From Bryobacterales bacterium (GTDB lineage: Bacteria > Acidobacteriota > Terriglobia > Bryobacterales > UBA6623), in assembly GCA_028819215.1 (NCBI GenBank), contig JAPPMG010000022.1, positions 1 to 64,000 on the forward strand: 64,000 bases of DNA. Reading direction: 5' to 3'. The position numbers were made by a program, and so were the translations under genes. Under the pieces are notes generated by a model. The model made no database searches. It worked only from the letters and a program-made list of their open reading frames with translations, and had not been told where the DNA came from. Of the stretch, positions 1 to 64,000 are shown piece by piece (position 1 is the first letter of the stretch; each line of letters begins with the position of its first letter).

Positions 1-3000
1 AACATTGTCGAACTGGCCGTTGCGGCTGAGCGGGAGCGAACCATCCCATAACTGTTCAAGAAGAGTTGCCGCAAGTTGCCCGTCCCGTTGTCGGAATACA
101 GCCCCGAGGGAACGATGAATCCAATCCGCCCGCCATCCTTCGCCAACACATAGGCCAACTCTAGGAACAGCTTGTACAGATTGAGATCGGCAGACCCCTG
201 ATTGCGAAAAGGATGACGCGAGTCACAGAAGGCCGGCGACTGCTGTCGGGCGGCCCGCCAGCGCGCGTGGCTTTGTTCGTTCCCTTTCCCGAAATTGAAT
301 TTGTCCTTGCTGGCGGCCGACTGTCTTGGGTCGCCGAACGGGTTTCGAGCGTGGCTGACAAAATTCGACCGTGCGCGAAACTCAGCACGGTAGTCGAGCC
401 ACGCGCTCTCGACCGAGGCATCGTTGAAGTGTTCGGTCTGTTTCTGCAACGCGTGTTGCTTTCCATAGGAACGGTACAGCGGATCTATGTTCGAGAAGAA
501 CTCTACAGAGAGCGGCTTGGCGATATCCCAGGGCGGGTTGCCGATCAATGCATCGAACCCTGCTCCAGCCTTGTCGAACACATCTGGAAACTCCAGTTCC
601 CAGTGGAAGAACCTGTGGCGAGCGGCCACGCTCCGCACCAGCGCACGCGTAGATTCTGATGGATTGTCAAAGCTCGTCGGCAGTGGCGCATGATCGATCT
701 GGTCCGCAGGCCAGAACCAGCAGGCACACCACAGATCCATCGATTCCTTGACCGACCTCCATGCCCCGGATGACAGGAGGTCCTTGCGGTATACATCCGC
801 CCGCCCGGCCGCATCGTGAGCGGGCAGTTGATGCATGTAGTCCAGAACCTTGACCGCCTCTCGATGTACATTGGCAGCTCTCTTCAACAGGTCTCCATTG
901 AATAGGGTCGGCCCCTCAAGCAACCGCCTCATTTCCGGCATCAGCCGGTGCTTGTGGAATTCCTTGATCGCGCTGCTGCGGGCGTTCTTCTCGAAGTGGA
1001 CTCCATTCGAATGAGTTCTGTCGCCACCGTCACGGTCCTTCCACGCCATGGCTGGGTAGTGCTGGAATTGGTCGAACCAAGCACCGACCAATGCGTTGCC
1101 GCACTTGACTTTGTGGTCCAAGAACCCGAACGGCAGATCACGATCCATCGTTTCAACCCAAAGCGAGAGTCGGCAGAGCTCAACTGCGAGCGGGTCGAGA
1201 TCCACCGCGTAGATGCAACGCTCGACCACATGCCGACGCAAGCGCGCCTTGAGTCGAGACTCGAAATCAGAGCTGTCCGGTGTGCAAGGTATCTGCTCTT
1301 CACTCAATCGCTCAACTCGGTCGTTGCTGCTAACTCCCATTCCAAGCATCCGAACCAGGGACTTGTTTCCCTTGGACTCGATTCGACCATGGTGTTGCAA
1401 TGAGGCATAGAGCGCTTCCGTGAGGAAGCGAAGTGCAGCCAAGGCGAATGACCCTGAGCCGCAAGCCGGGTCGCAAGCTCGAACGGAAAGGATCTCCTCC
1501 GGGCGTTTAGGCGTCCAATCAACAGGTGATGCGTATCGTGCATCCTCCGCAGGCATTCCCGGCGGGGGATCGTACGCCAGCGGTCGCAAAGTGCGCTGCA
1601 CGGTAGGCACGGCTAGACCTGGGCGTGTGTAGAAGCTGCCCGAACCCTTGCGTGTGCCTCCCCAGCGGGCGAGATACCAGTCGCCGGGGAGGACGTTCTG
1701 ATCGACCAGCCTCTGGGCGGCCTCCGCCACGTTCCGTTGGTGGGCCAATTGCCGCTCAGGTGACATTCGCCTGCGTGGCTTCTTCACGATCCCTGCAGCT
1801 TCGACTGCTTGTCGCGCCCATTGCTCGGCCCGCTCTCGATACGTCCGTCGACTGTCTTCGATCATCTGAGAGGGTTCCGGCTGGTCGTCCGGCGCTGCGC
1901 CCTCAGTCTCCGACGATTCGTTCTCCCCTTCTTCATCTGCACCCTTGTCGGTCGAATCGCCCTTCTTGAGCTTCTCGAACAAGCTGCTAATCTCCCGCTG
2001 ATCCATCGCCTCCAATCGGGACAAGGGCAAGGCCGGTCGTTCGCCGACCGCGAGAAACACCACGGGGTCTCCCTTGGGAGCGGTCTTCAGCTCGTAGTCG
2101 AGCAGCCCTTCGTAGACGATGCCGATGTACTCCGAAGAGAGGCCCGAGAAGTCGACCGGAACTGTGACCCACGTGCTTCCCGTGCCTTGCCTGATCCTCG
2201 CTTTGGTCCGCATCAGCAGATTCAGCACGTTAAATACGTCCCGATCAGAAACGATCCCATTCTTGAAGCACTCCGTCTCAAAGACGTAAAGGGAGCGAGA
2301 GACTCCATCTCCGTCGCTGCGCCCTGGGGCAAACAACTCGCCGCCATACGCCGTGACCGGGAGGTCAGGGTGGTGCGACCCACTTGACACGAGGCGGAAC
2401 AGGGCCAATACACGGGGCCACGCTCCGAAAGCCTCACCCATCGAAGCCGCGCCCACATTCCGCTGTTCAAGTTGCCCTAAGAGGCCGTTAAGTCCGTAGC
2501 CTTCGTCATAGACTGGGTTTTCCCGAGGAAGCAAGTCCCGTGACTCGGCGAAGAGGATGACGACCGCTCGCATGGCGATCCGGCATGCAGCGCGATAGAT
2601 GTCGGACGGCTGAACTCCGTCTTCTCCACTAGCGAGGTCCTTAAGCGCTTCGCCGTGGCTCCGCACCAGAATCTCCACTGCCTCACGCGCTCGCTCACCC
2701 AGCACCTCCGAAAGATCGGCCTGCCCCTTGCGGGTATCCCGGATAGCTTGCAGCAGCGGAGAATCGCTTCCTTCCTCCTCGGGTGTCCAGAGCTCAGAGC
2801 ACAAGAGGAGTCGTAGCGCTGTCACCTGAGCTGCGATCTTGCCCTCCTCGAGCCACAGTTCGGCGTCCCATTCGCACGAAGCCTCGTAGTCAAGACCGGC
2901 AAAGATCAGCCGCCACTGGCGACCGTTTGTGATTAGGGCAAGGTGCTGATTTCCTGCCCTCAGCCACCCAAGCACCCGACTGACGATGCGCCGACCGCGA

Positions 3001-3401
3001 CCGATCCCGATGCGCTCGGCGTCGGCAATGAAGACGGGCAGCGACGCACCTAGTGGGCCACTCCAGAGCTGACGAGGCTTGACGGTCTCGCCTGTAACGG
3101 CCCTTCTGCCTTGCTCTGCCGGCACTTGGCTGCCTCGTTGCCAACTCCCAGACGATTGATCGAGTCCGCACACGTCTTCAAGGACGAAAGCAACGAATTG
3201 GGACGCATCCGCGGTACTTCCAGACTCATCAACACGCCCAAGAAAGGCCGCGGTCCGCTGCCGGAGCCGATCCATGATCCGTAGATCCATCGGACCCGGC
3301 TGATGTTGCGCCAAGGAGAGAACTCGAGTTCCATCCAAGAGAAGCCCGGCATGGCGCAAATCTTCCCATCCGAGTACGGGGTCCAGCGATTTCGAGATCA
3401 T
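1..3401 (-). CDS. drmMI: DISARM-type adenine-specific DNA methylase, partial (runs off left edge)
   Basis: The reading frame is open on the minus strand from an ATG at 3401-3399 to the window edge, at least 1133 codons, so the C-terminus is missing. It carries the SAM-binding motif ACDPACGSGSF near residue 640 and the catalytic N6-adenine motif NPPW near residue 952, the layout of Eco57I-like gamma-class methylases. A long N-terminal region and an acidic linker near residues 480-510 precede the methylase core. The ATG overlaps the stop of the upstream helicase gene (ATGA), so the two are co-translated. In class 1 DISARM, DrmD is followed by DrmMI, which methylates host DNA to mark self, and then by drmA, drmB and drmC, which would lie beyond the edge. 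A type IIG-like enzyme paired with a helicase is the main alternative. Confidence 0.85.
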   Translation of the reverse strand, partial: MISKSLDPVLGWEDLRHAGLLLDGTRVLSLAQHQPGPMDLRIMDRLRQRTAAFLGRVDESGSTADASQFVAFVLEDVCGLDQSSGSWQRGSQVPAEQGRRAVTGETVKPRQLWSGPLGASLPVFIADAERIGIGRGRRIVSRVLGWLRAGNQHLALITNGRQWRLIFAGLDYEASCEWDAELWLEEGKIAAQVTALRLLLCSELWTPEEEGSDSPLLQAIRDTRKGQADLSEVLGERAREAVEILVRSHGEALKDLASGEDGVQPSDIYRAACRIAMRAVVILFAESRDLLPRENPVYDEGYGLNGLLGQLEQRNVGAASMGEAFGAWPRVLALFRLVSSGSHHPDLPVTAYGGELFAPGRSDGDGVSRSLYVFETECFKNGIVSDRDVFNVLNLLMRTKARIRQGTGSTWVTVPVDFSGLSSEYIGIVYEGLLDYELKTAPKGDPVVFLAVGERPALPLSRLEAMDQREISSLFEKLKKGDSTDKGADEEGENESSETEGAAPDDQPEPSQMIEDSRRTYRERAEQWARQAVEAAGIVKKPRRRMSPERQLAHQRNVAEAAQRLVDQNVLPGDWYLARWGGTRKGSGSFYTRPGLAVPTVQRTLRPLAYDPPPGMPAEDARYASPVDWTPKRPEEILSVRACDPACGSGSFALAALRFLTEALYASLQHHGRIESKGNKSLVRMLGMGVSSNDRVERLSEEQIPCTPDSSDFESRLKARLRRHVVERCIYAVDLDPLAVELCRLSLWVETMDRDLPFGFLDHKVKCGNALVGAWFDQFQHYPAMAWKDRDGGDRTHSNGVHFEKNARSSAIKEFHKHRLMPEMRRLLEGPTLFNGDLLKRAANVHREAVKVLDYMHQLPAHDAAGRADVYRKDLLSSGAWRSVKESMDLWCACWFWPADQIDHAPLPTSFDNPSESTRALVRSVAARHRFFHWELEFPDVFDKAGAGFDALIGNPPWDIAKPLSVEFFSNIDPLYRSYGKQHALQKQTEHFNDASVESAWLDYRAEFRARSNFVSHARNPFGDPRQSAASKDKFNFGKGNEQSHARWRAARQQSPAFCDSRHPFRNQGSADLNLYKLFLELAYVLAKDGGRIGFIVPSGLYSDNGTGNLRQLFLNSYGMVRSRSAATASSTM

Positions 3402-6400
3402 TGGTCCGGTGCGCTCGGAGGCGTCTCTCGTGCGGGAAGTCGGATCTCGACCGTGACAGGAAACACGCTTGCATCACTCGTCAGTGCGAAGCGCTTCGGA
3501 AGCAGTGAGTTGAGGATACGGCCTCGGTCCTGCCGCAATTGGTCCCGAATCCCTTCGTAGTGGCTACAACGACGGTTGATTTCGTCTTGTTTCTCCTTGA
3601 TTGATGCGTCGAGCTTCTCGAGGCGGCCTGCCTCGTCGAACAGATATCCCTGCTCACGTTCAACCTTGAGATCTCCGATTTCGCGCTCTAGGCGATCTAC
3701 CGTCGCCATTGCGATCAACTGCGATACTTCACCTTCTCGCTGGCGGTAGCGCTGCTCTTCTCGTTCCCTAGCCTCAACCTCGTCGATCTGCAGCTGGCCA
3801 CGTAGTCGCTTCGTGAGGGCGCCTTGATGGTTGCGCAGCCATCGACGGAGATCGCGACGCGTGTGATCGAAGATCGCACGGGCACGGTCCCAAGCAATAG
3901 AGTCGGTCGCCGCGATACATGTTCCGGGTTCGTAGCACTCCATGTCAGCAATTTCGCGGCCGAGCTGCCCGTCGCGGACTCCAAGTGCGATGGTTCGAAC
4001 CCAATGGTGAATGCTCTCGCGGAGTTCGTTGACGCCTAACTCCTCGATGCTCAAAAGGATCAGCGCGTCAGCACCTGCGGGGACTCGGCCGAGCTGAACA
4101 GTCCAGCGGGAGACGCCGCCCGCACCCGGATAGCGGCGGCGGTTGAGTACACCTAGTGCTCGCTTGATCATGGGATGAGCTAGGTGCATTTGAATGGCGT
4201 CGGGGCGAGTCTGGAACACATCAATCGGCCCAAGACGCCGGATAAACGGGCCCGAGCCAAAGGCGATCTGGCGAACTGGACTCAATGCATCGGTTCTTCC
4301 AGAGCTAGGCTGACGAACGGATCGATCAATCACGCCCTTCCATTGCGGCAGATCAGGATGGCGGATGCGGTAGAGTTCCGGCTCGCTAGTCTGGTCGAGT
4401 TGAGGGCTGGTACCGTCAATGGCCATAGCCGACTCAAGTATGCCCGCCATGCTCACGCCATCTAGGTCGATCGCCTCTGCGAAGTTCCGAACGTTATCGC
4501 TGGGGTCGACTGTGCCATCCTCCGTGGAGACCGATTGGTCGATCCAATCCGTCCGAGATACGCGCGCGTTGTCGGCCGCCACCTCTAGTTCGTTCCGAAC
4601 CAGATCACTGTCGTTGCCCTCGACCAATCGGCGGCGGAAAGCACGGTCGAATACTTCGTTGGCGGATCCCAGATCCTCACGGATCTCATCGGCTTTCCGG
4701 ATGACATGATTCAAGAAGTGGATGTCGCGATCGCCACTGCTGTCGAAGTGGTGCACGGTCACATCGCGGGCTTGACCGTATCGGTCAAGACGGCCGTTGC
4801 GCTGTTCGAGCCGGGACGGGTTCCAAGGGCAGTCGTAGTGAAGCAGGTAGCGTGCCGTTTGGTGGAGGTTTAGTCCTTCGGAAGCAGCGTCTGTAGCCAC
4901 CAAGATGCGAACTGCGGCTTCAGGGTCGTTGAATGCTGCCTTGACGCTCTCGCGCTCGGTGTCGCCCATGCCCGTTTGGCCCCCGGCGCCAAAGAGCGTG
5001 AGCACCCTCTCTTGCCGATACTCGCTACGGAGTCGGTTGGCGACGTAGTCCAGTGTGGTCTTGTATTCGGTGAACACGATCAGGCGCTCGTCGCACCGAA
5101 ATTCGCCATCATGCAACAGCAACCTTTCGATGAGTTCGATCAACGTGTCAACGCGGGCATCGTATGTGGGGACCTGCTCAATTACGGGTGGCCCGTCCGT
5201 TCTGAATCCCAGATTGTCGACCGCATTTTGGATACGTCGGATTTCCGCGCGGAGCCCCCCGGAATGTTTCCTCAGCCACCCTCCCACGACCGTGGCTGCG
5301 GTTGCCTGGCGCTGTTGTGCCTCCCTGTCGTCTCCCGTCTCTTGCCGCAACACTCGTTCGGCCGCGTTGACATCAGCATCGGAAGCATCCTCTATCGCCA
5401 TGCCCTCCATGGTTCGGTACCAGGAGTCGGCGAATGCCGCAGGACAGGAAAGCAGGCGCTTGCCGAGCACCTCGACCGCGAACGTTCCCGCATGGCGGCG
5501 GCCTTGGGCTCCGGTTCGGACCAGCTCTGTTATCGCGGCCCTGAACGAGTCAAAGGCGAATGTCAGTTCGAGTTCTTTCGCCTCCGTGCGGAGCGGAAGT
5601 GCCTCTGGAGGTTTCCGCGTACAGAATCGCTCTCCCGGCTGGTCAGAGTTGATGTCACTCTTGAGCCTCCGAATGACCACATCATCGACTCTCTCACGCA
5701 TCACCGCACTCATCTCGTGGGTGCGGCTGAATCGCACCGGATCAAGCATCTCCAACAGACCCGTGAATGATCGGGTGTGACCGTTGTGAGGGGTAGCCGA
5801 CAGGAAAAGGCGGTGCTCGAAGCGTGGTGCCAATTGCCCCAAGGTCTTGCAGAGTTGGCTGTCTTCGCCAAACGGAGCGGGCATGAGATTGTGGCACTCA
5901 TCGACGATCAGAAGGTCCCATGGCAAATGGGGAGACCCATCAGGTGTCAAGCAAGCCGAATTGAACTGCTCTTGTACGTCCGGCTGTCGGAGATAGTGGT
6001 ATGAAGCGATGATCCGGCTGAAAGACCGCCACGGGTTTGCGTCCATGCCGAGTCTTCGTCTCAGACTCTCGGTAGCCTTCCGGTCGATTACCTCAAAGCT
6101 CAAAGAGAACTTCTCCCAGAGTTCCTCCTTCCACTGATCTCTCAACGATGCAGGCGTGAGGACGAGGACGCGTCGAATCCGACGCCGGAGAATCAACTCC
6201 GTGAGAATCAGCCCGGCTTCGATGGTCTTGCCGAGCCCGACATCATCGGCGATAAGCAGGTTGACCCTGGGCATGCGGAGTGCCTTCATCAGGGGCACGA
6301 GCTGGAAATCCTCGACGCGAACGCCACCATGAAACGGGCTTGCGACTGGTTCCTCGCCATCCTTCCGGCCTTTTCCGTCGAGACCCAAGTACGGTGACAA

Positions 6401-6697
6401 GGCAGTCCACCGCGCCGCACGGAGGAGTGCGGAGAAGTCCGCAGGGGGCATCGGGTCCGAATCGTTCAGATCGGGAAGGGCTACTGGTGGTAGCAGCTCT
6501 CCATTAGGTTCGAGTTCCCAGACCACTCGTTCGGTCTCGGGCGATCCGTCGTCGTGATAGTCCAAGTGAACAAGGTGAAGCCGCCCTTGTTCCCCGTCGA
6601 AGGGCTCAACGGCGGTAACCGTGCCACGTCGATTTCGAACTCCGGCAAGCATTCCGGGGCGAGGCACGGAATCGCTTCTCGTGGTGACTTGGCTCAT
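3398..6697 (-). CDS. drmD: SNF2/DEAD-like helicase, DISARM DrmD-like
   Basis: A 1099-residue superfamily 2 helicase. Motif I is DVGLGKTIEAG (residues 152-162), motif II is DECH (266-269) and motif III is SAT (300-302). The helicase C-terminal lobe spans roughly 540-645, with ASEGLNL (605-611) and the arginine-finger segment QRNGRLDRYGQ (632-642). A coiled, charged region lies near the C-terminus. The size and domain order fit DrmD, the SNF2-like helicase that defines class 1 DISARM. It is the first gene of the operon and its stop overlaps the methylase start by 4 nt. DISARM restricts incoming phage DNA; the exact work of DrmD is not established from sequence. No strong Shine-Dalgarno is visible before the ATG at 6697. 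Helicase identity is certain; DISARM membership depends on genes outside the window. Confidence 0.85.
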   Translation of the reverse strand: MSQVTTRSDSVPRPGMLAGVRNRRGTVTAVEPFDGEQGRLHLVHLDYHDDGSPETERVVWELEPNGELLPPVALPDLNDSDPMPPADFSALLRAARWTALSPYLGLDGKGRKDGEEPVASPFHGGVRVEDFQLVPLMKALRMPRVNLLIADDVGLGKTIEAGLILTELILRRRIRRVLVLTPASLRDQWKEELWEKFSLSFEVIDRKATESLRRRLGMDANPWRSFSRIIASYHYLRQPDVQEQFNSACLTPDGSPHLPWDLLIVDECHNLMPAPFGEDSQLCKTLGQLAPRFEHRLFLSATPHNGHTRSFTGLLEMLDPVRFSRTHEMSAVMRERVDDVVIRRLKSDINSDQPGERFCTRKPPEALPLRTEAKELELTFAFDSFRAAITELVRTGAQGRRHAGTFAVEVLGKRLLSCPAAFADSWYRTMEGMAIEDASDADVNAAERVLRQETGDDREAQQRQATAATVVGGWLRKHSGGLRAEIRRIQNAVDNLGFRTDGPPVIEQVPTYDARVDTLIELIERLLLHDGEFRCDERLIVFTEYKTTLDYVANRLRSEYRQERVLTLFGAGGQTGMGDTERESVKAAFNDPEAAVRILVATDAASEGLNLHQTARYLLHYDCPWNPSRLEQRNGRLDRYGQARDVTVHHFDSSGDRDIHFLNHVIRKADEIREDLGSANEVFDRAFRRRLVEGNDSDLVRNELEVAADNARVSRTDWIDQSVSTEDGTVDPSDNVRNFAEAIDLDGVSMAGILESAMAIDGTSPQLDQTSEPELYRIRHPDLPQWKGVIDRSVRQPSSGRTDALSPVRQIAFGSGPFIRRLGPIDVFQTRPDAIQMHLAHPMIKRALGVLNRRRYPGAGGVSRWTVQLGRVPAGADALILLSIEELGVNELRESIHHWVRTIALGVRDGQLGREIADMECYEPGTCIAATDSIAWDRARAIFDHTRRDLRRWLRNHQGALTKRLRGQLQIDEVEAREREEQRYRQREGEVSQLIAMATVDRLEREIGDLKVEREQGYLFDEAGRLEKLDASIKEKQDEINRRCSHYEGIRDQLRQDRGRILNSLLPKRFALTSDASVFPVTVEIRLPARETPPSAPDQ

Positions 6698-7126
6698 GGG
6701 TCAGGACTTGAACTCGATATAGTAGTGTGCTTCGTCTCAATCAGGCGGGCAGGTGTTGACGGCCGTGGCCATTGCGAGTCAGAGCTAACCCGCGTCTTTC
6801 ACCGCACGCCCACGTTCTCACGGGCAGTTTGCGTGTACGGACTAGAGACTTGACGTAGCTCGCGGACGCTCAAGGCATCCATAGTAGGCCAAGTGTGGGT
6901 TCCGAAAACTACGGCCGGTGAATTCCGGAAATTTTGGCCGGTCACCAAGCACGCAAAGTAGACCGAATTCACCCCACGGACCCCGCTGGTGATATAGGCC
7001 TTTGGGTAGAAGTAGGCCCTTTTACTCCCGCGAGCGTCGAGCGGAGTTGCGTGTAAGCAACTTGGCAATCCAGAGCGTCCTTACGGCTTTCCGCTGTCCC
7101 TGCTGTCTTTGCAGGCCTGAAGTACC
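6698..7126. other. Intergenic region between divergent drmD and the TPR/FG-GAP gene
   Basis: This 429-nt stretch separates divergently transcribed genes and must hold both promoters. No convincing gene is seen; the short frames crossing it have no recognisable product. Two copies of GGCCGGT at 6913-6919 and 6936-6942, 23 nt apart, flank an EcoRI-like GAATTC and an AT-rich core. No clear sigma70 promoter could be fixed on either strand. Confidence 0.5.
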
Positions 7127-10100
7127 ATGAGGCTTGGCATGAGGATCAAACTTCGGCAGGCGGGTTGGTGGGCCCTGCTGGCAGGCTCCTGCGCTGCCCT
7201 CTGGATGATGGCCAGTGCCCAGAGCCAGCCGAGCGACGCGGAGTCCTCGAGGCTGCAAGAGATCCGCAATCTGGGCAAGGCCTTCTACGAGACGCCGGGC
7301 TCTTCTCAGCAGGCTGTTGAGCAGCTAGCCGAGGCGCTGGAATTGAATCCCAACTCTGCCCAAGAACACCTCAATTACGGGCTTGCTCTCTTGCGCGCCG
7401 GGCAGCGCGAGGAGGGAATCGCACAAGTCGTCCAGGCGCAAAAGCTTGACCGGACGCTGCCCCACACCTATTTCAACCTCGGCATTGAGTACAAGAAGGC
7501 AGGCGAGGTCGAGATGGCGCTCGACCAACTGCTCCAGATGGAAAAACTGGTGCCGGACGAGGCCAAGACGCAGTACAACCTAGGGGCGCTCTACAAGCAG
7601 CAGGGCAATATCCGGCGCGCCATCGAAAAGTTCGAGAGGACCATCAGCCTCGATCCATCCTTGGCCGCGCCGCACTTCCAGCTGTTCGGGATCCTGCGCC
7701 GGACCGATTCCGAAAGGGCGATGCGCGAACTGGATATCTTCAAGGGCCTCAAGGCGGCCACCGAGGACGCGGCGGTCGGCGAGGATGTGGATTGGAGTTA
7801 TTACTCCGAACTCTACGACCCGTCGCTGGCTACCGGTGCAGCGGCATCGGCGGCACCGTTTGCATTCGGCGTCGAACAGATCGGCGAACTTTCTGGCGAT
7901 CCATTGGGAGCTGTCGCCTTGGATATCAATGGCGACGGCGTCTCCGACGCGATGGCTTGGTCAAGCAATGCCGCGGTTGCGGTCGTGGGAGGAGCGGCGG
8001 GCGGACCAGCTTCCATCGGAGTGCGCCTAGTTGGCGCCACTCACTACGCGCCAGGCGACTTCGATGGTGACGGGCTGGCTGACCTTTGCCGAGTGGATGG
8101 GGACGGCGTGGAGGTCTTGGTCAATCGAGCAGGCCGCTCGTTCGCGAGCGCTTTCAAGGATTCCGGCAACTTCGAAACATGCCTGTTCGCCGACTATGAC
8201 CGCGACAACGACTTCGACCTGTTCGCGCTCGGCCAAGACAAGCGCCTGCTGCAGAACGACGGGGAAGGCGGCTTGGCAGATGTCTCGAGCCAGTTTCCTT
8301 TTGGCGACGGCCCGGTCCGCTCAGCGGTGGTCGCCGAGTTGTTCGAGGACAACGGCCACGACTTTATCGCCATCTATGGCGACCGGGTCGCAGTCCACCA
8401 AGACCGCAAACTCGGCGTTTTCGGAAACGCTGTTGCTGTTGACGGCGTGACGGTGCCGGCCGGCCGGGCGCGGCTGGATGTGATCGACATCGACCATGAC
8501 AGCTTTCTCGACATCGCTGTCACGACGTCCGAGCAGACCGTCGTGCTCGAGAACCACCACGGAACCTTGCACGGCGGTCCTGAACTGGACCGGATCAGGG
8601 CTTGGGCCGACTTCCAGCTCCGCGGGCGCTTCGACGCTGCGACAGCGAAAGGTTTCTTGGCGAATCGCGCCGGCTTCGACTTTCTGGCAATGCCCGCCGG
8701 CGAAGTGGCGCCGGCCGGCCCGGCCGCCGCTGGCGACTTCGACGGGGACGGGCGCCCCGATCTGTTGATCGCTGACCCCGCCGGGCAGCTCCTATTTGCG
8801 GCCAACCGCACTGAAACGAGCAATCGCGGACTGACGGTCCGACTCGAGGGAGTCAAGAGCCCTGCCATCGGCAGCGAGGCGCGCGTCGAGGTCAAGGCGG
8901 GGCTCACCTACGCCAAACAGGTCTACGCCGGCGTGCCGCTGCACTTTGGGCTGGGCAGCGCCGAGTCCTTCGACACCGTTCGCGTCACATGGGCCAACGG
9001 ATTGATCCAAAACGAAATGCCGGAGGAACCGGTCAGCGAGATCTCGATCAAGGAAGCGCCTAGGCTCTCGGGATCCTGCCCGATGGTATTTACCTGGAAT
9101 GGCGGGGAGTTCGAGTACATCAGCGAAGTGCTGGGAGTAGCGCCGCTGGGCGCCAGCCTAGCTCGGGGCGTGTACTTCCCCGTCGATCATGACGAATACG
9201 TCACGATCCGCGGCGACCAGCTGGCCGAGCGGGACGGATTCCTCGACGTTCGAGTGACCGAGGAACTGCGCGAGACCGCCTACATCGACAAGATCCGCCT
9301 GCTTGCGGTCGATCACCGGCAAGACATGCGCGTGATCGTCAACGAAAAGGCCAAGGGTCCGCCATTTCCGGAATTCAAGCTCTTCGGCGTGAGTTCCCCG
9401 ATCATGCCTGTGGCGGCCTATAACCATCGCGGCGAGGACGTCCTCGATTTGATAGCCAGCAGTGATCGCCGCTATCCAATGTTCGAACGGAACTACGAGA
9501 ACCGAGCCGAGCGACACACGCTCACGCTGGAGTTCCCGCACTTCGATGCCGAAGATGCCGTCCTGTTCCTTGAGGGCTGGGTCGATTGGTCGTCTGCCAG
9601 CAGCATCGTGGCAGCGTCGCAAAGCAAGTCCGCAGCGATTCAGCCGCCGTTCTTGCAGGTGCAGGACGAGAGCGGCGAATGGGTCACCGCTGTCGCTGAC
9701 GTCGGCTTGCCCGGCGGTACGCTGCGCACGATACCGGTCGACCTGAGCGGCCGCTTCCTGTCGGATTCCCGCAAGGTTCGGCTGGTGACCAATATGTGCG
9801 TCTACTGGGACGCTGCGTTTATCGGCATCAAGCCCTCCGCCGCAGAAGCGCGAGTCACGACGATGGAGGCTGGCATCGCCAACCTGCGCTTCCGAGGCTT
9901 CTCGCGCAACTATGTTGCGGACGGCCGGACGCAGCCGGAATGGTTCGACTACCAGCAAGTATCGGCCACGACCAATTGGAATCCGACGCCAGGCAAGTAC
10001 ACGCGCTTCGGCGCGGTGGACGAACTTCTGGATCGGGAAGACGACCGCTACGTGATCATGGGTGCCGGAGACGAGCTCGAGCTGCGCTTCAGTGCCGCGG

Positions 10101-10357
10101 GGCTGCCCGCATTGGCATCGGGCTGGGTCCGGGACTACCTCCTGCTGGTCGATGGCTGGGCCAAGGAGAACGAGGCCAACACAGCGTTCGGAGACTCGGT
10201 CCGGCCGCTGCCGTTCCATTCGATGAGCGGTTATCCATACGGCCCGGATGAGAGTTACCCGACCAGCGAGGCCCACCAAGCAGACCTAGTCCGCTACCAC
10301 ACACGGCCCGCGATGCGTCTGATCCGGCCGCTCGTGGATCAGGGCACGCTGCAGTGA
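7127..10357 (+). CDS. Exported TPR / FG-GAP / ASPIC-UnbV protein with large unassigned C-terminus
   Basis: A 1076-residue protein. The N-terminus has a hydrophobic leader (residues about 10-32) ending near ASAQS, so it is probably exported. Tetratricopeptide repeats cover roughly residues 50-205. Aspartate-rich FG-GAP/VCBS repeats (DINGDGVSDAM, DFDGDGLADL, DFDGDGRPDLL) span about 255-560 and suggest a Ca-binding beta-propeller. An ASPIC/UnbV-like segment follows at about 570-640, then about 430 residues beginning with CPMVFTWNG (near 650) that I cannot assign to a domain. The ATG at 7127 has no obvious Shine-Dalgarno; the ATG at 7139 has GAGG about 6 nt upstream and may be the real start. Its stop overlaps the next gene by 4 nt, implying co-translation with a multihaem cytochrome. 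Biochemical role unknown. Confidence 0.85.
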   Translation: MRLGMRIKLRQAGWWALLAGSCAALWMMASAQSQPSDAESSRLQEIRNLGKAFYETPGSSQQAVEQLAEALELNPNSAQEHLNYGLALLRAGQREEGIAQVVQAQKLDRTLPHTYFNLGIEYKKAGEVEMALDQLLQMEKLVPDEAKTQYNLGALYKQQGNIRRAIEKFERTISLDPSLAAPHFQLFGILRRTDSERAMRELDIFKGLKAATEDAAVGEDVDWSYYSELYDPSLATGAAASAAPFAFGVEQIGELSGDPLGAVALDINGDGVSDAMAWSSNAAVAVVGGAAGGPASIGVRLVGATHYAPGDFDGDGLADLCRVDGDGVEVLVNRAGRSFASAFKDSGNFETCLFADYDRDNDFDLFALGQDKRLLQNDGEGGLADVSSQFPFGDGPVRSAVVAELFEDNGHDFIAIYGDRVAVHQDRKLGVFGNAVAVDGVTVPAGRARLDVIDIDHDSFLDIAVTTSEQTVVLENHHGTLHGGPELDRIRAWADFQLRGRFDAATAKGFLANRAGFDFLAMPAGEVAPAGPAAAGDFDGDGRPDLLIADPAGQLLFAANRTETSNRGLTVRLEGVKSPAIGSEARVEVKAGLTYAKQVYAGVPLHFGLGSAESFDTVRVTWANGLIQNEMPEEPVSEISIKEAPRLSGSCPMVFTWNGGEFEYISEVLGVAPLGASLARGVYFPVDHDEYVTIRGDQLAERDGFLDVRVTEELRETAYIDKIRLLAVDHRQDMRVIVNEKAKGPPFPEFKLFGVSSPIMPVAAYNHRGEDVLDLIASSDRRYPMFERNYENRAERHTLTLEFPHFDAEDAVLFLEGWVDWSSASSIVAASQSKSAAIQPPFLQVQDESGEWVTAVADVGLPGGTLRTIPVDLSGRFLSDSRKVRLVTNMCVYWDAAFIGIKPSAAEARVTTMEAGIANLRFRGFSRNYVADGRTQPEWFDYQQVSATTNWNPTPGKYTRFGAVDELLDREDDRYVIMGAGDELELRFSAAGLPALASGWVRDYLLLVDGWAKENEANTAFGDSVRPLPFHSMSGYPYGPDESYPTSEAHQADLVRYHTRPAMRLIRPLVDQGTLQ

Positions 10358-13131
10358 CGTCGCATTCCGAAACCGGTGCAGAGAGGGAGTCCACCAGCAG
10401 TTCCCAACGGACGCGTGCGCTCGTCGGGGCAGCATTTCTCGTCTTGCTGCTGAATTCGGGCTGGCTCGTAGCCTTTCCGTCGGCCGACATCTTCTACGTC
10501 ACCAACGTCCTGCTGCATGTGGTAGTGGGAGTCGCCCTGTCTGCTGGGCTGTGGTTTTCCGGGATCGAGCTGTTTCGACGGGCTCGTTCCAACCGACGAG
10601 CGATGGTTGCGCTTTCCACGTGCGCCGCTCTGGGCGCGGTGTTGTGCGTCATCGGTGCCACGCGCCCGCACCTTCCCGTCGTCGCGATCCACGCGGCGTG
10701 TGGTTTCGTCGGCGCCGGACTGCTGGCTCTCAGCATGCGGGACCGGCGGATCGCCGCTTGCGCCGCCGTGGCCCTCTTGCTGCCCGCCTACTCTGCTGTC
10801 AGAGAGCGCTGGTTTCCGAGCGCCGACCAGCGGATCATCAATCCCACTCAGGCGCCGCTGTCGATGGACTACGAGGGTGGCGGCCGTGAGAGCCCGTTTT
10901 TCCCGTCGGCCGCCCAGACCACGACCGGAGGAAAGATACCGTCAGATTTCTTCCTCGAGTCCGCCGCCTGCGGCGAGTGCCACAAGGATGTGTACGAGCA
11001 GTGGCAATCGTCCATGCACCGCTTCTCGTCGTTTAACAACCAGTTCTATCGCAAGTCGATCGAGTACATGCAGGAAACGGCCGGAGTGGAGGCTTCGAAG
11101 TGGTGCGCCGGCTGCCACGACCACGCCATGCTCTTCAATGGCATGTTCGAGGATCCAGTTCGCGACCAGCTTGACACTCCCGAAGCCCACGCAGGGCTGG
11201 CCTGCGTGTCATGCCACTCCATCGTGCATGTGCCGGACACCATGGGCAACGGCGGATTCGTCATCCAGTATCCGAAGTTGCACGGCTTGGCGGCGAGCGA
11301 GTTCGGAATCGTCCGTGCGGTCCACAACTATGTGACCAACACGGCGCCCGCGGCACATCGACGCGCGTTCCTGAAGCCGTTCATGCGCGAGGACCGCTCC
11401 GAATTCTGTGCCTCGTGCCACAAAGTGCATCTGGACGTCCCGGTGAACGGCTATCGCTGGGTGCGCGGCTTCAACTCCTACGACAACTGGCAGGCCAGCG
11501 GCGTCTCGGGGCAGGGAGCTCGCTCGTTCTACTACCCCGAACAGGCGCAGGATTGTAGCGACTGCCACATGCCGCTGGTGCCATCGAACGATCCCGGCAG
11601 CAAGAATGGCATGGTGCGCTCGCATCGCTTCGCGGCCGCTAACTCCGCCGTGCCGTACGTAAACCAGGACCAGCGCCAGCTGGACGAAGTTACGAAATTC
11701 CTGCAGGACGGCATCGTATCGGTCGACATCTTCGCGCTGTCACCGGTCACCGAGGATTCTGCGTCGCCCCAAATGGTGCGCTCGTCCGGACAACTCTCGG
11801 CCGCGACCAGCTTCGCTGTCGGAGAGGAGGCCGGCGCTCGCCGCGGACCTGTCCTGCTGCGCGAGGTGGGCAACCTCGCCGCGCCCCTGGACAAGGCAGC
11901 CCCCCGTGTTCGGCCGGGCGAGACGGTCCGTGTCGATGTGGTTGTGCGGACTAGGAAGGTGGGTCATTTCTTCCCGAGCGGCACGGTCGATGCATTCGAT
12001 GTCTGGGTTGAATTCGAGGCCTTGGATGCAGGCGGGAAGCGGATATTCTGGAGCGGCGCCGTGGCCGGGGGCACCGGCCCTGTCGATCCCGGCGCGCACT
12101 TTTACCGCGCCTTGCAGGTTGACGCGCACGGCAACCCCATCGACAAGCGCAACGCGTTCCACATGCGCGGCCTGCTGTACGCCCGCCTGATCCCGCCCGG
12201 GGCGGCCGACGTGGTTCACTACCGTCTGACCGTGCCGGCTGATGCGAGCGGTCCTCTCACGCTGCGCGCCAAGCTGAACTACCGCAAGTTCTCCCACTCC
12301 TACACGGCGTTTGCCTACGCAGGCAAGGCCGGAGCCGGCAGCTTCGGAGAGGGCTTCGACGACCGCCAGTTCACATACGATCCGGCGGATATCCCGGACA
12401 ACGTGCCGGGCGCGATCAAAGACCGGATCCCGGTGTTGCCGATCATCGAAATGGCGAATGCGGAAACCGTCATTCATGTGGGTGCCCGGAACGACGAATG
12501 GTCGCCGCAGGTCGAGCCAACCGATTGGGAGCGCTGGAACGACTACGGCATCGGCCTGTTGCTGCAGGGCGACCTAAAGGGGGCCGAGCATGCCTTCCAG
12601 CGCGCCGTCGACGCCGATCCCCAGCATCCGGATGGCTGGCTGAACGTGGCCCGCTCCATGGTCGAGGAAGGCAGAACGTCGGAGGCGGAGCCGTTTCTCG
12701 AGAAAGCGCTCGAGCTCTCCCCGGGCCTGCCGCGGGCTCTATATTTCCGTGCCCTGGCGCGGCGGGCATCGGGAGACTACGACGGCGCGCTTGAGGACCT
12801 GCGTGGCGCTGCGGACCAGTACCCGCGGGATCGAGTGGTGCTGAACGAGATCGCCAACATCCTCTTTCTGCGCCGGGAGTACTCGGCGGCGGTCGATGTG
12901 CTGGATCGTGTGGCAGAGATCGATCCAGAGGACCTGCAGATGCACTATACGAGAATGCGCTGCTACCGTGGCCTGGGCGACTTGGAAGCCGCCGAGCGCG
13001 AGGAGGCGCTGTTCTTGCGCTACAAGGCGGACGAATCGGCCCAGACCCGCACCGCCGAGCTGAGGCGGGCCAGCCCGGAAGACAACAACGAACGTCAGGC
13101 CATCCATGAACACGTTTCCGCCCACCTGTAA
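10354..13131 (+). CDS. Membrane-anchored pentahaem cytochrome c with C-terminal TPRs
   Basis: A 925-residue protein starting at GTG, which overlaps the upstream stop as GTGA. Residues about 20-150 hold roughly four hydrophobic segments, an unusual multi-pass N-terminus for a cytochrome. Five CXXCH haem-c motifs begin at residues 206 (CGECH), 251 (CAGCH), 284 (CVSCH), 352 (CASCH) and 401 (CSDCH), resembling the cytochrome c554/NrfA-like multihaem region. A beta-rich stretch (about 480-690) is followed by TPRs at about 720-890. This implies electron transfer in the periplasm by a membrane-tethered protein with a protein-docking tail. It lies between two FG-GAP proteins and overlaps the downstream gene by 26 nt. 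The redox partner is unknown; haem attachment needs a cytochrome c maturation system, not seen here. Confidence 0.85.
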   Translation: MTSHSETGAERESTSSSQRTRALVGAAFLVLLLNSGWLVAFPSADIFYVTNVLLHVVVGVALSAGLWFSGIELFRRARSNRRAMVALSTCAALGAVLCVIGATRPHLPVVAIHAACGFVGAGLLALSMRDRRIAACAAVALLLPAYSAVRERWFPSADQRIINPTQAPLSMDYEGGGRESPFFPSAAQTTTGGKIPSDFFLESAACGECHKDVYEQWQSSMHRFSSFNNQFYRKSIEYMQETAGVEASKWCAGCHDHAMLFNGMFEDPVRDQLDTPEAHAGLACVSCHSIVHVPDTMGNGGFVIQYPKLHGLAASEFGIVRAVHNYVTNTAPAAHRRAFLKPFMREDRSEFCASCHKVHLDVPVNGYRWVRGFNSYDNWQASGVSGQGARSFYYPEQAQDCSDCHMPLVPSNDPGSKNGMVRSHRFAAANSAVPYVNQDQRQLDEVTKFLQDGIVSVDIFALSPVTEDSASPQMVRSSGQLSAATSFAVGEEAGARRGPVLLREVGNLAAPLDKAAPRVRPGETVRVDVVVRTRKVGHFFPSGTVDAFDVWVEFEALDAGGKRIFWSGAVAGGTGPVDPGAHFYRALQVDAHGNPIDKRNAFHMRGLLYARLIPPGAADVVHYRLTVPADASGPLTLRAKLNYRKFSHSYTAFAYAGKAGAGSFGEGFDDRQFTYDPADIPDNVPGAIKDRIPVLPIIEMANAETVIHVGARNDEWSPQVEPTDWERWNDYGIGLLLQGDLKGAEHAFQRAVDADPQHPDGWLNVARSMVEEGRTSEAEPFLEKALELSPGLPRALYFRALARRASGDYDGALEDLRGAADQYPRDRVVLNEIANILFLRREYSAAVDVLDRVAEIDPEDLQMHYTRMRCYRGLGDLEAAEREEALFLRYKADESAQTRTAELRRASPEDNNERQAIHEHVSAHL

Positions 13132-14824
13132 GGCGATTCTCGCTACTGTCGCGATTTGCGGCTGGCTGGGCTGCGGCCAGTCGGCGCCGCAGCCGGAGCG
13201 CTCTACCGCAGGGCCAGCGCAAGCTACGGTTGTCTTCACCGACGTAACGCAAGAAGCGGGCATTGAATTCGAGCATCATAACGGCAGGTCGGGCAGGAAG
13301 TACCTGCCGGAAACCCTGGGATCCGGGTGTGCCTTCTTTGACTACGACAACGATGGCCTGCCGGACATCTTCCTAGTGAATTCCAAGCCTTGGTCGGGCA
13401 GCGCCGAGGGTGTTACCTCCAAGCTATACCGCAACGCGGGCGGCGGTAGGTTTGAGGATGTGACCGAGGCAGCTGGCCTTGCCTCGGCCATGTATGCCCT
13501 GGGCGTTGCAGCGGCCGACTACGACAACGACGGATTCAGCGACCTTTACGTCACTGTCCTAGACGGCGACCGGCTGTTTCGCAATCAAGGCAACGGCGCA
13601 TTCCAAGACGTAACCAGGTCGGCGGGCATCGACAATGCTCGCTTTGGCACGAGCGCTGCTTGGTTCGACTACGACCTAGATGGGCACTTGGACTTGCTCG
13701 TGGCCAACTACGTGCAGTGGTCTGCGGACGAGGATCTGTGGTGCTCTATGGATGGCTCCACCAAGACGTACTGCACGCCCGAGTCGTATACCGGACAGCC
13801 GTCGGTGCTGTACCGGAACCGGGGAGACGGCACGTTCGAAGATGTCAGCGCCAAGGCGGGCGTGGACGACCCGACTGCCAAGGCACTAGGCATCGCCATC
13901 TTTGACTACGACTCCGATGGCTGGCCCGATGTCTTCCAAGCCAACGACACCCAGCCCAACAAGCTGTATCGAAACGAGGGCGACGGCACGTTCAGCGAGC
14001 ACGGGGTCTCGGCCGGTATCGCCTATGCCGAGGACGGCAAGGCCCGTGGCGCGATGGGTGTTGACGCGGCGGATTACGACCGGAGCGGCCGCTTCCACCT
14101 ATTGGTCGGCAACTTTGCGAACGAGATGCTGAATCTGTTCCACAACGAGGGCAACGGCCTGTTCGTGGACGAGGCCCCGACCAGCCAGATCGGTCGCGAC
14201 AGCCTTCTCTCGCTGACGTTCGGGGCCTTCTTCTTTGACTACGACCTAGATGGGCACTTGGACATCTTCTGCGCCAACGGCCATCTTGACGAGGAGATCG
14301 AGATCGTCCAGCCTGCCGTGAAATTCGCTCAATCGCCGCAGCTGTTTCGCAACGATGGCCGCGGCGGGTTCGATCTGATCCCGCCCTCGCCCGGCCATGA
14401 TCTGGCGGAACCCTTGGTCGGGCGCGGAGCGGCGTATGCAGACTTCGATCGCGATGGTGACTTGGACATCTTGATCACCACCAACGACGGTCCGGCCAAG
14501 CTGCTACGCAACGATGGCGGTAACGCCAACAACTATCTGAGAGTCCGGCTGGTGGGCTCTGAATCCAATAGATCGGGACTGGGAACGCTGCTCACGCTTG
14601 CCAGCGCGTCCGGCCAGCAGCAACAGGTCGTGCGGGGCGGGTCGAGCTATTGCTCTCAGAGCGAGGTTGTCGCTACCTTTGGGCTCGGGGCCGATACCGC
14701 GATTGATGTTCTCGAAGCGCGCTGGCCGAGCGGTCAGGTCGACAGGCTCGAGGGGCTGGAGCCGAACCGCGAGATTGTCCTGTCCGAGGGCCGGGGCATC
14801 CGTGCTGCGAGCGTCGCTAGGTAG
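13106..14824 (+). CDS. CRTAC1-like FG-GAP / ASPIC-UnbV protein
   Basis: A 572-residue exported protein. The leader is hydrophobic and contains WLGC with Cys23 as a possible, non-canonical lipobox. FG-GAP/VCBS units repeat through about residues 70-470, with Ca-loop signatures such as FDYDNDGLPDIF, DYDNDGFSDLY, FDYDLDGHLDLL and DFDRDGDLDILI. The final 90 residues match the ASPIC/UnbV domain (YLRVRLVGSESNRSGLG, then an ARWPSG segment). Two units (near 13668 and 14239) share nearly identical DNA for the FDYDLDGHLD motif, a sign of internal duplication. The gene overlaps the cytochrome gene by 26 nt, so the three genes from 7127 form one transcription unit. It is probably a surface or periplasmic beta-propeller; ligand unknown. 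Confidence 0.88.
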   Translation: MNTFPPTCKAILATVAICGWLGCGQSAPQPERSTAGPAQATVVFTDVTQEAGIEFEHHNGRSGRKYLPETLGSGCAFFDYDNDGLPDIFLVNSKPWSGSAEGVTSKLYRNAGGGRFEDVTEAAGLASAMYALGVAAADYDNDGFSDLYVTVLDGDRLFRNQGNGAFQDVTRSAGIDNARFGTSAAWFDYDLDGHLDLLVANYVQWSADEDLWCSMDGSTKTYCTPESYTGQPSVLYRNRGDGTFEDVSAKAGVDDPTAKALGIAIFDYDSDGWPDVFQANDTQPNKLYRNEGDGTFSEHGVSAGIAYAEDGKARGAMGVDAADYDRSGRFHLLVGNFANEMLNLFHNEGNGLFVDEAPTSQIGRDSLLSLTFGAFFFDYDLDGHLDIFCANGHLDEEIEIVQPAVKFAQSPQLFRNDGRGGFDLIPPSPGHDLAEPLVGRGAAYADFDRDGDLDILITTNDGPAKLLRNDGGNANNYLRVRLVGSESNRSGLGTLLTLASASGQQQQVVRGGSSYCSQSEVVATFGLGADTAIDVLEARWPSGQVDRLEGLEPNREIVLSEGRGIRAASVAR

Positions 14825-15008
14825 CTGGGCATCCGTTTGGGTCGTCCACTCGCCAAGGAGTGGGGACTATCGAGGCGATCTTGGCATAGGTGCACATGTA
14901 GCCCTACCGCGCGAGGGTGGTTACGGTAACCGCCCAGCGCGTGCGGTCCGTTCCGTGACGCCCATTGTCCCGCCGTCCCAATCTCTCCAAACAGAGAAGC
15001 AATAGCTG

Positions 15009-15968
15009 CTACTGCTTCAATTGAATTCGCATCTTGTCTGGAGTCTTCTCGCAATGTCGAAGTAGTCGTTCCACGTCGGCCAAGATCCGCCTTGCAGACG
15101 CATGCAAGTCAAGGTAGAAGGGAGTACCTTTGACCAGTAGCTTTTTCGTAAACGCTTTGCCCATCGGATGAGAAGGTTCACTTGCAATGATGTGCCGACT
15201 CCCCGCTTGGTCCTTCAGTGGCGTATTGCCTCGGTGCAGTAAGCCCTCGTCGAATAGCCCACGAGCCAACAGTGGCAAGATCTGGTTCCAATGCTGTATT
15301 GGATGCTGTGTGCCATCTCCGATGCGCAGGGATTGGGGCTTGTTGCCCGTCGCTTTCTTGCGGCACTCACTGATGGACAGCCAAGTGTTGGAAGGTTCGA
15401 GTGTCTTGTCAATCGGTGTTTGCGGAACGGTGGGTGAAGCTTCTGTGACATTCAAGACGGGAGTCCCTGCTTTGACCGGGATTCCATCTTGGAGGTTGAG
15501 GTTCCACAATACCAGCAATTTTAGAGCTGAGGAATGGAGTGATTCCGAATCGATAGACACATTCAACATGCGCTTTTTTTCAATTGGCACAGGGGCGAAC
15601 ACGTCGTAGAGTTGCCACCGGTCTCCGTCCGTTAGACCTGCGTATTTGATCCCACTCAAGTTTGCGTAGTTGATCAGTTGAATCAGGTGCTCATCAAGAT
15701 CCTCGCCAAGTCGCTTGGCCTCCATAATGGCGACAGGATTGCCGCCAGTGTCTTTCAATGCATAGTCAACGCGTTTGCCTTTCTTGTCTTCAACCCCATA
15801 TTCTGGTGCCACTCGGCTTGGATCGCTAGAGTCCCACCCGAGCGCTTTAAGGAGGGGATCAATGAGAGCCATCCGAGTTCTGGTCTCGTTTTCGCTAATG
15901 AACTGACGGTGGTTGCGGATGGTGCTCCGCCGTGACTCGATTACAGCAGTTAGGTCTTCTAGTAGCAA
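15009..15968 (-). CDS. Orphan HSDR_N-type (PD-(D/E)XK-like) protein
   Basis: A 319-residue protein starting at TTG, supported by AAGAGG about 6 nt upstream. Residues about 25-160 resemble the N-terminal nuclease domain of type I restriction R subunits. The arrangement RVDYAL (about 69-74) followed by AIMEAKRL (about 83-90) matches the D...ExK part of a PD-(D/E)XK active site. No helicase motor, HsdM or HsdS follows. The C-terminal half (about 200-300) contains a predicted winged or modification-dependent-style segment that I do not recognise with confidence. It may be a stand-alone nuclease or a regulatory protein. The neighbours are metabolic genes, so it looks like an isolated insertion. 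Low-GC codons are slightly more common here than in flanking genes, which hints at transfer. Confidence 0.75.
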   Translation of the reverse strand: MLLEDLTAVIESRRSTIRNHRQFISENETRTRMALIDPLLKALGWDSSDPSRVAPEYGVEDKKGKRVDYALKDTGGNPVAIMEAKRLGEDLDEHLIQLINYANLSGIKYAGLTDGDRWQLYDVFAPVPIEKKRMLNVSIDSESLHSSALKLLVLWNLNLQDGIPVKAGTPVLNVTEASPTVPQTPIDKTLEPSNTWLSISECRKKATGNKPQSLRIGDGTQHPIQHWNQILPLLARGLFDEGLLHRGNTPLKDQAGSRHIIASEPSHPMGKAFTKKLLVKGTPFYLDLHASARRILADVERLLRHCEKTPDKMRIQLKQ

Positions 15969-16327
15969 ATCAAACCTCTTGCCTGATTTTGGATTGATTC
16001 ACACATGATGTCAATCCGCCACGAAGACGCTAAGGCGCAAAGAGTACTCACCCGGGAATGCGCCGAGGACGGCTTGGTGCGCTCGCTGGCGAAGCTCCAA
16101 GCCCTGACTGTCGACGAGCGCAGCCTGCGCCGATGGCGGATTGGAAAAGTTACGAGACTCTGGACATCTCCAATGCCCCCACAGGCTGCGTCAACGGTCC
16201 TTGCCTCGCAGTTGCCGTCGGATTGTCGGCATCAACCGGTGGGAGAGCTTCCCGCGGATGGATCGCTCCGAAAAGGATTTCACAATTTCCCATTTTGGGC
16301 AGCCCACTGGCGCCAAGCACGCGAACT
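15969..16327. other. Intergenic stretch without a recognisable gene
   Basis: This stretch lies between the TTG start of the HSDR_N protein and the stop of the acyl-CoA dehydrogenase. It contains the short repeat-like motif at 16017-16042, annotated separately. Open frames crossing it give arginine- and serine-rich translations with no resemblance to known proteins. No terminator with a T-tract is evident. Confidence 0.5.
16017..16042. repeat. Dispersed-repeat-like sequence (CCACGAAGACGCTAAGG type)
   Basis: The core CCACGAAGACGCTAAGG followed by CGCAAAG resembles a family of short intergenic repeats of the form cACGAAGgCaCaAAG that recur in many unrelated bacterial genomes. Only one copy is seen in this window, so the call rests on recalled similarity and not on local repetition. 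Confidence 0.35.
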
Positions 16328-17557
16328 TCAGTCGTACTTGCGCAACTCCAGCTTTGCCACGGCTTCGCGATGGACTTCGTCCGGGCCATCGGCGAGCCGC
16401 AAGGTGCGCTGGCTCGCCCATGCGCTGGCGAGGAAAGTGTCCTGGCATACGCCTAGCGCGCCGTGAGCCTGGATCGCGCGGTCCAGCACGCGCAACGCGA
16501 CGTTCGGTGCGATCACCTTGATTTGCGCGATTTCTTGGCGCGCGACCTTGTTGCCCACGGTGTCCATCATGTACGCGGCCTTGAATACGAGCAGCCGCAG
16601 TTGCTCGATCTCCATCCGCGAATCGGCGATCTCCTTGCGCAGTGCGCCGTGCTCGGCCAGTGTTTTGCCGAAAGCCACCCTCTGCTTTGCACGGCGGCAC
16701 ATGGCTTCCAGCGCTCGCTCGGCGATTCCGATCGAGCGCATGCAGTGGTGGATGCGGCCCGGCCCGAGCCGGCCCTGCGCGATCTCGAATCCCCGGCCCT
16801 CTCCCAAGAGCATGTTCGAAGCGGGAACGCGCACGTTGTCGAAGTGGATCTCGGCGTGGCCGTGCGGCGCATGGTCATAGCCGAACACGTGCAAGACGCG
16901 CTTGATATTCACTCCCGGTGTATCCAGAGGCACTAGGATCATGGCCTGCTGCTTGTGCTTAGGCGCGCTAGGATCGGTCTTACCCATGAAGACCGAGAGC
17001 TTGCAGCGCTTTTCGCCGGCGCCAGACGACCACCACTTGTGGCCGTTGACTATATACTCGTCGCCATCGCGACGGATCGTGGAGCGGATGTTGGTGGCGT
17101 CGCTCGAGGCCACGTCCGGCTCCGTCATCGAGAAGCAGGAGCGGATCTCGCCGGCCAGCAGGGGCTTCAGCCAGCGCTCCCTCTGCTCGTCGGTGCCGTA
17201 GCGCACCAGAACCTCCATGTTGCCGGTGTCCGGTGCCGAGCAGTTGAAGACCTCCGGGGCCATCGGGGAGCGGCCCATGATTTCGCACAGCGGCGCGTAC
17301 TCGAGATTGGTCAGGCCGGCGCCGTACCGGCTGTCGGGCAGGAACAGGTTCCAGAGGCCCTCGGCGCGCGCCTTGGGCTTGAGCTCCTCAAGGATCTGCG
17401 GCGGTGCCCAGCGATCCCCTTCGGAGATTTGCTGGCGGAACAGAGCTTCGTTGGGATAGATGTGCTCGTCCATGAAGGCGAGCAAACGCTGGCGATAATC
17501 TTGGACCTTGGGGCTGAAATCGAAGTTCATGAGGCGAGGCCTTGCGGCGTCTGCCAT
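16328..17557 (-). CDS. Acyl-CoA dehydrogenase family protein (ACAD10/11-like)
   Basis: A 409-residue FAD-dependent acyl-CoA dehydrogenase, the usual family length. The substrate/FAD signature [16 protein letters not shown] occurs near residues 145-160, [11 protein letters not shown] follows near 175-185, and [12 protein letters not shown] lies in the C-terminal helical domain. The terminal segment [20 protein letters not shown] is characteristic of the ACAD10/11 and related long-chain groups. It catalyses alpha,beta-desaturation of an acyl-CoA and passes electrons to electron-transfer flavoprotein. Substrate length cannot be read from sequence. The ATG at 17557 is used; an internal ATG at 17530 begins at the conserved MNFDFSP and is an alternative. 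No beta-oxidation partners are adjacent. Confidence 0.9.
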
Positions 17558-17591
17558 TGTACCCGCCGTGATTTAGCCGTTCCGGCGGCCC

Positions 17592-17969
17592 TCAGCCGAA
17601 CTTTCGCCTCTCGGCCGCCCGCACCTCTTTTTCATTCATGCCAATGTGGTGGGCGAGCTCGTGCCACAGGGTCTCGTAGATCGCCTGCCGGATGTCGCTG
17701 CCAGAGGATCGCTCCAAGGGGCCTTGGAACAAGGTGATCCGGTCCGGCAACGCCATCTGGTAGTACCAGCCGCGCCGCTTGATCGGCACGCCCTCATATA
17801 GCCCGAGCAGCGTGTCCCCGCGAGGCACCTTGGCCTTGGCGAGCTGCTCCTGACTGGGCTCGTCCTCGACGGCGATGATCAGATTGGAGAACTCCCTCCG
17901 AATGGACACGGGAATGCTCTCCCAAGCGTCGTCCACCCACTCTTCAAAGCGTGTTCTCGAATACCTCAT
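17592..17969 (-). CDS. Small zincin-like metallopeptidase family protein (DUF1025/COG3824 type)
   Basis: A 125-residue protein with HELAHHIGMNE: His103, Glu104, His107 and Glu113 give the HExxHxxxxxE pattern of metzincin-like minimal peptidases. The preceding LPDRITLFQGPLER segment is typical of this small family, whose members run about 110-140 residues and have no signal peptide. Zinc binding is likely; proteolytic activity and substrate are unproven for the family. It lies 34 nt downstream of the acyl-CoA dehydrogenase start on the same strand, with the PmoA-family gene upstream. Confidence 0.85.
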   Translation of the reverse strand: MRYSRTRFEEWVDDAWESIPVSIRREFSNLIIAVEDEPSQEQLAKAKVPRGDTLLGLYEGVPIKRRGWYYQMALPDRITLFQGPLERSSGSDIRQAIYETLWHELAHHIGMNEKEVRAAERRKFG

Positions 17970-18001
17970 GCCGGTGGTGACGGGTCTAGATGTATGGCGA
18001 C

Positions 18002-18976
18002 CTAGTTCGACTCGGCCCAGGCCCGAAACAAGCGCTCGGTCTCCTCACCGCCGCCCAATCCTTGGTGGATCACGACGCGATAGCGGAAGCGGAGCGATTC
18101 GCCCCTGGCGAGAGTGATGCTGCCGTCCCGGCTGGCGTCAGCGTGGAAGTCGTGCTCGCCGAACACGTTGGCGGCGAACAGCCCGTATCCGCGCACGTGC
18201 CAGTAGGTCGGATGCTTGGGATTCGCCGGATGGTCGAAGATGGCGATCCCCTTGGGCTTGCCCTCAATGCTGCCGGCATAGTCCACCCAGGGCGAGCGCT
18301 TGCCCCAAGTGTTGGCCTCGGTCTTGGCGCCGTGTGCGTTCGTGATCGTGCCCGTGCGGGGCACGCCCTTGGCCCGGAAGTGCTGCTCTTCGAGCTCGGT
18401 AGCCATTCGTACGGCGAAGGTGCCCTCCTTGGTGTCCCCGAACTTCACCGTTTCGCTCTGTGCGCTGAGCACGATGTCGAAGTCCACGACGTTGTTCCCG
18501 TCGACTCGATGGAACTTCATTGTTCGTCGTTCGGACACGAGCGCTGTCCCGGTGAGATCGTTCCAGTTGAAACTGAAGGTGATCGTGCCGCTGTGTGCGC
18601 CGACCTTCACCGTATCGATTGACATCAGGGCGATGATCCCTTTCTCCATGCCTCGGCCGCGCTGTTCAGGCTCGTTGGCCCAGAAATCGACACCGTTGAC
18701 GTCCCCGTGGCTGAACCACGCGCCGCGGTGATGGCGATGATCGGTCTGCTCGCCCGCGATCTCCTCCATCGGGTAGCCACGTGTCACGATCGTTCCGTCC
18801 GCGGAGCGCAGCGGGTGCAGGTACGGTTTGGTTGCCTCCGGCCCGAAGTGGAAGGACGTGAACGGCTGTCCGGCGATCTCCACTTCAATGCGGTTTCCGT
18901 CCCGCGCCAGAGAGACGGTCTCCGCAGGCAGGGTAGGGAGACACAGCAGCGGCACGAGCAACAGCGCGCGTTTCAT
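18002..18976 (-). CDS. Exported PmoA-family (DUF6807) protein
   Basis: A 324-residue protein from the ATG at 18976, which begins a clear signal peptide (MKRALLLVPLLCLPTLPAE). An in-frame extension to 19108 is unlikely because it precedes the leader with a polar segment. Motifs include the HFGPEATKPYLHPL region, DHRHHRGAWFSHGDVNG and GVDFW, which define the PmoA-like family common in Acidobacteria, Planctomycetes and Bacteroidetes. The name derives from domain nomenclature and does not mean methane monooxygenase. Members are often linked to carbohydrate degradation, but no enzyme activity is established. The His-rich central motif suggests metal or sugar binding, which is inference. Confidence 0.85.
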   Translation of the reverse strand: MKRALLLVPLLCLPTLPAETVSLARDGNRIEVEIAGQPFTSFHFGPEATKPYLHPLRSADGTIVTRGYPMEEIAGEQTDHRHHRGAWFSHGDVNGVDFWANEPEQRGRGMEKGIIALMSIDTVKVGAHSGTITFSFNWNDLTGTALVSERRTMKFHRVDGNNVVDFDIVLSAQSETVKFGDTKEGTFAVRMATELEEQHFRAKGVPRTGTITNAHGAKTEANTWGKRSPWVDYAGSIEGKPKGIAIFDHPANPKHPTYWHVRGYGLFAANVFGEHDFHADASRDGSITLARGESLRFRYRVVIHQGLGGGEETERLFRAWAESN

Positions 18977-19159
18977 GACTCCATTGTGGAACACCAGCTG
19001 TTCCGACGGAGCGAGTTGTATCCTTGCGGCCGATCGACGGTCGCTGCGGACCACTGTTGCGGCTATGCGCTTTTTCAGAGCCGATGATGGGATCCGAACG
19101 GCGAGCATGGCAAGGGATCCGAATACCGAGATCTGTAGCGCGAGGCGATAGCCAGATCT

Positions 19160-20440
19160 CTAGTCCGTGAGTGCCTGATAGACCAGCGCCCTGAGTTTCG
19201 AGTGTTCGTCGAGCCCATTGGCCGGTATGAGCTGGGTCAAATAGACCACCACGAGCCCTTCCTGCGGATCGACCCAGTAGGTCGAGTGGTAAGCTCCGCC
19301 CCAGCCGAACTCGCCGACGCTGCCGGGTTGGCCACGCGCGCCGACATCCGTGACGACCGAGAATCCCAGCCCGAAGCCCTGGCCGGCGCGGAATGGGATC
19401 CCGTTCAAGTGGTCAACTGTCATCAGCTCTACGCTCTTGCGGCTCAGCACGCGTCTGCCGTCCAAGCTGCCGCCATTCAGCATCATCTGCAGGAAGCGCG
19501 CGTAGTCCATTGCAGTGGACAGCAGACCCGCGCCGCCCGAAAAACTGACGCGCGGACCTTTGACATAGTGGCCTTGCCCTATGCCGAGCCCTGGCTCCGG
19601 TGCTCGCTCGAGGCCGCTTCCGCTCGCCGAGTAGACCGTTGCCAGCCGGCCGGTCTTGCCGGGTGGAAGGTAGAAGTGCGTACTGTCCATTCCCAGTGGG
19701 TCGAGGACAGCCTCACGCAGAAACGCGTCGAGCGACTGCCCGCTGACGCGCTCCACCACAGCGCCCAAGATGTCGGTGTTGTATCCGTACACGAAGCGCT
19801 CGCCGGGATGCGCGGAGAACGGCAGCGACGCCATCCGAGAGACGGTGTCGCGCACGGTCTCGTCCCGATGGGCGAAATACCACCCTTGGATATCGGCTTT
19901 GGCCCAGCGATCCTCGGCTATACCTGTGCCATAGTCGATGCCCGCCGTATGCGTGAGCAAATCGCGCAGCGTGATCGCGCGGCGGCTCGGTTCGACCTGA
20001 TAGCCACCGTCATCCTGCTTGACGGCCACGGTCGTTGTCGCGAACTCTGGCAGATGCTTGGAGAGCTGGTCGCTGATCAGGAGCTTGCCTTGCTCTTGCA
20101 GGACCATCACCGCCACGCTGACCAGCGCCTTGGTTTGGGAGGCGATGCGGAAAATCGCGTCCGTCCGCATCGCGTCGCGGGATCCCATGTCGCGCAGCCC
20201 GACGGCTTCGTGATAAACGACGCGGCCATGTCGGGCAACCAAGGCCACGGCCCCGGCTAGCTGCCCATCATCCACATACTGCTGCAGGGTTGCAGTGAGG
20301 CGTTCGAGACGCTCGGAAGAGACCGCTACGCTCTCGGGAACCGTCGGCGCGAGGACTTGTGCGAGGGCTGCTTGGATTCCGCCGAGGGCCGTGACCAAGC
20401 AAATCGAGAGAACAGCGCGGAAAAAACTGCGACTTAGCAT
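19160..20440 (-). CDS. Serine hydrolase of the beta-lactamase class C / esterase fold
   Basis: A 426-residue exported protein with a cleavable leader (ending near LAQ, residue 28). The SxxK motif is SQTK (residues 101-104), with Ser101 as predicted nucleophile and Lys104 as base. FVYGYNTDILG (216-226) supplies the catalytic tyrosine region in the form common to EstB-like esterases, and GWGGAYHSTYWVDP near the C-terminus is the third-motif region. The family includes beta-lactamases, DD-peptidases and esterases; the YG-type second motif favours an esterase or peptidase over a true AmpC. Position next to the PmoA-family gene (same strand) gives no strong functional hint. Confidence 0.88.
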   Translation of the reverse strand: MLSRSFFRAVLSICLVTALGGIQAALAQVLAPTVPESVAVSSERLERLTATLQQYVDDGQLAGAVALVARHGRVVYHEAVGLRDMGSRDAMRTDAIFRIASQTKALVSVAVMVLQEQGKLLISDQLSKHLPEFATTTVAVKQDDGGYQVEPSRRAITLRDLLTHTAGIDYGTGIAEDRWAKADIQGWYFAHRDETVRDTVSRMASLPFSAHPGERFVYGYNTDILGAVVERVSGQSLDAFLREAVLDPLGMDSTHFYLPPGKTGRLATVYSASGSGLERAPEPGLGIGQGHYVKGPRVSFSGGAGLLSTAMDYARFLQMMLNGGSLDGRRVLSRKSVELMTVDHLNGIPFRAGQGFGLGFSVVTDVGARGQPGSVGEFGWGGAYHSTYWVDPQEGLVVVYLTQLIPANGLDEHSKLRALVYQALTD

Positions 20441-20587
20441 GCCTCATGGTATCCGAGGCACCGGTCAGACATCGAAGCGGAGGGGCGTTCGCTTGTGCAA
20501 ACTCTGTATCGGCGTTCAGTCGTGGTCGTGTCTGCCAGCATCACGCACTTGACTCCCGGGAGATGAATATCGACCAATCGCAAGGCC

Positions 20588-20593
20588 TATAAT
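20588..20593 (+). promoter_or_regulatory. Candidate -10 element of the Phd/RelE-type toxin-antitoxin operon
   Basis: A perfect TATAAT lies 22 nt before the antitoxin ATG. No good -35 is found at 16-18 nt spacing, which would fit a repressor-controlled or extended promoter. ACCA and TGGT arms flank the element loosely. Confidence 0.45.
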
Positions 20594-20615
20594 ATGGTCT
20601 AAAAGGCGTGTCCTC

Positions 20616-20894
20616 ATGACCACAGTGCCGCTGTCGCAAGCCAAGACTCACCTCGCCAAGCTGTTAGCCGAGGTGGAGGAACTCGGCGAAGAGGTGGTCG
20701 TAACCCGATCCGGACGTCCAGTAGCAGTGCTGCTTTCCTTGACCGAATACGAAGGGCTGCTCGAAACGTTGGAGATCCTAAGCGACCGGGACTTCGCCAA
20801 GCAGATCGAACTTGGCTTGAAGGAGGCGACTTCGGGAGAGTTGCTGAGCCACGAGGAAGTGTGGGATGCCTTGGACCCTGGTCTACACCGCTAG
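20616..20894 (+). CDS. Type II antitoxin, Phd/YefM-like
   Basis: A 92-residue protein beginning MTTVPLSQAKTHLAKLL, the N-terminal Phd/YefM DNA-binding fold, with the conserved EEVVVTRSGRPVAVLLS strand-turn-strand segment (about 26-42). The C-terminal part (about 55-92) would be the disordered toxin-neutralising tail. The reading frame overlaps the toxin gene by 29 nt, a common arrangement that keeps antitoxin in excess. It is expected to repress its own promoter alone and with the toxin. Confidence 0.9.
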   Translation: MTTVPLSQAKTHLAKLLAEVEELGEEVVVTRSGRPVAVLLSLTEYEGLLETLEILSDRDFAKQIELGLKEATSGELLSHEEVWDALDPGLHR

Positions 20895-21138
20895 TGCTGC
20901 GCGGGAAATCAGGAAGATTGATCCGGCTGTTCGACGGCGTCTCGCTGCCGCTCTACAGAAGCTCTGCGAGGAGCCTGACCGTGGGAAGCGGCTGCAATTC
21001 TCGCTGCGAGGGCTGCGGAACTGGCGGACGGGAGACTATCGAATCGTGTATCGCGTGGTCGAAACCCGCATTGAAATACTCATAGTGGCTATTGGCCACA
21101 GGCGGGATGTCTACAGCAAGCTGCGCGCTGCGCTATAG
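20866..21138 (+). CDS. Type II toxin, RelE/ParE superfamily
   Basis: A 90-residue basic protein. The pattern of a helix rich in Arg/Lys, then FSLRGLRNWRTGDYRIVY (about 46-63) and a final IVAIGHRRDVY (about 75-85) is diagnostic for RelE-like toxins. The RxGDYRIVY core and the C-terminal GHRxxxY motif include the residues used by RelE for ribosome-dependent mRNA cleavage. ParE-like gyrase inhibition cannot be excluded from sequence. It overlaps its antitoxin and is oriented towards the TonB-receptor gene, whose terminator lies between. Confidence 0.9.
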   Translation: MPWTLVYTASAAREIRKIDPAVRRRLAAALQKLCEEPDRGKRLQFSLRGLRNWRTGDYRIVYRVVETRIEILIVAIGHRRDVYSKLRAAL

Positions 21139-21348
21139 ATCGTTCGCGCAGGATCAGGATACGACGCGGCATTGCCGGGCAACCGAATCACCGTCCCGAG
21201 TTCCACGACCTCTTCCGCCATCTTGGTTCCGCCCTCTCTAGAGCCACCTGCATCGTGGCTCGGTTGCAGGAGCCGCGCGACTTGGCCAAGCTGCGAACGT
21301 TCAGGCAGCTGGCTCGTGACCCACGTATTCGAATCCGTCTGAAAGAAG

Positions 21349-21377
21349 GGCGGGGCGGTCTTTGCGACCGCCCCGCC
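21349..21377 (-). terminator. Strong hairpin downstream of the TonB-dependent receptor gene
   Basis: A perfect 12-bp GC-rich stem (GGCGGGGCGGTC paired with GACCGCCCCGCC) closes a 5-nt loop 21 nt past the receptor stop codon. On the minus strand it is followed by CTTCTTTC, a weak T-rich tail. It probably terminates the receptor transcript and may also stop read-through from the opposing toxin operon. Confidence 0.7.
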
Positions 21378-21397
21378 GAGGCGTCTGAGCCGCCGGG

Positions 21398-24300
21398 CTA
21401 GAAGCCGTAGCGCAGGCCGAGCTGGAGGATGCGGCCCGAGGCTCCCGGTGTCAGACCGGTGATGTTGCCAAACGCGCGGTTCTGCACATTGCCGACTGGT
21501 TGGCCGAAGTTGGCCCGGTTCGGCAGGTTGATGACTTCGCCGCGGAACTGCAGGGTGTGGCCCTCCCACGGCATGCGGATGTCCTTGATGATCGAGAGGT
21601 CGGCGCGTAGCGCCCCGGGGGCGATGAACGCGTTCCGGCCAAGTTCGCCGAACGTAAAGCGTGCAGGGCGATGGAATACCGACGTGTTGAAGAACTTCTC
21701 GCCGCGGACGTTGTCGCGCCACGAGCCGTTGCGCTGGTAGTCTCCGCTCACGTCAGCGCGGACACGCGCTGCTGTCGGGTAGACCTGACTGGCGTTGCCC
21801 CAATACGCCGAGAACGGGGGGCCCGTGCGCGCTTCCACAATGGTCCCCAGCGACCAGCCGCCCAAGATCTGATTGAGCACGCCGCTACTGAAAGCCACCG
21901 CGCGCCCTTGGCCCAGCGGGAGTTCGTAGACCAAGCTGAAGACAGCGCGATGGGCGACGTGGCTGCCCCCCAGGGACCATGCGATCCGGCGGTTGTACTG
22001 GTCCGAGAACGGGACACGGCCGTCTTCGCCGCCTAACTCATTGCGGCCCTCGACATTGTCCATCGCCTTGGCCCAGGTGTAGTTGGTTTGGAACTGGATG
22101 CCGTTCGAGTAGCGCTTCTCGAGCTTGAAGTTCACGCCGTGGTATTCCGAATCGCCAAAGGTCGGCGAGATCATCACCACGTTCGAGAACTGCGGGAACG
22201 GGCGCAGCACCTGTGGAGCGATGCCTTCGCTGTCCACGAGGTGGATCTGCGACGGGTGGACCTGGTTCTGCGTCGCCGACCCGGGGATGGTCAGCTTCTT
22301 GCCGATAGTCGACAGGTAGCCGACCTCGAAGAGCATGTCGCCGGGCAGGCGGCGCTGGATGTTGAAGTTATACGTGAGCAGGTACGGATTCGGGCGTCTC
22401 TCGGGCTCGAAGAACTGCGGCGAAAACCTCGGGCGGTCGCCGATCGGGACTGCGCCGAAGCCCGGCACGAGGTCGGCCTCGGTCGGTTCGATGACAGGCG
22501 GCAGGCCGTCACGCAGCAGGAAGGCCGCATCGGTCGGGCGCAGCGTGCCAAACGTGCCCTGAATCGAGAAACCCGCGTTGGTGACGACCGGGGTCGCTTG
22601 GTCGTACTGCCCGATGTAGACGATCGATGCCCCGGCGCGGATCACCCAGTCGTCGGTGGCGCGATACGAGAAGCCCACGCGGGGGCCGATGTTGCCGTAG
22701 ACGAAGTTGTGGGCGTACCTGCTGCCATTGCGGGCATCGCGGCCGGACCACGTGATCACTCCCGGGCAATCGCAGACAGGGTTGTTGCCCGCCGCGTCGA
22801 ACGAATTCTGGCGGTTGTCGATCGCTTCCCACCGCGGCGTGTCGAAGTCCCAGCGCAGGCCCAGGTTCAATGACAGCTTGGGCGTTACCTTCCAGTCGTC
22901 CTGCACGTACAGGCCCATGGAGTTCGCCCGGCTGCGGATCAGGAACGTCTCCTGCCGGCTGCCGCCTGCCACCCATCCGTAAAGCAGGGCCGCGACCGAG
23001 TCGCCGGTGGCGTTCTGGTTGAAGTTCATCGAACCGCCGGCTTGGGACAGGAACACGTCGTCGTTGATCGACCAGCGGAACTCTCCGCCCCACTTCAGCG
23101 TGTGCTTGCCGCTCACGTAGGTCCAGTTGGAAACGATGTGGTTGTCGCGGATCGGGAACTGCCGGCGCTCCTGGCCGCCGCCGCGACCGATGCGCTGGAT
23201 TCCGCCGGCCAGGCCGAATCCGGGGAAGAATTCCGGGTTGTTACCGGTGAAACCGATCTGTTGGGATAGGCCGAGGCCCTTGGCGGCGATGGTGGGGTGC
23301 CATTTCCGCTTGTTCCACGTGAAGCGGTTCTCCGTGACCAACTTGTTCGTGAGATTCGAGATCTCCGTCACCGACCAGTTGAAGTAGTGGTACTTGTTGA
23401 TTCGCTGGGCGGTGTGGACCGGCTGAGGCCAGAAATCCTTGAAGTCCTCGCGGTTGCCGATGGTGTGAACGTATCGACCGTACAAGCGGTGCCGCTCGTT
23501 CAAGGTGTGGTCGACGCGGACTGACAGCGTGTTGTTGTCGTTCACGTTGCGGGCGTTGTTCTGGAAGTTCCGGCTCCGAGACGGCCGTCCCTCGACGTTA
23601 GGCGTCGGCCAGAACTTCGCGACGGCAGCCCCGACCGGATCCAAGTCGGCTGCGGGGATCATATTGTTCGGAACTGGTTCCATGGTCACCGGATTGCGGA
23701 TCGTCGTGCCCAAGCCGGAGAAGTCGCCGCGCGTTTCGGCCGGATCGGGGATGTTCTCGATCCGGGGAGCCGCCGTCCGAATGTTCGTGAATTCCTGGCT
23801 GGCGAAGAAGAAGCTCCTGTCCTTGGCGATCGGCCCGCCGAGGGCCCAGCCGTACTGGTTCCGGCGGAGGAGTTGCTTGTTCGAGCCTGAGAAGAAGTGT
23901 CGCGAGTCCATCGCGTCATTGCGAATGAACTCGTAGACCGCTCCGTGAAGGCTGTTGGTCCCAGACTTGGTCGTCATCTGGATGAAGCCGCCTCCCGAGC
24001 GCCCCATCTCGGCCTTGTAGTTCGAGACCTCGACGTTCATCTCTTCCAGAGCCTCAATCGGCGGGTCGTAGTTCAGCGAGGCGACGCCCAAGAGGATGTT
24101 CTGCGTCGAGCCGCCGTCCAAGGTCCACATGGCGTTGTTGCTTCGGCCACCGGCGATCTGGAACTGCGAGCCGTTGCCGCGTTGGACGACAAAGCCGCTG
24201 AGGCGGACTAGCTGGGCCGCTCGCCGCCCGAGCAACGGCATGTTCGCGATGGACCGGTTCTGGATCACTCCGCCAACCGAGGAATTCTCGGTCTTGAGCA

Positions 24301-24670
24301 ATGGCACATCGGCTTCCACCGTGACCGACTCCGTGACTTCGCCGAGCTCCATCACCGCGTCAGCCCTGGCCGACGAAGCGGTGTCCAGGCGGATACCCTC
24401 TCGCGTGTACTGCTTGAAGCCGGCCGTGGTGACGATCAGCTCAAACGTGCCGGGCTTGATGAACGGGATCGTGTAGCTGCCCGTCTCGTTCGTCGTTGTC
24501 GTGTATGACTCGCCGGTCTCCATGTTCATGATCACGATCTCGGCGCCGGGAATCACCGCGCCGGATCCGTCGCTGACGGTCCCAGTCAGCGTGGCGTTGG
24601 TCTGGGCCAGGCCGATAGCCGCGCCCATCAGGAGTAGCGCTCCTGCTAGGAGCCAGATGTTTCGATGCAT
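21398..24670 (-). CDS. TonB-dependent receptor with CnaB-like N-terminal domain (Oar-like)
   Basis: The ATG at 24670 starts a signal peptide (MHRNIWLLAGALLLMGAAIG) and has a GGGGGGAT ribosome-binding site about 6-13 nt upstream, so the longer in-frame start at 24748 is rejected. The mature 1090-residue protein has a carboxypeptidase-regulatory/CnaB-like domain (about 25-105, GTVSDGSGAVIPGAEI), a TonB plug (about 115-220, including TLDGGSTQN) and a long outer-membrane beta-barrel ending in an aromatic residue (LGLRYGF). This architecture is the Acidobacteriota Oar-like receptor group, used for uptake of large ligands such as oligosaccharides. The substrate cannot be deduced. A terminator follows at 21349-21377. 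Confidence 0.92.
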   Translation of the reverse strand: MHRNIWLLAGALLLMGAAIGLAQTNATLTGTVSDGSGAVIPGAEIVIMNMETGESYTTTTNETGSYTIPFIKPGTFELIVTTAGFKQYTREGIRLDTASSARADAVMELGEVTESVTVEADVPLLKTENSSVGGVIQNRSIANMPLLGRRAAQLVRLSGFVVQRGNGSQFQIAGGRSNNAMWTLDGGSTQNILLGVASLNYDPPIEALEEMNVEVSNYKAEMGRSGGGFIQMTTKSGTNSLHGAVYEFIRNDAMDSRHFFSGSNKQLLRRNQYGWALGGPIAKDRSFFFASQEFTNIRTAAPRIENIPDPAETRGDFSGLGTTIRNPVTMEPVPNNMIPAADLDPVGAAVAKFWPTPNVEGRPSRSRNFQNNARNVNDNNTLSVRVDHTLNERHRLYGRYVHTIGNREDFKDFWPQPVHTAQRINKYHYFNWSVTEISNLTNKLVTENRFTWNKRKWHPTIAAKGLGLSQQIGFTGNNPEFFPGFGLAGGIQRIGRGGGQERRQFPIRDNHIVSNWTYVSGKHTLKWGGEFRWSINDDVFLSQAGGSMNFNQNATGDSVAALLYGWVAGGSRQETFLIRSRANSMGLYVQDDWKVTPKLSLNLGLRWDFDTPRWEAIDNRQNSFDAAGNNPVCDCPGVITWSGRDARNGSRYAHNFVYGNIGPRVGFSYRATDDWVIRAGASIVYIGQYDQATPVVTNAGFSIQGTFGTLRPTDAAFLLRDGLPPVIEPTEADLVPGFGAVPIGDRPRFSPQFFEPERRPNPYLLTYNFNIQRRLPGDMLFEVGYLSTIGKKLTIPGSATQNQVHPSQIHLVDSEGIAPQVLRPFPQFSNVVMISPTFGDSEYHGVNFKLEKRYSNGIQFQTNYTWAKAMDNVEGRNELGGEDGRVPFSDQYNRRIAWSLGGSHVAHRAVFSLVYELPLGQGRAVAFSSGVLNQILGGWSLGTIVEARTGPPFSAYWGNASQVYPTAARVRADVSGDYQRNGSWRDNVRGEKFFNTSVFHRPARFTFGELGRNAFIAPGALRADLSIIKDIRMPWEGHTLQFRGEVINLPNRANFGQPVGNVQNRAFGNITGLTPGASGRILQLGLRYGF

Positions 24671-24824
24671 GCTAAATCCCCCCAAATCGCAACTCTCGCA
24701 GTTGAGCGGGCGCCCAAAGCTGCGCCGCCCGCCCGAACTGCCCGCCAATACAGTACCACTGTTTGCGGTCCCAAATGTGAATCACAAGGTCCGCTGCACT
24801 GTAATGCGTCGCGCTCAAGCCCTC

Positions 24825-26222
24825 TTAGCGGCTCCAAACGCCATGCCAAGTGGCGAATTCTGAGGGCGTGACGCGGTAGCGGGCGAAGTTGCCTTCGTGC
24901 AGGCTTAGCAATTCGCGCTCGGTGATGGACCGAAAGCGTTCGCAGTCAGGTTCTGCGATGTGCTCGCCCGCCCATGACGCGATATGGGCGGCAGCCTGCT
25001 GCTTGTCCATGGCTGCGCGCACTACGGCGGCTACAACCTCCCGCAACGCGTTGCGGTATCGCATCCGGAGCGCGTCGGGCTCGCCGATTGACTGTCGCAC
25101 AGCCGCATAGCGGGCGGCAGACTGCCTGTAAGCCCGCACGAACAGATCGCGCAGCAGTTCAGTGCGTCGGAGTTCGTACACGCCGAGCAGCGCTTTGGAA
25201 TAGAGGTCGCGCGGCACCTCTTCAAACGACAGGGGCGACAGATTCGCTCTGATGAACGGAATATTCGCGGCGAGCCGGGAGACGCGCTTGTTGACGTCGT
25301 CGAAAGGCTGAAGATAGGGGAACTGCACCATCGTGAAAAAGGCCTGCTCAAACGGGTCTGCTATCGCCGAGGCCTTCGCGAGAGCTAGGTCGAAGCACTC
25401 CTCGATCAATTGCGGCACCTCGAGCGGGCGGAAGACCGAGCCTCCTATGCCTACGCCTCGGAAGCGGAGCCGGCCCGGCGCTGCCGGATCCGGCAGCAAG
25501 TTATCCGCCAGCAAGGCGTGAAGGCTGAGGATGCTGTGGCGATTGAACCCGATCTCCTCCGCCCCGTCGACGAGAAAAGCGATGGCATCCTTGTGATTCA
25601 GAATCATCTGGGTTTCGCGTGTATCCTTGCCCTCCGCCTCCTCCCCTGCTTCGATTAGGCGCTCCGTATCGAGCAGAGAATAGGTGTTGCCTTCCAGACG
25701 GCTGGAGTTCCATGAGAGGTCGATCAGCAGCCGGTTCAAGATCTGCTTGGCAAACGTGCCGGCCGGTTGTTCAGCAGGCGCGGCCGAGCCAATTTTCCGG
25801 AGCTCAGTTCGCTCCACTTCCGAAAGATAGAAGGTCCGGTTGGGCAGATATGAGTCGAGGAAATCGCGATCATAGCCAACTGGTTCGCGCTCTTCGAGAG
25901 GTAGCTCGATCTGTTCTCGAACTGCGGCACCAGCCCCGGAGAGAGGTTCCGTTACGAAGAGGCGGCCACTCACTGTCGCTCCCCCGGTACGGAGCTCGGC
26001 CGACAACTGGACAGCCGTCGGCATTCGATATCGTGTCCAGCGCCCCGAACCCTGCACAGCCAACCGCTGGCTGTCGACTAGCGACTTGAGACGATACTGC
26101 AGCGTCCGGCGCGGCGGCAGGGGATCGAGCCCTGCCGAGATCTCCTTCGCAGTCGAGCCGTCCGGCCGTGCTCGTACAAGCTCTTCGATTGCCTGTAGAT
26201 CCGCCTCGGCAATGCGCTTCAT
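24825..26222 (-). CDS. Fic-fold protein with degenerate active-site motif and N-terminal winged helix
   Basis: A 465-residue protein. Residues about 1-70 look like a winged-helix DNA-binding domain (STAKEISAGL and PRRTLQYRLKSLVD). The inhibitory-helix motif SSRLEG (173-178) sits ahead of the Fic core, as in class II Fic proteins. The active-site loop, canonically HxFxxGN(G/K)R, reads QPFDDVNKR at 305-313: the catalytic His is Gln305 and the glycine is Val310, while Phe307, Asn311, Lys312 and Arg313 are kept. Active Fic enzymes transfer AMP from ATP to hydroxyl side chains; loss of the histidine argues against this. The upstream region holds a long inverted repeat and TTGCGC half-sites, which suggests autoregulation through the winged helix. 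I recall a group of Fic proteins with this Q-P-F-x-D-V-N-K-R variant. Confidence 0.88.
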   Translation of the reverse strand: MKRIAEADLQAIEELVRARPDGSTAKEISAGLDPLPPRRTLQYRLKSLVDSQRLAVQGSGRWTRYRMPTAVQLSAELRTGGATVSGRLFVTEPLSGAGAAVREQIELPLEEREPVGYDRDFLDSYLPNRTFYLSEVERTELRKIGSAAPAEQPAGTFAKQILNRLLIDLSWNSSRLEGNTYSLLDTERLIEAGEEAEGKDTRETQMILNHKDAIAFLVDGAEEIGFNRHSILSLHALLADNLLPDPAAPGRLRFRGVGIGGSVFRPLEVPQLIEECFDLALAKASAIADPFEQAFFTMVQFPYLQPFDDVNKRVSRLAANIPFIRANLSPLSFEEVPRDLYSKALLGVYELRRTELLRDLFVRAYRQSAARYAAVRQSIGEPDALRMRYRNALREVVAAVVRAAMDKQQAAAHIASWAGEHIAEPDCERFRSITERELLSLHEGNFARYRVTPSEFATWHGVWSR

Positions 26223-26239
26223 GATCGCACCTCCCTCAG

Positions 26240-26338
26240 TTGCGCCTATAGCTCACTCTACACCGTCTATGCGCAACTCTCAATGCAATAATTGACTAAA
26301 ATTGCGCGAATAGCGCGAAACTTGCGCATAGACGGTGT
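26240..26338. promoter_or_regulatory. Operator-like inverted repeat upstream of the Fic gene
   Basis: A perfect 17-bp inverted repeat, ACACCGTCTATGCGCAA at 26260-26276 and its complement at 26322-26338, is separated by 45 nt. The sequence TTGCGC recurs at 26240, 26302 and 26322 on the plus strand and as GCGCAA at 26271-26276, giving four half-sites in 99 bp. The block covers the region 18-116 nt upstream of the Fic start, where a promoter and a dimeric regulator would be expected. The regulator is unknown; the winged helix of the Fic protein itself is the natural candidate. Confidence 0.6.
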
Positions 26339-26595
26339 CGCTCGGAGCAGGTTGTTGCCAGCAAAGAGGACCAGGCACTGACGCTGCGGGGCTGGTGCGG
26401 CTAGTCCAGCGGTTCACGCTGCTCGACTAGAGCGCGGCTGGTATGGAGCCGACAGGGGTAGCGGTGCGTAAGAAACTCCGCGCGGGTCTACTTGGACCGT
26501 ATCGGGGCCCACGCCGATGTTTCCTGCGCCTGGATCTCCAACCTACGACTTGGTGGCAAGCCGCGACAACTTGCCCGCTAGAGGAACAAACCCGA

Positions 26596-26625
26596 TTGAC
26601 TACGGAATCAGATTTAGGCTAACCT
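26596..26625 (+). promoter_or_regulatory. Candidate sigma70-type promoter of the second TonB-dependent receptor
   Basis: TTGACT at 26596-26601 is a good -35. With an 18-nt spacer, TAACCT at 26620-26625 is a weak -10. The -10 lies inside the metal-regulator-like palindrome at 26613-26628, so occupancy of that site would block RNA polymerase. Start of translation is 16 nt after the -10. Confidence 0.5.
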
Positions 26626-26628
26626 AAA
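26613..26628. promoter_or_regulatory. DtxR/MntR-like metal-regulator box
   Basis: TTTAGGCTAACCTAAA is a palindrome with 6-bp arms (TTTAGG, CCTAAA) and differs at one position from the symmetric TTTAGGTTAACCTAAA recognised by SirR/MntR/DtxR-type repressors. It overlaps the -10 of the receptor gene that starts 14 nt downstream. This implies repression when iron or manganese is plentiful. Resemblance is seen; the regulator itself is not in the window. Confidence 0.6.
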
Positions 26629-26641
26629 AATTAAGTTCAGC

Positions 26642-29044
26642 ATGACAGTGATCCAAATCTTGCTGACACTAATTCTTTTTTCGGTGTCCTCGGCGAGCGC
26701 CAATCTGGCCGCGGCGACGCTGAACGGAACGGTGGTCGATCCATCCGGTGCCGCAGTGGCCGGAGCCACCGTCTCGCTGAGCCACCCTGTGTCCGGATTC
26801 GAACGCGAAGTCAGGGCCGACGACGGTGGCGGGTTTCGCTTCACCAATCTCCCCTTCCAGGCCTACGAGCTACGGGCGATGCAGCTTGGATTCCGGCCCT
26901 CAAGCCGTCGGGTGGAACTCCGCTCGAATTTACCTATGAGCATTGATCTCCAGTTGGAGTTGTTGACCCAATTGGAATCGGTGTCCGTCGGTGCCAACGC
27001 GAGTATCGCTCTGCTGGATCCGGAGGCCAGCGGGACGCAGACCCGACTCAGCCGGCTGATCATCGAGAAACTGCCGGTCAGCAGCGCCACTAGGGGCTTG
27101 GAGTCGGTGCTGCTCGGGTTCCCGGGTTTCGCCGCCAACGCTAACGGCTCGATCCATCCGCGCGGCGCCCACAACCAGATGACCTACGTGATCGACGGAA
27201 TGCCCATCAGCGACCAGTTCTCCGGACAGTTTGCGACCTCGATTGATCCCAACTTGGTAGAGACTCTGGAACTGTTCACGGGCAATATCCCGCCCGAGTA
27301 CGGCGCGAAGGTCTCCGGCGTTGCGCGGGTGACGACGCGATCCGGTTTTGACCGCGGCGGCCGCACTTTCGGACAGCTTGACTTGGGGGGCGGGGGATTC
27401 GACACATTGTCGCAGGCGGCACAGGTCGGCGGGACAGTCGGGACGCTGGGCTGGTTTGGCTCGATTTCCAGCGTCAAGACCAATCGCTTTCTCGACTCGC
27501 CGTCGCTTGACAACCTCCACAACGGCGGCAACGCCCAGCGCGGATCGCTACGTCTGGACTGGCACCGCCCGAGAGGGGATCTGTTCCGCATCACGGCCAT
27601 GGGCGGGCGGTCTTCGTTCCAGCTTGCCAACCTGCGCAGCCAGCACGCGAACGGCCAGCAACAGAGGCGGCTGCTGGATGATCAGGCCGTCTCGCTCGGC
27701 TACGTGCGGATCCTGGCGCCGATGGCCACGTTCGACTCCACCACGTCGTTTCGCACCACAGCGGGCAGCCTGACGCCAAGTCCGGGTGACACCCCTGTCA
27801 CGGCGGAGCTGGCCCGTTCGCTTTCGACGCTGGCCAGCTTTAATCGCTTCAGCTGGCACGGTGGCTCGCACCAGTTCACGTTGGGCCTTGACGGTCAGTA
27901 CTTCCCGGTGTCGGAGAGTTTCGTCTTCGGCCTGACCGATGCGCTCGTGAACGTTCCCCGGTCTGATGAGTTCAACCCGAACTTGCTGCCATTCGACCTG
28001 ACTCGCGGAGGGGCGCGCTTCCGCTTCCGGCAGAGCGCCTCGGGCCAGCTGCTGACCGCCTTCGTGCGCGACCGCGTGCGCTGGCGCAACCTAGTGCTCG
28101 ACCTCGGCCTGAGGCTGGATCGCTATTCCATGCTGGTGGTCGACAGCGAGCTCCAGCCGCGGGTCGGCCTGGCTTACCACATCGAGTCCACGGGCACAGT
28201 GCTGCGAGCTTCTTACAACCGCAACTTCCAGACGCCGCCCAATGAGAACCTGCTCTTGGCGAACTCCCAGCAAGCCGCCCTGCTCGCGCCCCCGGCTGTG
28301 CGTAGGTCCCTCAACGGCGGATCGATTCCGATCCAGCCGCAGTACCAGAACGTCTACGAGACAGGGCTGCAGCAAAGCATCGGCGGCATCGTCTCCGTAG
28401 ACGCCGCCTTCTATCACAAGGATTCGACAAACCCGCAGGACAACGACAACTTCCTCGACACAGGGATCATTTTCCCCACCTCGCTGGCATTCTCGCGAGT
28501 GAATGGTGTCGACGCACGCATAGTCTTGCCCGAGAGGCGCGGCGTTTCGGGGTCTCTGAGCCTGACGCACTTCCGAGCGATCGTGACTCCGCCGTTCACC
28601 GGAGGGCTGTTCTTGGCCAGATCAAGCCTAGACGCGCTGTCCGAGGGCCCCTTCGTGATCGACCACGACCAAGCCTTGGGCATGAGCGGGAATGTGATCT
28701 ACCGCCCGGCGAAGCACTGGTGGACGAGCTGGCAGTTGCGCTATGACAGCGGCTTGGTGGCCAACCCTTCCGATCCCGCCCAGGTCGCGGTCGATCCCGA
28801 CTATTTCGACCTGCTGCCGCATGTCGACTTGGCGGGCGATCCGCCGCGGATCCGGCCGCGCACGATCATCGACGCTTCGCTCGGCTACGAGCATTATCGC
28901 GGCGACCGGCGCGTCTGGGAAGTTGCGTTCCACGTGTCGAACCTGACGAATCGAGAGGCTCTGTACAGCTTCCAGTCTGTGTTCGTCGGCACCCGCGTGC
29001 TCCAGCCGTTCACGGCTAGCGTGCGGCTACGCCTGTTCTGGTGA
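26642..29044 (+). CDS. TonB-dependent receptor with carboxypeptidase-regulatory-like domain, probably metal-regulated
   Basis: An 800-residue outer-membrane receptor, shorter than the 1090-residue paralogue upstream. A signal peptide (about 1-20) precedes a CnaB/carboxypeptidase-regulatory-like domain (GTVVDPSGAAVAGATV, about 28-105). A plug domain follows (about 115-235) with the typical MTYVIDGMPISDQF segment and IPPEYGAKVSG, then a barrel ending RLRLFW. Its promoter overlaps a DtxR/MntR-like box, which suggests uptake of an iron or manganese complex, such as a siderophore, under metal limitation. No periplasmic binding protein or ABC transporter is adjacent. The Shine-Dalgarno is weak. Confidence 0.9.
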   Translation: MTVIQILLTLILFSVSSASANLAAATLNGTVVDPSGAAVAGATVSLSHPVSGFEREVRADDGGGFRFTNLPFQAYELRAMQLGFRPSSRRVELRSNLPMSIDLQLELLTQLESVSVGANASIALLDPEASGTQTRLSRLIIEKLPVSSATRGLESVLLGFPGFAANANGSIHPRGAHNQMTYVIDGMPISDQFSGQFATSIDPNLVETLELFTGNIPPEYGAKVSGVARVTTRSGFDRGGRTFGQLDLGGGGFDTLSQAAQVGGTVGTLGWFGSISSVKTNRFLDSPSLDNLHNGGNAQRGSLRLDWHRPRGDLFRITAMGGRSSFQLANLRSQHANGQQQRRLLDDQAVSLGYVRILAPMATFDSTTSFRTTAGSLTPSPGDTPVTAELARSLSTLASFNRFSWHGGSHQFTLGLDGQYFPVSESFVFGLTDALVNVPRSDEFNPNLLPFDLTRGGARFRFRQSASGQLLTAFVRDRVRWRNLVLDLGLRLDRYSMLVVDSELQPRVGLAYHIESTGTVLRASYNRNFQTPPNENLLLANSQQAALLAPPAVRRSLNGGSIPIQPQYQNVYETGLQQSIGGIVSVDAAFYHKDSTNPQDNDNFLDTGIIFPTSLAFSRVNGVDARIVLPERRGVSGSLSLTHFRAIVTPPFTGGLFLARSSLDALSEGPFVIDHDQALGMSGNVIYRPAKHWWTSWQLRYDSGLVANPSDPAQVAVDPDYFDLLPHVDLAGDPPRIRPRTIIDASLGYEHYRGDRRVWEVAFHVSNLTNREALYSFQSVFVGTRVLQPFTASVRLRLFW

Positions 29045-29104
29045 TGCTGCGGTTGCCCGTATGATGGGCTGGCAGGGAAGGCGGCAAGTCCCGGGCCGCA
29101 ACTG

Positions 29105-30187
29105 ATGGAAGACTACTCGAATCGGCTGGCGGCACTGCGTAGTCGCTTGCGCGACCAGCCCTTCTACGTTTCCGCGTTGCCAAACATCCGCTACCTGACA
29201 GGGTTCACCGGGTCAGCCGGCCACCTGCTTGTCACGGCGGACGAGGCCGCGCTGTTCACAGATAGTCGCTATTCCACCCAGGCGCGGGAACAGGTGCGTT
29301 GTGCCGCAGTCCGCATCTCTCGCGGAGATGCGCGTCCGGAACTGGTCGCAGAAGCGAAGAAGCTGCGGCTGAGACGACTGCGCTTTGAAGCCAACCGGAT
29401 CGATTACGGGACCTACGCCTACTTGAATGCCGAGTTGCCCCGCTGTCGGCTGATGCCCGTTGATTCGGTGGTGGAGAAGCTGCGCCAGATCAAGAGCGCC
29501 TCCGAGATCGCGGCTATCCGCGATTCGCTGGCGCTGAATTCCGCTTCCTACGAGGACGTCATCGACAGATTGGACGCCCGTTGGAGCGAGGCAGAGGTTG
29601 CCGCTGAACTGGAATTCGCCATGCGCAGGCGCGGGGCGGAAGGCGCCGCGTTCCCGACAATCGTGGCGAGCGGGGAACACGGCGCTCGCCCACATGCCGA
29701 GCCCCGCGGCCAGCGGATCGAGCCGCGGGCGCTCGTGGTCGTGGACCAGGGTGCTATACTCGGGGGCTATTGCAGCGACATGACCCGGATGGTTGCCTTG
29801 GGCGATCCGGGCGCGGCACAGAGAGCATTGATCCAAGCCGTTCTAGAGGCCCAAGCGGCTGCGATCGACGCAATCCGTCCCGGCGTAGAATGCAGGACAG
29901 TGGACGGGCGGGCGCGCGACGTTCTGAAGAAGACCAACGTGGGAGGCGTCCGGCTTGACGAGCTGTTCGTGCACTCCACGGGTCATGGTCTGGGGCTAGA
30001 GATCCACGAAGGGCCGCGCATTGCGCCCGGGCAGCGCCAGCGCTTGCGGCAGGGCATGGTGGTCACCGTCGAGCCAGGTGTCTACTTGGAGGGCTTGGCC
30101 GGGGTGCGGATCGAAGACGTGGTGGCTGTCACGGCAAGCGGATGCGAAGTGCTGACCTGCACGCCACGGGAGCTGCGCGTGCTGTAG
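29105..30187 (+). CDS. M24 family Xaa-Pro aminopeptidase
   Basis: A 360-residue cytoplasmic metallopeptidase with the creatinase-like N-terminal domain (about 1-130) and the pita-bread catalytic domain. The metal-ligand segments are visible: VVVDQGAILGGYCSDMTR supplies two aspartates, HSTGHGLGLEIHEGP the histidine, VTVEPGVY a glutamate and GVRIEDVV the last glutamate. It removes N-terminal residues preceding proline. It lies 19 nt upstream of accB; in many bacteria the order is peptidase-efp-accB-accC, but no efp is present here. No signal peptide. Confidence 0.92.
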   Translation: MEDYSNRLAALRSRLRDQPFYVSALPNIRYLTGFTGSAGHLLVTADEAALFTDSRYSTQAREQVRCAAVRISRGDARPELVAEAKKLRLRRLRFEANRIDYGTYAYLNAELPRCRLMPVDSVVEKLRQIKSASEIAAIRDSLALNSASYEDVIDRLDARWSEAEVAAELEFAMRRRGAEGAAFPTIVASGEHGARPHAEPRGQRIEPRALVVVDQGAILGGYCSDMTRMVALGDPGAAQRALIQAVLEAQAAAIDAIRPGVECRTVDGRARDVLKKTNVGGVRLDELFVHSTGHGLGLEIHEGPRIAPGQRQRLRQGMVVTVEPGVYLEGLAGVRIEDVVAVTASGCEVLTCTPRELRVL

Positions 30188-30206
30188 GGGTTGAGATCGG
30201 AGCGAC

Positions 30207-30659
30207 ATGGCGAGAACCAAGCTGGACCGAGCAGCGATCGAAGCGCTCGTTGGGATCCTGGACGAAAACGGGTTGACAGAGGTCGAATACGAGGCCGATG
30301 GCGTTCGTGTTCGTGTGGCTCGAAGCGGAACGCCGCTGGCAGCAACGGCGGCTCCCCAAGCCACCGCCGCAACGGCACCGAAGGGCGAGAGCGAGGCGCG
30401 GTCGGTTGGCGGCGCCGGCGGGCAGCTCGTCGAGTCTCCCATGGTCGGCACGTTCTATGCGGCATCCTCTCCGGAAGCGCCGCCGTTTGTCGAGGTCGGC
30501 GATCGCGTGGCGAAGGGCCAGGTGGTCTGCATTATCGAGGCCATGAAGCTGATGAACGAGATCGAGTGCGAGTACGACGGTGTAGTTGCCGAGCGCTTGG
30601 TCGAGAATGCTCAGGGCGTGGAATTCGGCCAGCCTCTGTTCCGCATTACTGCCGGCTAG
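30207..30659 (+). CDS. accB: Biotin carboxyl carrier protein of acetyl-CoA carboxylase
   Basis: A 150-residue protein with the N-terminal AccB helix (about 1-40), an Ala/Pro-rich linker (about 41-72) and the biotinyl domain. EAMKLMNEI contains the biotinylated Lys114, and the thumb segment ESPMVGTFYAASSPEAPPF lies just ahead of it. A GGAG ribosome-binding site is 5-8 nt before the ATG. AccB carries carboxybiotin from AccC to the carboxyltransferase, the first step of fatty acid synthesis. accC follows 12 nt downstream. Confidence 0.96.
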   Translation: MARTKLDRAAIEALVGILDENGLTEVEYEADGVRVRVARSGTPLAATAAPQATAATAPKGESEARSVGGAGGQLVESPMVGTFYAASSPEAPPFVEVGDRVAKGQVVCIIEAMKLMNEIECEYDGVVAERLVENAQGVEFGQPLFRITAG

Positions 30660-30671
30660 GGCCAGGCCGAG

Positions 30672-32012
30672 ATGTTCGAAAAGGTTCTCATCGCCAATCG
30701 CGGCGAGATCGCCCTGCGGGTCATCGCTGCTTGTCGCGAGCTGGGCGTGAAGACGGTCGCGGTCTACTCCACGGCAGATCGCGAATCACTGCATGTCGAC
30801 TATGCCGACGAGGCGGTGTGCATCGGTGCGGCACCGAGCTCCCAGAGCTACTTGAGTGTGCCTGCCATCATCAGCGCGTCCGAGATTGCCAACGTGGACG
30901 CGATCCATCCGGGCTACGGTTTTCTGGCCGAGGATGCGCACTTCGCGGAAATCTGCGGCGACTGCGGAATTCAGTTCATCGGCCCGGGTCCGGAAGCGAT
31001 TCGCCTGATGGGAGACAAGGCGCAGGCGCGCAAGGCCGCGCAGGAAGCAGGAATCCCCGTTCTGCCCGGCTCCCGGGAACCTCTCCAAACCGCTTCCGAG
31101 GCGCGCGGCTACGCAGAGGAGATCGGATTCCCCGTGATTCTCAAGGCGTCCATGGGCGGTGGCGGCAGGGGCATGCGCATCGTGCGCACCGCCGAGGACC
31201 TCGAGGGGGCGTTTCAGCAGGCGCGAGCCGAGGCCGAGGCGGCGTTCGGGGCTGGCGAGGTCTACCTCGAAAAATTCGTCGAGCGGCCGCGGCACATCGA
31301 GTTCCAAGTGTTGGGCGACAACTACGGCAACGCGATCTCGCTGGGAGAGAGGGAATGCTCCATCCAGCGGCGCCATCAGAAGCTGCTGGAGGAGGCCCCG
31401 GCCAACGGCTTCAGCGCCGACCGTCGAGGCGAGATGGCCGCGATCCTTTCCAAGGCGCTGTCCTCGATCGGCTATTCGAACGCTGGCACGGTCGAATTCC
31501 TGATGGACGAGGACGGGGAGCTCCACTTTATCGAGCTCAACGCTCGCATCCAGGTCGAGCACCCTGTGACGGAGGCCGTCACGGGCGTCGACTTGGTGAA
31601 GAGCCAACTCTTGCTGGCAGCGGGCGAGCCCTTGGACGCGGTCGTATCCCAGCCTGTGGAAGTGCGCGGCCATGCGATCGAATGCCGCATCAACGCGGAG
31701 GATCCCGAGACGTTCATGCCATCGGCAGGAAAGATCAATGAGTTCTCCGCACCCGGAGGGATCGGCGTGAGGGTCGACACGGCAGCGTATTCAGGCTGGA
31801 CGGTCCCACCCTACTACGACTCCCTCGTCGCCAAGATCACCGCCCACGGCGCGAGCCGGGCCGAGGCGATCGAGCGCATGAAGCGCGCGCTGTCGATGTG
31901 CAGGCTGGATGGGATCAGGAACTCGATCTCGTTGCACCGCAAGATTCTGGCGACTGCCGCGTTTGCGGAGGGCCGCTACGATACCCGGTTCATTGAAGAG
32001 CAGGGCATTTAG
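30672..32012 (+). CDS. accC: Biotin carboxylase subunit of acetyl-CoA carboxylase
   Basis: A 446-residue ATP-grasp enzyme of standard length. It opens with [17 protein letters not shown], has the [11 protein letters not shown] segment, the glycine-rich ATP loop [12 protein letters not shown] (about 159-170), the [13 protein letters not shown] segment and the catalytic region [15 protein letters not shown]. It carboxylates biotin on AccB with ATP and bicarbonate. Together with accB it forms an operon; the carboxyltransferase genes accA and accD are not in the window. Confidence 0.97.
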
Positions 32013-32102
32013 ACTTCGCCGCCTCCCGCCTGCCACAGCCAAGTGCCAGCAGCGACACGCCGGCCGTGCGGTCGTCGCCCGGCACACGCTAGAATGGCCG
32101 CG

Positions 32103-32993
32103 ATGCCGATTCGCGTCAACGGAGAACTGGTTTCCGACGAAACGCTGGCGCGCGAAGCCGAATCAGTCCGTCAGCGCTTGGAGACATTGTCCCCGGACCA
32201 GCGCGAGGAAATGGGCCTCGACGCGTCCGGCATTCGCGAGCGCGCGATCGAGTGGGGCCGCGAAAACCTCATCGAACAGATTCTGCTGCGGCAGCAGGCC
32301 GGCTCGGATTCCCGGCCCATCGACGAAGAGGCCGCCGAGCAGCGTTTCGCCGACGCGCTCAAGCGTTACGGAGGCGCGAAGAAGCTCGCGGAGGCGGGTG
32401 TCGACGAAGACGCTCTCCGCGGCGATATCCGCACGCAGCTCAAGGTCGAGCGGCTCATCGAATCGGTGACGGCAAACGCGAAGGCGCCAAGACCAAAGGA
32501 ACTCGCGCAAGCCTACCGACGCAACAAGCAGCGCTACAAGACCGAGGAGATGGTGCGGGCGTCCCACATCGTCAAGCACGTCGAAAAGGACGTTACCGAA
32601 GAACAGGCCAAACGCGCCGCGGAGAGCATCTACAGCCGCCTGCAGTCCGGCGAGGCCTTTGAGCGGCTCGCCGACGAGGACTCCGACTGCCCCGGAGGGG
32701 GCGGCGACTTGGGCTATTTCGCGCGGGGCAAGATGGTGAGCGAGTTTGAGGACGTCGTCTTCGACATGCAGGTCGGCCAGGTCAGCGAGGTCTTCAAGAC
32801 GGTCTTCGGGTTCCACATTGTCAAGCTCACCGACCGCAAGGCCGCCGGGGTGCGCCCGTTCGCCGAAGTCCAAGATGAGCTGGCGCGAGAAGCCCTTGAG
32901 AACCGGCGCAGGGAGTTGGTCGAGCGGTACTTGGACGGCCTCCGCGAGCGGGCGGTCGTGGAAGAGGCGCCGGTTTCAGCGAGCGAGGCGTAA
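32103..32993 (+). CDS. Cytoplasmic parvulin-type peptidyl-prolyl isomerase
   Basis: A 296-residue protein from MPIRVNGELV at 32103; an ATG at 32094 adds three residues, and a further extension to 32043 is Arg-rich and unlikely. The N-terminal half is charged and helical, like the chaperone region of SurA/PrsA. The parvulin domain covers about 165-255, with ASHIVKHV, GEAFERLADEDSDCPGGGGD, LGYFARGKM and FGFHIVKLTDR. No signal peptide is seen, so it probably acts in the cytoplasm, unlike SurA or PrsA. It follows accC by 90 nt. Confidence 0.9.
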   Translation: MPIRVNGELVSDETLAREAESVRQRLETLSPDQREEMGLDASGIRERAIEWGRENLIEQILLRQQAGSDSRPIDEEAAEQRFADALKRYGGAKKLAEAGVDEDALRGDIRTQLKVERLIESVTANAKAPRPKELAQAYRRNKQRYKTEEMVRASHIVKHVEKDVTEEQAKRAAESIYSRLQSGEAFERLADEDSDCPGGGGDLGYFARGKMVSEFEDVVFDMQVGQVSEVFKTVFGFHIVKLTDRKAAGVRPFAEVQDELAREALENRRRELVERYLDGLRERAVVEEAPVSASEA

Positions 32994-33235
32994 GCCACTG
33001 CTGGGCCGCCACTTGGCTGTTCCGCGGGCTTGGTGTATCCCCGCCGCAGGCAAGTAGTTGCGGGATCATCGTGCTAAAATCGCCTACGGCCGTGCCGGTG
33101 CAGCACTACCACTCGCAAGCGCCAGCCCAGGATATTCCGGGAACCGAATCCAGCCTGCCGGTGTTGCCGTTCGCGCCCAGCCCGTGCTGCGTTCCAAGCG
33201 TGTCTAGGGCGCAGCGGCTGGCAGAGTCCAGGAGG

Positions 33236-34129
33236 ATGTCGCAGTCGCGGCCCGTAGCGCGCGCAGCCTCGACCGCCGAGATGTGCCGCATGGCCGGCGG
33301 GCGCTTCCTGATGGGCACTGAGACGGACGTGGGCTTCCCCGCCGACGGGGAAGGCCCGATCAGGGAAGTGCTGCTGGATCCCTTCTATATCGACCGGTAC
33401 CCGGTCACGGTGGAATCGTTTCGGGACTTCGTGCGCGCAACGGACTACGTTAGCGATGCGGAGCGTTTCGGCTGGTCGTTCGTGTTCCACAAGCAACTGC
33501 CGGCCGAACAGTACCGAGATCTGGCCGAGGACACGGTGGCCGGACACGAGTGGTGGTGCAAGGTCAACGGCGCTGACTGGCGACATCCGGAGGGTCCCGA
33601 TTCCGGGATCGAGCAGCACCCCGACCATCCCGTCACCCACATCTCCTACGCGGACGCGCTGGCATATTGCCGCTGGGCCGGCAAGCGATTGCCCACAGAA
33701 GCGGAGTGGGAATTCGCAGCGCGCGGCGGCTTGGAACAGCAGCTCTATCCGTGGGGTGACGAGCTCGAGCCGGGAGGGAAGCACCTGTGCAACGTATGGC
33801 AGGGTCGCTTTCCAGACCACGACACGGGCGAGGATGGCTATCGCGGCCCATGCCCCGTCGACGCGTTTCCGCCGAACGGATTCGGCATCTATTCCATCAC
33901 CGGGAACGTCTGGGAGTGGTGCGCAGACTGGTTCGATCCGATCTACCATGTCACCGCGACGCGGTCCAATCCGGTCGGTCCGCCCAACGGGACGGCCAGG
34001 GTCATGCGCGGCGGGTCGTTCTTGTGCCACGCTTCCTATTGCAACCGCTATCGCGTGGCCGCGCGCACGTCCAACACGCCCGATAGCGCCACCACCAACT
34101 TGGGCTTCCGCTGCGCTAGCGATGCCTGA
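33236..34129 (+). CDS. Formylglycine-generating enzyme (sulfatase-activating)
   Basis: The conserved SUMF1-type domain begins at MAGGRFLMGTET and ends LGFRCASDA. The segment GGSFLCHASYCNRYRVAAR contains the two copper-binding cysteines of genuine aerobic FGEs (Cys336/Cys341 in human), so this is a true activating enzyme and not a FGE-fold binding protein. It oxidises the cysteine of the C-x-(P/A)-x-R motif in sulfatases to formylglycine. The start is uncertain: the ATG at 33236 is preceded at zero spacing by GGAGG, and an in-frame GTG at 33071 would add 55 residues of low conservation. A sulfatase with C-S-A-A-R is encoded at 57025-58800. Confidence 0.9.
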   Translation: MSQSRPVARAASTAEMCRMAGGRFLMGTETDVGFPADGEGPIREVLLDPFYIDRYPVTVESFRDFVRATDYVSDAERFGWSFVFHKQLPAEQYRDLAEDTVAGHEWWCKVNGADWRHPEGPDSGIEQHPDHPVTHISYADALAYCRWAGKRLPTEAEWEFAARGGLEQQLYPWGDELEPGGKHLCNVWQGRFPDHDTGEDGYRGPCPVDAFPPNGFGIYSITGNVWEWCADWFDPIYHVTATRSNPVGPPNGTARVMRGGSFLCHASYCNRYRVAARTSNTPDSATTNLGFRCASDA

Positions 34130-34143
34130 CCGAGAGGCGCTGA

Positions 34144-34686
34144 ATGAGCAACGCTAGGCTCCTGCCGCGAATCTGTGCCCTGCTGCTGGGCTTGGCTTTG
34201 GCAGCAGCACATCCAGGCTTCCCGCAGGAGCCCGAAGGCCCCGAGGGCGAGCAGGCCGTGCCCGTGCCGGTCGAGCAGCCGCTGCCGTACAGCCACAAGA
34301 CGCATGTCGCTCTAGGCATCCAGTGCCGCGACTGTCATGCCATCGCGGATCCCGGCTTCGCCGCCGGCTATCCCGCGGAGGCAACCTGCATGGCCTGTCA
34401 TGCGTCGATCAAGACGGATAGCCCGCACATCCAACTGCTGGCCAAGCTCAACTCCGAGGGCACGGCCGTGCCTTGGAAACGGATCTACCGCGTGCCGGAC
34501 TTCGTCTGGTTCTCGCACGCCTCGCATGTGGAAGACGCCAGCGTTGAATGCGAGACGTGCCACGGTCCGGTGGCACAGCGCGAGGTCTTGTTCCAGGAGA
34601 AGCCGACCACGATGGCAGCCTGCATGGAGTGCCACGCTCGCAACAATGCGCCGAACGACTGCGATCTGTGCCATGACCCCGGCTAG
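34144..34686 (+). CDS. Pentahaem cytochrome c3/c7-like protein
   Basis: A 180-residue exported protein with a leader ending near AAAHPG. Five CXXCH motifs begin at residues 61 (CRDCH), 82 (CMACH), 136 (CETCH), 160 (CMECH) and 173 (CDLCH). YSHKTH (49-54) and FSHASH (123-128) offer distal His ligands typical of class III cytochromes. Proteins of this pattern serve as periplasmic electron carriers, in some acidobacteria near respiratory complexes. No respiratory genes are adjacent here; it sits between FGE and dxr with 14 nt and 48 nt gaps. Confidence 0.9.
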   Translation: MSNARLLPRICALLLGLALAAAHPGFPQEPEGPEGEQAVPVPVEQPLPYSHKTHVALGIQCRDCHAIADPGFAAGYPAEATCMACHASIKTDSPHIQLLAKLNSEGTAVPWKRIYRVPDFVWFSHASHVEDASVECETCHGPVAQREVLFQEKPTTMAACMECHARNNAPNDCDLCHDPG

Positions 34687-34734
34687 CCCCGGCATGCCAA
34701 CCCGGCGGGAAGCGGCACTTGGGGTGCGGCCCTG

Positions 34735-35928
34735 ATGCGGCTCGCGTTGCTCGGATCGACCGGCTCGATCGGGCGCAACACCCTGCAGGTGGTGCGCGAG
34801 ATCGAGGGCGAGGTCGAGGTGGTCGCGCTTGCTGCCGGGCGCAATGTCGCCGAACTTGCGCGGCAGGCTGCCGAGTTTCGGCCGAGCCTGCTGTCGGTGG
34901 CCGACGGGGAATCTCTTGCAGCGTTGCGCGACAGCATCGCCGGGATCCCCGGCTACGCTCCGCGCTGCGTGTGCGGGCCCGACGGGAACCTCGAGGCTGC
35001 GGTCGGGGTCGACTCTGACGTGTTGGTCTCGGCCGCTGTCGGAGTCGCCGGCCTGTCGGCGACATACGCGGCGGTGCGAAACGGTCGGCGCGTCGCCCTG
35101 GCGAACAAGGAGGTGCTCGTCGCCGCCGGGGAGCCTGTGATGCAGGCCGCCCGGGAGTCCGGCGCGGACCTGCTGCCGGTCGATAGCGAGCACAACGCGA
35201 TCCACCAGTGCTTGCGAGCCGGGCGGCCCAAGGAAGTAGAGCGGATCATCTTGACAGCTTCCGGCGGACCGTTCCGCCGCACGCCCGTGGAGCAGCTGGC
35301 GCACGTCACGCCAGCCAGCGCCCTGCGCCACCCAACATGGAATATGGGCAGCCGGATCACCGTTGACTCGGCCACGATGATGAACAAGGGCTTTGAGGTC
35401 ATCGAAGCCTGCCACCTGTTCGCCCTGCCGCCGGAGCGGGTGGAGGTGGTGGTGCACCCGCAGTCGATCATTCACGCCATGGTCGAATTCGTGGACGGCT
35501 CGATGATTGCGCAGCTCAGCCCGCCTGACATGAAGCTGCCAATCCGCTACGCCTTGACATTCCCGGCGCGGGAAGCCAGCCCGCGCGAGCGCATGGATTG
35601 GGGCAGCGTGCCACAATTGGACTTTGAGGCGCCCGACCTTTCAAAGTTCCCGCTGCTGGCGCTAGCGTATGAAGCGTTGCGCCGGGGCGGCCCGTCCGGC
35701 TGCCTGCTCAACGCCGCCGACGAGGTGGCCGTCGGGGCTTTCTTGGCAGGTCGGATTGCCTATCTGGACATTCATGGCGTGGTCGAGAGGACCTTGGAGT
35801 GGGGCGCGGAGCGGCCCGTTTCCGGAATCGAGGACGTCATGGAGTGCGATCGCGAGGCCCGCGCCTACGCGGCAGCGTTGGTGGCGAGTTGCGCACCCCC
35901 GACCGGCGTAGGCCAAGTGCCCGACTAA
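34735..35928 (+). CDS. dxr: 1-deoxy-D-xylulose 5-phosphate reductoisomerase
   Basis: A 397-residue enzyme of the methylerythritol-phosphate pathway, converting DXP to MEP with NADPH. It has the NADPH-binding GSTGSIGRNTL (7-17), the ANKEVLVAAG segment, PVDSEHNAIHQ with metal and substrate ligands, the LTASGGPFR motif and the NMGSRITVDSATMMNKG signature. The product leads to undecaprenyl phosphate, needed by MraY and MurG encoded in the same window. It starts a tight run with rseP and the OmpH-like chaperone, as in many bacteria. Confidence 0.97.
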   Translation: MRLALLGSTGSIGRNTLQVVREIEGEVEVVALAAGRNVAELARQAAEFRPSLLSVADGESLAALRDSIAGIPGYAPRCVCGPDGNLEAAVGVDSDVLVSAAVGVAGLSATYAAVRNGRRVALANKEVLVAAGEPVMQAARESGADLLPVDSEHNAIHQCLRAGRPKEVERIILTASGGPFRRTPVEQLAHVTPASALRHPTWNMGSRITVDSATMMNKGFEVIEACHLFALPPERVEVVVHPQSIIHAMVEFVDGSMIAQLSPPDMKLPIRYALTFPAREASPRERMDWGSVPQLDFEAPDLSKFPLLALAYEALRRGGPSGCLLNAADEVAVGAFLAGRIAYLDIHGVVERTLEWGAERPVSGIEDVMECDREARAYAAALVASCAPPTGVGQVPD

Positions 35929-35944
35929 CGTTCGAAATCGCCTT

Positions 35945-37243
35945 ATGGTCAATTTCATTCTCGTCCTGAGCATCTTGGTGGTGTTTCACGAGCTGGGGCA
36001 CTACCTGGCAGCTCGATACTTCGGAGTCAAGGTCGAAAGATTTTCGATCGGTTTCGGCCCCAAGCTGCTCGGATTCGACCACAACGGAACGGATTTCAAG
36101 GTTTGCCTGCTGCCGCTAGGCGGCTATGTCAAGATGGCCGGCCACGCCCTGTCCGACGAAGCGGTCTACGAACCCGACGGGTTCTCGGCCAAGCCGCGCT
36201 GGCAGCGCCTGATTATCCTCGCTGCCGGCCCCGCCTTCAATTTCATCCTCGCGATCGGCCTGCTGGCCGGCGTCTACATGCACGAGTACTCGCGGGCGGC
36301 CTACTTGGAGGAAGTCGCGCGGATCGGCTACGTCAGGCCAGGCTCGGCGGCGGATCGCGCTGCGATTCAGACCGATGACGTGGTTCGCTCCATCGATGGC
36401 GTGGAGACGCCGACCTGGAAGGACTTGATCGTCGCCTCGACGCTCGTGCAGGAGAACGAAGCAGTCTTGACGCTGGAGCGAAACGGCAGCGTGCTGGACT
36501 CCCGCATCACGATTCCCCAGATGCAGGGCGAGCGCGGCGTGCCCGACCCCGGCTGGAGCGCGGCCCATCGGGTGGAGTTGGTCGAACTGGTCCCGGGGTC
36601 GCCGGCGTCCAACTCCGGGATCGAGGTCGGCGACGTGCTTGCGAGCATCGACGGCTCCCAGATCATCGCCGTGGAGCAGGTCGCCGAGATCGTTGGCGGT
36701 TCGGACGGCGAGCCGTTACTGCTCGAAATCGAGCGGCAGGGCGAGCGGCGGTCTGTCGAACTTCAGCCGGCAAAGCACGAGGAAGGATGGCGGCTAGGGA
36801 TCGTGATGCGGCCGATCCGCGAGCGAATCGAAGAGAAACTGCCCTTCAGTGCCGCTGTCGGCGTGTCGGTCGAGGAGAATCTCGGATTCGCGAGCATCAT
36901 CTTCCGCTCTCTCGGCAAGCTGGTCACGGGCGACATGGCCGTAACGAACCTCGAAGGGCCGGTCGGGATCTACGAGCACACCCAGGCCGCAGCGTCCTTC
37001 GGCCTGGCCGCGTTGGTCCAGTTCATGGCACTGATCAGCGTCAACCTCGGCGTCATAAACCTCGCACCCGTGCCGGTGCTTGACGGAGGTCAGATGTTGC
37101 TGCTGTTCGTCGAATCGATGCTGCGCCGTGACGTGAGCATGAAGGTCAGGCAGCGCATCACTCAGGCAGGGTTGCTCTTCATCATCGTCCTGTTCGGGGT
37201 TGTGATGTACAACGACTTGGCACGCCAGTTCCTGTCGCCTTGA
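35945..37243 (+). CDS. rseP: Site-2 intramembrane metalloprotease RseP
   Basis: A 432-residue membrane protease. HELGH at residues 15-19 provides the zinc-binding His/Glu residues in the first transmembrane helix, and the third ligand motif is in NLAPVPVLDGGQM near residue 372. Two PDZ-like domains occupy about 115-290 (GYVRPGSAADRAAIQTDD; VPGSPASNSGIEVGD). RseP cleaves transmembrane anti-sigma factors or leftover signal peptides after a first cut. It follows dxr by 16 nt, the usual dxr-rseP-outer-membrane-biogenesis order. Confidence 0.95.
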   Translation: MVNFILVLSILVVFHELGHYLAARYFGVKVERFSIGFGPKLLGFDHNGTDFKVCLLPLGGYVKMAGHALSDEAVYEPDGFSAKPRWQRLIILAAGPAFNFILAIGLLAGVYMHEYSRAAYLEEVARIGYVRPGSAADRAAIQTDDVVRSIDGVETPTWKDLIVASTLVQENEAVLTLERNGSVLDSRITIPQMQGERGVPDPGWSAAHRVELVELVPGSPASNSGIEVGDVLASIDGSQIIAVEQVAEIVGGSDGEPLLLEIERQGERRSVELQPAKHEEGWRLGIVMRPIRERIEEKLPFSAAVGVSVEENLGFASIIFRSLGKLVTGDMAVTNLEGPVGIYEHTQAAASFGLAALVQFMALISVNLGVINLAPVPVLDGGQMLLLFVESMLRRDVSMKVRQRITQAGLLFIIVLFGVVMYNDLARQFLSP

Positions 37244-37351
37244 TCGGCGCTGTCGTCCCGTCTGGCCGGGCCGAACGGACAGCGGCTGCGGTTGCTCTGT
37301 GGAACCGAGCGTGCGCGGCATGCCAAAATAGGGATTCAAGGAACACTGACC

Positions 37352-37879
37352 ATGTTGCAACGATGGAATCCCATGCGAATGCGCGTCTTCTTGCTGGCAG
37401 CGGCCGTGTTGCTCTGCGCGTGGCCGAGCCAGCTGGCAGCCCAAACCAAGGTGGCCGTCATCAACTTTCAGGAGGCGTTGCTGTCGACCGCCGACATGCA
37501 GAAGGAATCGGCTGCGCTGGAAGCCAAGTACCAAGACCGCCAGGAGGAGCTGAACGCGCTCTCGGCAGAACTGCAAGAGCTTCAGGCCAAGATCCAAGGC
37601 AGCACCGGAGCCGACCTGGCCCAGTTGCAGGCCGAGGGCCAGCGCAAGCAGATCAGGGCCCAGCGAATGACGGAGGATCTCCAGTCTGATGTCGAGTTCG
37701 ACCGGCAGAACATCCTCACCGCCGCCAGCGGTCGCATGCGGGAAATCGTCCAGAGCTTGCGTGTGGAGAAGGGCTTCGACCTGATCGTCGACAGCTCGAG
37801 CGTGCTGGCGAGCGATCCCTTGATCAACCTGACCGTCGAAGCCACCCAGGCCTACGACGCCAAGCACCCGGCCAACTAA
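37352..37879 (+). CDS. OmpH/Skp-family periplasmic chaperone
   Basis: A 175-residue protein from the ATG at 37352, chosen because AAGGA lies 9 nt upstream and the signal peptide (MRMRVFLLAAAVLLCAWPSQLAAQ) then starts near the N-terminus. After the strand TKVAVINFQEALLSTADMQ, a long coiled coil (about 55-140) with many Glu, Gln and Lys residues forms the tentacles typical of Skp. Skp holds unfolded outer-membrane proteins on their way to BamA, useful here for TonB receptors. It lies downstream of rseP, as in many Gram-negatives, though bamA is not next to it. Confidence 0.88.
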   Translation: MLQRWNPMRMRVFLLAAAVLLCAWPSQLAAQTKVAVINFQEALLSTADMQKESAALEAKYQDRQEELNALSAELQELQAKIQGSTGADLAQLQAEGQRKQIRAQRMTEDLQSDVEFDRQNILTAASGRMREIVQSLRVEKGFDLIVDSSSVLASDPLINLTVEATQAYDAKHPAN

Positions 37880-37896
37880 TTGCCTCCTCCGCTCGC

Positions 37897-38316
37897 ATGG
37901 AATACCTAGGTGCCTACGGCAGCCAGAGGGTTCTGTTCGAGCGCATCGTCAAGGCCGTGCTGATCGCCTTGGCAGCCGGGGCGCTGCTGGGCGGGTTCTA
38001 CTACATGTTCTTCCGCAACTGGCGCGAGGAGCGCCAGGCGAAGGCTTTCTTCGAACTGCTCCAGGAACACCGCTACGAGGAGGCCTACCGCATGTGGGGC
38101 TGTTCCGTCGAGGAGCCCTGCCGCTACTACCCGTACGAGGAATTCTTGGAAGACTGGGGACCGGAAGCGCCGTTCGGGGAGCTTTCCCAATACTCGCTGG
38201 GCCGCTCCTACACCCAGCCCGGCGGCGTGATCTTGCGCTACAGGATCAATGGCGCGAACGGCGATCCGCTGTGGATCGAGCTGGATCCCCCGACGATCAA
38301 TTTCGCGCCGAACTGA
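37897..38316 (+). CDS. Small single-pass membrane protein of unknown function
   Basis: A 139-residue protein with one transmembrane helix (about 18-40, IVKAVLIALAAGALLGGFYY) followed by a basic stretch (RNWREERQAK) and a small folded domain. The segment FFELLQEHRYEEAYRMWG resembles the opening of NTF2-like or DUF4864-type domains, but I do not assign one. Three closely spaced aromatics (YYPYEEF) and two cysteines (near 69 and 74) are notable. It begins 17 nt after the OmpH-like gene and is probably co-transcribed. Function unknown. Confidence 0.8.
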   Translation: MEYLGAYGSQRVLFERIVKAVLIALAAGALLGGFYYMFFRNWREERQAKAFFELLQEHRYEEAYRMWGCSVEEPCRYYPYEEFLEDWGPEAPFGELSQYSLGRSYTQPGGVILRYRINGANGDPLWIELDPPTINFAPN

Positions 38317-38332
38317 TCCTCGCCGCGCGCAG

Positions 38333-39097
38333 TCAGGCTTGGGCGTCTCCCGCCAGTTCCTGCCACAGGGCCCGGTAGAAGCGCAGGTAGCGCTCCGGCT
38401 CGCAGCTCTGAGCGGTCTCGGCGAGAGTGTACCGGTCGTAGCCGATCGAGGCCAGGAGCCGGAACAGCTCGCGATGGGGGTAGTCAGGCAGGTCGCGAAT
38501 ATGGACGTTGCGAATGAAGCCCTTGAGCAGGTCGAAGGCCGGCTTGATGGTCCCGTTGCGAATATCGGTCGGATTCGAGTTCCAGCAGATCCCAACCGAC
38601 GGGTGGCCGCAGGCGTCCATAATCTGCCGCATGACTTCGGGCTGCTGGGTCTGGCGGCCGTGGACTTCGACCCAGATCTCGATCCCGTAACGCAGTGCGT
38701 GCTCGCCACACTCCTGCAGCGCCTCGCCGATCCGGCGGATAGTGAGGTCGTGGGCGACTCCCTGCGGCAGCCCGTTCGGGCGCACCTTGACGCCCCAGCA
38801 GCCCAGGTCGTGCGCGAGCTCGACGAAGCGGGCGGTCTGCTCCACGTTCTCCCGCCGCTCGGCCTCGTCGGGGGAGTGGAACTCGCAGGCCGAGCCTAGG
38901 CTCAGCAGCCGCACGCGGCTGTTCTGGAAGCGCGACCGGACTCGCTCGACCTCCGCTTGTGGCAGCCCCGGTTCCACTCCGTGGCGATGCGTGCTGCGCA
39001 GTTCGACGGCCTCGAAGCGCGCCGCCTCGAGCTGTTTGATGATGGTTTCGATATCCCAGTCGCGAGCGACGTTGTATGTGACCAGGCCCAGCTTCAT
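38333..39097 (-). CDS. Sugar phosphate isomerase/epimerase-like TIM-barrel protein
   Basis: A 254-residue protein from the ATG at 39097, supported by GGAGG about 12 nt upstream; the longer in-frame start at 39208 is rejected. The sequence MKLGLVTYNVARDWDIETII, VELRSTHRHGVEP, the GCWGVKVRPNG and IEIWVEVHGR strands, and WNSNPTD fit the xylose isomerase-like / AP endonuclease 2 family, which binds divalent metals. Substrate unknown. It faces the plus-strand operon ending at 38316 (convergent) and diverges from mraZ. Confidence 0.88.
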   Translation of the reverse strand: MKLGLVTYNVARDWDIETIIKQLEAARFEAVELRSTHRHGVEPGLPQAEVERVRSRFQNSRVRLLSLGSACEFHSPDEAERRENVEQTARFVELAHDLGCWGVKVRPNGLPQGVAHDLTIRRIGEALQECGEHALRYGIEIWVEVHGRQTQQPEVMRQIMDACGHPSVGICWNSNPTDIRNGTIKPAFDLLKGFIRNVHIRDLPDYPHRELFRLLASIGYDRYTLAETAQSCEPERYLRFYRALWQELAGDAQA

Positions 39098-39347
39098 GGT
39101 GGTCGGATCCTCCTTGTGCACCGTTGGTCTGGAAATGGCCTCGATGCGCCGCCCACATTGTCGCAAATAGTCGATGCCGGGCATCGCAATGTTGCGCTCC
39201 GGCCCCAATCTCCGGGTTCGCTCTAGATCTGACCCAAGTCTCGCCTAGTTTGAGCGTATTCGATGCACTACTTATAGCCGTTTAGAGTCAATCGCACCCT
39301 ACATCTAGTAAATCTTCACGGAGCCGAATTTTCTTCGGAATTAGGCC

Positions 39348-39377
39348 TTGACAGGGGGATTTTGCGCTTTCGATAAT
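39348..39377 (+). promoter_or_regulatory. Sigma70-type promoter of the dcw cluster
   Basis: A perfect -35 TTGACA (39348-39353), an 18-nt spacer and GATAAT (39372-39377), five of six matches to the -10 consensus. The predicted start point lies at about 39384-39386, inside the first MraZ-box repeat. It is followed by a leader of about 105 nt before mraZ. Confidence 0.75.
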
Positions 39378-39380
39378 ATT

Positions 39381-39427
39381 GTGGTCAAAAGTGGTCAGGA
39401 ATAGAGCAAAGTGGTCCAAATGGGAAC
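39381..39427 (+). promoter_or_regulatory. MraZ-binding boxes, 10-bp phased direct repeats
   Basis: GTGGTC occurs at 39381, 39391 and 39411, and TGGGAAC at 39421, all on one 10-bp grid with one position (39401) skipped. MraZ of other bacteria binds several TGGGN-like repeats spaced 10 bp apart in its own promoter. The repeats start right behind the -10, so binding would block transcription of the whole division and cell-wall cluster. Confidence 0.75.
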
Positions 39428-39492
39428 TTGCCCGCTGATGCGGTTCGAACCTGCGGAACACGCTCGCCTCTGTCCACGCGGGTGATCGCGCC

Positions 39493-39975
39493 ATGTTCTG
39501 GGGCACAGAGACAGGCAGAGTCGACGCCAAGGGCCGGCTGAAGCTCTCGGCTTCGCTGCATCGCAGCCTCAGGGAGCGCTGCGAAGCGGCGGGGCGGGCG
39601 CCTGAAAGCGAGGGTGCCGCCGATGTCTTCGTCACCAGCTTTGACGGCGAGGAGATCAAGGTCTTTCCATCGCAGGAGTGGGCCAGGATCCTGGCCCAGA
39701 TGGCATCGGGCGAGACGGCGACTGACGGCGAAGCGAACAACAGGCTGCTGATGCGGGCGAACAGCTTTGGCAAGCCCGAGAACGTCGACAACCAAGGTCG
39801 GCTGCTGCTGCCTGCGGCGCTGCGCAAGAAGACCGATTTCACTGGCCCCGTCATGATCCAGTGGCGCAACCACCACTTGGTCGTGTGGCGCGAGGAGACC
39901 TTCGAGCGGCAAGTTGCGAACAACGCGCCGACCTCGGGGGACCTCGCATACGGCGCGAGCACGCTGGGGCTGTGA
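39493..39975 (+). CDS. mraZ: Transcriptional regulator MraZ
   Basis: A 160-residue protein with two SpoVT/AbrB-like halves: GRVDAKGRLKLSASLHRSL (9-27) and the later ENVDNQGRLLLPAALRKK (about 96-113). It is the first gene of the dcw cluster and represses its own promoter in other bacteria, binding as a ring to phased repeats, which are present just upstream. Its TGA overlaps the ATG of rsmH by 1 nt. Confidence 0.95.
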   Translation: MFWGTETGRVDAKGRLKLSASLHRSLRERCEAAGRAPESEGAADVFVTSFDGEEIKVFPSQEWARILAQMASGETATDGEANNRLLMRANSFGKPENVDNQGRLLLPAALRKKTDFTGPVMIQWRNHHLVVWREETFERQVANNAPTSGDLAYGASTLGL

Positions 39976-40880
39976 TGGAGGAAGGTCTCGGACACTACTC
40001 CGTGATGGCAGACGAGATGGAACGCTACCTGTTCGGCGAAGGCGACCCGATCCCGCGCGGGGTCTACTGCGATTGTACTGCGGGAGCGGGCGGGCACGCG
40101 CGGCGCATCCTGCAACGCGCGGCCGGATGCAAGCTGATCGCGATCGACCGGGACGAGGACGCCCTGCGGCGCTGCCGGGCGCAGCTGTCCGAGTTCGGCA
40201 GCAGGGTCCGGTACTTTCACGGCGGCTTTTCCAAGCTGGCGCAAGCGGCCAAGGACTGCCTGCCTCTGGTCGGGATCTTGGCGGATCTGGGCCTGTCGCG
40301 TCTGCAGCTCGACGATGGGCGCCGCGGCTTCAGCATGCGGAATCCCGGCCCGCTGGACATGCGCTTCGACCGCCGCCAGGCTCTGCAAGCCGACGAGCTG
40401 GTCAATCGGGGCGGTGAATCCGACTTGGCCGACACGCTGTACGGTCTGGCGGACGAGCGCTTCAGCCGGCGCATCGCCCGCGCCGTGGTCCGAGCGCGCC
40501 CGATTCGCGACACCGCGCACTTGTCCGAGGTCGTCGCCGCGGCGGTGCCGCGCAGCGCGAAAGCGCGCATCCACCCCGCAACCAAGACTTTTCAGGCACT
40601 GCGCATCGCAGTGAACGACGAACTGGGCGAGCTAGGCAAGCTGCTCGCCGAAGTGCCGCGCCTGCTCGCTCCGGGCGGCCGGTTCGTGGTGTTGAGCTTT
40701 CACAGCGGCGAAGACCGCTTGGTGAAGCAGAGTTTCCGGCAGCTTGCTGCAGCCGGAATATATCGCCTGTTGACGCGCCGCATCGTGCGTCCGTCTGAGG
40801 AAGAAGTGCGGCGGAATCCAGCCAGCCGAAGCGCCCGCTTGCGAGCGGTGCAGCGCACGGAGATGGCGTTTTCTGCCTAA
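39975..40880 (+). CDS. rsmH: 16S rRNA (cytosine1402-N4)-methyltransferase
   Basis: A 301-residue enzyme starting at the ATG that overlaps the mraZ stop; a frame extension to 39861 lies inside mraZ and is rejected. The N-terminus GHYSVMADEM is the degenerate HxPVM motif, followed by the SAM-binding loop DCTAGAGGHARRIL, LADLGLSRLQLDD, RGFSMRNPGPLDMR and the FVVLSFHSGEDRLVK motif. It methylates C1402 in the ribosomal decoding centre. Standard second gene of the dcw cluster. Confidence 0.96.
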   Translation: MEEGLGHYSVMADEMERYLFGEGDPIPRGVYCDCTAGAGGHARRILQRAAGCKLIAIDRDEDALRRCRAQLSEFGSRVRYFHGGFSKLAQAAKDCLPLVGILADLGLSRLQLDDGRRGFSMRNPGPLDMRFDRRQALQADELVNRGGESDLADTLYGLADERFSRRIARAVVRARPIRDTAHLSEVVAAAVPRSAKARIHPATKTFQALRIAVNDELGELGKLLAEVPRLLAPGGRFVVLSFHSGEDRLVKQSFRQLAAAGIYRLLTRRIVRPSEEEVRRNPASRSARLRAVQRTEMAFSA

Positions 40881-40898
40881 GAAGAGGATCGGTTAGCA

Positions 40899-41423
40899 AT
40901 GGAGAAGGTACTAACGAAGAAGGCGCCGCCGGGACGGCAATCCCACCACGGCCGGCGTGGCGTGCCCACGGAGCACGCCGCGCCCGGCGGCGTCACCCGG
41001 CCTGTAACGGCTAAAGCGCAGTCGATGTCGATCGGAGGCGCGCCGCTGTACCAGAAGCACATTGACAATAGCGGAATCCGTTACAGGCACGACCCGCGGG
41101 ACCGGGAAGTCTGGCGCGTCGGTCTAAGCCTAGGCCTGTTTCTGCTGGTCTTGGCGATCTTGCTGTGGGGGCCGGAGAGATTGGTCACCCAATCTGGCTA
41201 CAAGCAGGAGGCGCTCCGCCAGCAGGTTGGCCGGTTGGAGGCTGTGCGCGACGGGCTGAAGATGCAGCGCGGACGGTTGGAAGACTTGCGGCGTGTCGCG
41301 GCGCTGGCCGAGCAGATGGGGCTGCGACAGACCGAGCCAGACAGCTATAGCTGGTTCGCGCTGCCGCCGGGAGACGGAGAATCGGATGCGACCGTGGCGC
41401 GATTGCTGCGGTCCGGCGAGTGA
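40899..41423 (+). CDS. ftsL: FtsL-like cell division protein
   Basis: A 174-residue bitopic protein. A basic, Pro-rich cytoplasmic tail (1-70) is longer than in E. coli FtsL. One transmembrane helix (about 73-92, VGLSLGLFLLVLAILLWG) is followed by a coiled coil with heptad leucines and valines (about 98-135). Position between rsmH and ftsI and this layout identify FtsL despite low sequence conservation. It would form the FtsQ-FtsL-FtsB scaffold activating FtsWI. A DivIC-like homologue is the alternative. Confidence 0.85.
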   Translation: MEKVLTKKAPPGRQSHHGRRGVPTEHAAPGGVTRPVTAKAQSMSIGGAPLYQKHIDNSGIRYRHDPRDREVWRVGLSLGLFLLVLAILLWGPERLVTQSGYKQEALRQQVGRLEAVRDGLKMQRGRLEDLRRVAALAEQMGLRQTEPDSYSWFALPPGDGESDATVARLLRSGE

Positions 41424-41500
41424 TTCCCCAGCGAAGCTGCGGAGTTCGACCAGTCCGAGCTGAGCGCTGTAGGCAATAGGGGGCAGGCAAAGATCTCACG

Positions 41501-43699
41501 GTGAAGTTGATAGTCAGAGCGGAGCGGTCAAGCGACGCCGTGGCGTCCATGCGGAGAGTGCTCGGCTCGCGCTCCAAGCGCCGCGTTCTGGCTGTGGCAT
41601 GCGTTGCGGTGGGATGGTTCCTGCTCGTGCTCGCAAGGCTGGTCGACCTGCAGGTCCTCCAGCACGAGCAACTCTACGCCAAGGCGATGCGACAGCACGT
41701 CGGCAGCGTGGACATTCCCGCGCGCAGGGGGCATCTCATCGATCGCCGCGGGCGAGAGCTGGCCCTGAGCATGCAGATGGACTCCATAGGCATCTTCTCC
41801 GGCCACGTGTCCGACCCGCCGGCCGTGGCGGCCGCTCTGGCAGAGGCCGTTGCTGTAGACGAACACGCGCTGCGCAGACGGATCGAGCGAGGCGGGTTCC
41901 AGTGGGTCAAGCGCACGGTCACCCTGGCCGAAGCGCAGCGAGCGCGAGCTCTGGGCCTAGACTTCCTGCAATTCGAGAAGGAGAGCCGCCGCTACTATCC
42001 CTACGGCTCGGTGGCGGCCCAAGTGCTGGGCACAGTCGGCGTCGACCACACGGGCCAAGCCGGCCTCGAGCAGAAGTTCGAGAGCCAATTGCGCGGCACG
42101 CCCGGCCGGGGCTTGATGCAATACGACGCTCTTCAGCGCCGCTATGGCTGGCAAGTGCTGCAAGCGCCCAAGTCCGGCAGCGACGTGTTGCTCAACCTCG
42201 ATCTGGAGTTGCAGTCACTGGCTGACCTAGAACTCGAACGCGCCCTGCGCGAAACGAAGTCCCAGTCGGGAACGATCGTCCTGATGCGTCCTGACAGCGG
42301 GGAAATCCTCGCCATGGCTAGCTGGCCCCGGTTCGATCCCAACGTTTCGTCGAGAACCAAGGAGGATCTCGAGAATCTACGTAACTTTGCGGTCAGCGCC
42401 ATGGTCGAACCAGGGTCCACCTTCAAGGTCCTGACCGCGTCGGCGGCCTTGGAGGAGGGGTCGGTGAGCGTCGACGATGAGTTCGATTGCGAGATGGGCG
42501 GCATGTGGATCGACCGGCGGCGCATCCGCGATCACCACCCGTACGGAGTTCTGACGATGCCGCAGGTTCTGATGAAGTCAAGCAACATCGGCACGATCAA
42601 GATCGGCTACCGGGTCGGGGCGGAGAAGTTGCACGACTACATCCGCCGCTTCGGATTCGGCGCCAAGACCGGCGTCAACCTCCCGGGCGAGACCGGCGGG
42701 CTGGTCCGGCCGTTGCACAGATGGTCCGATGCCTCGCTAGCGTCGCTCTCGATGGGGCAGGAAATCGGCGTGACCGCGGTGCAGATGGCCGGCCTGTTCG
42801 CGACGATCGCCAACGGGGGAACCCGGGTCCAGCCCCGGATCGTCCGAGCGACTCGAGAGAGCGGCGCGCAGGAAGTGCCACTAGAGCGGCCGCCGGCCGA
42901 GCGCGTGATCAGCCAGGATACCGCCGCGACGATGCAGGCGATTCTCGAGCAGGTCGTCCAGAGCGGCACTGGCCGCCTGGCGCAGATCCAAGGCTATCGC
43001 GTGGCGGGCAAGACCGGGACTGCCCAGATGATCAATCCGGTCACGCGCTCTTACAAGGACGGCATGTACTTGTCCAGCTTCTGCGGATTCGCGCCCGTCA
43101 ACAATCCGGCCGTGGTGGGCGTGGTGATGTTGTTCGATCCGCGCGGTCAGTTCTACTACGGTGGCCGAATTGCGGCGCCAGTGTTCTCGACCGTCGTGCA
43201 GCAGGCTCTGCGCATCTTGAACGTGCCGCCGTCCCGGGTCCCGCCGATCCCAGCGCGCCCGCCGGCCGACGTCGACACGGTTCTTCTGGCGGACTTCATC
43301 CAGGGCCGGGCTAACGACGTCGAGAACGAGCCGATCTATCCGGGCCAGAACGAGGCAGGGCCGGGGCCGGGGCTGGCACAGCGGGAGGCTCCTACGGGCG
43401 AAACCGCGGCCGAGGGCATGTCGTGGCAGCCAGAACTTGCCACGACAGAGGCTGTCGCTCGGCAGCGTGGTGGAGGGTCGCTCACCGCTCCCGACGTGCT
43501 GGGGCTCACGATGCGCGAGGTGTTTGCGCTGGGGGCCCGGCACGGCATCCCGATCGAACCACACGGCAGCGGATTGGCCCAGCAGCAACACCCCGGTCCC
43601 AACGAAGCCTTGTCTGCAGGCGCTCCGATCAAGGTCATCTTCGGCACGGCGGAAGCTGAATTGCGCAACGCCCTGCAATCGGACAGCGAGGGCGGCTGA
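41501..43699 (+). CDS. ftsI: Septal peptidoglycan transpeptidase (PBP3/FtsI) with C-terminal PASTA domain
   Basis: A 732-residue class B penicillin-binding protein starting at GTG. One transmembrane anchor (about 27-48), the PBP dimerisation region (RRGHLIDRRGRELA) and the transpeptidase domain with SxxK as S306-T-F-K309, SxN as S360-S-N362 and K504-T-G. A Pro-rich linker (about 570-650) leads to one PASTA-like domain (about 660-718, PDVLGLTMREVFALGARHGI). It crosslinks septal peptidoglycan as partner of FtsW. PASTA tails are usual in Gram-positive PBPs and less common in Gram-negatives. Confidence 0.95.
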   Translation: MKLIVRAERSSDAVASMRRVLGSRSKRRVLAVACVAVGWFLLVLARLVDLQVLQHEQLYAKAMRQHVGSVDIPARRGHLIDRRGRELALSMQMDSIGIFSGHVSDPPAVAAALAEAVAVDEHALRRRIERGGFQWVKRTVTLAEAQRARALGLDFLQFEKESRRYYPYGSVAAQVLGTVGVDHTGQAGLEQKFESQLRGTPGRGLMQYDALQRRYGWQVLQAPKSGSDVLLNLDLELQSLADLELERALRETKSQSGTIVLMRPDSGEILAMASWPRFDPNVSSRTKEDLENLRNFAVSAMVEPGSTFKVLTASAALEEGSVSVDDEFDCEMGGMWIDRRRIRDHHPYGVLTMPQVLMKSSNIGTIKIGYRVGAEKLHDYIRRFGFGAKTGVNLPGETGGLVRPLHRWSDASLASLSMGQEIGVTAVQMAGLFATIANGGTRVQPRIVRATRESGAQEVPLERPPAERVISQDTAATMQAILEQVVQSGTGRLAQIQGYRVAGKTGTAQMINPVTRSYKDGMYLSSFCGFAPVNNPAVVGVVMLFDPRGQFYYGGRIAAPVFSTVVQQALRILNVPPSRVPPIPARPPADVDTVLLADFIQGRANDVENEPIYPGQNEAGPGPGLAQREAPTGETAAEGMSWQPELATTEAVARQRGGGSLTAPDVLGLTMREVFALGARHGIPIEPHGSGLAQQQHPGPNEALSAGAPIKVIFGTAEAELRNALQSDSEGG

Positions 43700-45180
43700 T
43701 GAGACTGCGCGCGATGTTGGAAGGCAGTGCAGTCGGTCCGGTGCCTGACCTGGAGGTCGCCGGCCTACAGTACGATTCGCGCAAGCTCTCGGCAGGCGAG
43801 GCGTTTTTTGCCTTTCCGGGCGAGCGCGTCGATGGCCACCAGTTCGTGCTAGGCGCCTTCCGGGACGGCGCCGCGGCCATCATTAGTGAGCGCAGGGCCC
43901 CCGAGGGAATGGAGACGCGATGGGCCCGCGTGTCGCACGGCCGCCGCTCCCTAGCAATGGCGGCGCTGCGCTTCTACGGGCGCCCGGACCGTGACGTCAA
44001 CATTACAGCTGTCACCGGGACGAACGGCAAGACTTCCACCGTGCATCTGCTCGACGCCCTGCTCCGGTCGGTTGGCAAGACCACGGCCTTGCTGGGCACG
44101 ATCGAGCAGCGCATCGGCGAGCGGGTTGCCAAGTCGATCAACACAACGCCGGAGTCGCTCGACATCGTAAGGTCGCTGGCGGAACTGCGCGAGATCGGCG
44201 GCAGCCACGCCACCATCGAGGCCTCTTCGCACGCCCTTGCTCTCGGGCGCATCTACGGAATGGAGTTCCATACGGCGGTCTTTACCAATCTCACCAGGGA
44301 GCATCTCGACTTCCACGGGGACATGGAGTCCTACGCTGCCGCGAAGAGGAGCCTGTTCGTGGGCGCGGGTGCGCGGCCGCCGCTCAACGCCGTCATCAAT
44401 GCAGACGACGAGGCCGGGCGGGAGTTGCTCAAGCTGGGCGGTACGCGGTTGCTCCCTTACGGCCGGGGCCCACAGGCGCGCGTGCGTGCCTCTAGCGTGC
44501 AATCGGACGCCCAGGGCGTCCGCTTCAACATCGACTCACCGGCGGGCCGCGTTCGGGTGGAGTCGAATCTGATCGGCGATTTCAACGTGGACAACATTCT
44601 CGCCGCGGTGGGTGCCGCCCAGTGCCACGGCTTGGGCGCAGCTGAAATTGAAACCGGGCTGACGGCAGTCCCGCCCCCGCCGGGGCGATTCGAGACCGTC
44701 GACTGCGGCCAGCCGTTTCTGGTGGTCGTGGACTATGCCCACACCCCCGACGCCCTGTACCGCTCGATCGAAGCAGCCAGGGAGATCGTTCAGCGCAAGG
44801 AACCGCCCGGAAGAGTCTTGACACTGTTCGGCTGCGGCGGGGACAGGGACCGGACCAAGCGGGCACCCATGGGGAATATCGCAGGGGCGCTGAGCGACTT
44901 TGTGATGCTGACTTCCGACAATCCTCGCAGCGAGGATCCGCTAGCCATCATCCAAGAGGTGGCCGCCGGGCTGAGACAGGCCAGCGATGCGTGGACGGCC
45001 GACCCTGACCGAGCGGAAGCCATCAAGGCCGTGCTGTACGAGGCGCGCTGCAGAGATATCGTGCTGATCGCGGGCAAGGGCCACGAGACCACGCAGACGA
45101 CTCGCGAGGGCACGCTCGCTTTCGACGACCGCAAGGCCGTGCGGGCGGCTCTACATGCCAAGGGGTACTTCAGGGCGTGA
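43699..45180 (+). CDS. murE: UDP-MurNAc-tripeptide synthetase, meso-DAP type
   Basis: A 493-residue Mur ligase starting at an ATG overlapping the ftsI stop by 1 nt. ATP-binding loop TGTNGKTST near residues 106-113; central ligase segment TNLTREHLDFHG; and the C-terminal DNPR near residues 407-410, which selects meso-diaminopimelate over lysine. It adds the third residue of the stem peptide. This supports a Gram-negative-type peptidoglycan. It overlaps murF by 4 nt. Confidence 0.97.
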   Translation: MRLRAMLEGSAVGPVPDLEVAGLQYDSRKLSAGEAFFAFPGERVDGHQFVLGAFRDGAAAIISERRAPEGMETRWARVSHGRRSLAMAALRFYGRPDRDVNITAVTGTNGKTSTVHLLDALLRSVGKTTALLGTIEQRIGERVAKSINTTPESLDIVRSLAELREIGGSHATIEASSHALALGRIYGMEFHTAVFTNLTREHLDFHGDMESYAAAKRSLFVGAGARPPLNAVINADDEAGRELLKLGGTRLLPYGRGPQARVRASSVQSDAQGVRFNIDSPAGRVRVESNLIGDFNVDNILAAVGAAQCHGLGAAEIETGLTAVPPPPGRFETVDCGQPFLVVVDYAHTPDALYRSIEAAREIVQRKEPPGRVLTLFGCGGDRDRTKRAPMGNIAGALSDFVMLTSDNPRSEDPLAIIQEVAAGLRQASDAWTADPDRAEAIKAVLYEARCRDIVLIAGKGHETTQTTREGTLAFDDRKAVRAALHAKGYFRA

Positions 45181-46541
45181 CGCTGCAGCTGTCCCAGGTT
45201 CGTGCATGGCTAGGCCTGCCTGCTCAGGGTGCCTCCGGAACCGCCCGCGGGTGTTCGATCGATTCGCGCAGCGTGAGGCCAGGGGAGCTGTTCTTCGCGA
45301 TTCGCGGGCCGTCGAATGATGGCCACGACTACGTCCCCGAGGCACTTGCCAAGGGAGCGGTTGCCGCGGTAGTCCAGCGCGACTACCGCGGCGACGGCCC
45401 GCTGCTGCGGGTAGGGGACACATCCCTCGCCTTGGGTCGGCTCGGGGCTGAAGCTCGCAGGGGATGGGGCGGTACGGTCATCGCTGTGACCGGCAGCAGT
45501 GGCAAGACGACCACGAAGGACATCATTGCGGCGCTGTTGCAGGGCATCCTGCCGGTGGCGAAGTCGCAGGGCAATCTAAACAACGAATACGGATTGCCGC
45601 TATCGCTGATCAGGATCCCCGATCAGGTTCGCACGGCCGTGGTTGAAATCGGGATCAACAGAGTCGGCGAGATGCGACCGCTCGGGGAGATCGCCGCGCC
45701 AGACGTGAGCGTCGTGACCAACGTCGGCACTGCCCACGTCGGGAATTTCGCCTCCGTCGAAGAGATTGCGGCGGAAAAGGGCCGCTTGGTCGAGGCGCTG
45801 GGGCCGACGGGAACGGCCGTGCTCAATGCGGACGACGACCGCGTGGCGGCATTCCGCGATAGGCACTCCGGAACGGTGCTGACGTATGGCATCGAGCGCC
45901 CTGCCGACCTGCGGGCACAGGACGTCGAGATGCTGGGGGCCGATGGCGCGCGCTTCCGGCTCAATGGCCATCCGATGCATTCGCCACTGGCCGGTCGGCA
46001 CAACGTCTACAACGTCTTGGCTGCTGCTGCAGCGGCCTCGGCAGTGGGCGTCGCTCCCGGGCGCCTCGGCGAGCCCCTACGGGGTCTTCAACCCTCTAGC
46101 ATGCGAGGAAGCGTCCGCCAGATCGCCGGCATCACCTTCATCGACGACTGCTACAACGCGAGCCCGCCCGCCATGGAAGCAATGTTGGAGGTCTTGCGCG
46201 CCACGCCGGCGTCGCGCCGGATCGCGGTCTTAGGCGAGATGCGTGAGCTCGGCGCCCGGTCGCGCGAATTGCACCGCCGCGTGGGGGCAGCCGTGGGACG
46301 GGCCGGTATCGACCACTTGGTCGCCGTCGCCGGGGATGCCGCTGAGATCGCCACAGCATCGGGAATTTCGGCGGAATTCCACGCGTCTCCCGAATCAGCC
46401 GCTTCTTCCTTGACGGGAATGCTGCGCCAGGGCGACGCAGTGCTGTTCAAGGCATCGCGCGGGGTGCAGCTTGAGCGGGCACGGGATATCGTTTGCGGCC
46501 GCCTTGGAGCGGTGGCTTCCGAGGGAAGGGAGGCCGCGTAG
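45177..46541 (+). CDS. murF: UDP-MurNAc-tripeptide D-alanyl-D-alanine ligase
   Basis: A 454-residue Mur ligase starting at GTG within GTGA of the murE stop. The N-terminal domain has SIDSRSVRPGELFFAIRG, the ATP loop is TGSSGKTTTKD and the central domain contains TNVGTAHVGNF. The C-terminal domain has DDCYNASPPAMEA. It attaches D-Ala-D-Ala to the nascent stem peptide, so a ddl gene is required elsewhere, as none is seen here. Confidence 0.97.
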   Translation: MTLQLSQVRAWLGLPAQGASGTARGCSIDSRSVRPGELFFAIRGPSNDGHDYVPEALAKGAVAAVVQRDYRGDGPLLRVGDTSLALGRLGAEARRGWGGTVIAVTGSSGKTTTKDIIAALLQGILPVAKSQGNLNNEYGLPLSLIRIPDQVRTAVVEIGINRVGEMRPLGEIAAPDVSVVTNVGTAHVGNFASVEEIAAEKGRLVEALGPTGTAVLNADDDRVAAFRDRHSGTVLTYGIERPADLRAQDVEMLGADGARFRLNGHPMHSPLAGRHNVYNVLAAAAAASAVGVAPGRLGEPLRGLQPSSMRGSVRQIAGITFIDDCYNASPPAMEAMLEVLRATPASRRIAVLGEMRELGARSRELHRRVGAAVGRAGIDHLVAVAGDAAEIATASGISAEFHASPESAASSLTGMLRQGDAVLFKASRGVQLERARDIVCGRLGAVASEGREAA

Positions 46542-46546
46542 GCCGC

Positions 46547-47680
46547 ATGCTGTACGAACTTGTCTTCGAGCCGCTGTCCTCCGCGTTCGGAGCATTGCGT
46601 GTGTTCGGCTACATCACCGTCCGCACAACGATGGCGACCTTCACCGCCCTGCTGATCGGGCTGTCCGTAGGCCCTTGGCTGATCCGGCGGTTGCACGCAG
46701 CGCAGATCCGCCAGTACATCCGGGTCGAGGGTCCGCAGTCGCACCGATGGAAGGCGGGAACGCCGACCATGGGCGGGTTGCTCATCGGCTTGGCCACCGT
46801 CGTTCCGACGCTGCTGTGGGCCGACCTAGGCAACGTGTACGTCGGAATCGCCCTGGCGGCGTTCGTCGGCTTCGGGCTCATCGGCTTCTTGGATGACTAC
46901 ACCAAGGTCGCCAAGAAGCAAAATCTGGGTCTGACATCGAAGCAAAAGCTCGGCTGTCAGATCGTCCTGATACTGCTCATCGGGTCGGTCCTGATCGCGC
47001 TGAGCAGTCGCGGGGACTATTCGACAGAGCTCTCGCTTCCGTTCGCGAAGAACTTTCGACCAGAGCTGGTCATCCAGTCGTTGCTGGGCAGTCCGGTAGC
47101 GCTTCCCTTCGCCTATGTGGGCTTCTTCGGGTGGCTGTTCTTCGTGCTGGCCGGTACCGCCAACGGCGTCAACCTTACCGATGGCCTAGACGGCTTGGCC
47201 ATTGGGTTGACGGTCATTTGTGCCGGTGCGCTGGCGATTCTGGCATATGTGGCCGGGCACGCCGAGATCTCCGCGTATCTGGACGTGCCCAGCGTCCCGC
47301 TGGCGGCGGAACTGACCATCTTCTGCGGCGCCATGGTCGGGGCCAGTCTGGCGTTTCTGTGGTACAACGCCCACCCAGCGCAAATCTTCATGGGCGACGT
47401 GGGCTCGCTCAGCCTTGGCGGAGCACTTGCCATCGTGGCGGTCCTAGCGAAGCAGGAAGTCGTGCTGCTGCTGATCGGGGCTGTGTTCGTGATCGAGACG
47501 GTCTCTGTCATCTTGCAGGTGGGCAGTTTCAAGCTCACAGGCAAGCGGATCTTCCGCATGTCGCCCATCCACCATCACTTCGAACAGCTCGGCTGGCCTG
47601 AGTCCAAGATCATCACGCGGTTGTGGATCGTGGGCTTGATCATGGCGCTGATGGCCTTGAGCACCCTCAAGCTGCGATGA
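46547..47680 (+). CDS. mraY: Phospho-MurNAc-pentapeptide transferase
   Basis: A 377-residue polytopic membrane enzyme from MLYELVFEPL at 46547; an upstream in-frame ATG lies inside murF and is rejected. Conserved catalytic segments are DDYTKVAKKQNLGLTSKQK, NLTDGLDGLAIG (with the essential aspartates), MGDVGSLSLGG and PIHHHFE. It transfers phospho-MurNAc-pentapeptide to undecaprenyl phosphate to make lipid I. About ten hydrophobic helices are visible. Confidence 0.97.
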   Translation: MLYELVFEPLSSAFGALRVFGYITVRTTMATFTALLIGLSVGPWLIRRLHAAQIRQYIRVEGPQSHRWKAGTPTMGGLLIGLATVVPTLLWADLGNVYVGIALAAFVGFGLIGFLDDYTKVAKKQNLGLTSKQKLGCQIVLILLIGSVLIALSSRGDYSTELSLPFAKNFRPELVIQSLLGSPVALPFAYVGFFGWLFFVLAGTANGVNLTDGLDGLAIGLTVICAGALAILAYVAGHAEISAYLDVPSVPLAAELTIFCGAMVGASLAFLWYNAHPAQIFMGDVGSLSLGGALAIVAVLAKQEVVLLLIGAVFVIETVSVILQVGSFKLTGKRIFRMSPIHHHFEQLGWPESKIITRLWIVGLIMALMALSTLKLR

Positions 47681-49026
47681 CGTTGCGAGGCAAGCGAGTG
47701 TTGGTCTTGGGGCTGGGCAAGTCAGGCCTGGCGGCCGTGCGCTTTCTGGTAGCGCGCGGTGCCACCGTCGCCGCTGCGGACGTTCGCGCCAAAGGCGAGC
47801 TGACCGCCGCGGTGGCCTCGCTCGAGCACTTGCCGGTGCGCCTGCACTTCGGCGGGCACCCTGATGCCCTGCTGGCTGAGCAGGATCTGATCGTGCCCTC
47901 GCCCGGAGTGCCGTGGAACCTTCCGGGCTTGGTATCCGCGCGGCGGCGGGGAGTCGCGGTGTGCGGCGAGCTCGAACTCGCAGCTGACGCGCTGCGCGGG
48001 CGCGTGATCGGCGTGACCGGCACCAATGGCAAGACCACGACCGTCTCGTTGATCAATCACGTGCTGCGCCGAGCGGGCGTTTCTGGAAGGCTGGCTGGGA
48101 ACGTCGGCACCCCGGTGCTCGAGATAGCTGACGGTTCCAGTTCCCACGACTGGCACGTGCTCGAACTGTCCAGCTTCCAACTCGAGGCGGCCGCGTCGTT
48201 CCGGTGCCACGTTGCCGCCGTGCTGAACGTGACGCCCGATCACTTGGACCGGCACCGCGACTTTGCTGACTACGTTGCGGCCAAGGCGCGCATCTTGCGC
48301 AACCAGCGTTCCGGCGATGCCGCAGTGTTCAACGCGTCCGATCCGCACTGTCGCGCCATGGAGCCGACGGCGCGAGGTACGGTGGTTCGATTCGGAATCC
48401 GCTGCGCCGAGGGCGTTGATGCCTGCGCCGCCGAGGGCCGGATCCGCTATCGGGGAGAGGACGTCGCCGAGACAGACCTGCCGATCCGCGGCGAGCACAA
48501 CCTAGAGAACGCGCTGGCAGCGGTTGCGGCGTGCGCCTTGGCAGGCGTGAGCGTCGAGGTGATCGGTCGGGCGCTCAAGTCCTTCCAGCCCGTCGAGCAT
48601 CGCATGGAGTTCGTCGCCACGATTCGCGGGGTCGACTACTACAACGATTCCAAGGCGACCAACGTCGCCGCCGCTGTCAAGGCGTGCGGCTCCTTCCCCC
48701 GCGGCTTGTGGGCGATTCTTGGCGGATACGACAAGGGCTCGGACTACACCCCGCTGGCGCCGGTCTTGCGGCGCAATGCGCGGGAGGCCTTGTTGATCGG
48801 CGAAGCCGCGCCGCTAATTCGCGATCAGCTAGGCGGGGCCGTTCCCGTATTCGAGGCGCGCACGCTCCGAGCCGCGCTTGATCGTGCGGCAGCCCGCGCG
48901 GAATCCGGCGACACGGTACTGCTCGCGCCGGCGTGCGCCAGCTTTGACCAGTATCCGAACTACATCCAGCGCGGGCTCGACTTCCGCCGGATCGTTGCAG
49001 GGCTTGGAGGTGGAGCATGCCGCTGA
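47677..49026 (+). CDS. murD: UDP-MurNAc-L-alanine D-glutamate ligase
   Basis: A 449-residue Mur ligase from the ATG overlapping the mraY stop as ATGA. VLVLGLGKSGLAAVRFL forms the UDP-binding Rossmann start, VTGTNGKTTT is the ATP loop and LNVTPDHLDRH is the central motif. YNDSKATNVAAA and LLAPACASFDQYPNY complete the C-terminal domain. It adds D-glutamate to UDP-MurNAc-L-Ala. It overlaps ftsW by 10 nt. Confidence 0.97.
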   Translation: MTLRGKRVLVLGLGKSGLAAVRFLVARGATVAAADVRAKGELTAAVASLEHLPVRLHFGGHPDALLAEQDLIVPSPGVPWNLPGLVSARRRGVAVCGELELAADALRGRVIGVTGTNGKTTTVSLINHVLRRAGVSGRLAGNVGTPVLEIADGSSSHDWHVLELSSFQLEAAASFRCHVAAVLNVTPDHLDRHRDFADYVAAKARILRNQRSGDAAVFNASDPHCRAMEPTARGTVVRFGIRCAEGVDACAAEGRIRYRGEDVAETDLPIRGEHNLENALAAVAACALAGVSVEVIGRALKSFQPVEHRMEFVATIRGVDYYNDSKATNVAAAVKACGSFPRGLWAILGGYDKGSDYTPLAPVLRRNAREALLIGEAAPLIRDQLGGAVPVFEARTLRAALDRAAARAESGDTVLLAPACASFDQYPNYIQRGLDFRRIVAGLGGGACR

Positions 49027-50096
49027 TGCTTCGCTTTGATCGCGTGCTGATCTGGACGATCCTCTCGATGGTGCTTTTCGGACTGTTGATGGTCTACAGC
49101 GCCACGGCCTCCACCGAGATCTCGGGTTCGGCCCATTTCGCGAAGCAACTGGTTGCTGCCGTGATCGGGCTCGCGCTGATGTACGGACTGATGTTCGTCA
49201 ACTACCGGTCCTTGCAGGATCCGAGGGTTGTCTTCGCGGTATTGGCCCTCGCCGTGCTGATGCTGGTGGTGGCCGCAGGCTTGGGCACTGGGGCGAATAC
49301 GCGGCGATTCCTGCGATTGGGCCCGCTTTCCCTGCAGCCATCGGAACTGGCCAAGCCCGCGCTCATCCTGTTCTTGGCGTATCACTTCGACCGCCACCGA
49401 GAGAAGATGCATCTGGGGCGAACTCTGCTGGCACCCGTGCTCGTGGTTTCCCTGCTGGCTGGCCTGATCATCGCGGGCAGGGATTTCGGCACGACGGCCT
49501 GCCTGGTGCTCTTGGCCGGCGCCCTGATCTTTCTGGCAGGAGTGCCGATCCGCACACTTGCTTCCGCCGCGCTCGTCGCGGTGGCGCTGCTGAGCGTGTT
49601 CGTGTACGCGGAGCCCTACCGCGTCAAGCGGCTGCTGGTGTTCCTTGACCCAGATGCGGATCCCTTGGGGGGCGGTTTCCAGATTATCCAGTCTAGGATC
49701 GCTGTCGGGTCGGGAGGTCTGCTGGGTCAAGGCTGGATGGCTGGCAAGCAGAAGATGGACTTCCTGCCCGAGGCGCATTCGGACTTCATGTTCGCCATGG
49801 TTGGCGAGGAACTCGGTCTGATCGGGACGGTGCTGCTGGTGGCGGGTTTTGCGGTCATCTTCTGGCGCGGACTGCGCGCCGCCACGAACGCTCCCGATCG
49901 CTTCGGCTTCTATTTGGCTGCCGGGGTCACGGTGATGATCGTGAGCCAAGCTGTGCTCAACATGGGAGTGGTGCTGGGCATGCTCCCGACCAAGGGAATG
50001 CCGCTTCCGTTCATCAGCTACGGCGGGTCTTCGCTCTGGACGACGCTCGCAGCTTCAGGAGGGCTGCTGTCCGTCAGCAGGTCGAGCCAGCCATGA
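49017..50096 (+). CDS. ftsW: SEDS peptidoglycan glycosyltransferase FtsW
   Basis: A 359-residue polytopic protein. Characteristic SEDS elements are YSATASTE in the first helix region, GPLSLQPSELAKPALILF, the FMFAMVGEELGLIG segment and PLPFISYGGSS near the end. It polymerises lipid II at the septum together with FtsI. Location between murD and murG marks it as FtsW and not RodA. ATG lies 10 nt inside the murD end. Confidence 0.96.
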   Translation: MPLMLRFDRVLIWTILSMVLFGLLMVYSATASTEISGSAHFAKQLVAAVIGLALMYGLMFVNYRSLQDPRVVFAVLALAVLMLVVAAGLGTGANTRRFLRLGPLSLQPSELAKPALILFLAYHFDRHREKMHLGRTLLAPVLVVSLLAGLIIAGRDFGTTACLVLLAGALIFLAGVPIRTLASAALVAVALLSVFVYAEPYRVKRLLVFLDPDADPLGGGFQIIQSRIAVGSGGLLGQGWMAGKQKMDFLPEAHSDFMFAMVGEELGLIGTVLLVAGFAVIFWRGLRAATNAPDRFGFYLAAGVTVMIVSQAVLNMGVVLGMLPTKGMPLPFISYGGSSLWTTLAASGGLLSVSRSSQP

Positions 50097-51199
50097 CGAC
50101 TTCCACTGCAGGTCGCTGCGTGCTGATCGCCGCCGGGGGTACCGGCGGACACGTCATTCCCGGCTTGGAAGTAGCCAAGGAGCTGCGCCGGCGGGGATGG
50201 GTCTGCGTGTTCGTCGGCACCGCGCGCGGCTTCGAGAATCGGCTGGTCCCGGCCGCCGGATTCGACCTGCGGCACGTGCCTGCCGGAGCCCTGAACCGCG
50301 TCTCGATGCGTCGGCGTCTGGCTACCCTGCTGTCACTGCCGGCCGCGATCTCCGTGGCGGCGGGCTTGGTTCTCGCGTACCGGCCTGCGGCCGCCCTCAG
50401 TTTGGGCGGGTATGCGGCGGGCCCCTTGGTGTTGGCCAGTGCGCTCATGGACGTGCCGCTGGTCCTGCTCGAGCCCAATGCCAGGCCCGGTCTGGCCAAT
50501 CGCCTCGCGGCACTGGTAGCGCGGCGCGCGCTGGTATGCCACCCAACAGCGGAGAGGAGATTCCGATCCGCGTCCTGCCAGTTGGCCAAACTGCCAGTCC
50601 GCAAAGAGTTCTTCGAGGCGCAGGGGAAGGCACCGGGCGATCCCTTTACAGTGCTGATTCTGGGCGGCAGCCAGGGCGCGGCTCGTCTGAACGAAGCCGC
50701 CTTGGAGGCGGTCCGAATTTGGCGCGATGAGGGCCGGCAGTGCCCTCGCTTGCTGCACCAGACCGGTGAGCGAGACGCCGACGACGTTTCGGCCGCCTAC
50801 CGAGAAGCCGGCGTTGAGGCCGAAGCTGCGGCCTTCTTCGACAACGTGCCGCGGCTATTCTCTCAGGCCGACCTCGTGGTCTGCCGCGCCGGCGCGTCAG
50901 TCATTGCCGAGCTGTGCGCCGCTAGCAAGCCGGCAGTGCTGGTGCCGTTTCCGTTCGCGGCGGACAACCACCAGCAGGCGAACGGGGCGGCGGTCACCCA
51001 GGCAGGCGGCACCCTCTTGTGCGACGACTCGGAATGGACGGGCCAGCGCATGGTGCGCGAGATCGATGCCCTTTCCGCAGACCCTGGCCGCTTGCAGCGG
51101 ATGTCCTGCGCGCTCGCCCAGATGTCTCCGAGGGGAGCGGCCGAAGACGTGGCCGACGCGGTCGCGCAGGCCGCCGCGCGGTCAGGAGGACTGAACTAG
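50093..51199 (+). CDS. murG: Undecaprenyl-PP-MurNAc-pentapeptide N-acetylglucosamine transferase
   Basis: A 368-residue GT28 enzyme overlapping ftsW by 4 nt. It has AAGGTGGHVIPGLEVAKEL for the lipid side, ILGGSQGAARLNEAAL, and the UDP-GlcNAc site region CRAGASVIAELCA with PFPFAADNHQQANG. It makes lipid II from lipid I at the inner membrane face. Confidence 0.96.
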   Translation: MTTSTAGRCVLIAAGGTGGHVIPGLEVAKELRRRGWVCVFVGTARGFENRLVPAAGFDLRHVPAGALNRVSMRRRLATLLSLPAAISVAAGLVLAYRPAAALSLGGYAAGPLVLASALMDVPLVLLEPNARPGLANRLAALVARRALVCHPTAERRFRSASCQLAKLPVRKEFFEAQGKAPGDPFTVLILGGSQGAARLNEAALEAVRIWRDEGRQCPRLLHQTGERDADDVSAAYREAGVEAEAAAFFDNVPRLFSQADLVVCRAGASVIAELCAASKPAVLVPFPFAADNHQQANGAAVTQAGGTLLCDDSEWTGQRMVREIDALSADPGRLQRMSCALAQMSPRGAAEDVADAVAQAAARSGGLN

Positions 51200-51201
51200 C
51201 G

Positions 51202-52650
51202 ATGCCCTTCAATAAAGAGGCGTTCCGACAGAGGAGGCTGCACTTCATCGGCATCGGTGGAATCGGCATGAGCGGGATCGCCGAGATCCTGCTCAACCTC
51301 GGATATACCGTGACCGGCTCGGATCTGCGCGAATCGCCAGTCGTGGTCCGGCTGCGCGAATTGGGAGCCACGATCTGGGTCGGCCACAGCGCCGACCAGG
51401 TTGGCGAGGCCGAGGCCGTGGTCACCAGCTCCGCCATACCGGCCAACAATCCTGAATTGGCCGAGGCGCGCCGCCGGAAGCTTCCAGTGATTGCCCGGGG
51501 CGAGCTGCTGGCCGAGCTAATGCGGGTGAAGTATGGCATTGCGGTGGCGGGCAGCCATGGCAAGACCAGCACGTCGTCAATCTGCGCGGCGATTCTGGCC
51601 GCAGGGGGCAAGGACCCCACGGTGGTGGTCGGCGGGCGGGTTGCCTCGATCGGCTCCAGTGCGCGCCTCGGCCAAGGCGACTACCTCTTGGTCGAAGCCG
51701 ACGAGTCCGACGGCTCCTTCTTGGCCCTTGATCCGATCATTGGCATCATCACCAACATTGATCGCGAGCACATGGATCACTACGGCACGGACGAAGAGCT
51801 GCTCAAGGCCTTCGAGACTTTCGGGAACAACGTGCCTTTCTACGGTGCCGTGATTGTCTGCTCGGACGACCCGCGCGTTCGCTATGTCGCCGAGCGCGTC
51901 CGCAGGCGCTGCTTGACCTACGGTCTGCGCGAAGTCTCGCCCACCGCGGACTTCGTGGCCGATCAAGTCGAGCTCGGAAATGGCGAGGTGTCGTTTCATC
52001 TCGAGCGGGAGGGGCAGAGTCTTGGCCGGTTCGGCGTCTGCGGCGTGGGCTTGCACACAGTACGCAACGCGACCGCCGCCATCGCCGTCGGTCTCGAGCT
52101 GGGGATTACGCCCGATGACGTCCGCGCCGGGCTCGATGACTTTCGCGGTGTCGACCGGCGCTTCCAGAAGCGTGGCGTCGAACGCGGCATTTCGGTCATC
52201 GATGACTACGGGCACCATCCCACCGAAATCCGGGCGACTCTCGCAGCGGCCGCCTCGTGCGGATTCAGTGCGGTCAACGTAATATTCCAGCCGCACCGCT
52301 ACAGCCGTACAGAAGATCTCGCCGCCGATTTCGCCCAGTGCTTCGGCCAAGCGGACCGGCTCTGGGTGGTCGACATCTACGCCGCCGGGGAAGACCCCAT
52401 TCCCGGGGTGTCGAGCCCGTGGCTGGTGGGCGAGATCCTGCGAGCCGGGCATCGCAGCGTCGACTACTGCCCGACGATGGAGGACGCCGTCGATCAAGCG
52501 CTCGCCACCATCACGTCGGGCGAAGCCCTCATCACATTCGGTGCCGGAAACGTCTGGATGGCGGGCGAGGAAATGTTGAAACGACTCCGCGGCAAGGACA
52601 GCGAGAAGTGTTCGGACGTTCGCGTCTCGCGGACAAGAGAGAAGGATTGA
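51202..52650 (+). CDS. murC: UDP-N-acetylmuramate L-alanine ligase
   Basis: A 482-residue Mur ligase from MPFNKEAFRQ at 51202; the frame extending upstream lies inside murG. HFIGIGGIGMSGIAEILL is the UDP-binding loop, AGSHGKTSTSS the ATP loop, NIDREHMDHYG the metal/ligase segment and DDYGHHPTEI and FQPHRYSRT the C-terminal motifs. It adds L-alanine to UDP-MurNAc. murB, which supplies that substrate, is not in the cluster. Confidence 0.97.
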   Translation: MPFNKEAFRQRRLHFIGIGGIGMSGIAEILLNLGYTVTGSDLRESPVVVRLRELGATIWVGHSADQVGEAEAVVTSSAIPANNPELAEARRRKLPVIARGELLAELMRVKYGIAVAGSHGKTSTSSICAAILAAGGKDPTVVVGGRVASIGSSARLGQGDYLLVEADESDGSFLALDPIIGIITNIDREHMDHYGTDEELLKAFETFGNNVPFYGAVIVCSDDPRVRYVAERVRRRCLTYGLREVSPTADFVADQVELGNGEVSFHLEREGQSLGRFGVCGVGLHTVRNATAAIAVGLELGITPDDVRAGLDDFRGVDRRFQKRGVERGISVIDDYGHHPTEIRATLAAAASCGFSAVNVIFQPHRYSRTEDLAADFAQCFGQADRLWVVDIYAAGEDPIPGVSSPWLVGEILRAGHRSVDYCPTMEDAVDQALATITSGEALITFGAGNVWMAGEEMLKRLRGKDSEKCSDVRVSRTREKD

Positions 52651-52652
52651 TC

Positions 52653-53513
52653 GTGAAGAAACAAGAGAACAGCAAGGCTACGACAGCCAAGATTTCGAGG
52701 TCGCGCCGGGCCTCGCCGGCAGCCAGCCCTGGCGACGGCCCGCGGCTTGGCGCGGGGTCTATACGTGCCGCGTTGCTCTCGGGTTGCGCGCTGGCAACGC
52801 TGGGTGTTGCTTGGTGGCTCGCGCAGGGGACTGTCGCAGGGGCCGCGGTCTTTCAGCTTTCTCCAGACGGGGCATGGTTGACGGTCGAAGGGGTTGCGAC
52901 CAGAGACGAATCCGAGATTGTGGCCATCTTCGATCCTGACAACGGCCAGAGCTTGGCCTCGGTAGACGTTTCTGAGCGGCGTCAGCAGTTGCTGGCTATC
53001 CCTTGGGTCAAGGAGGCCCGCGTTTCCAAGATCTGGCCGGATGCAGTTCGCGTGGTTGTGCACGAGCGTGCGCCGGTGGCATTGGTGCCGCTAGCCGGTG
53101 GCGAAGCGGTCCGCATGATCGATGCGGACGGCGTGCTGCTGGAGTACCGCAGCACCGGCAGCGATGGCCTTCCCGTAATGATGGGCATTGACGCGGAGAT
53201 GGACTTGGGGGCGCGCCAAGATCGCGTCAAGCTCTTCATGGCAGTGATGGACGCCTGCAGCGTGCAGCGTTTCAGCGAGCGGGTGTCGGAGATCAATGTC
53301 TCCGACTTGGAGAACGCCCTCGTCCTCGCCAAGCACGAGGGCCGGCTGATCAGGCTCGAAATGGGCAACGACCACCTGCGTCACCGCGTGGAGATGTTCG
53401 TCAAAGGCGTGGACGGCTGGCAGTCCGCTCTTGGCCCACTGAAGTCGGTCAACTTGCGCCTGGAGGGTCAGATTCCGGTCGTGCTCGATCTCGGAGGCGA
53501 CAAGCAGTCATGA
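52653..53513 (+). CDS. ftsQ: FtsQ/DivIB-type division protein
   Basis: A 286-residue bitopic protein starting at GTG (52653) with AAGGA about 8 nt upstream. A basic cytoplasmic tail, one transmembrane helix (about 36-56), a POTRA domain (about 65-140, with IPWVKEARVSKIWPDAVRV) and the FtsQ beta domain with ALVPLAGGEAVRMIDADGVLL. It starts 3 nt after the murC stop and overlaps ftsA by 4 nt. FtsQ scaffolds the divisome in the periplasm. Confidence 0.92.
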   Translation: MKKQENSKATTAKISRSRRASPAASPGDGPRLGAGSIRAALLSGCALATLGVAWWLAQGTVAGAAVFQLSPDGAWLTVEGVATRDESEIVAIFDPDNGQSLASVDVSERRQQLLAIPWVKEARVSKIWPDAVRVVVHERAPVALVPLAGGEAVRMIDADGVLLEYRSTGSDGLPVMMGIDAEMDLGARQDRVKLFMAVMDACSVQRFSERVSEINVSDLENALVLAKHEGRLIRLEMGNDHLRHRVEMFVKGVDGWQSALGPLKSVNLRLEGQIPVVLDLGGDKQS

Positions 53514-54745
53514 CGGACAAACCGAACACTTTCGTCGGCCTCGACATGAGCGGGGCACTGACCCGCTGCTTGGTCGCCGTTGCGAATGGAAGGCAGTTGA
53601 GGTATCTCAGTTGCGGCGTCATGCCTCCCGCACGCTGGGATGACAGCGAAGCAGATGCCAAGGATGCCACCGCAGAGTCCGTATACGAGGTGATCCGCGA
53701 GGCCGAGGAGAGCGGCGGCGTCACTATCGTCTCGGCGGTGGTTGGAGTCGGCGCCACGGGTGTGGCGAGCCATTTGGTCCATACGGGCGTCGCGTTGCCG
53801 GCCGGCGAGGGCAAGATCCGTGCGCGCGACGTTCAAGCCGCGATCGCAAAGGCCGAGCATGGCTTGGTGCACCGCGGCACGACAGCGCTGCAGCTTGTCC
53901 CGCTGGAGTTCATCGCGGGTCCGTGCAGCGGCCTGCGCGACCCGATCGGCTATCCGGCCAGTCGGCTTGAGGCTTTCGTGCGGATCGTGTCGATGCGCAA
54001 GAGCGACCACGACAACGTCGGTGCCATGGTGAACGAGGCCGGGATTAGCGTCAAGGACACCGTCTTGGGCGGATTCGCGGCCGCGTTCGGCACGCTGACC
54101 CATGCAGAAATGGTCGAGGGTGTAGCCCACATCGACTTCGGCAAGGCTGCCAGCAGCCTGACAGTGTACCGTCGCGGATGCTTGCGGCTGGCCGTTGGGC
54201 TGCCTATCGGCCAGGACGACCTCGTGGAGGACATCGCGCGGTCGCTCAAGACGTCTACTGCGGTGGCGTCATCGCTGATCACCGACTTCGGCAGGATCGA
54301 GTTCGATCTTGGGCAGGAAGGGGCGTTGGTTTTTGTGCCCGGACCCGACCCGAAGGACCCGGTGGGTTCCGGGGCCATGCGCTCATGCAACCTGGTGAAC
54401 AGGATCATCACCCGGCGTGTGAACGACTGCCTTCAGATGGCGCACGAGGAGATCAGGAAGATCACCGCGCAAGGCGATGCCGTGCTCTCGTTGGTGCTCA
54501 GCGGCGACATGGCAGCGCTGCCCGGCATCCAGAGGAGGGCCAGGGACGTTCTGCGCCTGAGCACTCGCATTGGCCTGCCATCCAAGCTACACAACTTACC
54601 GCCGACGCTGCAGCACCCGGGATGGGCTTGCGCCGCCGGTTCGGTTCTGTACGCACACCGACTGGCGTACTGGCAAGAGAGGAACACGAACAAGCAGGAG
54701 CAGCTCGCTAGCAGCGCCCTGCGACAGGAGGAGAAAGTACTATGA
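53510..54745 (+). CDS. ftsA: Divergent FtsA-like actin-fold division protein
   Basis: A 411-residue protein in the ftsA position. It has the actin/Hsp70-like framework and the SHS2 insertion (about 85-160), but nucleotide-site signatures are poor: phosphate-1 reads GLDMSGALTRCLV instead of GLDIGTSK-like, phosphate-2 reads IDFGKAASSLTVY instead of DIGGGTTD-like, and the adenosine motif reads LSGDMAALPG instead of TGGGA. The C-terminus is polar (ending QLASSALRQEEKVL) and lacks an obvious amphipathic membrane-targeting helix. FtsA normally tethers FtsZ to the membrane with ATP. How this version anchors FtsZ is unclear. Overlaps ftsQ and ftsZ by 4 nt each. Confidence 0.85.
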   Translation: MTDKPNTFVGLDMSGALTRCLVAVANGRQLRYLSCGVMPPARWDDSEADAKDATAESVYEVIREAEESGGVTIVSAVVGVGATGVASHLVHTGVALPAGEGKIRARDVQAAIAKAEHGLVHRGTTALQLVPLEFIAGPCSGLRDPIGYPASRLEAFVRIVSMRKSDHDNVGAMVNEAGISVKDTVLGGFAAAFGTLTHAEMVEGVAHIDFGKAASSLTVYRRGCLRLAVGLPIGQDDLVEDIARSLKTSTAVASSLITDFGRIEFDLGQEGALVFVPGPDPKDPVGSGAMRSCNLVNRIITRRVNDCLQMAHEEIRKITAQGDAVLSLVLSGDMAALPGIQRRARDVLRLSTRIGLPSKLHNLPPTLQHPGWACAAGSVLYAHRLAYWQERNTNKQEQLASSALRQEEKVL

Positions 54746-56121
54746 CCGACATTCGCGAACCGGTATCGATGACGATCGAACCAGTCGAAACCGCCGAGAA
54801 ACCAGCCGGTGACGGGGTGAAGTTCATCCTGGAGCAGGTGCCAAGAAGCGCCGTCTGCATCAAGGTCGTTGGCATCGGCGGCTGCGGGGGGAACGTCCTC
54901 GACACGCTGATTGCGAACGGAATCGACCAAGTCGACTACGTCGCCGCCAATACGGACGAGCAGGCCTTGCAGACCTGCTCGGCGCCAACCAAGCTGCAGA
55001 TCGGCCAGCGCGCAACCCAGGGCTACGGCACCGGCTCGAATCCGGAGGTCGGGAAGCAGTCTGCGTTGGAGAACACGGAGGACCTGACTGAACTGCTCGG
55101 CGACGCCGACATGGTCTTTCTCGTCACCGGCTTGGGCGGCGGGACGGGAACCGGCGCCGCGCCCGTGATCGCGTCGCTGGCCAAGCAGATGGGAGCGCTT
55201 ACGGTGGCTGCCGCGATCAAGCCGTTCGCGTTCGAGGGCTCTCGCCGCGCTCGCATCGCGGACGACGGCCTGGACAGGCTGGTCGAAAACGTGGACACGA
55301 CAATCGTCATCCAGAACGAGCGGCTCCTAGGTCAGGTCGAGTCCGGCACGGGTTTCTTCGAGGGCTTCCAGGCGGCGCACCAGATCGTCTCCGACACGCT
55401 CCAAGGCGTCACGTCCATTCTGGGCAAGCGAGGCATCATGAACACCGATTTCGCCGATGTGAAGGCGGTGCTCGAAGAAGCCGGCATGGCGGTCGTCGGC
55501 ACTGCCCAGCGCAGCGGGCGTGATGCCGCGATGCAGGCGGCTCGCGATGCGATCGCAAGTCCTGTCATGGAGGGCGAGGGCTTGGTGCGGGCACGCAAGG
55601 TGCTCGTGAACATCACCGGTTCGACCAAGTTCGGAATGCACGACGCGACCGAGGCCTTGCAGTTGATCCAGCGCGAGATCTCGTCCGACGCGGAGCTGAT
55701 TATCGGCGTCGTCCAGGACGATTCGATGGGCGAGATGGTCAGGGTGATGATGATTGCATCCGGCTTCGAACAGCAGAACTTCCAGCTCCGCGCGGAGAAC
55801 GAGGAGCGGGCGAAGGTCGTTTCCGGCGCAGGCAGCGGCTCGTCGTGGCAGTCCGAGCGAGCCGTCGAACTGCTCCAGAACGATCCGTTGCCGGAGATGG
55901 CTCCGGAGGCGTCGTCTCAAGACGGCGAGTCAGTGCCGGGGACGGGGCTGCCCACGGGCGGCGAGCCGACCTTGCAGCCGCAAGTCGAGGCTAACAGTTC
56001 CAGCGGGGGTGCCAGCGAACCCCTGGAATTGATGCCACCGCCCGCCGTGGCGGCCCAAGAGGCCGACCGGGACGCCCAAGCGCGCACCGGCTTCTTCGGC
56101 CGGCGCTCGATCTTTCGCTAG
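54742..56121 (+). CDS. ftsZ: Cell division GTPase FtsZ
   Basis: A 459-residue tubulin homologue. KVVGIGGCGGNVLD (41-54), the G-box GGGTGTG (132-138) and the T7-loop segment NTDFADVKAV with catalytic aspartates are present. A Ser/Gly/Pro-rich linker (about 360-440) leads to the terminal GFFGRRSIFR, unlike the usual FtsA-binding tail D-I-P-x-F-L-R. An AGGAGG ribosome-binding site lies 13 nt before the ATG. It forms the division ring. The odd tail may be matched to the divergent FtsA. Confidence 0.97.
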   Translation: MTDIREPVSMTIEPVETAEKPAGDGVKFILEQVPRSAVCIKVVGIGGCGGNVLDTLIANGIDQVDYVAANTDEQALQTCSAPTKLQIGQRATQGYGTGSNPEVGKQSALENTEDLTELLGDADMVFLVTGLGGGTGTGAAPVIASLAKQMGALTVAAAIKPFAFEGSRRARIADDGLDRLVENVDTTIVIQNERLLGQVESGTGFFEGFQAAHQIVSDTLQGVTSILGKRGIMNTDFADVKAVLEEAGMAVVGTAQRSGRDAAMQAARDAIASPVMEGEGLVRARKVLVNITGSTKFGMHDATEALQLIQREISSDAELIIGVVQDDSMGEMVRVMMIASGFEQQNFQLRAENEERAKVVSGAGSGSSWQSERAVELLQNDPLPEMAPEASSQDGESVPGTGLPTGGEPTLQPQVEANSSSGGASEPLELMPPPAVAAQEADRDAQARTGFFGRRSIFR

Positions 56122-56142
56122 GACGCGGCGGCAACCGACGCG

Positions 56143-56170
56143 GGCGGCCCGATCCCTGGGGCGGGCCGCC
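56143..56170 (+). terminator. Hairpin downstream of ftsZ
   Basis: GGCGGCCCG (56143-56151) pairs with CGGGCCGCC (56162-56170) across a 10-nt loop, 22 nt past the ftsZ stop. No T-tract follows, so it is either a weak or Rho-assisted terminator at the end of the dcw cluster. Confidence 0.5.
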
Positions 56171-56193
56171 GCCGAGGTGCTATAACGGTCTTC

Positions 56194-56976
56194 ATGGACA
56201 GACGCAATTTCCTGGCGACATCTTCGGCCGCCGGACTGGCGGCCGGGTCTGCCGCCGCGGCCGACAATGCTGACGGCGAGAACCAGATCTTTGAGATCCG
56301 CTGCTATAAGCTGCGCTACTCGAAGACCGACCAGTTCGGCCGGCTGACGCAGTTCTTGGAGCAGGAACATCTGCCGATGACGAAGCGGGTGGGATTGGTG
56401 CAGGGCTATTTTCGCGTCACTCTCGGAGAGTTCACGCCGCGAGTCTACACGCTGTCGGCGTACGACTCCCTGGCGGACATGGGCGAGAAGCTTGCCGCCA
56501 AGCGCGCGGACAAGGATTGGAGCAAGGCATTCGCCGAATTCGGATCCCACGACCATGCTCCCTACGACCGGGTGGAGAGCTGGCTGCTGCGTGCGTTCGA
56601 CGGGATGAAGACTATCGAGGTGCCGCCGCCTGCGGAAAAGGGGCGCGCCTTCGACCTGCGGATCTACGAGCAGGAGACGGTGCAGGACACGCAGGAGAAA
56701 ATGCGGATGTTCAACGAGGAAGAGATCCAGATCTTCCGCGACTGCGGGATCCACCCGGTCTTCTTCGGCGAAACGATCGTGGGCTCGCACATGCCCAGCT
56801 TGATTTACATGTCGCATTACGCCGACATGGAAGCCCGCGGCAAGGCTTGGTCGACCTTCGGCAGCAGCGAGGCTTGGAACCGGATCAAGGTCACGCCGGG
56901 CTGGAGCAACGCGGAGATCGTTTCGACGGTTTCGAACATCCATTTGGCCGGACTGCCCTTCTCGCCGATCCGCTAA
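56194..56976 (+). CDS. NIPSNAP family protein with Tat-type leader
   Basis: A 260-residue protein. DRRNFLATSSAAGLAAGSAAA is a twin-arginine-type signal (MDRRNFL). Two NIPSNAP domains follow: IFEIRCYKLRYSKTDQF (about 34-50) and FDLRIYEQETVQDTQEKM (about 152-169), in the typical ferredoxin-like tandem. Function is unknown for the family; in Planctomycetes and Acidobacteria such genes cluster with sulfatases and DUF1552 genes, as here. A TATAAC sits about 15 nt upstream of the ATG. Confidence 0.88.
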   Translation: MDRRNFLATSSAAGLAAGSAAAADNADGENQIFEIRCYKLRYSKTDQFGRLTQFLEQEHLPMTKRVGLVQGYFRVTLGEFTPRVYTLSAYDSLADMGEKLAAKRADKDWSKAFAEFGSHDHAPYDRVESWLLRAFDGMKTIEVPPPAEKGRAFDLRIYEQETVQDTQEKMRMFNEEEIQIFRDCGIHPVFFGETIVGSHMPSLIYMSHYADMEARGKAWSTFGSSEAWNRIKVTPGWSNAEIVSTVSNIHLAGLPFSPIR

Positions 56977-57024
56977 CGCGCCTTCTTCGACCCAACCCCG
57001 CGCTGCCCGCCTACAATGTGGGCC

Positions 57025-58800
57025 ATGCAGCGACGCAGCTTCCTACGCATTTCGCCAGCACTGCCCGGCTTGGCGGCCGCGGCGTGCCGGCCGGCCGAAG
57101 CGCGGCCGAACGTGTTGTGGATACTGGCCGAGGATTTCTCGCCAGACCTTGCCTGCTATGGCAACGAGTTCGTGCGTACCCCGAACCTCGACCGCTTGGC
57201 GGCGGAGGGCGTGCGTTACACCCAGTGCATCTGCACAGCTCCGGTCTGCTCGGCGGCGCGCTCCGCCCTCATGACCGGGATGTTCCAGACCTCGATCGGT
57301 GCCCACAACCACCGGAGCTACCGGGACCGTCCGCGCAGCTTGCCCGCAGGTGTCGAGACCGTTACCGACCGGTTTCGCAAGGCTGGCTACTTCACAGCGA
57401 ATTGCCGCGAGCCGGCTCCCGGCATCCGGGTCGGAGGCAAGACCGATTTCAATTTCAGTGTCGAGGAGCCTTTCGACGGCAGCGACTGGAACGAGCGGCC
57501 CGATGGAGTGCCGTTCTATGCGCAGGTCAACTTCCCCGAGACGCATCGCAAGTTCCGCCGCTTTGATCAAGCGCCGGTGAATCCGGACGATGTCCCGCTG
57601 CCCGCATTCTATCCGGACCATCCGGTGGTCCGGCAAGACATCGCGCTGTACCTCGACACCGCCCAGCACCTCGACGTGAAGGTCGGCAAGGTGATCCAGC
57701 GCCTGAAGGACGAGGGGCTCTACGACGAAACGGTCATTTTCTTCTTCGGCGACCACGGGCAGGCATTGCATCGCGGCAAGCAGTGGCTCTACGAACAGGG
57801 CATCCACATTCCCCTGATCGTGCGGATTCCCCCGCAGTTCCAGCCAGTCGGCTACGAGCCTGGCACAGCCGATGGCCAGCTGTTGCAACATATCGACATC
57901 ACGGCGACATCGCTGCATCTCGTCGGCGAGAGTCTGCCCGGCGCGATGCAAGGCCGGGTGTTCATCGGCCCGGATGCGCAGCCGGAGCCGGATCATGTGT
58001 TCGCGGCGAGGGATCGTTGCGACGAGACCGTGGACCGGATCCGCTGCGTGCGGGACAAGCGCTGGAAGCTGATCCGCAATTTCCTGCCGGATCGGCCCTA
58101 CTCGCAGAAGAACCACTACAAGGACACGAGCTACCCGGCCTTGCAGGTCATGCGGCAGTTGCATTCGAGCGGCCAGCTGACCGGACCGGCAGCTCTATGG
58201 ATGGCCCCCGCTAGGCCCGAGTACGAGCTATACGATCTGCAGTCTGATCCCGACGAGGTCAACAACTTGGCGGAAAGTTCGGAGCACGCCGACATCTTCA
58301 ATCGGCTGCAGGAGCGGCTTGCGGGTTGGATCGAAGAGAGCGATGATCACGGCCGCGAGCTAGAGGACCCGCTCCCCGCCGAGTACGACCTGCGGACGAT
58401 GGTCGCTGGCTGGTACACCAACAATGGTCTGCTGAGCGAGTCGGATGGCGCGCTCCGCTTGGAATGGACGGGGAAGGGGCGGCGTCCCCAAGAGGTCGTT
58501 GTGCCTTGGGTCGTGCAAGGAGGGGCGCTGAGCCTGGAACTGGAGCTGCGGAGCGAGGCGGCGCAGAATCTGAAAGTGCGCTGGGGCAATCCTGCCCAGA
58601 TGGGTGGCTTGGGAGAGTCGGATGTCAGCTTGGCCGGCGGGTCGAACTGGCAGACTGTCAGCGTCGACTTCGACTGCGAGGGGTGGCTCGCTTGGTTCTC
58701 GATCCTCTTCCCGGCTGGCGAAAGCGTGGCGTTCTGCCGGCATGCGAGGCTGCGCAGGCAAGGTAGGTCAGCAGTTCTGCACGAGTGGCGGTTCGCATAG
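57025..58800 (+). CDS. Exported sulfatase (type I, C-x-A-x-R) with C-terminal beta domain
   Basis: A 591-residue enzyme from MQRRSFLRIS at 57025, a Tat-type signal; the ATG at 57016 adds three residues. The active-site motif is C-S-A-A-R (Cys75-Arg79 here), which would be oxidised to formylglycine, followed by SALMTG. Metal ligands are in ILAEDFSPD and FFFGDHGQALHRGKQWLYE. About 115 C-terminal residues form an extra beta-rich domain. It hydrolyses sulfate esters, probably of polysaccharides or glycolipids, in the periplasm. The required FGE is encoded at 33236. Substrate unknown. Confidence 0.92.
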   Translation: MQRRSFLRISPALPGLAAAACRPAEARPNVLWILAEDFSPDLACYGNEFVRTPNLDRLAAEGVRYTQCICTAPVCSAARSALMTGMFQTSIGAHNHRSYRDRPRSLPAGVETVTDRFRKAGYFTANCREPAPGIRVGGKTDFNFSVEEPFDGSDWNERPDGVPFYAQVNFPETHRKFRRFDQAPVNPDDVPLPAFYPDHPVVRQDIALYLDTAQHLDVKVGKVIQRLKDEGLYDETVIFFFGDHGQALHRGKQWLYEQGIHIPLIVRIPPQFQPVGYEPGTADGQLLQHIDITATSLHLVGESLPGAMQGRVFIGPDAQPEPDHVFAARDRCDETVDRIRCVRDKRWKLIRNFLPDRPYSQKNHYKDTSYPALQVMRQLHSSGQLTGPAALWMAPARPEYELYDLQSDPDEVNNLAESSEHADIFNRLQERLAGWIEESDDHGRELEDPLPAEYDLRTMVAGWYTNNGLLSESDGALRLEWTGKGRRPQEVVVPWVVQGGALSLELELRSEAAQNLKVRWGNPAQMGGLGESDVSLAGGSNWQTVSVDFDCEGWLAWFSILFPAGESVAFCRHARLRRQGRSAVLHEWRFA

Positions 58801-58858
58801 GGTGTCCGCGGGATCTCGCGCGGCTTGCGCGCCTGCGTTTGCCACCGGCTCTACTTGG

Positions 58859-58893
58859 GCGTCCGGCGCAAAGGCGCTTGCGTCGCCGGACGC
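58859..58893. terminator. Hairpin between convergent sulfatase and DUF1592 genes
   Basis: GCGTCCGGCG (58859-58868) and CGCCGGACGC (58884-58893) form a perfect 10-bp stem with a 15-nt loop. It lies between two converging genes and could end both transcripts, though no T-tract is seen on either side. Confidence 0.45.
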
Positions 58894-58910
58894 TGACGGC
58901 GCTCCTTGCG

Positions 58911-61430
58911 CTACTCCCGAAATAGCGCGCTGTCCACGACGGCGGCGATCGTGTCCACGATGCGGTGCTCGCTTTGCGCCGACTGGGAAAGAATACTCTG
59001 GATCTCCGTTTCGTTTTCGGGCTCCGCCCCGTTTGCGTAGACGAGCAGCTTCGCGATGAAGCAGCGGACGAAGCGCTCGAGGTTCTCCGGGCCGAGGAGG
59101 TGGCGGCGAAACTCGATGATGTCCCGGTACTCGGTCCCGCCGGAAAGGGTGGCGCTCGCATCGACGGGGATCGGCTTGCTCTCCCAAGGCCTCGGCAGCG
59201 CCGGTAAACCCTCCGCGGCCCGCCGCCTGTCTTGTTCCTCGATCTCTAGCAAGGCCTGCGTGGACGGCCTAGGGGCGATGTGCTCCGTGTAGTTCTCGCG
59301 CCAAGCGCCGACGGGGTCGAAGTTTTCGAAGGCATACCCGTAAGGATCGATGCTGGCATGGCACGAGGCGCAGGACACGTCCTCGGTATGGGCCGCGAGG
59401 ATCTGCTTGATCGTCTTTGCTTGGCGAATGTCCGGCTCAGTGATATCGACGTCGGCCGGGGGTTGCGGCGGGTGAATTCCCAGGAATTTCTCCATCACGT
59501 ATACAGCCCGGTGGATTGGCGACGTTCCCAGGCTGTCAGCAGTCAATGTAAGGAACGCTCCCATGCCTAGCAGTCCACCGCGCCGCCCGTCCGCGAAGGT
59601 GTGCTTGCGCAGCGTCGAATCTTGGGGCACGCCGTCGACCTGATAGACCTTGGCGAGATCCGCGTTGATGAACGAGTAGTCTGCCGACAGCAGCTCGGTA
59701 ACGGGCAGGTTGTTTTCCACCACGTGGCGGAAGAACCGCAACGCCTCGTTGACCATGTCCTCGCTCAAGCGCTTGCGGTCATAGAGCGGGTAGCGATCCG
59801 GATCTGGGGCCATGAAGTTGATCCGGTCCAGTTCTAGCCAAGAATGTGGGAACTGCCGCAGGAACTCTTCGGCTCCGGAGCTGTCGATTCGACTCTGGAG
59901 CAGCGAGCGAATCCCCGCAAAGTCATCCAGCGTCCCCATGTGGGCCGCTTTGCGCATGCTCTCGTCGGGGATTGTGCTCTCCAGAAAGTAGCCGAGTTTG
60001 GTGGCCAGCCGTTCGGCCGGTCCGCTGTCGCCGAGATTCAATAGCAGGAAGGACGGCGAAGCGAGGATTGCGACGATGCCCTCCTTGATTGCGTCTAGAT
60101 CGCTCATCTCGCTGGCCTTGGACCGAACCAGCCGCACTATGGGGTCGAGTTCCCGGTCGCCTACTTGCCGACGCCATGCCCGTTCGGCGATCGGGAGGAG
60201 AATCATTGCAGCGTCTTGTGCCCGAGGGTTTTCCCCCAATAGCTCGATCTGGCGCTTGGGCGGCCAGCTGGTGTACAGCGGGCCCTCGACCTCGGCACGG
60301 AACAGTCGCGGGCGCGCGCCCTGCCAATGCTCGGTCCAATGGCTCCAGTGACGAGGATTCTTGGCGGTTCTGGCCGGGGCCTTCGGGAGCATCTCCCTCA
60401 AGACCGCTTCGTACAACTCGGGGTCGCGCTGCTTGATATGGTCATGGCCGATCGAAAACTGGAACTTGAAATTTCCGTTGCCCCTGAAGCGGAGTCCGTC
60501 CGTCGGGTAGGACAGCTCGAGTCTTGTTCCGGCCGCAATCCACTCCTTGATCTCGATGTCGATCGCCTCGCCGTCGGGAAGGTCGAAGACTCTCTTGCGA
60601 TCCCCCAAATGGACTGCCAGCCGGATAGGGTCGCCACCGTAAATGCCGGTATCGTCAGCGGCGTAGATGCCGCGGTCCTTACCCGTGGCGCGGATCTTGA
60701 TGCGGTACCACCCCGTAGCGGGGGCGGCCTCGAAGTTCGAAAAATAGACACGTAGTCGCGGGTCTAGGAAATCGATGCTCTCCGGGGTGCGGTTCGCCCT
60801 CTCGCGCCTCGCCGTTTGCGACAAGCTTGTCATCCGCATCTCGTCAGCCGTCACCGCGTAGCGTCGAGCCACCGGCGGCGAGCCCGAAAGGATGGTCCCG
60901 TCCACGACCCTGCGGAACGCTTCGATGTACTGTTCGAGATGGAACTGACTCAGGCCGAGGGTGTCGCCGATGGTGTCGAATCCGTCTTCGAGAGTGTCGC
61001 CGAGCACACTGGCCAGCGGCTGGTGGGTGCCGACGTCTTCGATCAGGAGAACGTCACGGACACTGTTGGCCAGCTCTCGGTTGTTCAGTCTTCTGGGAGG
61101 TGCGGGATTTGGCCGAGCGGCCGTGTGTGGGTGGGCGCCGATTCTCTCATCCAGATACCGGACCAGGTCTCTACGCTCTGCGACGGACAACCGGCTCTCG
61201 TTTGCAGGAGGCATGTAGCCGGCCTCGACGTATGCTCGGCTCTTGATCCAGAGCTCGATGCTCTGAGCGTTGGGACTAGTCCCGAGGGAGCCTATGCTGA
61301 AGCCGCCCGGCGGGTTCACGTCCTTGTGGCACGCCGCGCAATGAGTCTTGAGCAACGCTTGGTCGGCCACGACTGACTGAGAAACCGCCAGCGCCGCCAG
61401 CAAGCCCGCTAGCCGGACAAGACTAGGCAT
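58911..61430 (-). CDS. DUF1587/DUF1592/DUF1588/DUF1585 cytochrome-like protein
   Basis: An 839-residue exported protein (signal peptide about 1-22). A haem-binding CAACH (31-35) opens a cytochrome-c-like domain with MPPANE as possible axial Met. The central and C-terminal parts match the DUF1587-DUF1592-DUF1588-DUF1585 series of Planctomycetes, Verrucomicrobia and Acidobacteria: RRLNNRELANSVRDVL, the RRGGLLGMGAFLTLTA segment, and CASCHASIDPYGYAFENFD with a second CXXCH. Function is unknown; a role in extracellular oxidation or degradation of carbohydrates is suspected. It overlaps the upstream DUF1552 gene by 8 nt. Confidence 0.9.
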   Translation of the reverse strand: MPSLVRLAGLLAALAVSQSVVADQALLKTHCAACHKDVNPPGGFSIGSLGTSPNAQSIELWIKSRAYVEAGYMPPANESRLSVAERRDLVRYLDERIGAHPHTAARPNPAPPRRLNNRELANSVRDVLLIEDVGTHQPLASVLGDTLEDGFDTIGDTLGLSQFHLEQYIEAFRRVVDGTILSGSPPVARRYAVTADEMRMTSLSQTARRERANRTPESIDFLDPRLRVYFSNFEAAPATGWYRIKIRATGKDRGIYAADDTGIYGGDPIRLAVHLGDRKRVFDLPDGEAIDIEIKEWIAAGTRLELSYPTDGLRFRGNGNFKFQFSIGHDHIKQRDPELYEAVLREMLPKAPARTAKNPRHWSHWTEHWQGARPRLFRAEVEGPLYTSWPPKRQIELLGENPRAQDAAMILLPIAERAWRRQVGDRELDPIVRLVRSKASEMSDLDAIKEGIVAILASPSFLLLNLGDSGPAERLATKLGYFLESTIPDESMRKAAHMGTLDDFAGIRSLLQSRIDSSGAEEFLRQFPHSWLELDRINFMAPDPDRYPLYDRKRLSEDMVNEALRFFRHVVENNLPVTELLSADYSFINADLAKVYQVDGVPQDSTLRKHTFADGRRGGLLGMGAFLTLTADSLGTSPIHRAVYVMEKFLGIHPPQPPADVDITEPDIRQAKTIKQILAAHTEDVSCASCHASIDPYGYAFENFDPVGAWRENYTEHIAPRPSTQALLEIEEQDRRRAAEGLPALPRPWESKPIPVDASATLSGGTEYRDIIEFRRHLLGPENLERFVRCFIAKLLVYANGAEPENETEIQSILSQSAQSEHRIVDTIAAVVDSALFRE

Positions 61431-62670
61431 GGCGCAGGTCGAATGACCCCGTGCTGGTGTTAAACCTGTCCCGGTCGACGCCGAAGCGGCGGATCAGCGT
61501 CAGGAACAGATTGCACAGGGGCATGTTGGTACCGGAGGCGCTCCGCGCGTCGACGTGGCCGCGGTGCTCGAAACCGCCGCCTGCCACCAAGACTGGTAGG
61601 TTTCGGTTCGAATGCGTGCCGCCGTAACCCATGCCGCTGCCGAAGAGGACGATCGTGTGGTCGAGCATGGTGCCGTCCGCATTGGGCTCTTGGATCGCGT
61701 CGAGCTTCTCGAGGCACCTTGATAGCTGTGCGATCTGGAAGGACTCGATCGCGACCAATTCGGCGACGATCTCCTCTTTCTTGCCGTTGTGGGTGCAGGC
61801 GTGATAGCCCCGAGTGACGCCGTCAAGGTCCCGGTAGCTGAGCTCGTTCGGAAATGCCACGGTGGCGACCCGGGTCAAATCGGTCTGAAACGCGTAGGCG
61901 ACCATGTCAAAGATGGCGTTGTAGCGATTCTCGACGGTCGCTTCGTAGGTGTAGAAGTCTTCGGAGATGTCGAACTGCGGCTTGTCGCGGTCGATCCATT
62001 GCGTGCGGTCTGCGAAGCTGCCTTCCAGCTCTCGAACCGAGGTCGCGTACTGATCCAAGCGTTCGCTGTCTCGGCTTCCCACGCGCTGCCTCAGCGCCGC
62101 CAACTGCTCTCCAGCGGAGTCTAGGATGCTAGCGTTTCGTTCAATCAGCACCCGCCGTGCCGTCCTTTCTTTCGGCGTTAGGTTCAGAAACAGATGATCG
62201 AATAGCCGTTGAGGATCCGTGAACGGCTTCAGTTCGACGCCGTTGGAGTTCCAACTCATCCGGATCCCGCTCTCCAGAGCCGCGTGGACCGAAGCGAACC
62301 GCACGCGGCCGGATGTCCTCCGAGCGATCACTTGGTCGACGGAAACGTTCTTTTCCGGGTACGCCTGGCTGTTTTCGGGCAGGATGCCGTTCAGGAACGA
62401 GATCTCGCGGCCGTGTCCGTTGACCATGCCGTGATCGGTATGGGCCAGGATCGACATTCGATCCTTGAGCCACTCGAGAGAGCTGAGGGTCTTGGGAAGA
62501 GTGAATGTCTTGCCGAATCGCTCCGGAAAGAAGTTCTCGGGGTGCATTCCGAGCGGGTTGCCGACGATCAGGAGCCGCATTGGCGAGGACCGATCCGCGA
62601 GCGTGCTGGCCTCTAGTAGGGGTAGCGTTAGCGCCCCGCCCAGCCCCTTCAGCACGATGCGACGATCCAT
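61423..62670 (-). CDS. DUF1552 protein with Tat-type leader
   Basis: A 415-residue protein from MDRRIVLKGLGGA at 62670, with GAGG about 8 nt upstream; the in-frame ATG at 62700 only adds residues before the leader. DRRIVLKGLGGALTLPLLEA is a twin-arginine-type signal. The middle contains NPLGMHPENFFPE, HTDHGMVNGHGREISFLNG and VSVDQVIA, and the end GSGMGYGGTHSNRNLPVLVAGG, all typical of DUF1552, a member of the alkaline-phosphatase-like/DUF1501 group. It is almost always paired with DUF1592 proteins. Function unknown. Confidence 0.9.
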   Translation of the reverse strand: MDRRIVLKGLGGALTLPLLEASTLADRSSPMRLLIVGNPLGMHPENFFPERFGKTFTLPKTLSSLEWLKDRMSILAHTDHGMVNGHGREISFLNGILPENSQAYPEKNVSVDQVIARRTSGRVRFASVHAALESGIRMSWNSNGVELKPFTDPQRLFDHLFLNLTPKERTARRVLIERNASILDSAGEQLAALRQRVGSRDSERLDQYATSVRELEGSFADRTQWIDRDKPQFDISEDFYTYEATVENRYNAIFDMVAYAFQTDLTRVATVAFPNELSYRDLDGVTRGYHACTHNGKKEEIVAELVAIESFQIAQLSRCLEKLDAIQEPNADGTMLDHTIVLFGSGMGYGGTHSNRNLPVLVAGGGFEHRGHVDARSASGTNMPLCNLFLTLIRRFGVDRDRFNTSTGSFDLRHA

Positions 62671-62948
62671 GCCTATTCCTCTCAGAACCATCTTGGCCAA
62701 GCTAGGTTGGTGCCGGCCTCGGCAGTTGCATCCCGATCTTGGCGGACGCTGCCAACACCGATACAGAGCGCAGCAACAACCTTGTGATTCTCTGAGCGTT
62801 GCCTGCTACCGCTCCTTGCTCTGACCGAGTCTGCGAACACTATCGTCATGATAGGGCGGTGGACGGTCGCACTACAAGGGAACGAGGATGCCGTGCGTCG
62901 CGGAAGATCGCACGGCATGCCACCTGTGCGGCCTGGACTGCGGCCCAC

Positions 62949-63301
62949 ATGAGCCTTGGATGCCATTCCGCCAAGGTTGACCTAGCAGCCGTTTCCAACA
63001 TCAGCAGCCGAGGCGTCCTGGAGGCAGCCGGAGTGCTCGCAGCCATGCCCGGGCTGGCACTGCCGACTCGTCGGCCGACGACATCGGCGGTCTGCCGCGC
63101 ATCAAGCAGGATCTCGCCCAACCGCCGTCCGTCCCCGAGCACGAACAGATTTCCGCGGGTGGTTCGCTCATCGTCGACGTCGAGCTTGTCGCCCGTGGAG
63201 TGAAGAGGGTCGTGAATGGATCTGGCAAAGAAATCCATGCCCGCATCTTCAACGGCACGATTCCCGGGCCTCTCACTGTTTGTCAGGCAGGCGGCATCTG
63301 A
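62949..63301 (+). pseudogene. Decayed nirK-like copper nitrite reductase fragment
   Basis: In frame with 62949, the translation SSRGVLEAAGVLAAMPGLAL resembles a worn Tat signal peptide with one arginine lost. After about 63065 the resemblance continues in another frame: LPRIKQDLAQPPSVPEHEQ, then IHARIFNGTIPGPLTVCQA and a TGA at 63299-63301. These match the N-terminus of NirK-type reductases (PRVKxDLxxPPFVxxHEQ and FNGSxPGPLMVVHEGD). The gene is therefore frameshifted and cut before any copper ligand. It ends at the operator of the next module, which suggests that insertion of the toxin-antitoxin pair removed the remainder. The region 62701-62948 shows nothing recognisable. Confidence 0.65.
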
Positions 63302-63325
63302 CCATGGTCATGACCATGGTATAAT
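63301..63325 (+). promoter_or_regulatory. Palindromic operator and -10 of the Phd/VapC-type module
   Basis: ACCATGGTCATGACCATGGT (63301-63320) is a perfect 20-bp palindrome whose last base begins TATAAT at 63320-63325. A CTGACC 16 nt ahead could serve as -35. Antitoxin bound to the palindrome would cover the promoter, the usual toxin-antitoxin autoregulation. Confidence 0.7.
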
Positions 63326-63354
63326 TTGACACGTCTCTCTGGAGGATCCGACCA

Positions 63355-63636
63355 ATGGAAAGCGCCACCGGCAAGCTCGGTAACCCTGTGACCATGAAGG
63401 CATCGGAATTCAAGGCCAAGTGTCTGCAGCTAATGGACGAAGTGGCTGCAGGTGGCGGCGAGGTCATAATCACCAAGCACGGTCGTCCGATCTCCCGACT
63501 AGTGCCTTTCCGAACAAAGCCCCCTACGCTCTTCGGCATTGACAGGGGTCGCATACAAGTCACGGGAGACATCGTCGGGCCGGTCGATGTGCCTTGGGAA
63601 GCCGAGACCGATCCCGACCGTAGCGTGGCTCCGTGA
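63355..63636 (+). CDS. Type II antitoxin, Phd/YefM-like
   Basis: A 93-residue protein with GGAGG 9 nt before the ATG. The segment MKASEFKAKCLQLMDEVAAGG (from residue 14) followed by EVIITKHGRPISRLVPF is the Phd/YefM DNA-binding fold. The tail (about 55-93) should bind and neutralise the PIN toxin. It overlaps the toxin gene by 4 nt (GTGA). The upstream palindrome is its likely operator. Confidence 0.9.
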   Translation: MESATGKLGNPVTMKASEFKAKCLQLMDEVAAGGGEVIITKHGRPISRLVPFRTKPPTLFGIDRGRIQVTGDIVGPVDVPWEAETDPDRSVAP

Positions 63637-64000
63637 CATTGCTTGACACCCACGTATTGCTCTGGCTGCGCACCGGGGACGCTCGCCTCGGGAACCTTGC
63701 GCTGCGAGAGATCGACCGCGCGTGGCACGTCGGCGAGGTCGCCGTGTCTGCCATCACCTTCTGGGAAGTGGCATTGCTTCACCAGAAGAGGCGGATCGCC
63801 TTCTCGGGGGACGTGTCTCTCTGGCGTCGAGAACAGTTGGAGCAGGGGCTCGTCGAAGTGCCCGTTGACGGTGAAATAGGGGTCCGGGCCAACAGCTTCG
63901 CCGCCTTCCACGGCGACCCTGCTGACCGGATTATCTTGGCCACCGCCCTAGACGGGCACCGACTGCTGACTGGAGATCAGAGGATTCTTGCATGGGGCGG
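63633..64000 (+). CDS. PIN-domain toxin, VapC-like, partial at right edge
   Basis: The frame from GTG at 63633 is open to the edge (122 codons seen), near the full family length. LLDTHVLLW supplies the first catalytic Asp, ITFWEVALL the Glu, GDPADRIILATA the third acidic position and LLTGDQRI the fourth. VapC toxins are Mg-dependent RNases that cut tRNA or rRNA. The TGD-QRIL segment near the edge is the usual C-terminus, so few residues are missing. Confidence 0.9.
   Translation, partial: MTLLDTHVLLWLRTGDARLGNLALREIDRAWHVGEVAVSAITFWEVALLHQKRRIAFSGDVSLWRREQLEQGLVEVPVDGEIGVRANSFAAFHGDPADRIILATALDGHRLLTGDQRILAWG

Follow-up and report, generated by a model that had tools for sequence, protein, structure and literature searches.

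The TTGCGC array in front of fic is very probably an autorepression operator that is bound cooperatively by the Fic protein itself. The observations behind this reading are the conservation of the sites, their spacing, their overlap with the predicted promoter, their almost complete confinement to fic in the genomes searched and the covariation between a residue of the protein and a base of the site. The fic gene, an open reading frame of 465 codons, occupies 24825..26222 on the minus strand of the window (the whole stretch of 64,000 nucleotides analysed), with its start codon at 26222-26220; the repeat region thus lies just before the Fic start, where the initial annotation had placed it.

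That annotation described a 17-bp perfect inverted repeat with a 45-nt spacer, accompanied by additional TTGCGC half-sites, and on both points it was exact. Sequence comparison shows that the left arm (ACACCGTCTATGCGCAA, 26260..26276, no strand assigned) and the right arm (TTGCGCATAGACGGTGT, 26322..26338, likewise) pair exactly along their full 17 bp across a gap of 45 nt, and that extension inward gives 22 nt at 91% pairing; the longest perfect inverted repeat found in 60 dinucleotide shuffles of the 420-bp intergenic region was only 11 bp. Two extra TTGCGC cores, at 26240 and 26302 on the plus strand, flank the arms, bringing the number of TTGCGC/GCGCAA cores before fic to 4 in 160 nt, compared with 0.28 expected (0 of 2000 shuffles reached 4). 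The inverted-repeat element is present in a single copy in its own 5.86-Mb genome. The two closest orthologues, L034 (93% identical) and L035 (86%), keep the site cores, but the outer bases of the arms are imperfectly paired. As the cores are kept and the perfect arms lost, the palindrome is best described as two opposed sites with partly fortuitous outer pairing, and what is conserved and functional is not the 17-bp palindrome but an 11-bp site, TTGCGCATAGA, of which there are four copies.

The four operator sites are arranged around a promoter predicted, here as in the orthologues, from the sigma70-type consensus. Site 1 (TTGCGCATAGA, 26322..26332, plus strand, gene position -100, matrix score 17.7) forms the inner part of the right arm, and is followed by site 2 (TTGCGCGAATA, 26302..26312, plus strand, gene position -80, score 15.0). 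Site 3 (TTGCGCATAGA, 26266..26276, minus strand, gene position -54, score 18.0) forms the inner left arm and falls in the spacer between the predicted -35 box (TTGAGA, 26278..26283, minus strand) and the predicted -10 box (TAGAGT, 26255..26260, minus strand, 17 bp from the -35). Site 4 (TTGCGCCTATA, 26240..26250, plus strand, gene position -18, score 15.1) lies between the promoter and a purine-rich stretch that includes GGAGGT and would bind the ribosome ahead of the fic start (26228..26236, minus strand). L034 and L035 preserve the site cores, site 4 among them, both promoter boxes and the ribosome-binding stretch: the TTGA of the -35 box and the GGAGGT are present in both, and the -10 box reads TAAAAT in L034 and TATAGT in L035.

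Conservation was followed further in 80 orthologous loci from several phyla (56-93% identity), obtained from a scan of genome contigs. Almost all of these loci have TTGCGC sites upstream of fic, with a mean of 3.96 cores per 160 nt, compared with 0.44 in shuffled sequence (maximum of 100 sets, 0.60) and with a core density of 0.17 in the remainder of the same loci. The initial annotation had proposed looking for the repeat before orthologous fic genes, and had named a lack of conservation there as refuting; the outcome clearly goes against refutation, as the TTGCGC sites are kept, although the 17-bp perfection is lost even in the closest two. A site weight matrix gave the consensus TTGCGCATAGA, with 1.4-1.9 bits in the core columns and about 0 in the outer flanks, and a mean of 4.8 sites per orthologue after removal of overlaps. 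Consecutive direct sites are spaced 19-21 bp apart in 129 of 148 cases, and the site proximal to the start codon is mostly reverse-facing, 9-18 nt from that codon. The period of two helical turns found in most orthologues fits the cooperative binding by a multimeric regulator that the initial annotation had envisaged. Its other suggestion, looping over the 45-nt spacer, gains no special support, because the spacer and the palindrome vary whereas the phased array and the promoter overlap persist.

The overlap with the promoter is equally general, as a site overlaps the best predicted promoter in 77 of the 80 orthologues. The consensus blocks, gcGcAa..aT..TTGCGCaTAgaCTTGATtaTTGCGC.TA and cTTGATaaTTGCGCaTA.AtgtG.tTTA.TTGCGCaTAgA, contain a promoter, TTGATA - 17 bp - TTTAAT, interwoven with the sites. 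Relative to the start of the -35 box, forward sites occur at -12 (34 cases), +7 (40 cases) and +27/28 (49 cases). Site 3 of the present locus takes the +7 position that is shared with 40 of the 80 orthologues; the +28 and -12 sites frequent in other orthologues are missing from its array.

Genome-wide scans, which used patterns rather than the matrix, place the array almost exclusively at fic. The direct-pair pattern was matched at fic in 13 of 20 host genomes and at five other places, all of them single pairs, and the reversed control pattern gave 3 matches in the same 20 genomes; in the source genome the divergent pair was found only at fic. On inspection, the five non-fic pairs showed no arrays, with the exception of a two-site case in L141. 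The non-fic pairs look like chance occurrences, and a large regulon is rejected. In L141, two TTGCGC sites lie 21 bp apart at 1500-1540, a few tens of bases before the ATG of another gene; that genome also carries the fic array, and the two-site case may mark a second target. A small regulon beyond fic is conceivable, with the L141 case as its candidate. The source genome also encodes a second fic homologue (L030, C62:63961-65316), which is 59% identical, has the helix RTLQF and carries TTGCGC sites of its own upstream; cross-regulation between L030 and the copy at 24825..26222 is consequently possible.

The Fic protein consists of an N-terminal winged helix-turn-helix (HTH, residues 1-66), a disordered linker (70-89) and a class-II Fic domain. 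In the AF2 model (pLDDT 87.6), helices at 6-17, 25-31 and 38-50 with strands at 55-57 and 64-66 build the winged helix, and Pfam detects the HTH_20 family in 14 of 56 homologues. Profile and fold agree on the Fic/Fido assignment: Pfam PF02661 (Fic) is matched at 36.7 bits (cut-off 24, E 8e-9), and a PDB search returned human FICD (Z 25.1) and other class-II Fic proteins as the best fold matches. The Fic part also matches the Fic entry 7xux (Z 20.6), which we take to be CccR from the title, date and length of the entry. Sofic and PDC-S04 defence models (PADLOC) gave weak matches, with E values of 3e-10 and 3e-15, to the Fic domain part only. Membership of class II is indicated by the inhibitory motif SSRLEGN at 173-179, which fits the (S/T)xxxE(G/N) pattern of an N-terminal inhibitory helix and in which Glu177 is invariant in the alignments. 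The catalytic motif, QPFDDVNKRVSR, departs from the HPFx[D/E]GN[G/K]R with His of catalytic Fic AMPylases: Gln305 stands in the catalytic His position, aligned with the His of FICD and of its C. elegans homologue. Of 155 homologues, 154 have Gln here; the one that does not is L029, and its reading frame is split across two matches. Nevertheless, the inhibitory motif with Glu177 is strongly conserved together with Asn311, Lys312, Arg313 and Arg316, which argues that the pocket is under selection and not decaying.

The link between this protein and the array comes from the recognition helix (residues 38-50 of the AF2 model), whose start, RRTLQYRLK (residues 38-46), is encoded at 26085..26111 on the minus strand. 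The equivalent of Tyr43, which lies within this helix, covaries with base 2 of the operator. Tyr, His or Phe at residue 43 accompanies T at base 2 in 80 of 81 homologues and Arg accompanies G in 50 of 53; the single homologue with Asp has C. The mutual information of residue 43 and base 2 is 0.96 bits, the top value of 21 residue-base pairs, with the second at 0.36. Because relatedness inflates such raw counts, a tree provides the fair measure. On a tree built from the columns after residue 90, and thus without the helix, the residue changed between Arg and non-Arg five times; over random pairings, the base follows the residue in 4.5 of the five independent pairs on average and never does the opposite. 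That the figure is 4.5 rather than 5 is an effect of L011, whose base was misread by the automated caller and is TGGCGC by eye (the caller misreads some GCGC-palindromic or non-CG cores, and those were read by eye). A sign test on the five switches gives p 0.0625, the lowest value attainable with five. Twelve later homologues outside the code set (L202-L213) all have Arg43, with TGGC or TGTC arrays wherever the upstream region is readable; they agree with the rule and bring no further switch. Three extra loci (L214-L216) had no usable helix or start. The initial annotation had implied the Fic protein as the binder by proposing a footprint with it, and the covariation implicates Fic's own winged helix.

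A second, weaker rule is suggested by the same alignments, in which base 5 is G in 120 of 125 cases with Gln at residue 42, and C in 7 of 8 with Arg. Loci L060, L061 and L049 have TLRY in place of TLQY and carry TTGTTCGATT-like repeats (TTATTCGATT in L049) every 20 bp; residue 42 may thus read bases 4-5. In L209-L213, RR at residues 42-43 (RSVRR, RTVRR, RTLRR) pairs with TGGCCGTAT or TGGCCAGAA arrays. The distant acidobacterial relatives L016-L018, L021-L022, L024-L028 and L031 have helices such as KAIRR and a different site, mostly TGTCC and in some cases TGTCG or TGTCA: the array is retained and its sequence altered.

In the mechanism that we propose, the N-terminal winged helix of Fic would read the 11-bp sites, which lie upstream of, within and just downstream of the sigma70-type promoter, mostly about two helical turns apart. 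Several Fic molecules would bind together cooperatively and block RNA polymerase, keeping fic expression low, and a drop in the Fic level, or a signal sensed by the Fic domain, would release the repression. From the observations above we infer the binding itself, its cooperativity, repression over activation and any signal, with repression proposed because the sites sit on the promoter. As fic is a lone gene and its array has almost no other target, the output of the protein is suggested to be the Fic domain itself, held low by feedback.

The main competitor to self-repression is an activating or bistable operator, at which Fic, once bound, would raise the activity of its own promoter or flip it between states. 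A multi-site cooperative array would suit a switch, and many orthologues have sites upstream of the -35 box at position -12, yet the commonest positions lie between the two promoter boxes and immediately beyond the -10 box, as is usual for repression, and the close analogue CccR is a self-repressor; we consider this alternative unlikely, though some of the sites may have an activating role. The operators of toxin-like genes are often bound by separate repressors, so the array might instead be read by another host-encoded regulator, with the HTH of Fic irrelevant to it. Such a regulator would not account for the residue of the Fic helix that tracks base 2 in 136 called homologues and through five independent switches. 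The array moreover travels with fic across phyla and plasmids, and no neighbouring gene is conserved within 3 kb of fic (the best gene cluster recurs in 4 other loci), making a separate reader quite improbable.

Explanations that do not invoke a DNA-binding protein fare worse. Perfect 17-bp arms around a 45-nt loop could fold, and fic is patchily distributed, as would suit a role as an RNA hairpin or terminator, or as one end of a small mobile element. However, transcription is predicted to start downstream of both arms, so that the mRNA would not contain the hairpin; it is also the sites, and not the palindrome, that are conserved. The RNA or terminator variant is rejected on its sole Rfam match, which scores 23.4, far under the gathering score of 90, and the mobile-element variant on the single copy of the element, leaving the structural reading very improbable. 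Least credible of all is the view that the repeats arose by chance in a spacer of high GC content. Short words rich in GCGC are frequent in GC-rich genomes, but neither the core count nor the arm length was approached in the shuffles, and the sites are conserved in 80 orthologues.

The distribution of fic is patchy, with homologues in 21 of 396 genomes of the source phylum, 9 of 385 of the class of L066, 39 of 369 of the class of L101 and 4 of 240 of the phylum of L100. In several records the homologue is plasmid-borne and neighbours genes for integrase or transfer, and the gene is probably mobile. A phage origin is rejected, as phage records gave only a partial match of 31%; 11 viral contigs carry fic homologues. 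A FicTA or Phd-Doc toxin-antitoxin arrangement is likewise rejected, as there is no adjacent antitoxin and no neighbour conserved within the 3 kb. The window does contain an ordinary type II pair, in which a Phd/YefM antitoxin (PF02604) overlaps a ParE/RelE-type toxin (PF05016) at 20616-21138 on the plus strand, 3.7 kb past the 3' end of fic. The gene is flanked by two large outer-membrane TonB-type proteins (21398-24748, minus strand; 26642-29044, plus strand), both with carboxypeptidase regulatory-like domains.

The closest precedent is CccR of Yersinia pseudotuberculosis, a secreted Fic-HTH effector that represses its own gene through an inverted repeat near the -35/-10 region, as demonstrated by footprint, gel shift and lacZ assays (PMC9755527). 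As described there, CccR likewise combines a class-II Fic domain with an HTH and has repeats overlapping its own promoter (predicted in our case). It differs in having a C-terminal HTH, whereas that of the present protein is N-terminal in the model, in a catalytic His that is needed for toxicity and is replaced here by Gln, and in an operator that consists of a single pair of 10-bp repeats set 26 bp apart, in place of, usually, 4-6 sites at a phase of about 20 bp. CbFic2 of Coxiella burnetii and SO_4266 of Shewanella are further class-II proteins that join the Fic fold to a winged HTH, again C-terminal (PMC10628234, PMC9755527); CbFic2 is active in AMPylation and binds DNA, with high affinity for random sequences as reported there; the parts of these reports consulted define no operator. 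The Gln-for-His exchange is known in silico from clade D2 of the Doc subfamily, with the motif Qx[FY]x[DE][GV]NKR in usually single-domain proteins (PMC4454073). QPFDDVNKR fits this motif, and we set the protein alongside D2 by motif, not by tree; the consulted description of D2 gives no HTH, operator or function, unlike the HTH and array found here. Control of fic expression by fused HTH domains was put forward as a possibility in a survey of Fido proteins (PMC2686095), which in its relevant part gives no site or code; both are proposed here for one family. The literature searched contained no operator array or recognition code for N-terminal-HTH Gln-Fic proteins, and on the function of Gln-Fic proteins it yielded only the D2 description in the part of PMC4454073 consulted.

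An autoregulated Fic-HTH protein is thus of a known kind; what is unusual here is the phased operator array, the candidate recognition code and the His-less Fic domain. More tentatively, and with considerable doubt, the Gln-Fic proteins whose winged helix is N-terminal may form a widespread family of their own, each member a single gene that regulates itself. Their His-less pocket would then sense a nucleotide or another ligand and so control a cooperative array whose specificity follows the residue 43 code. Class-II proteins reportedly make up about 80% of Fic proteins, and the account consulted describes their functions and control as nearly uncharted (PMC9755527). A conserved operator, together with a specificity code that can be tested by single substitutions, provides a clean handle on them, and the role of Fic domains that keep a strictly conserved active site yet have no catalytic His becomes a question for a reporter assay.
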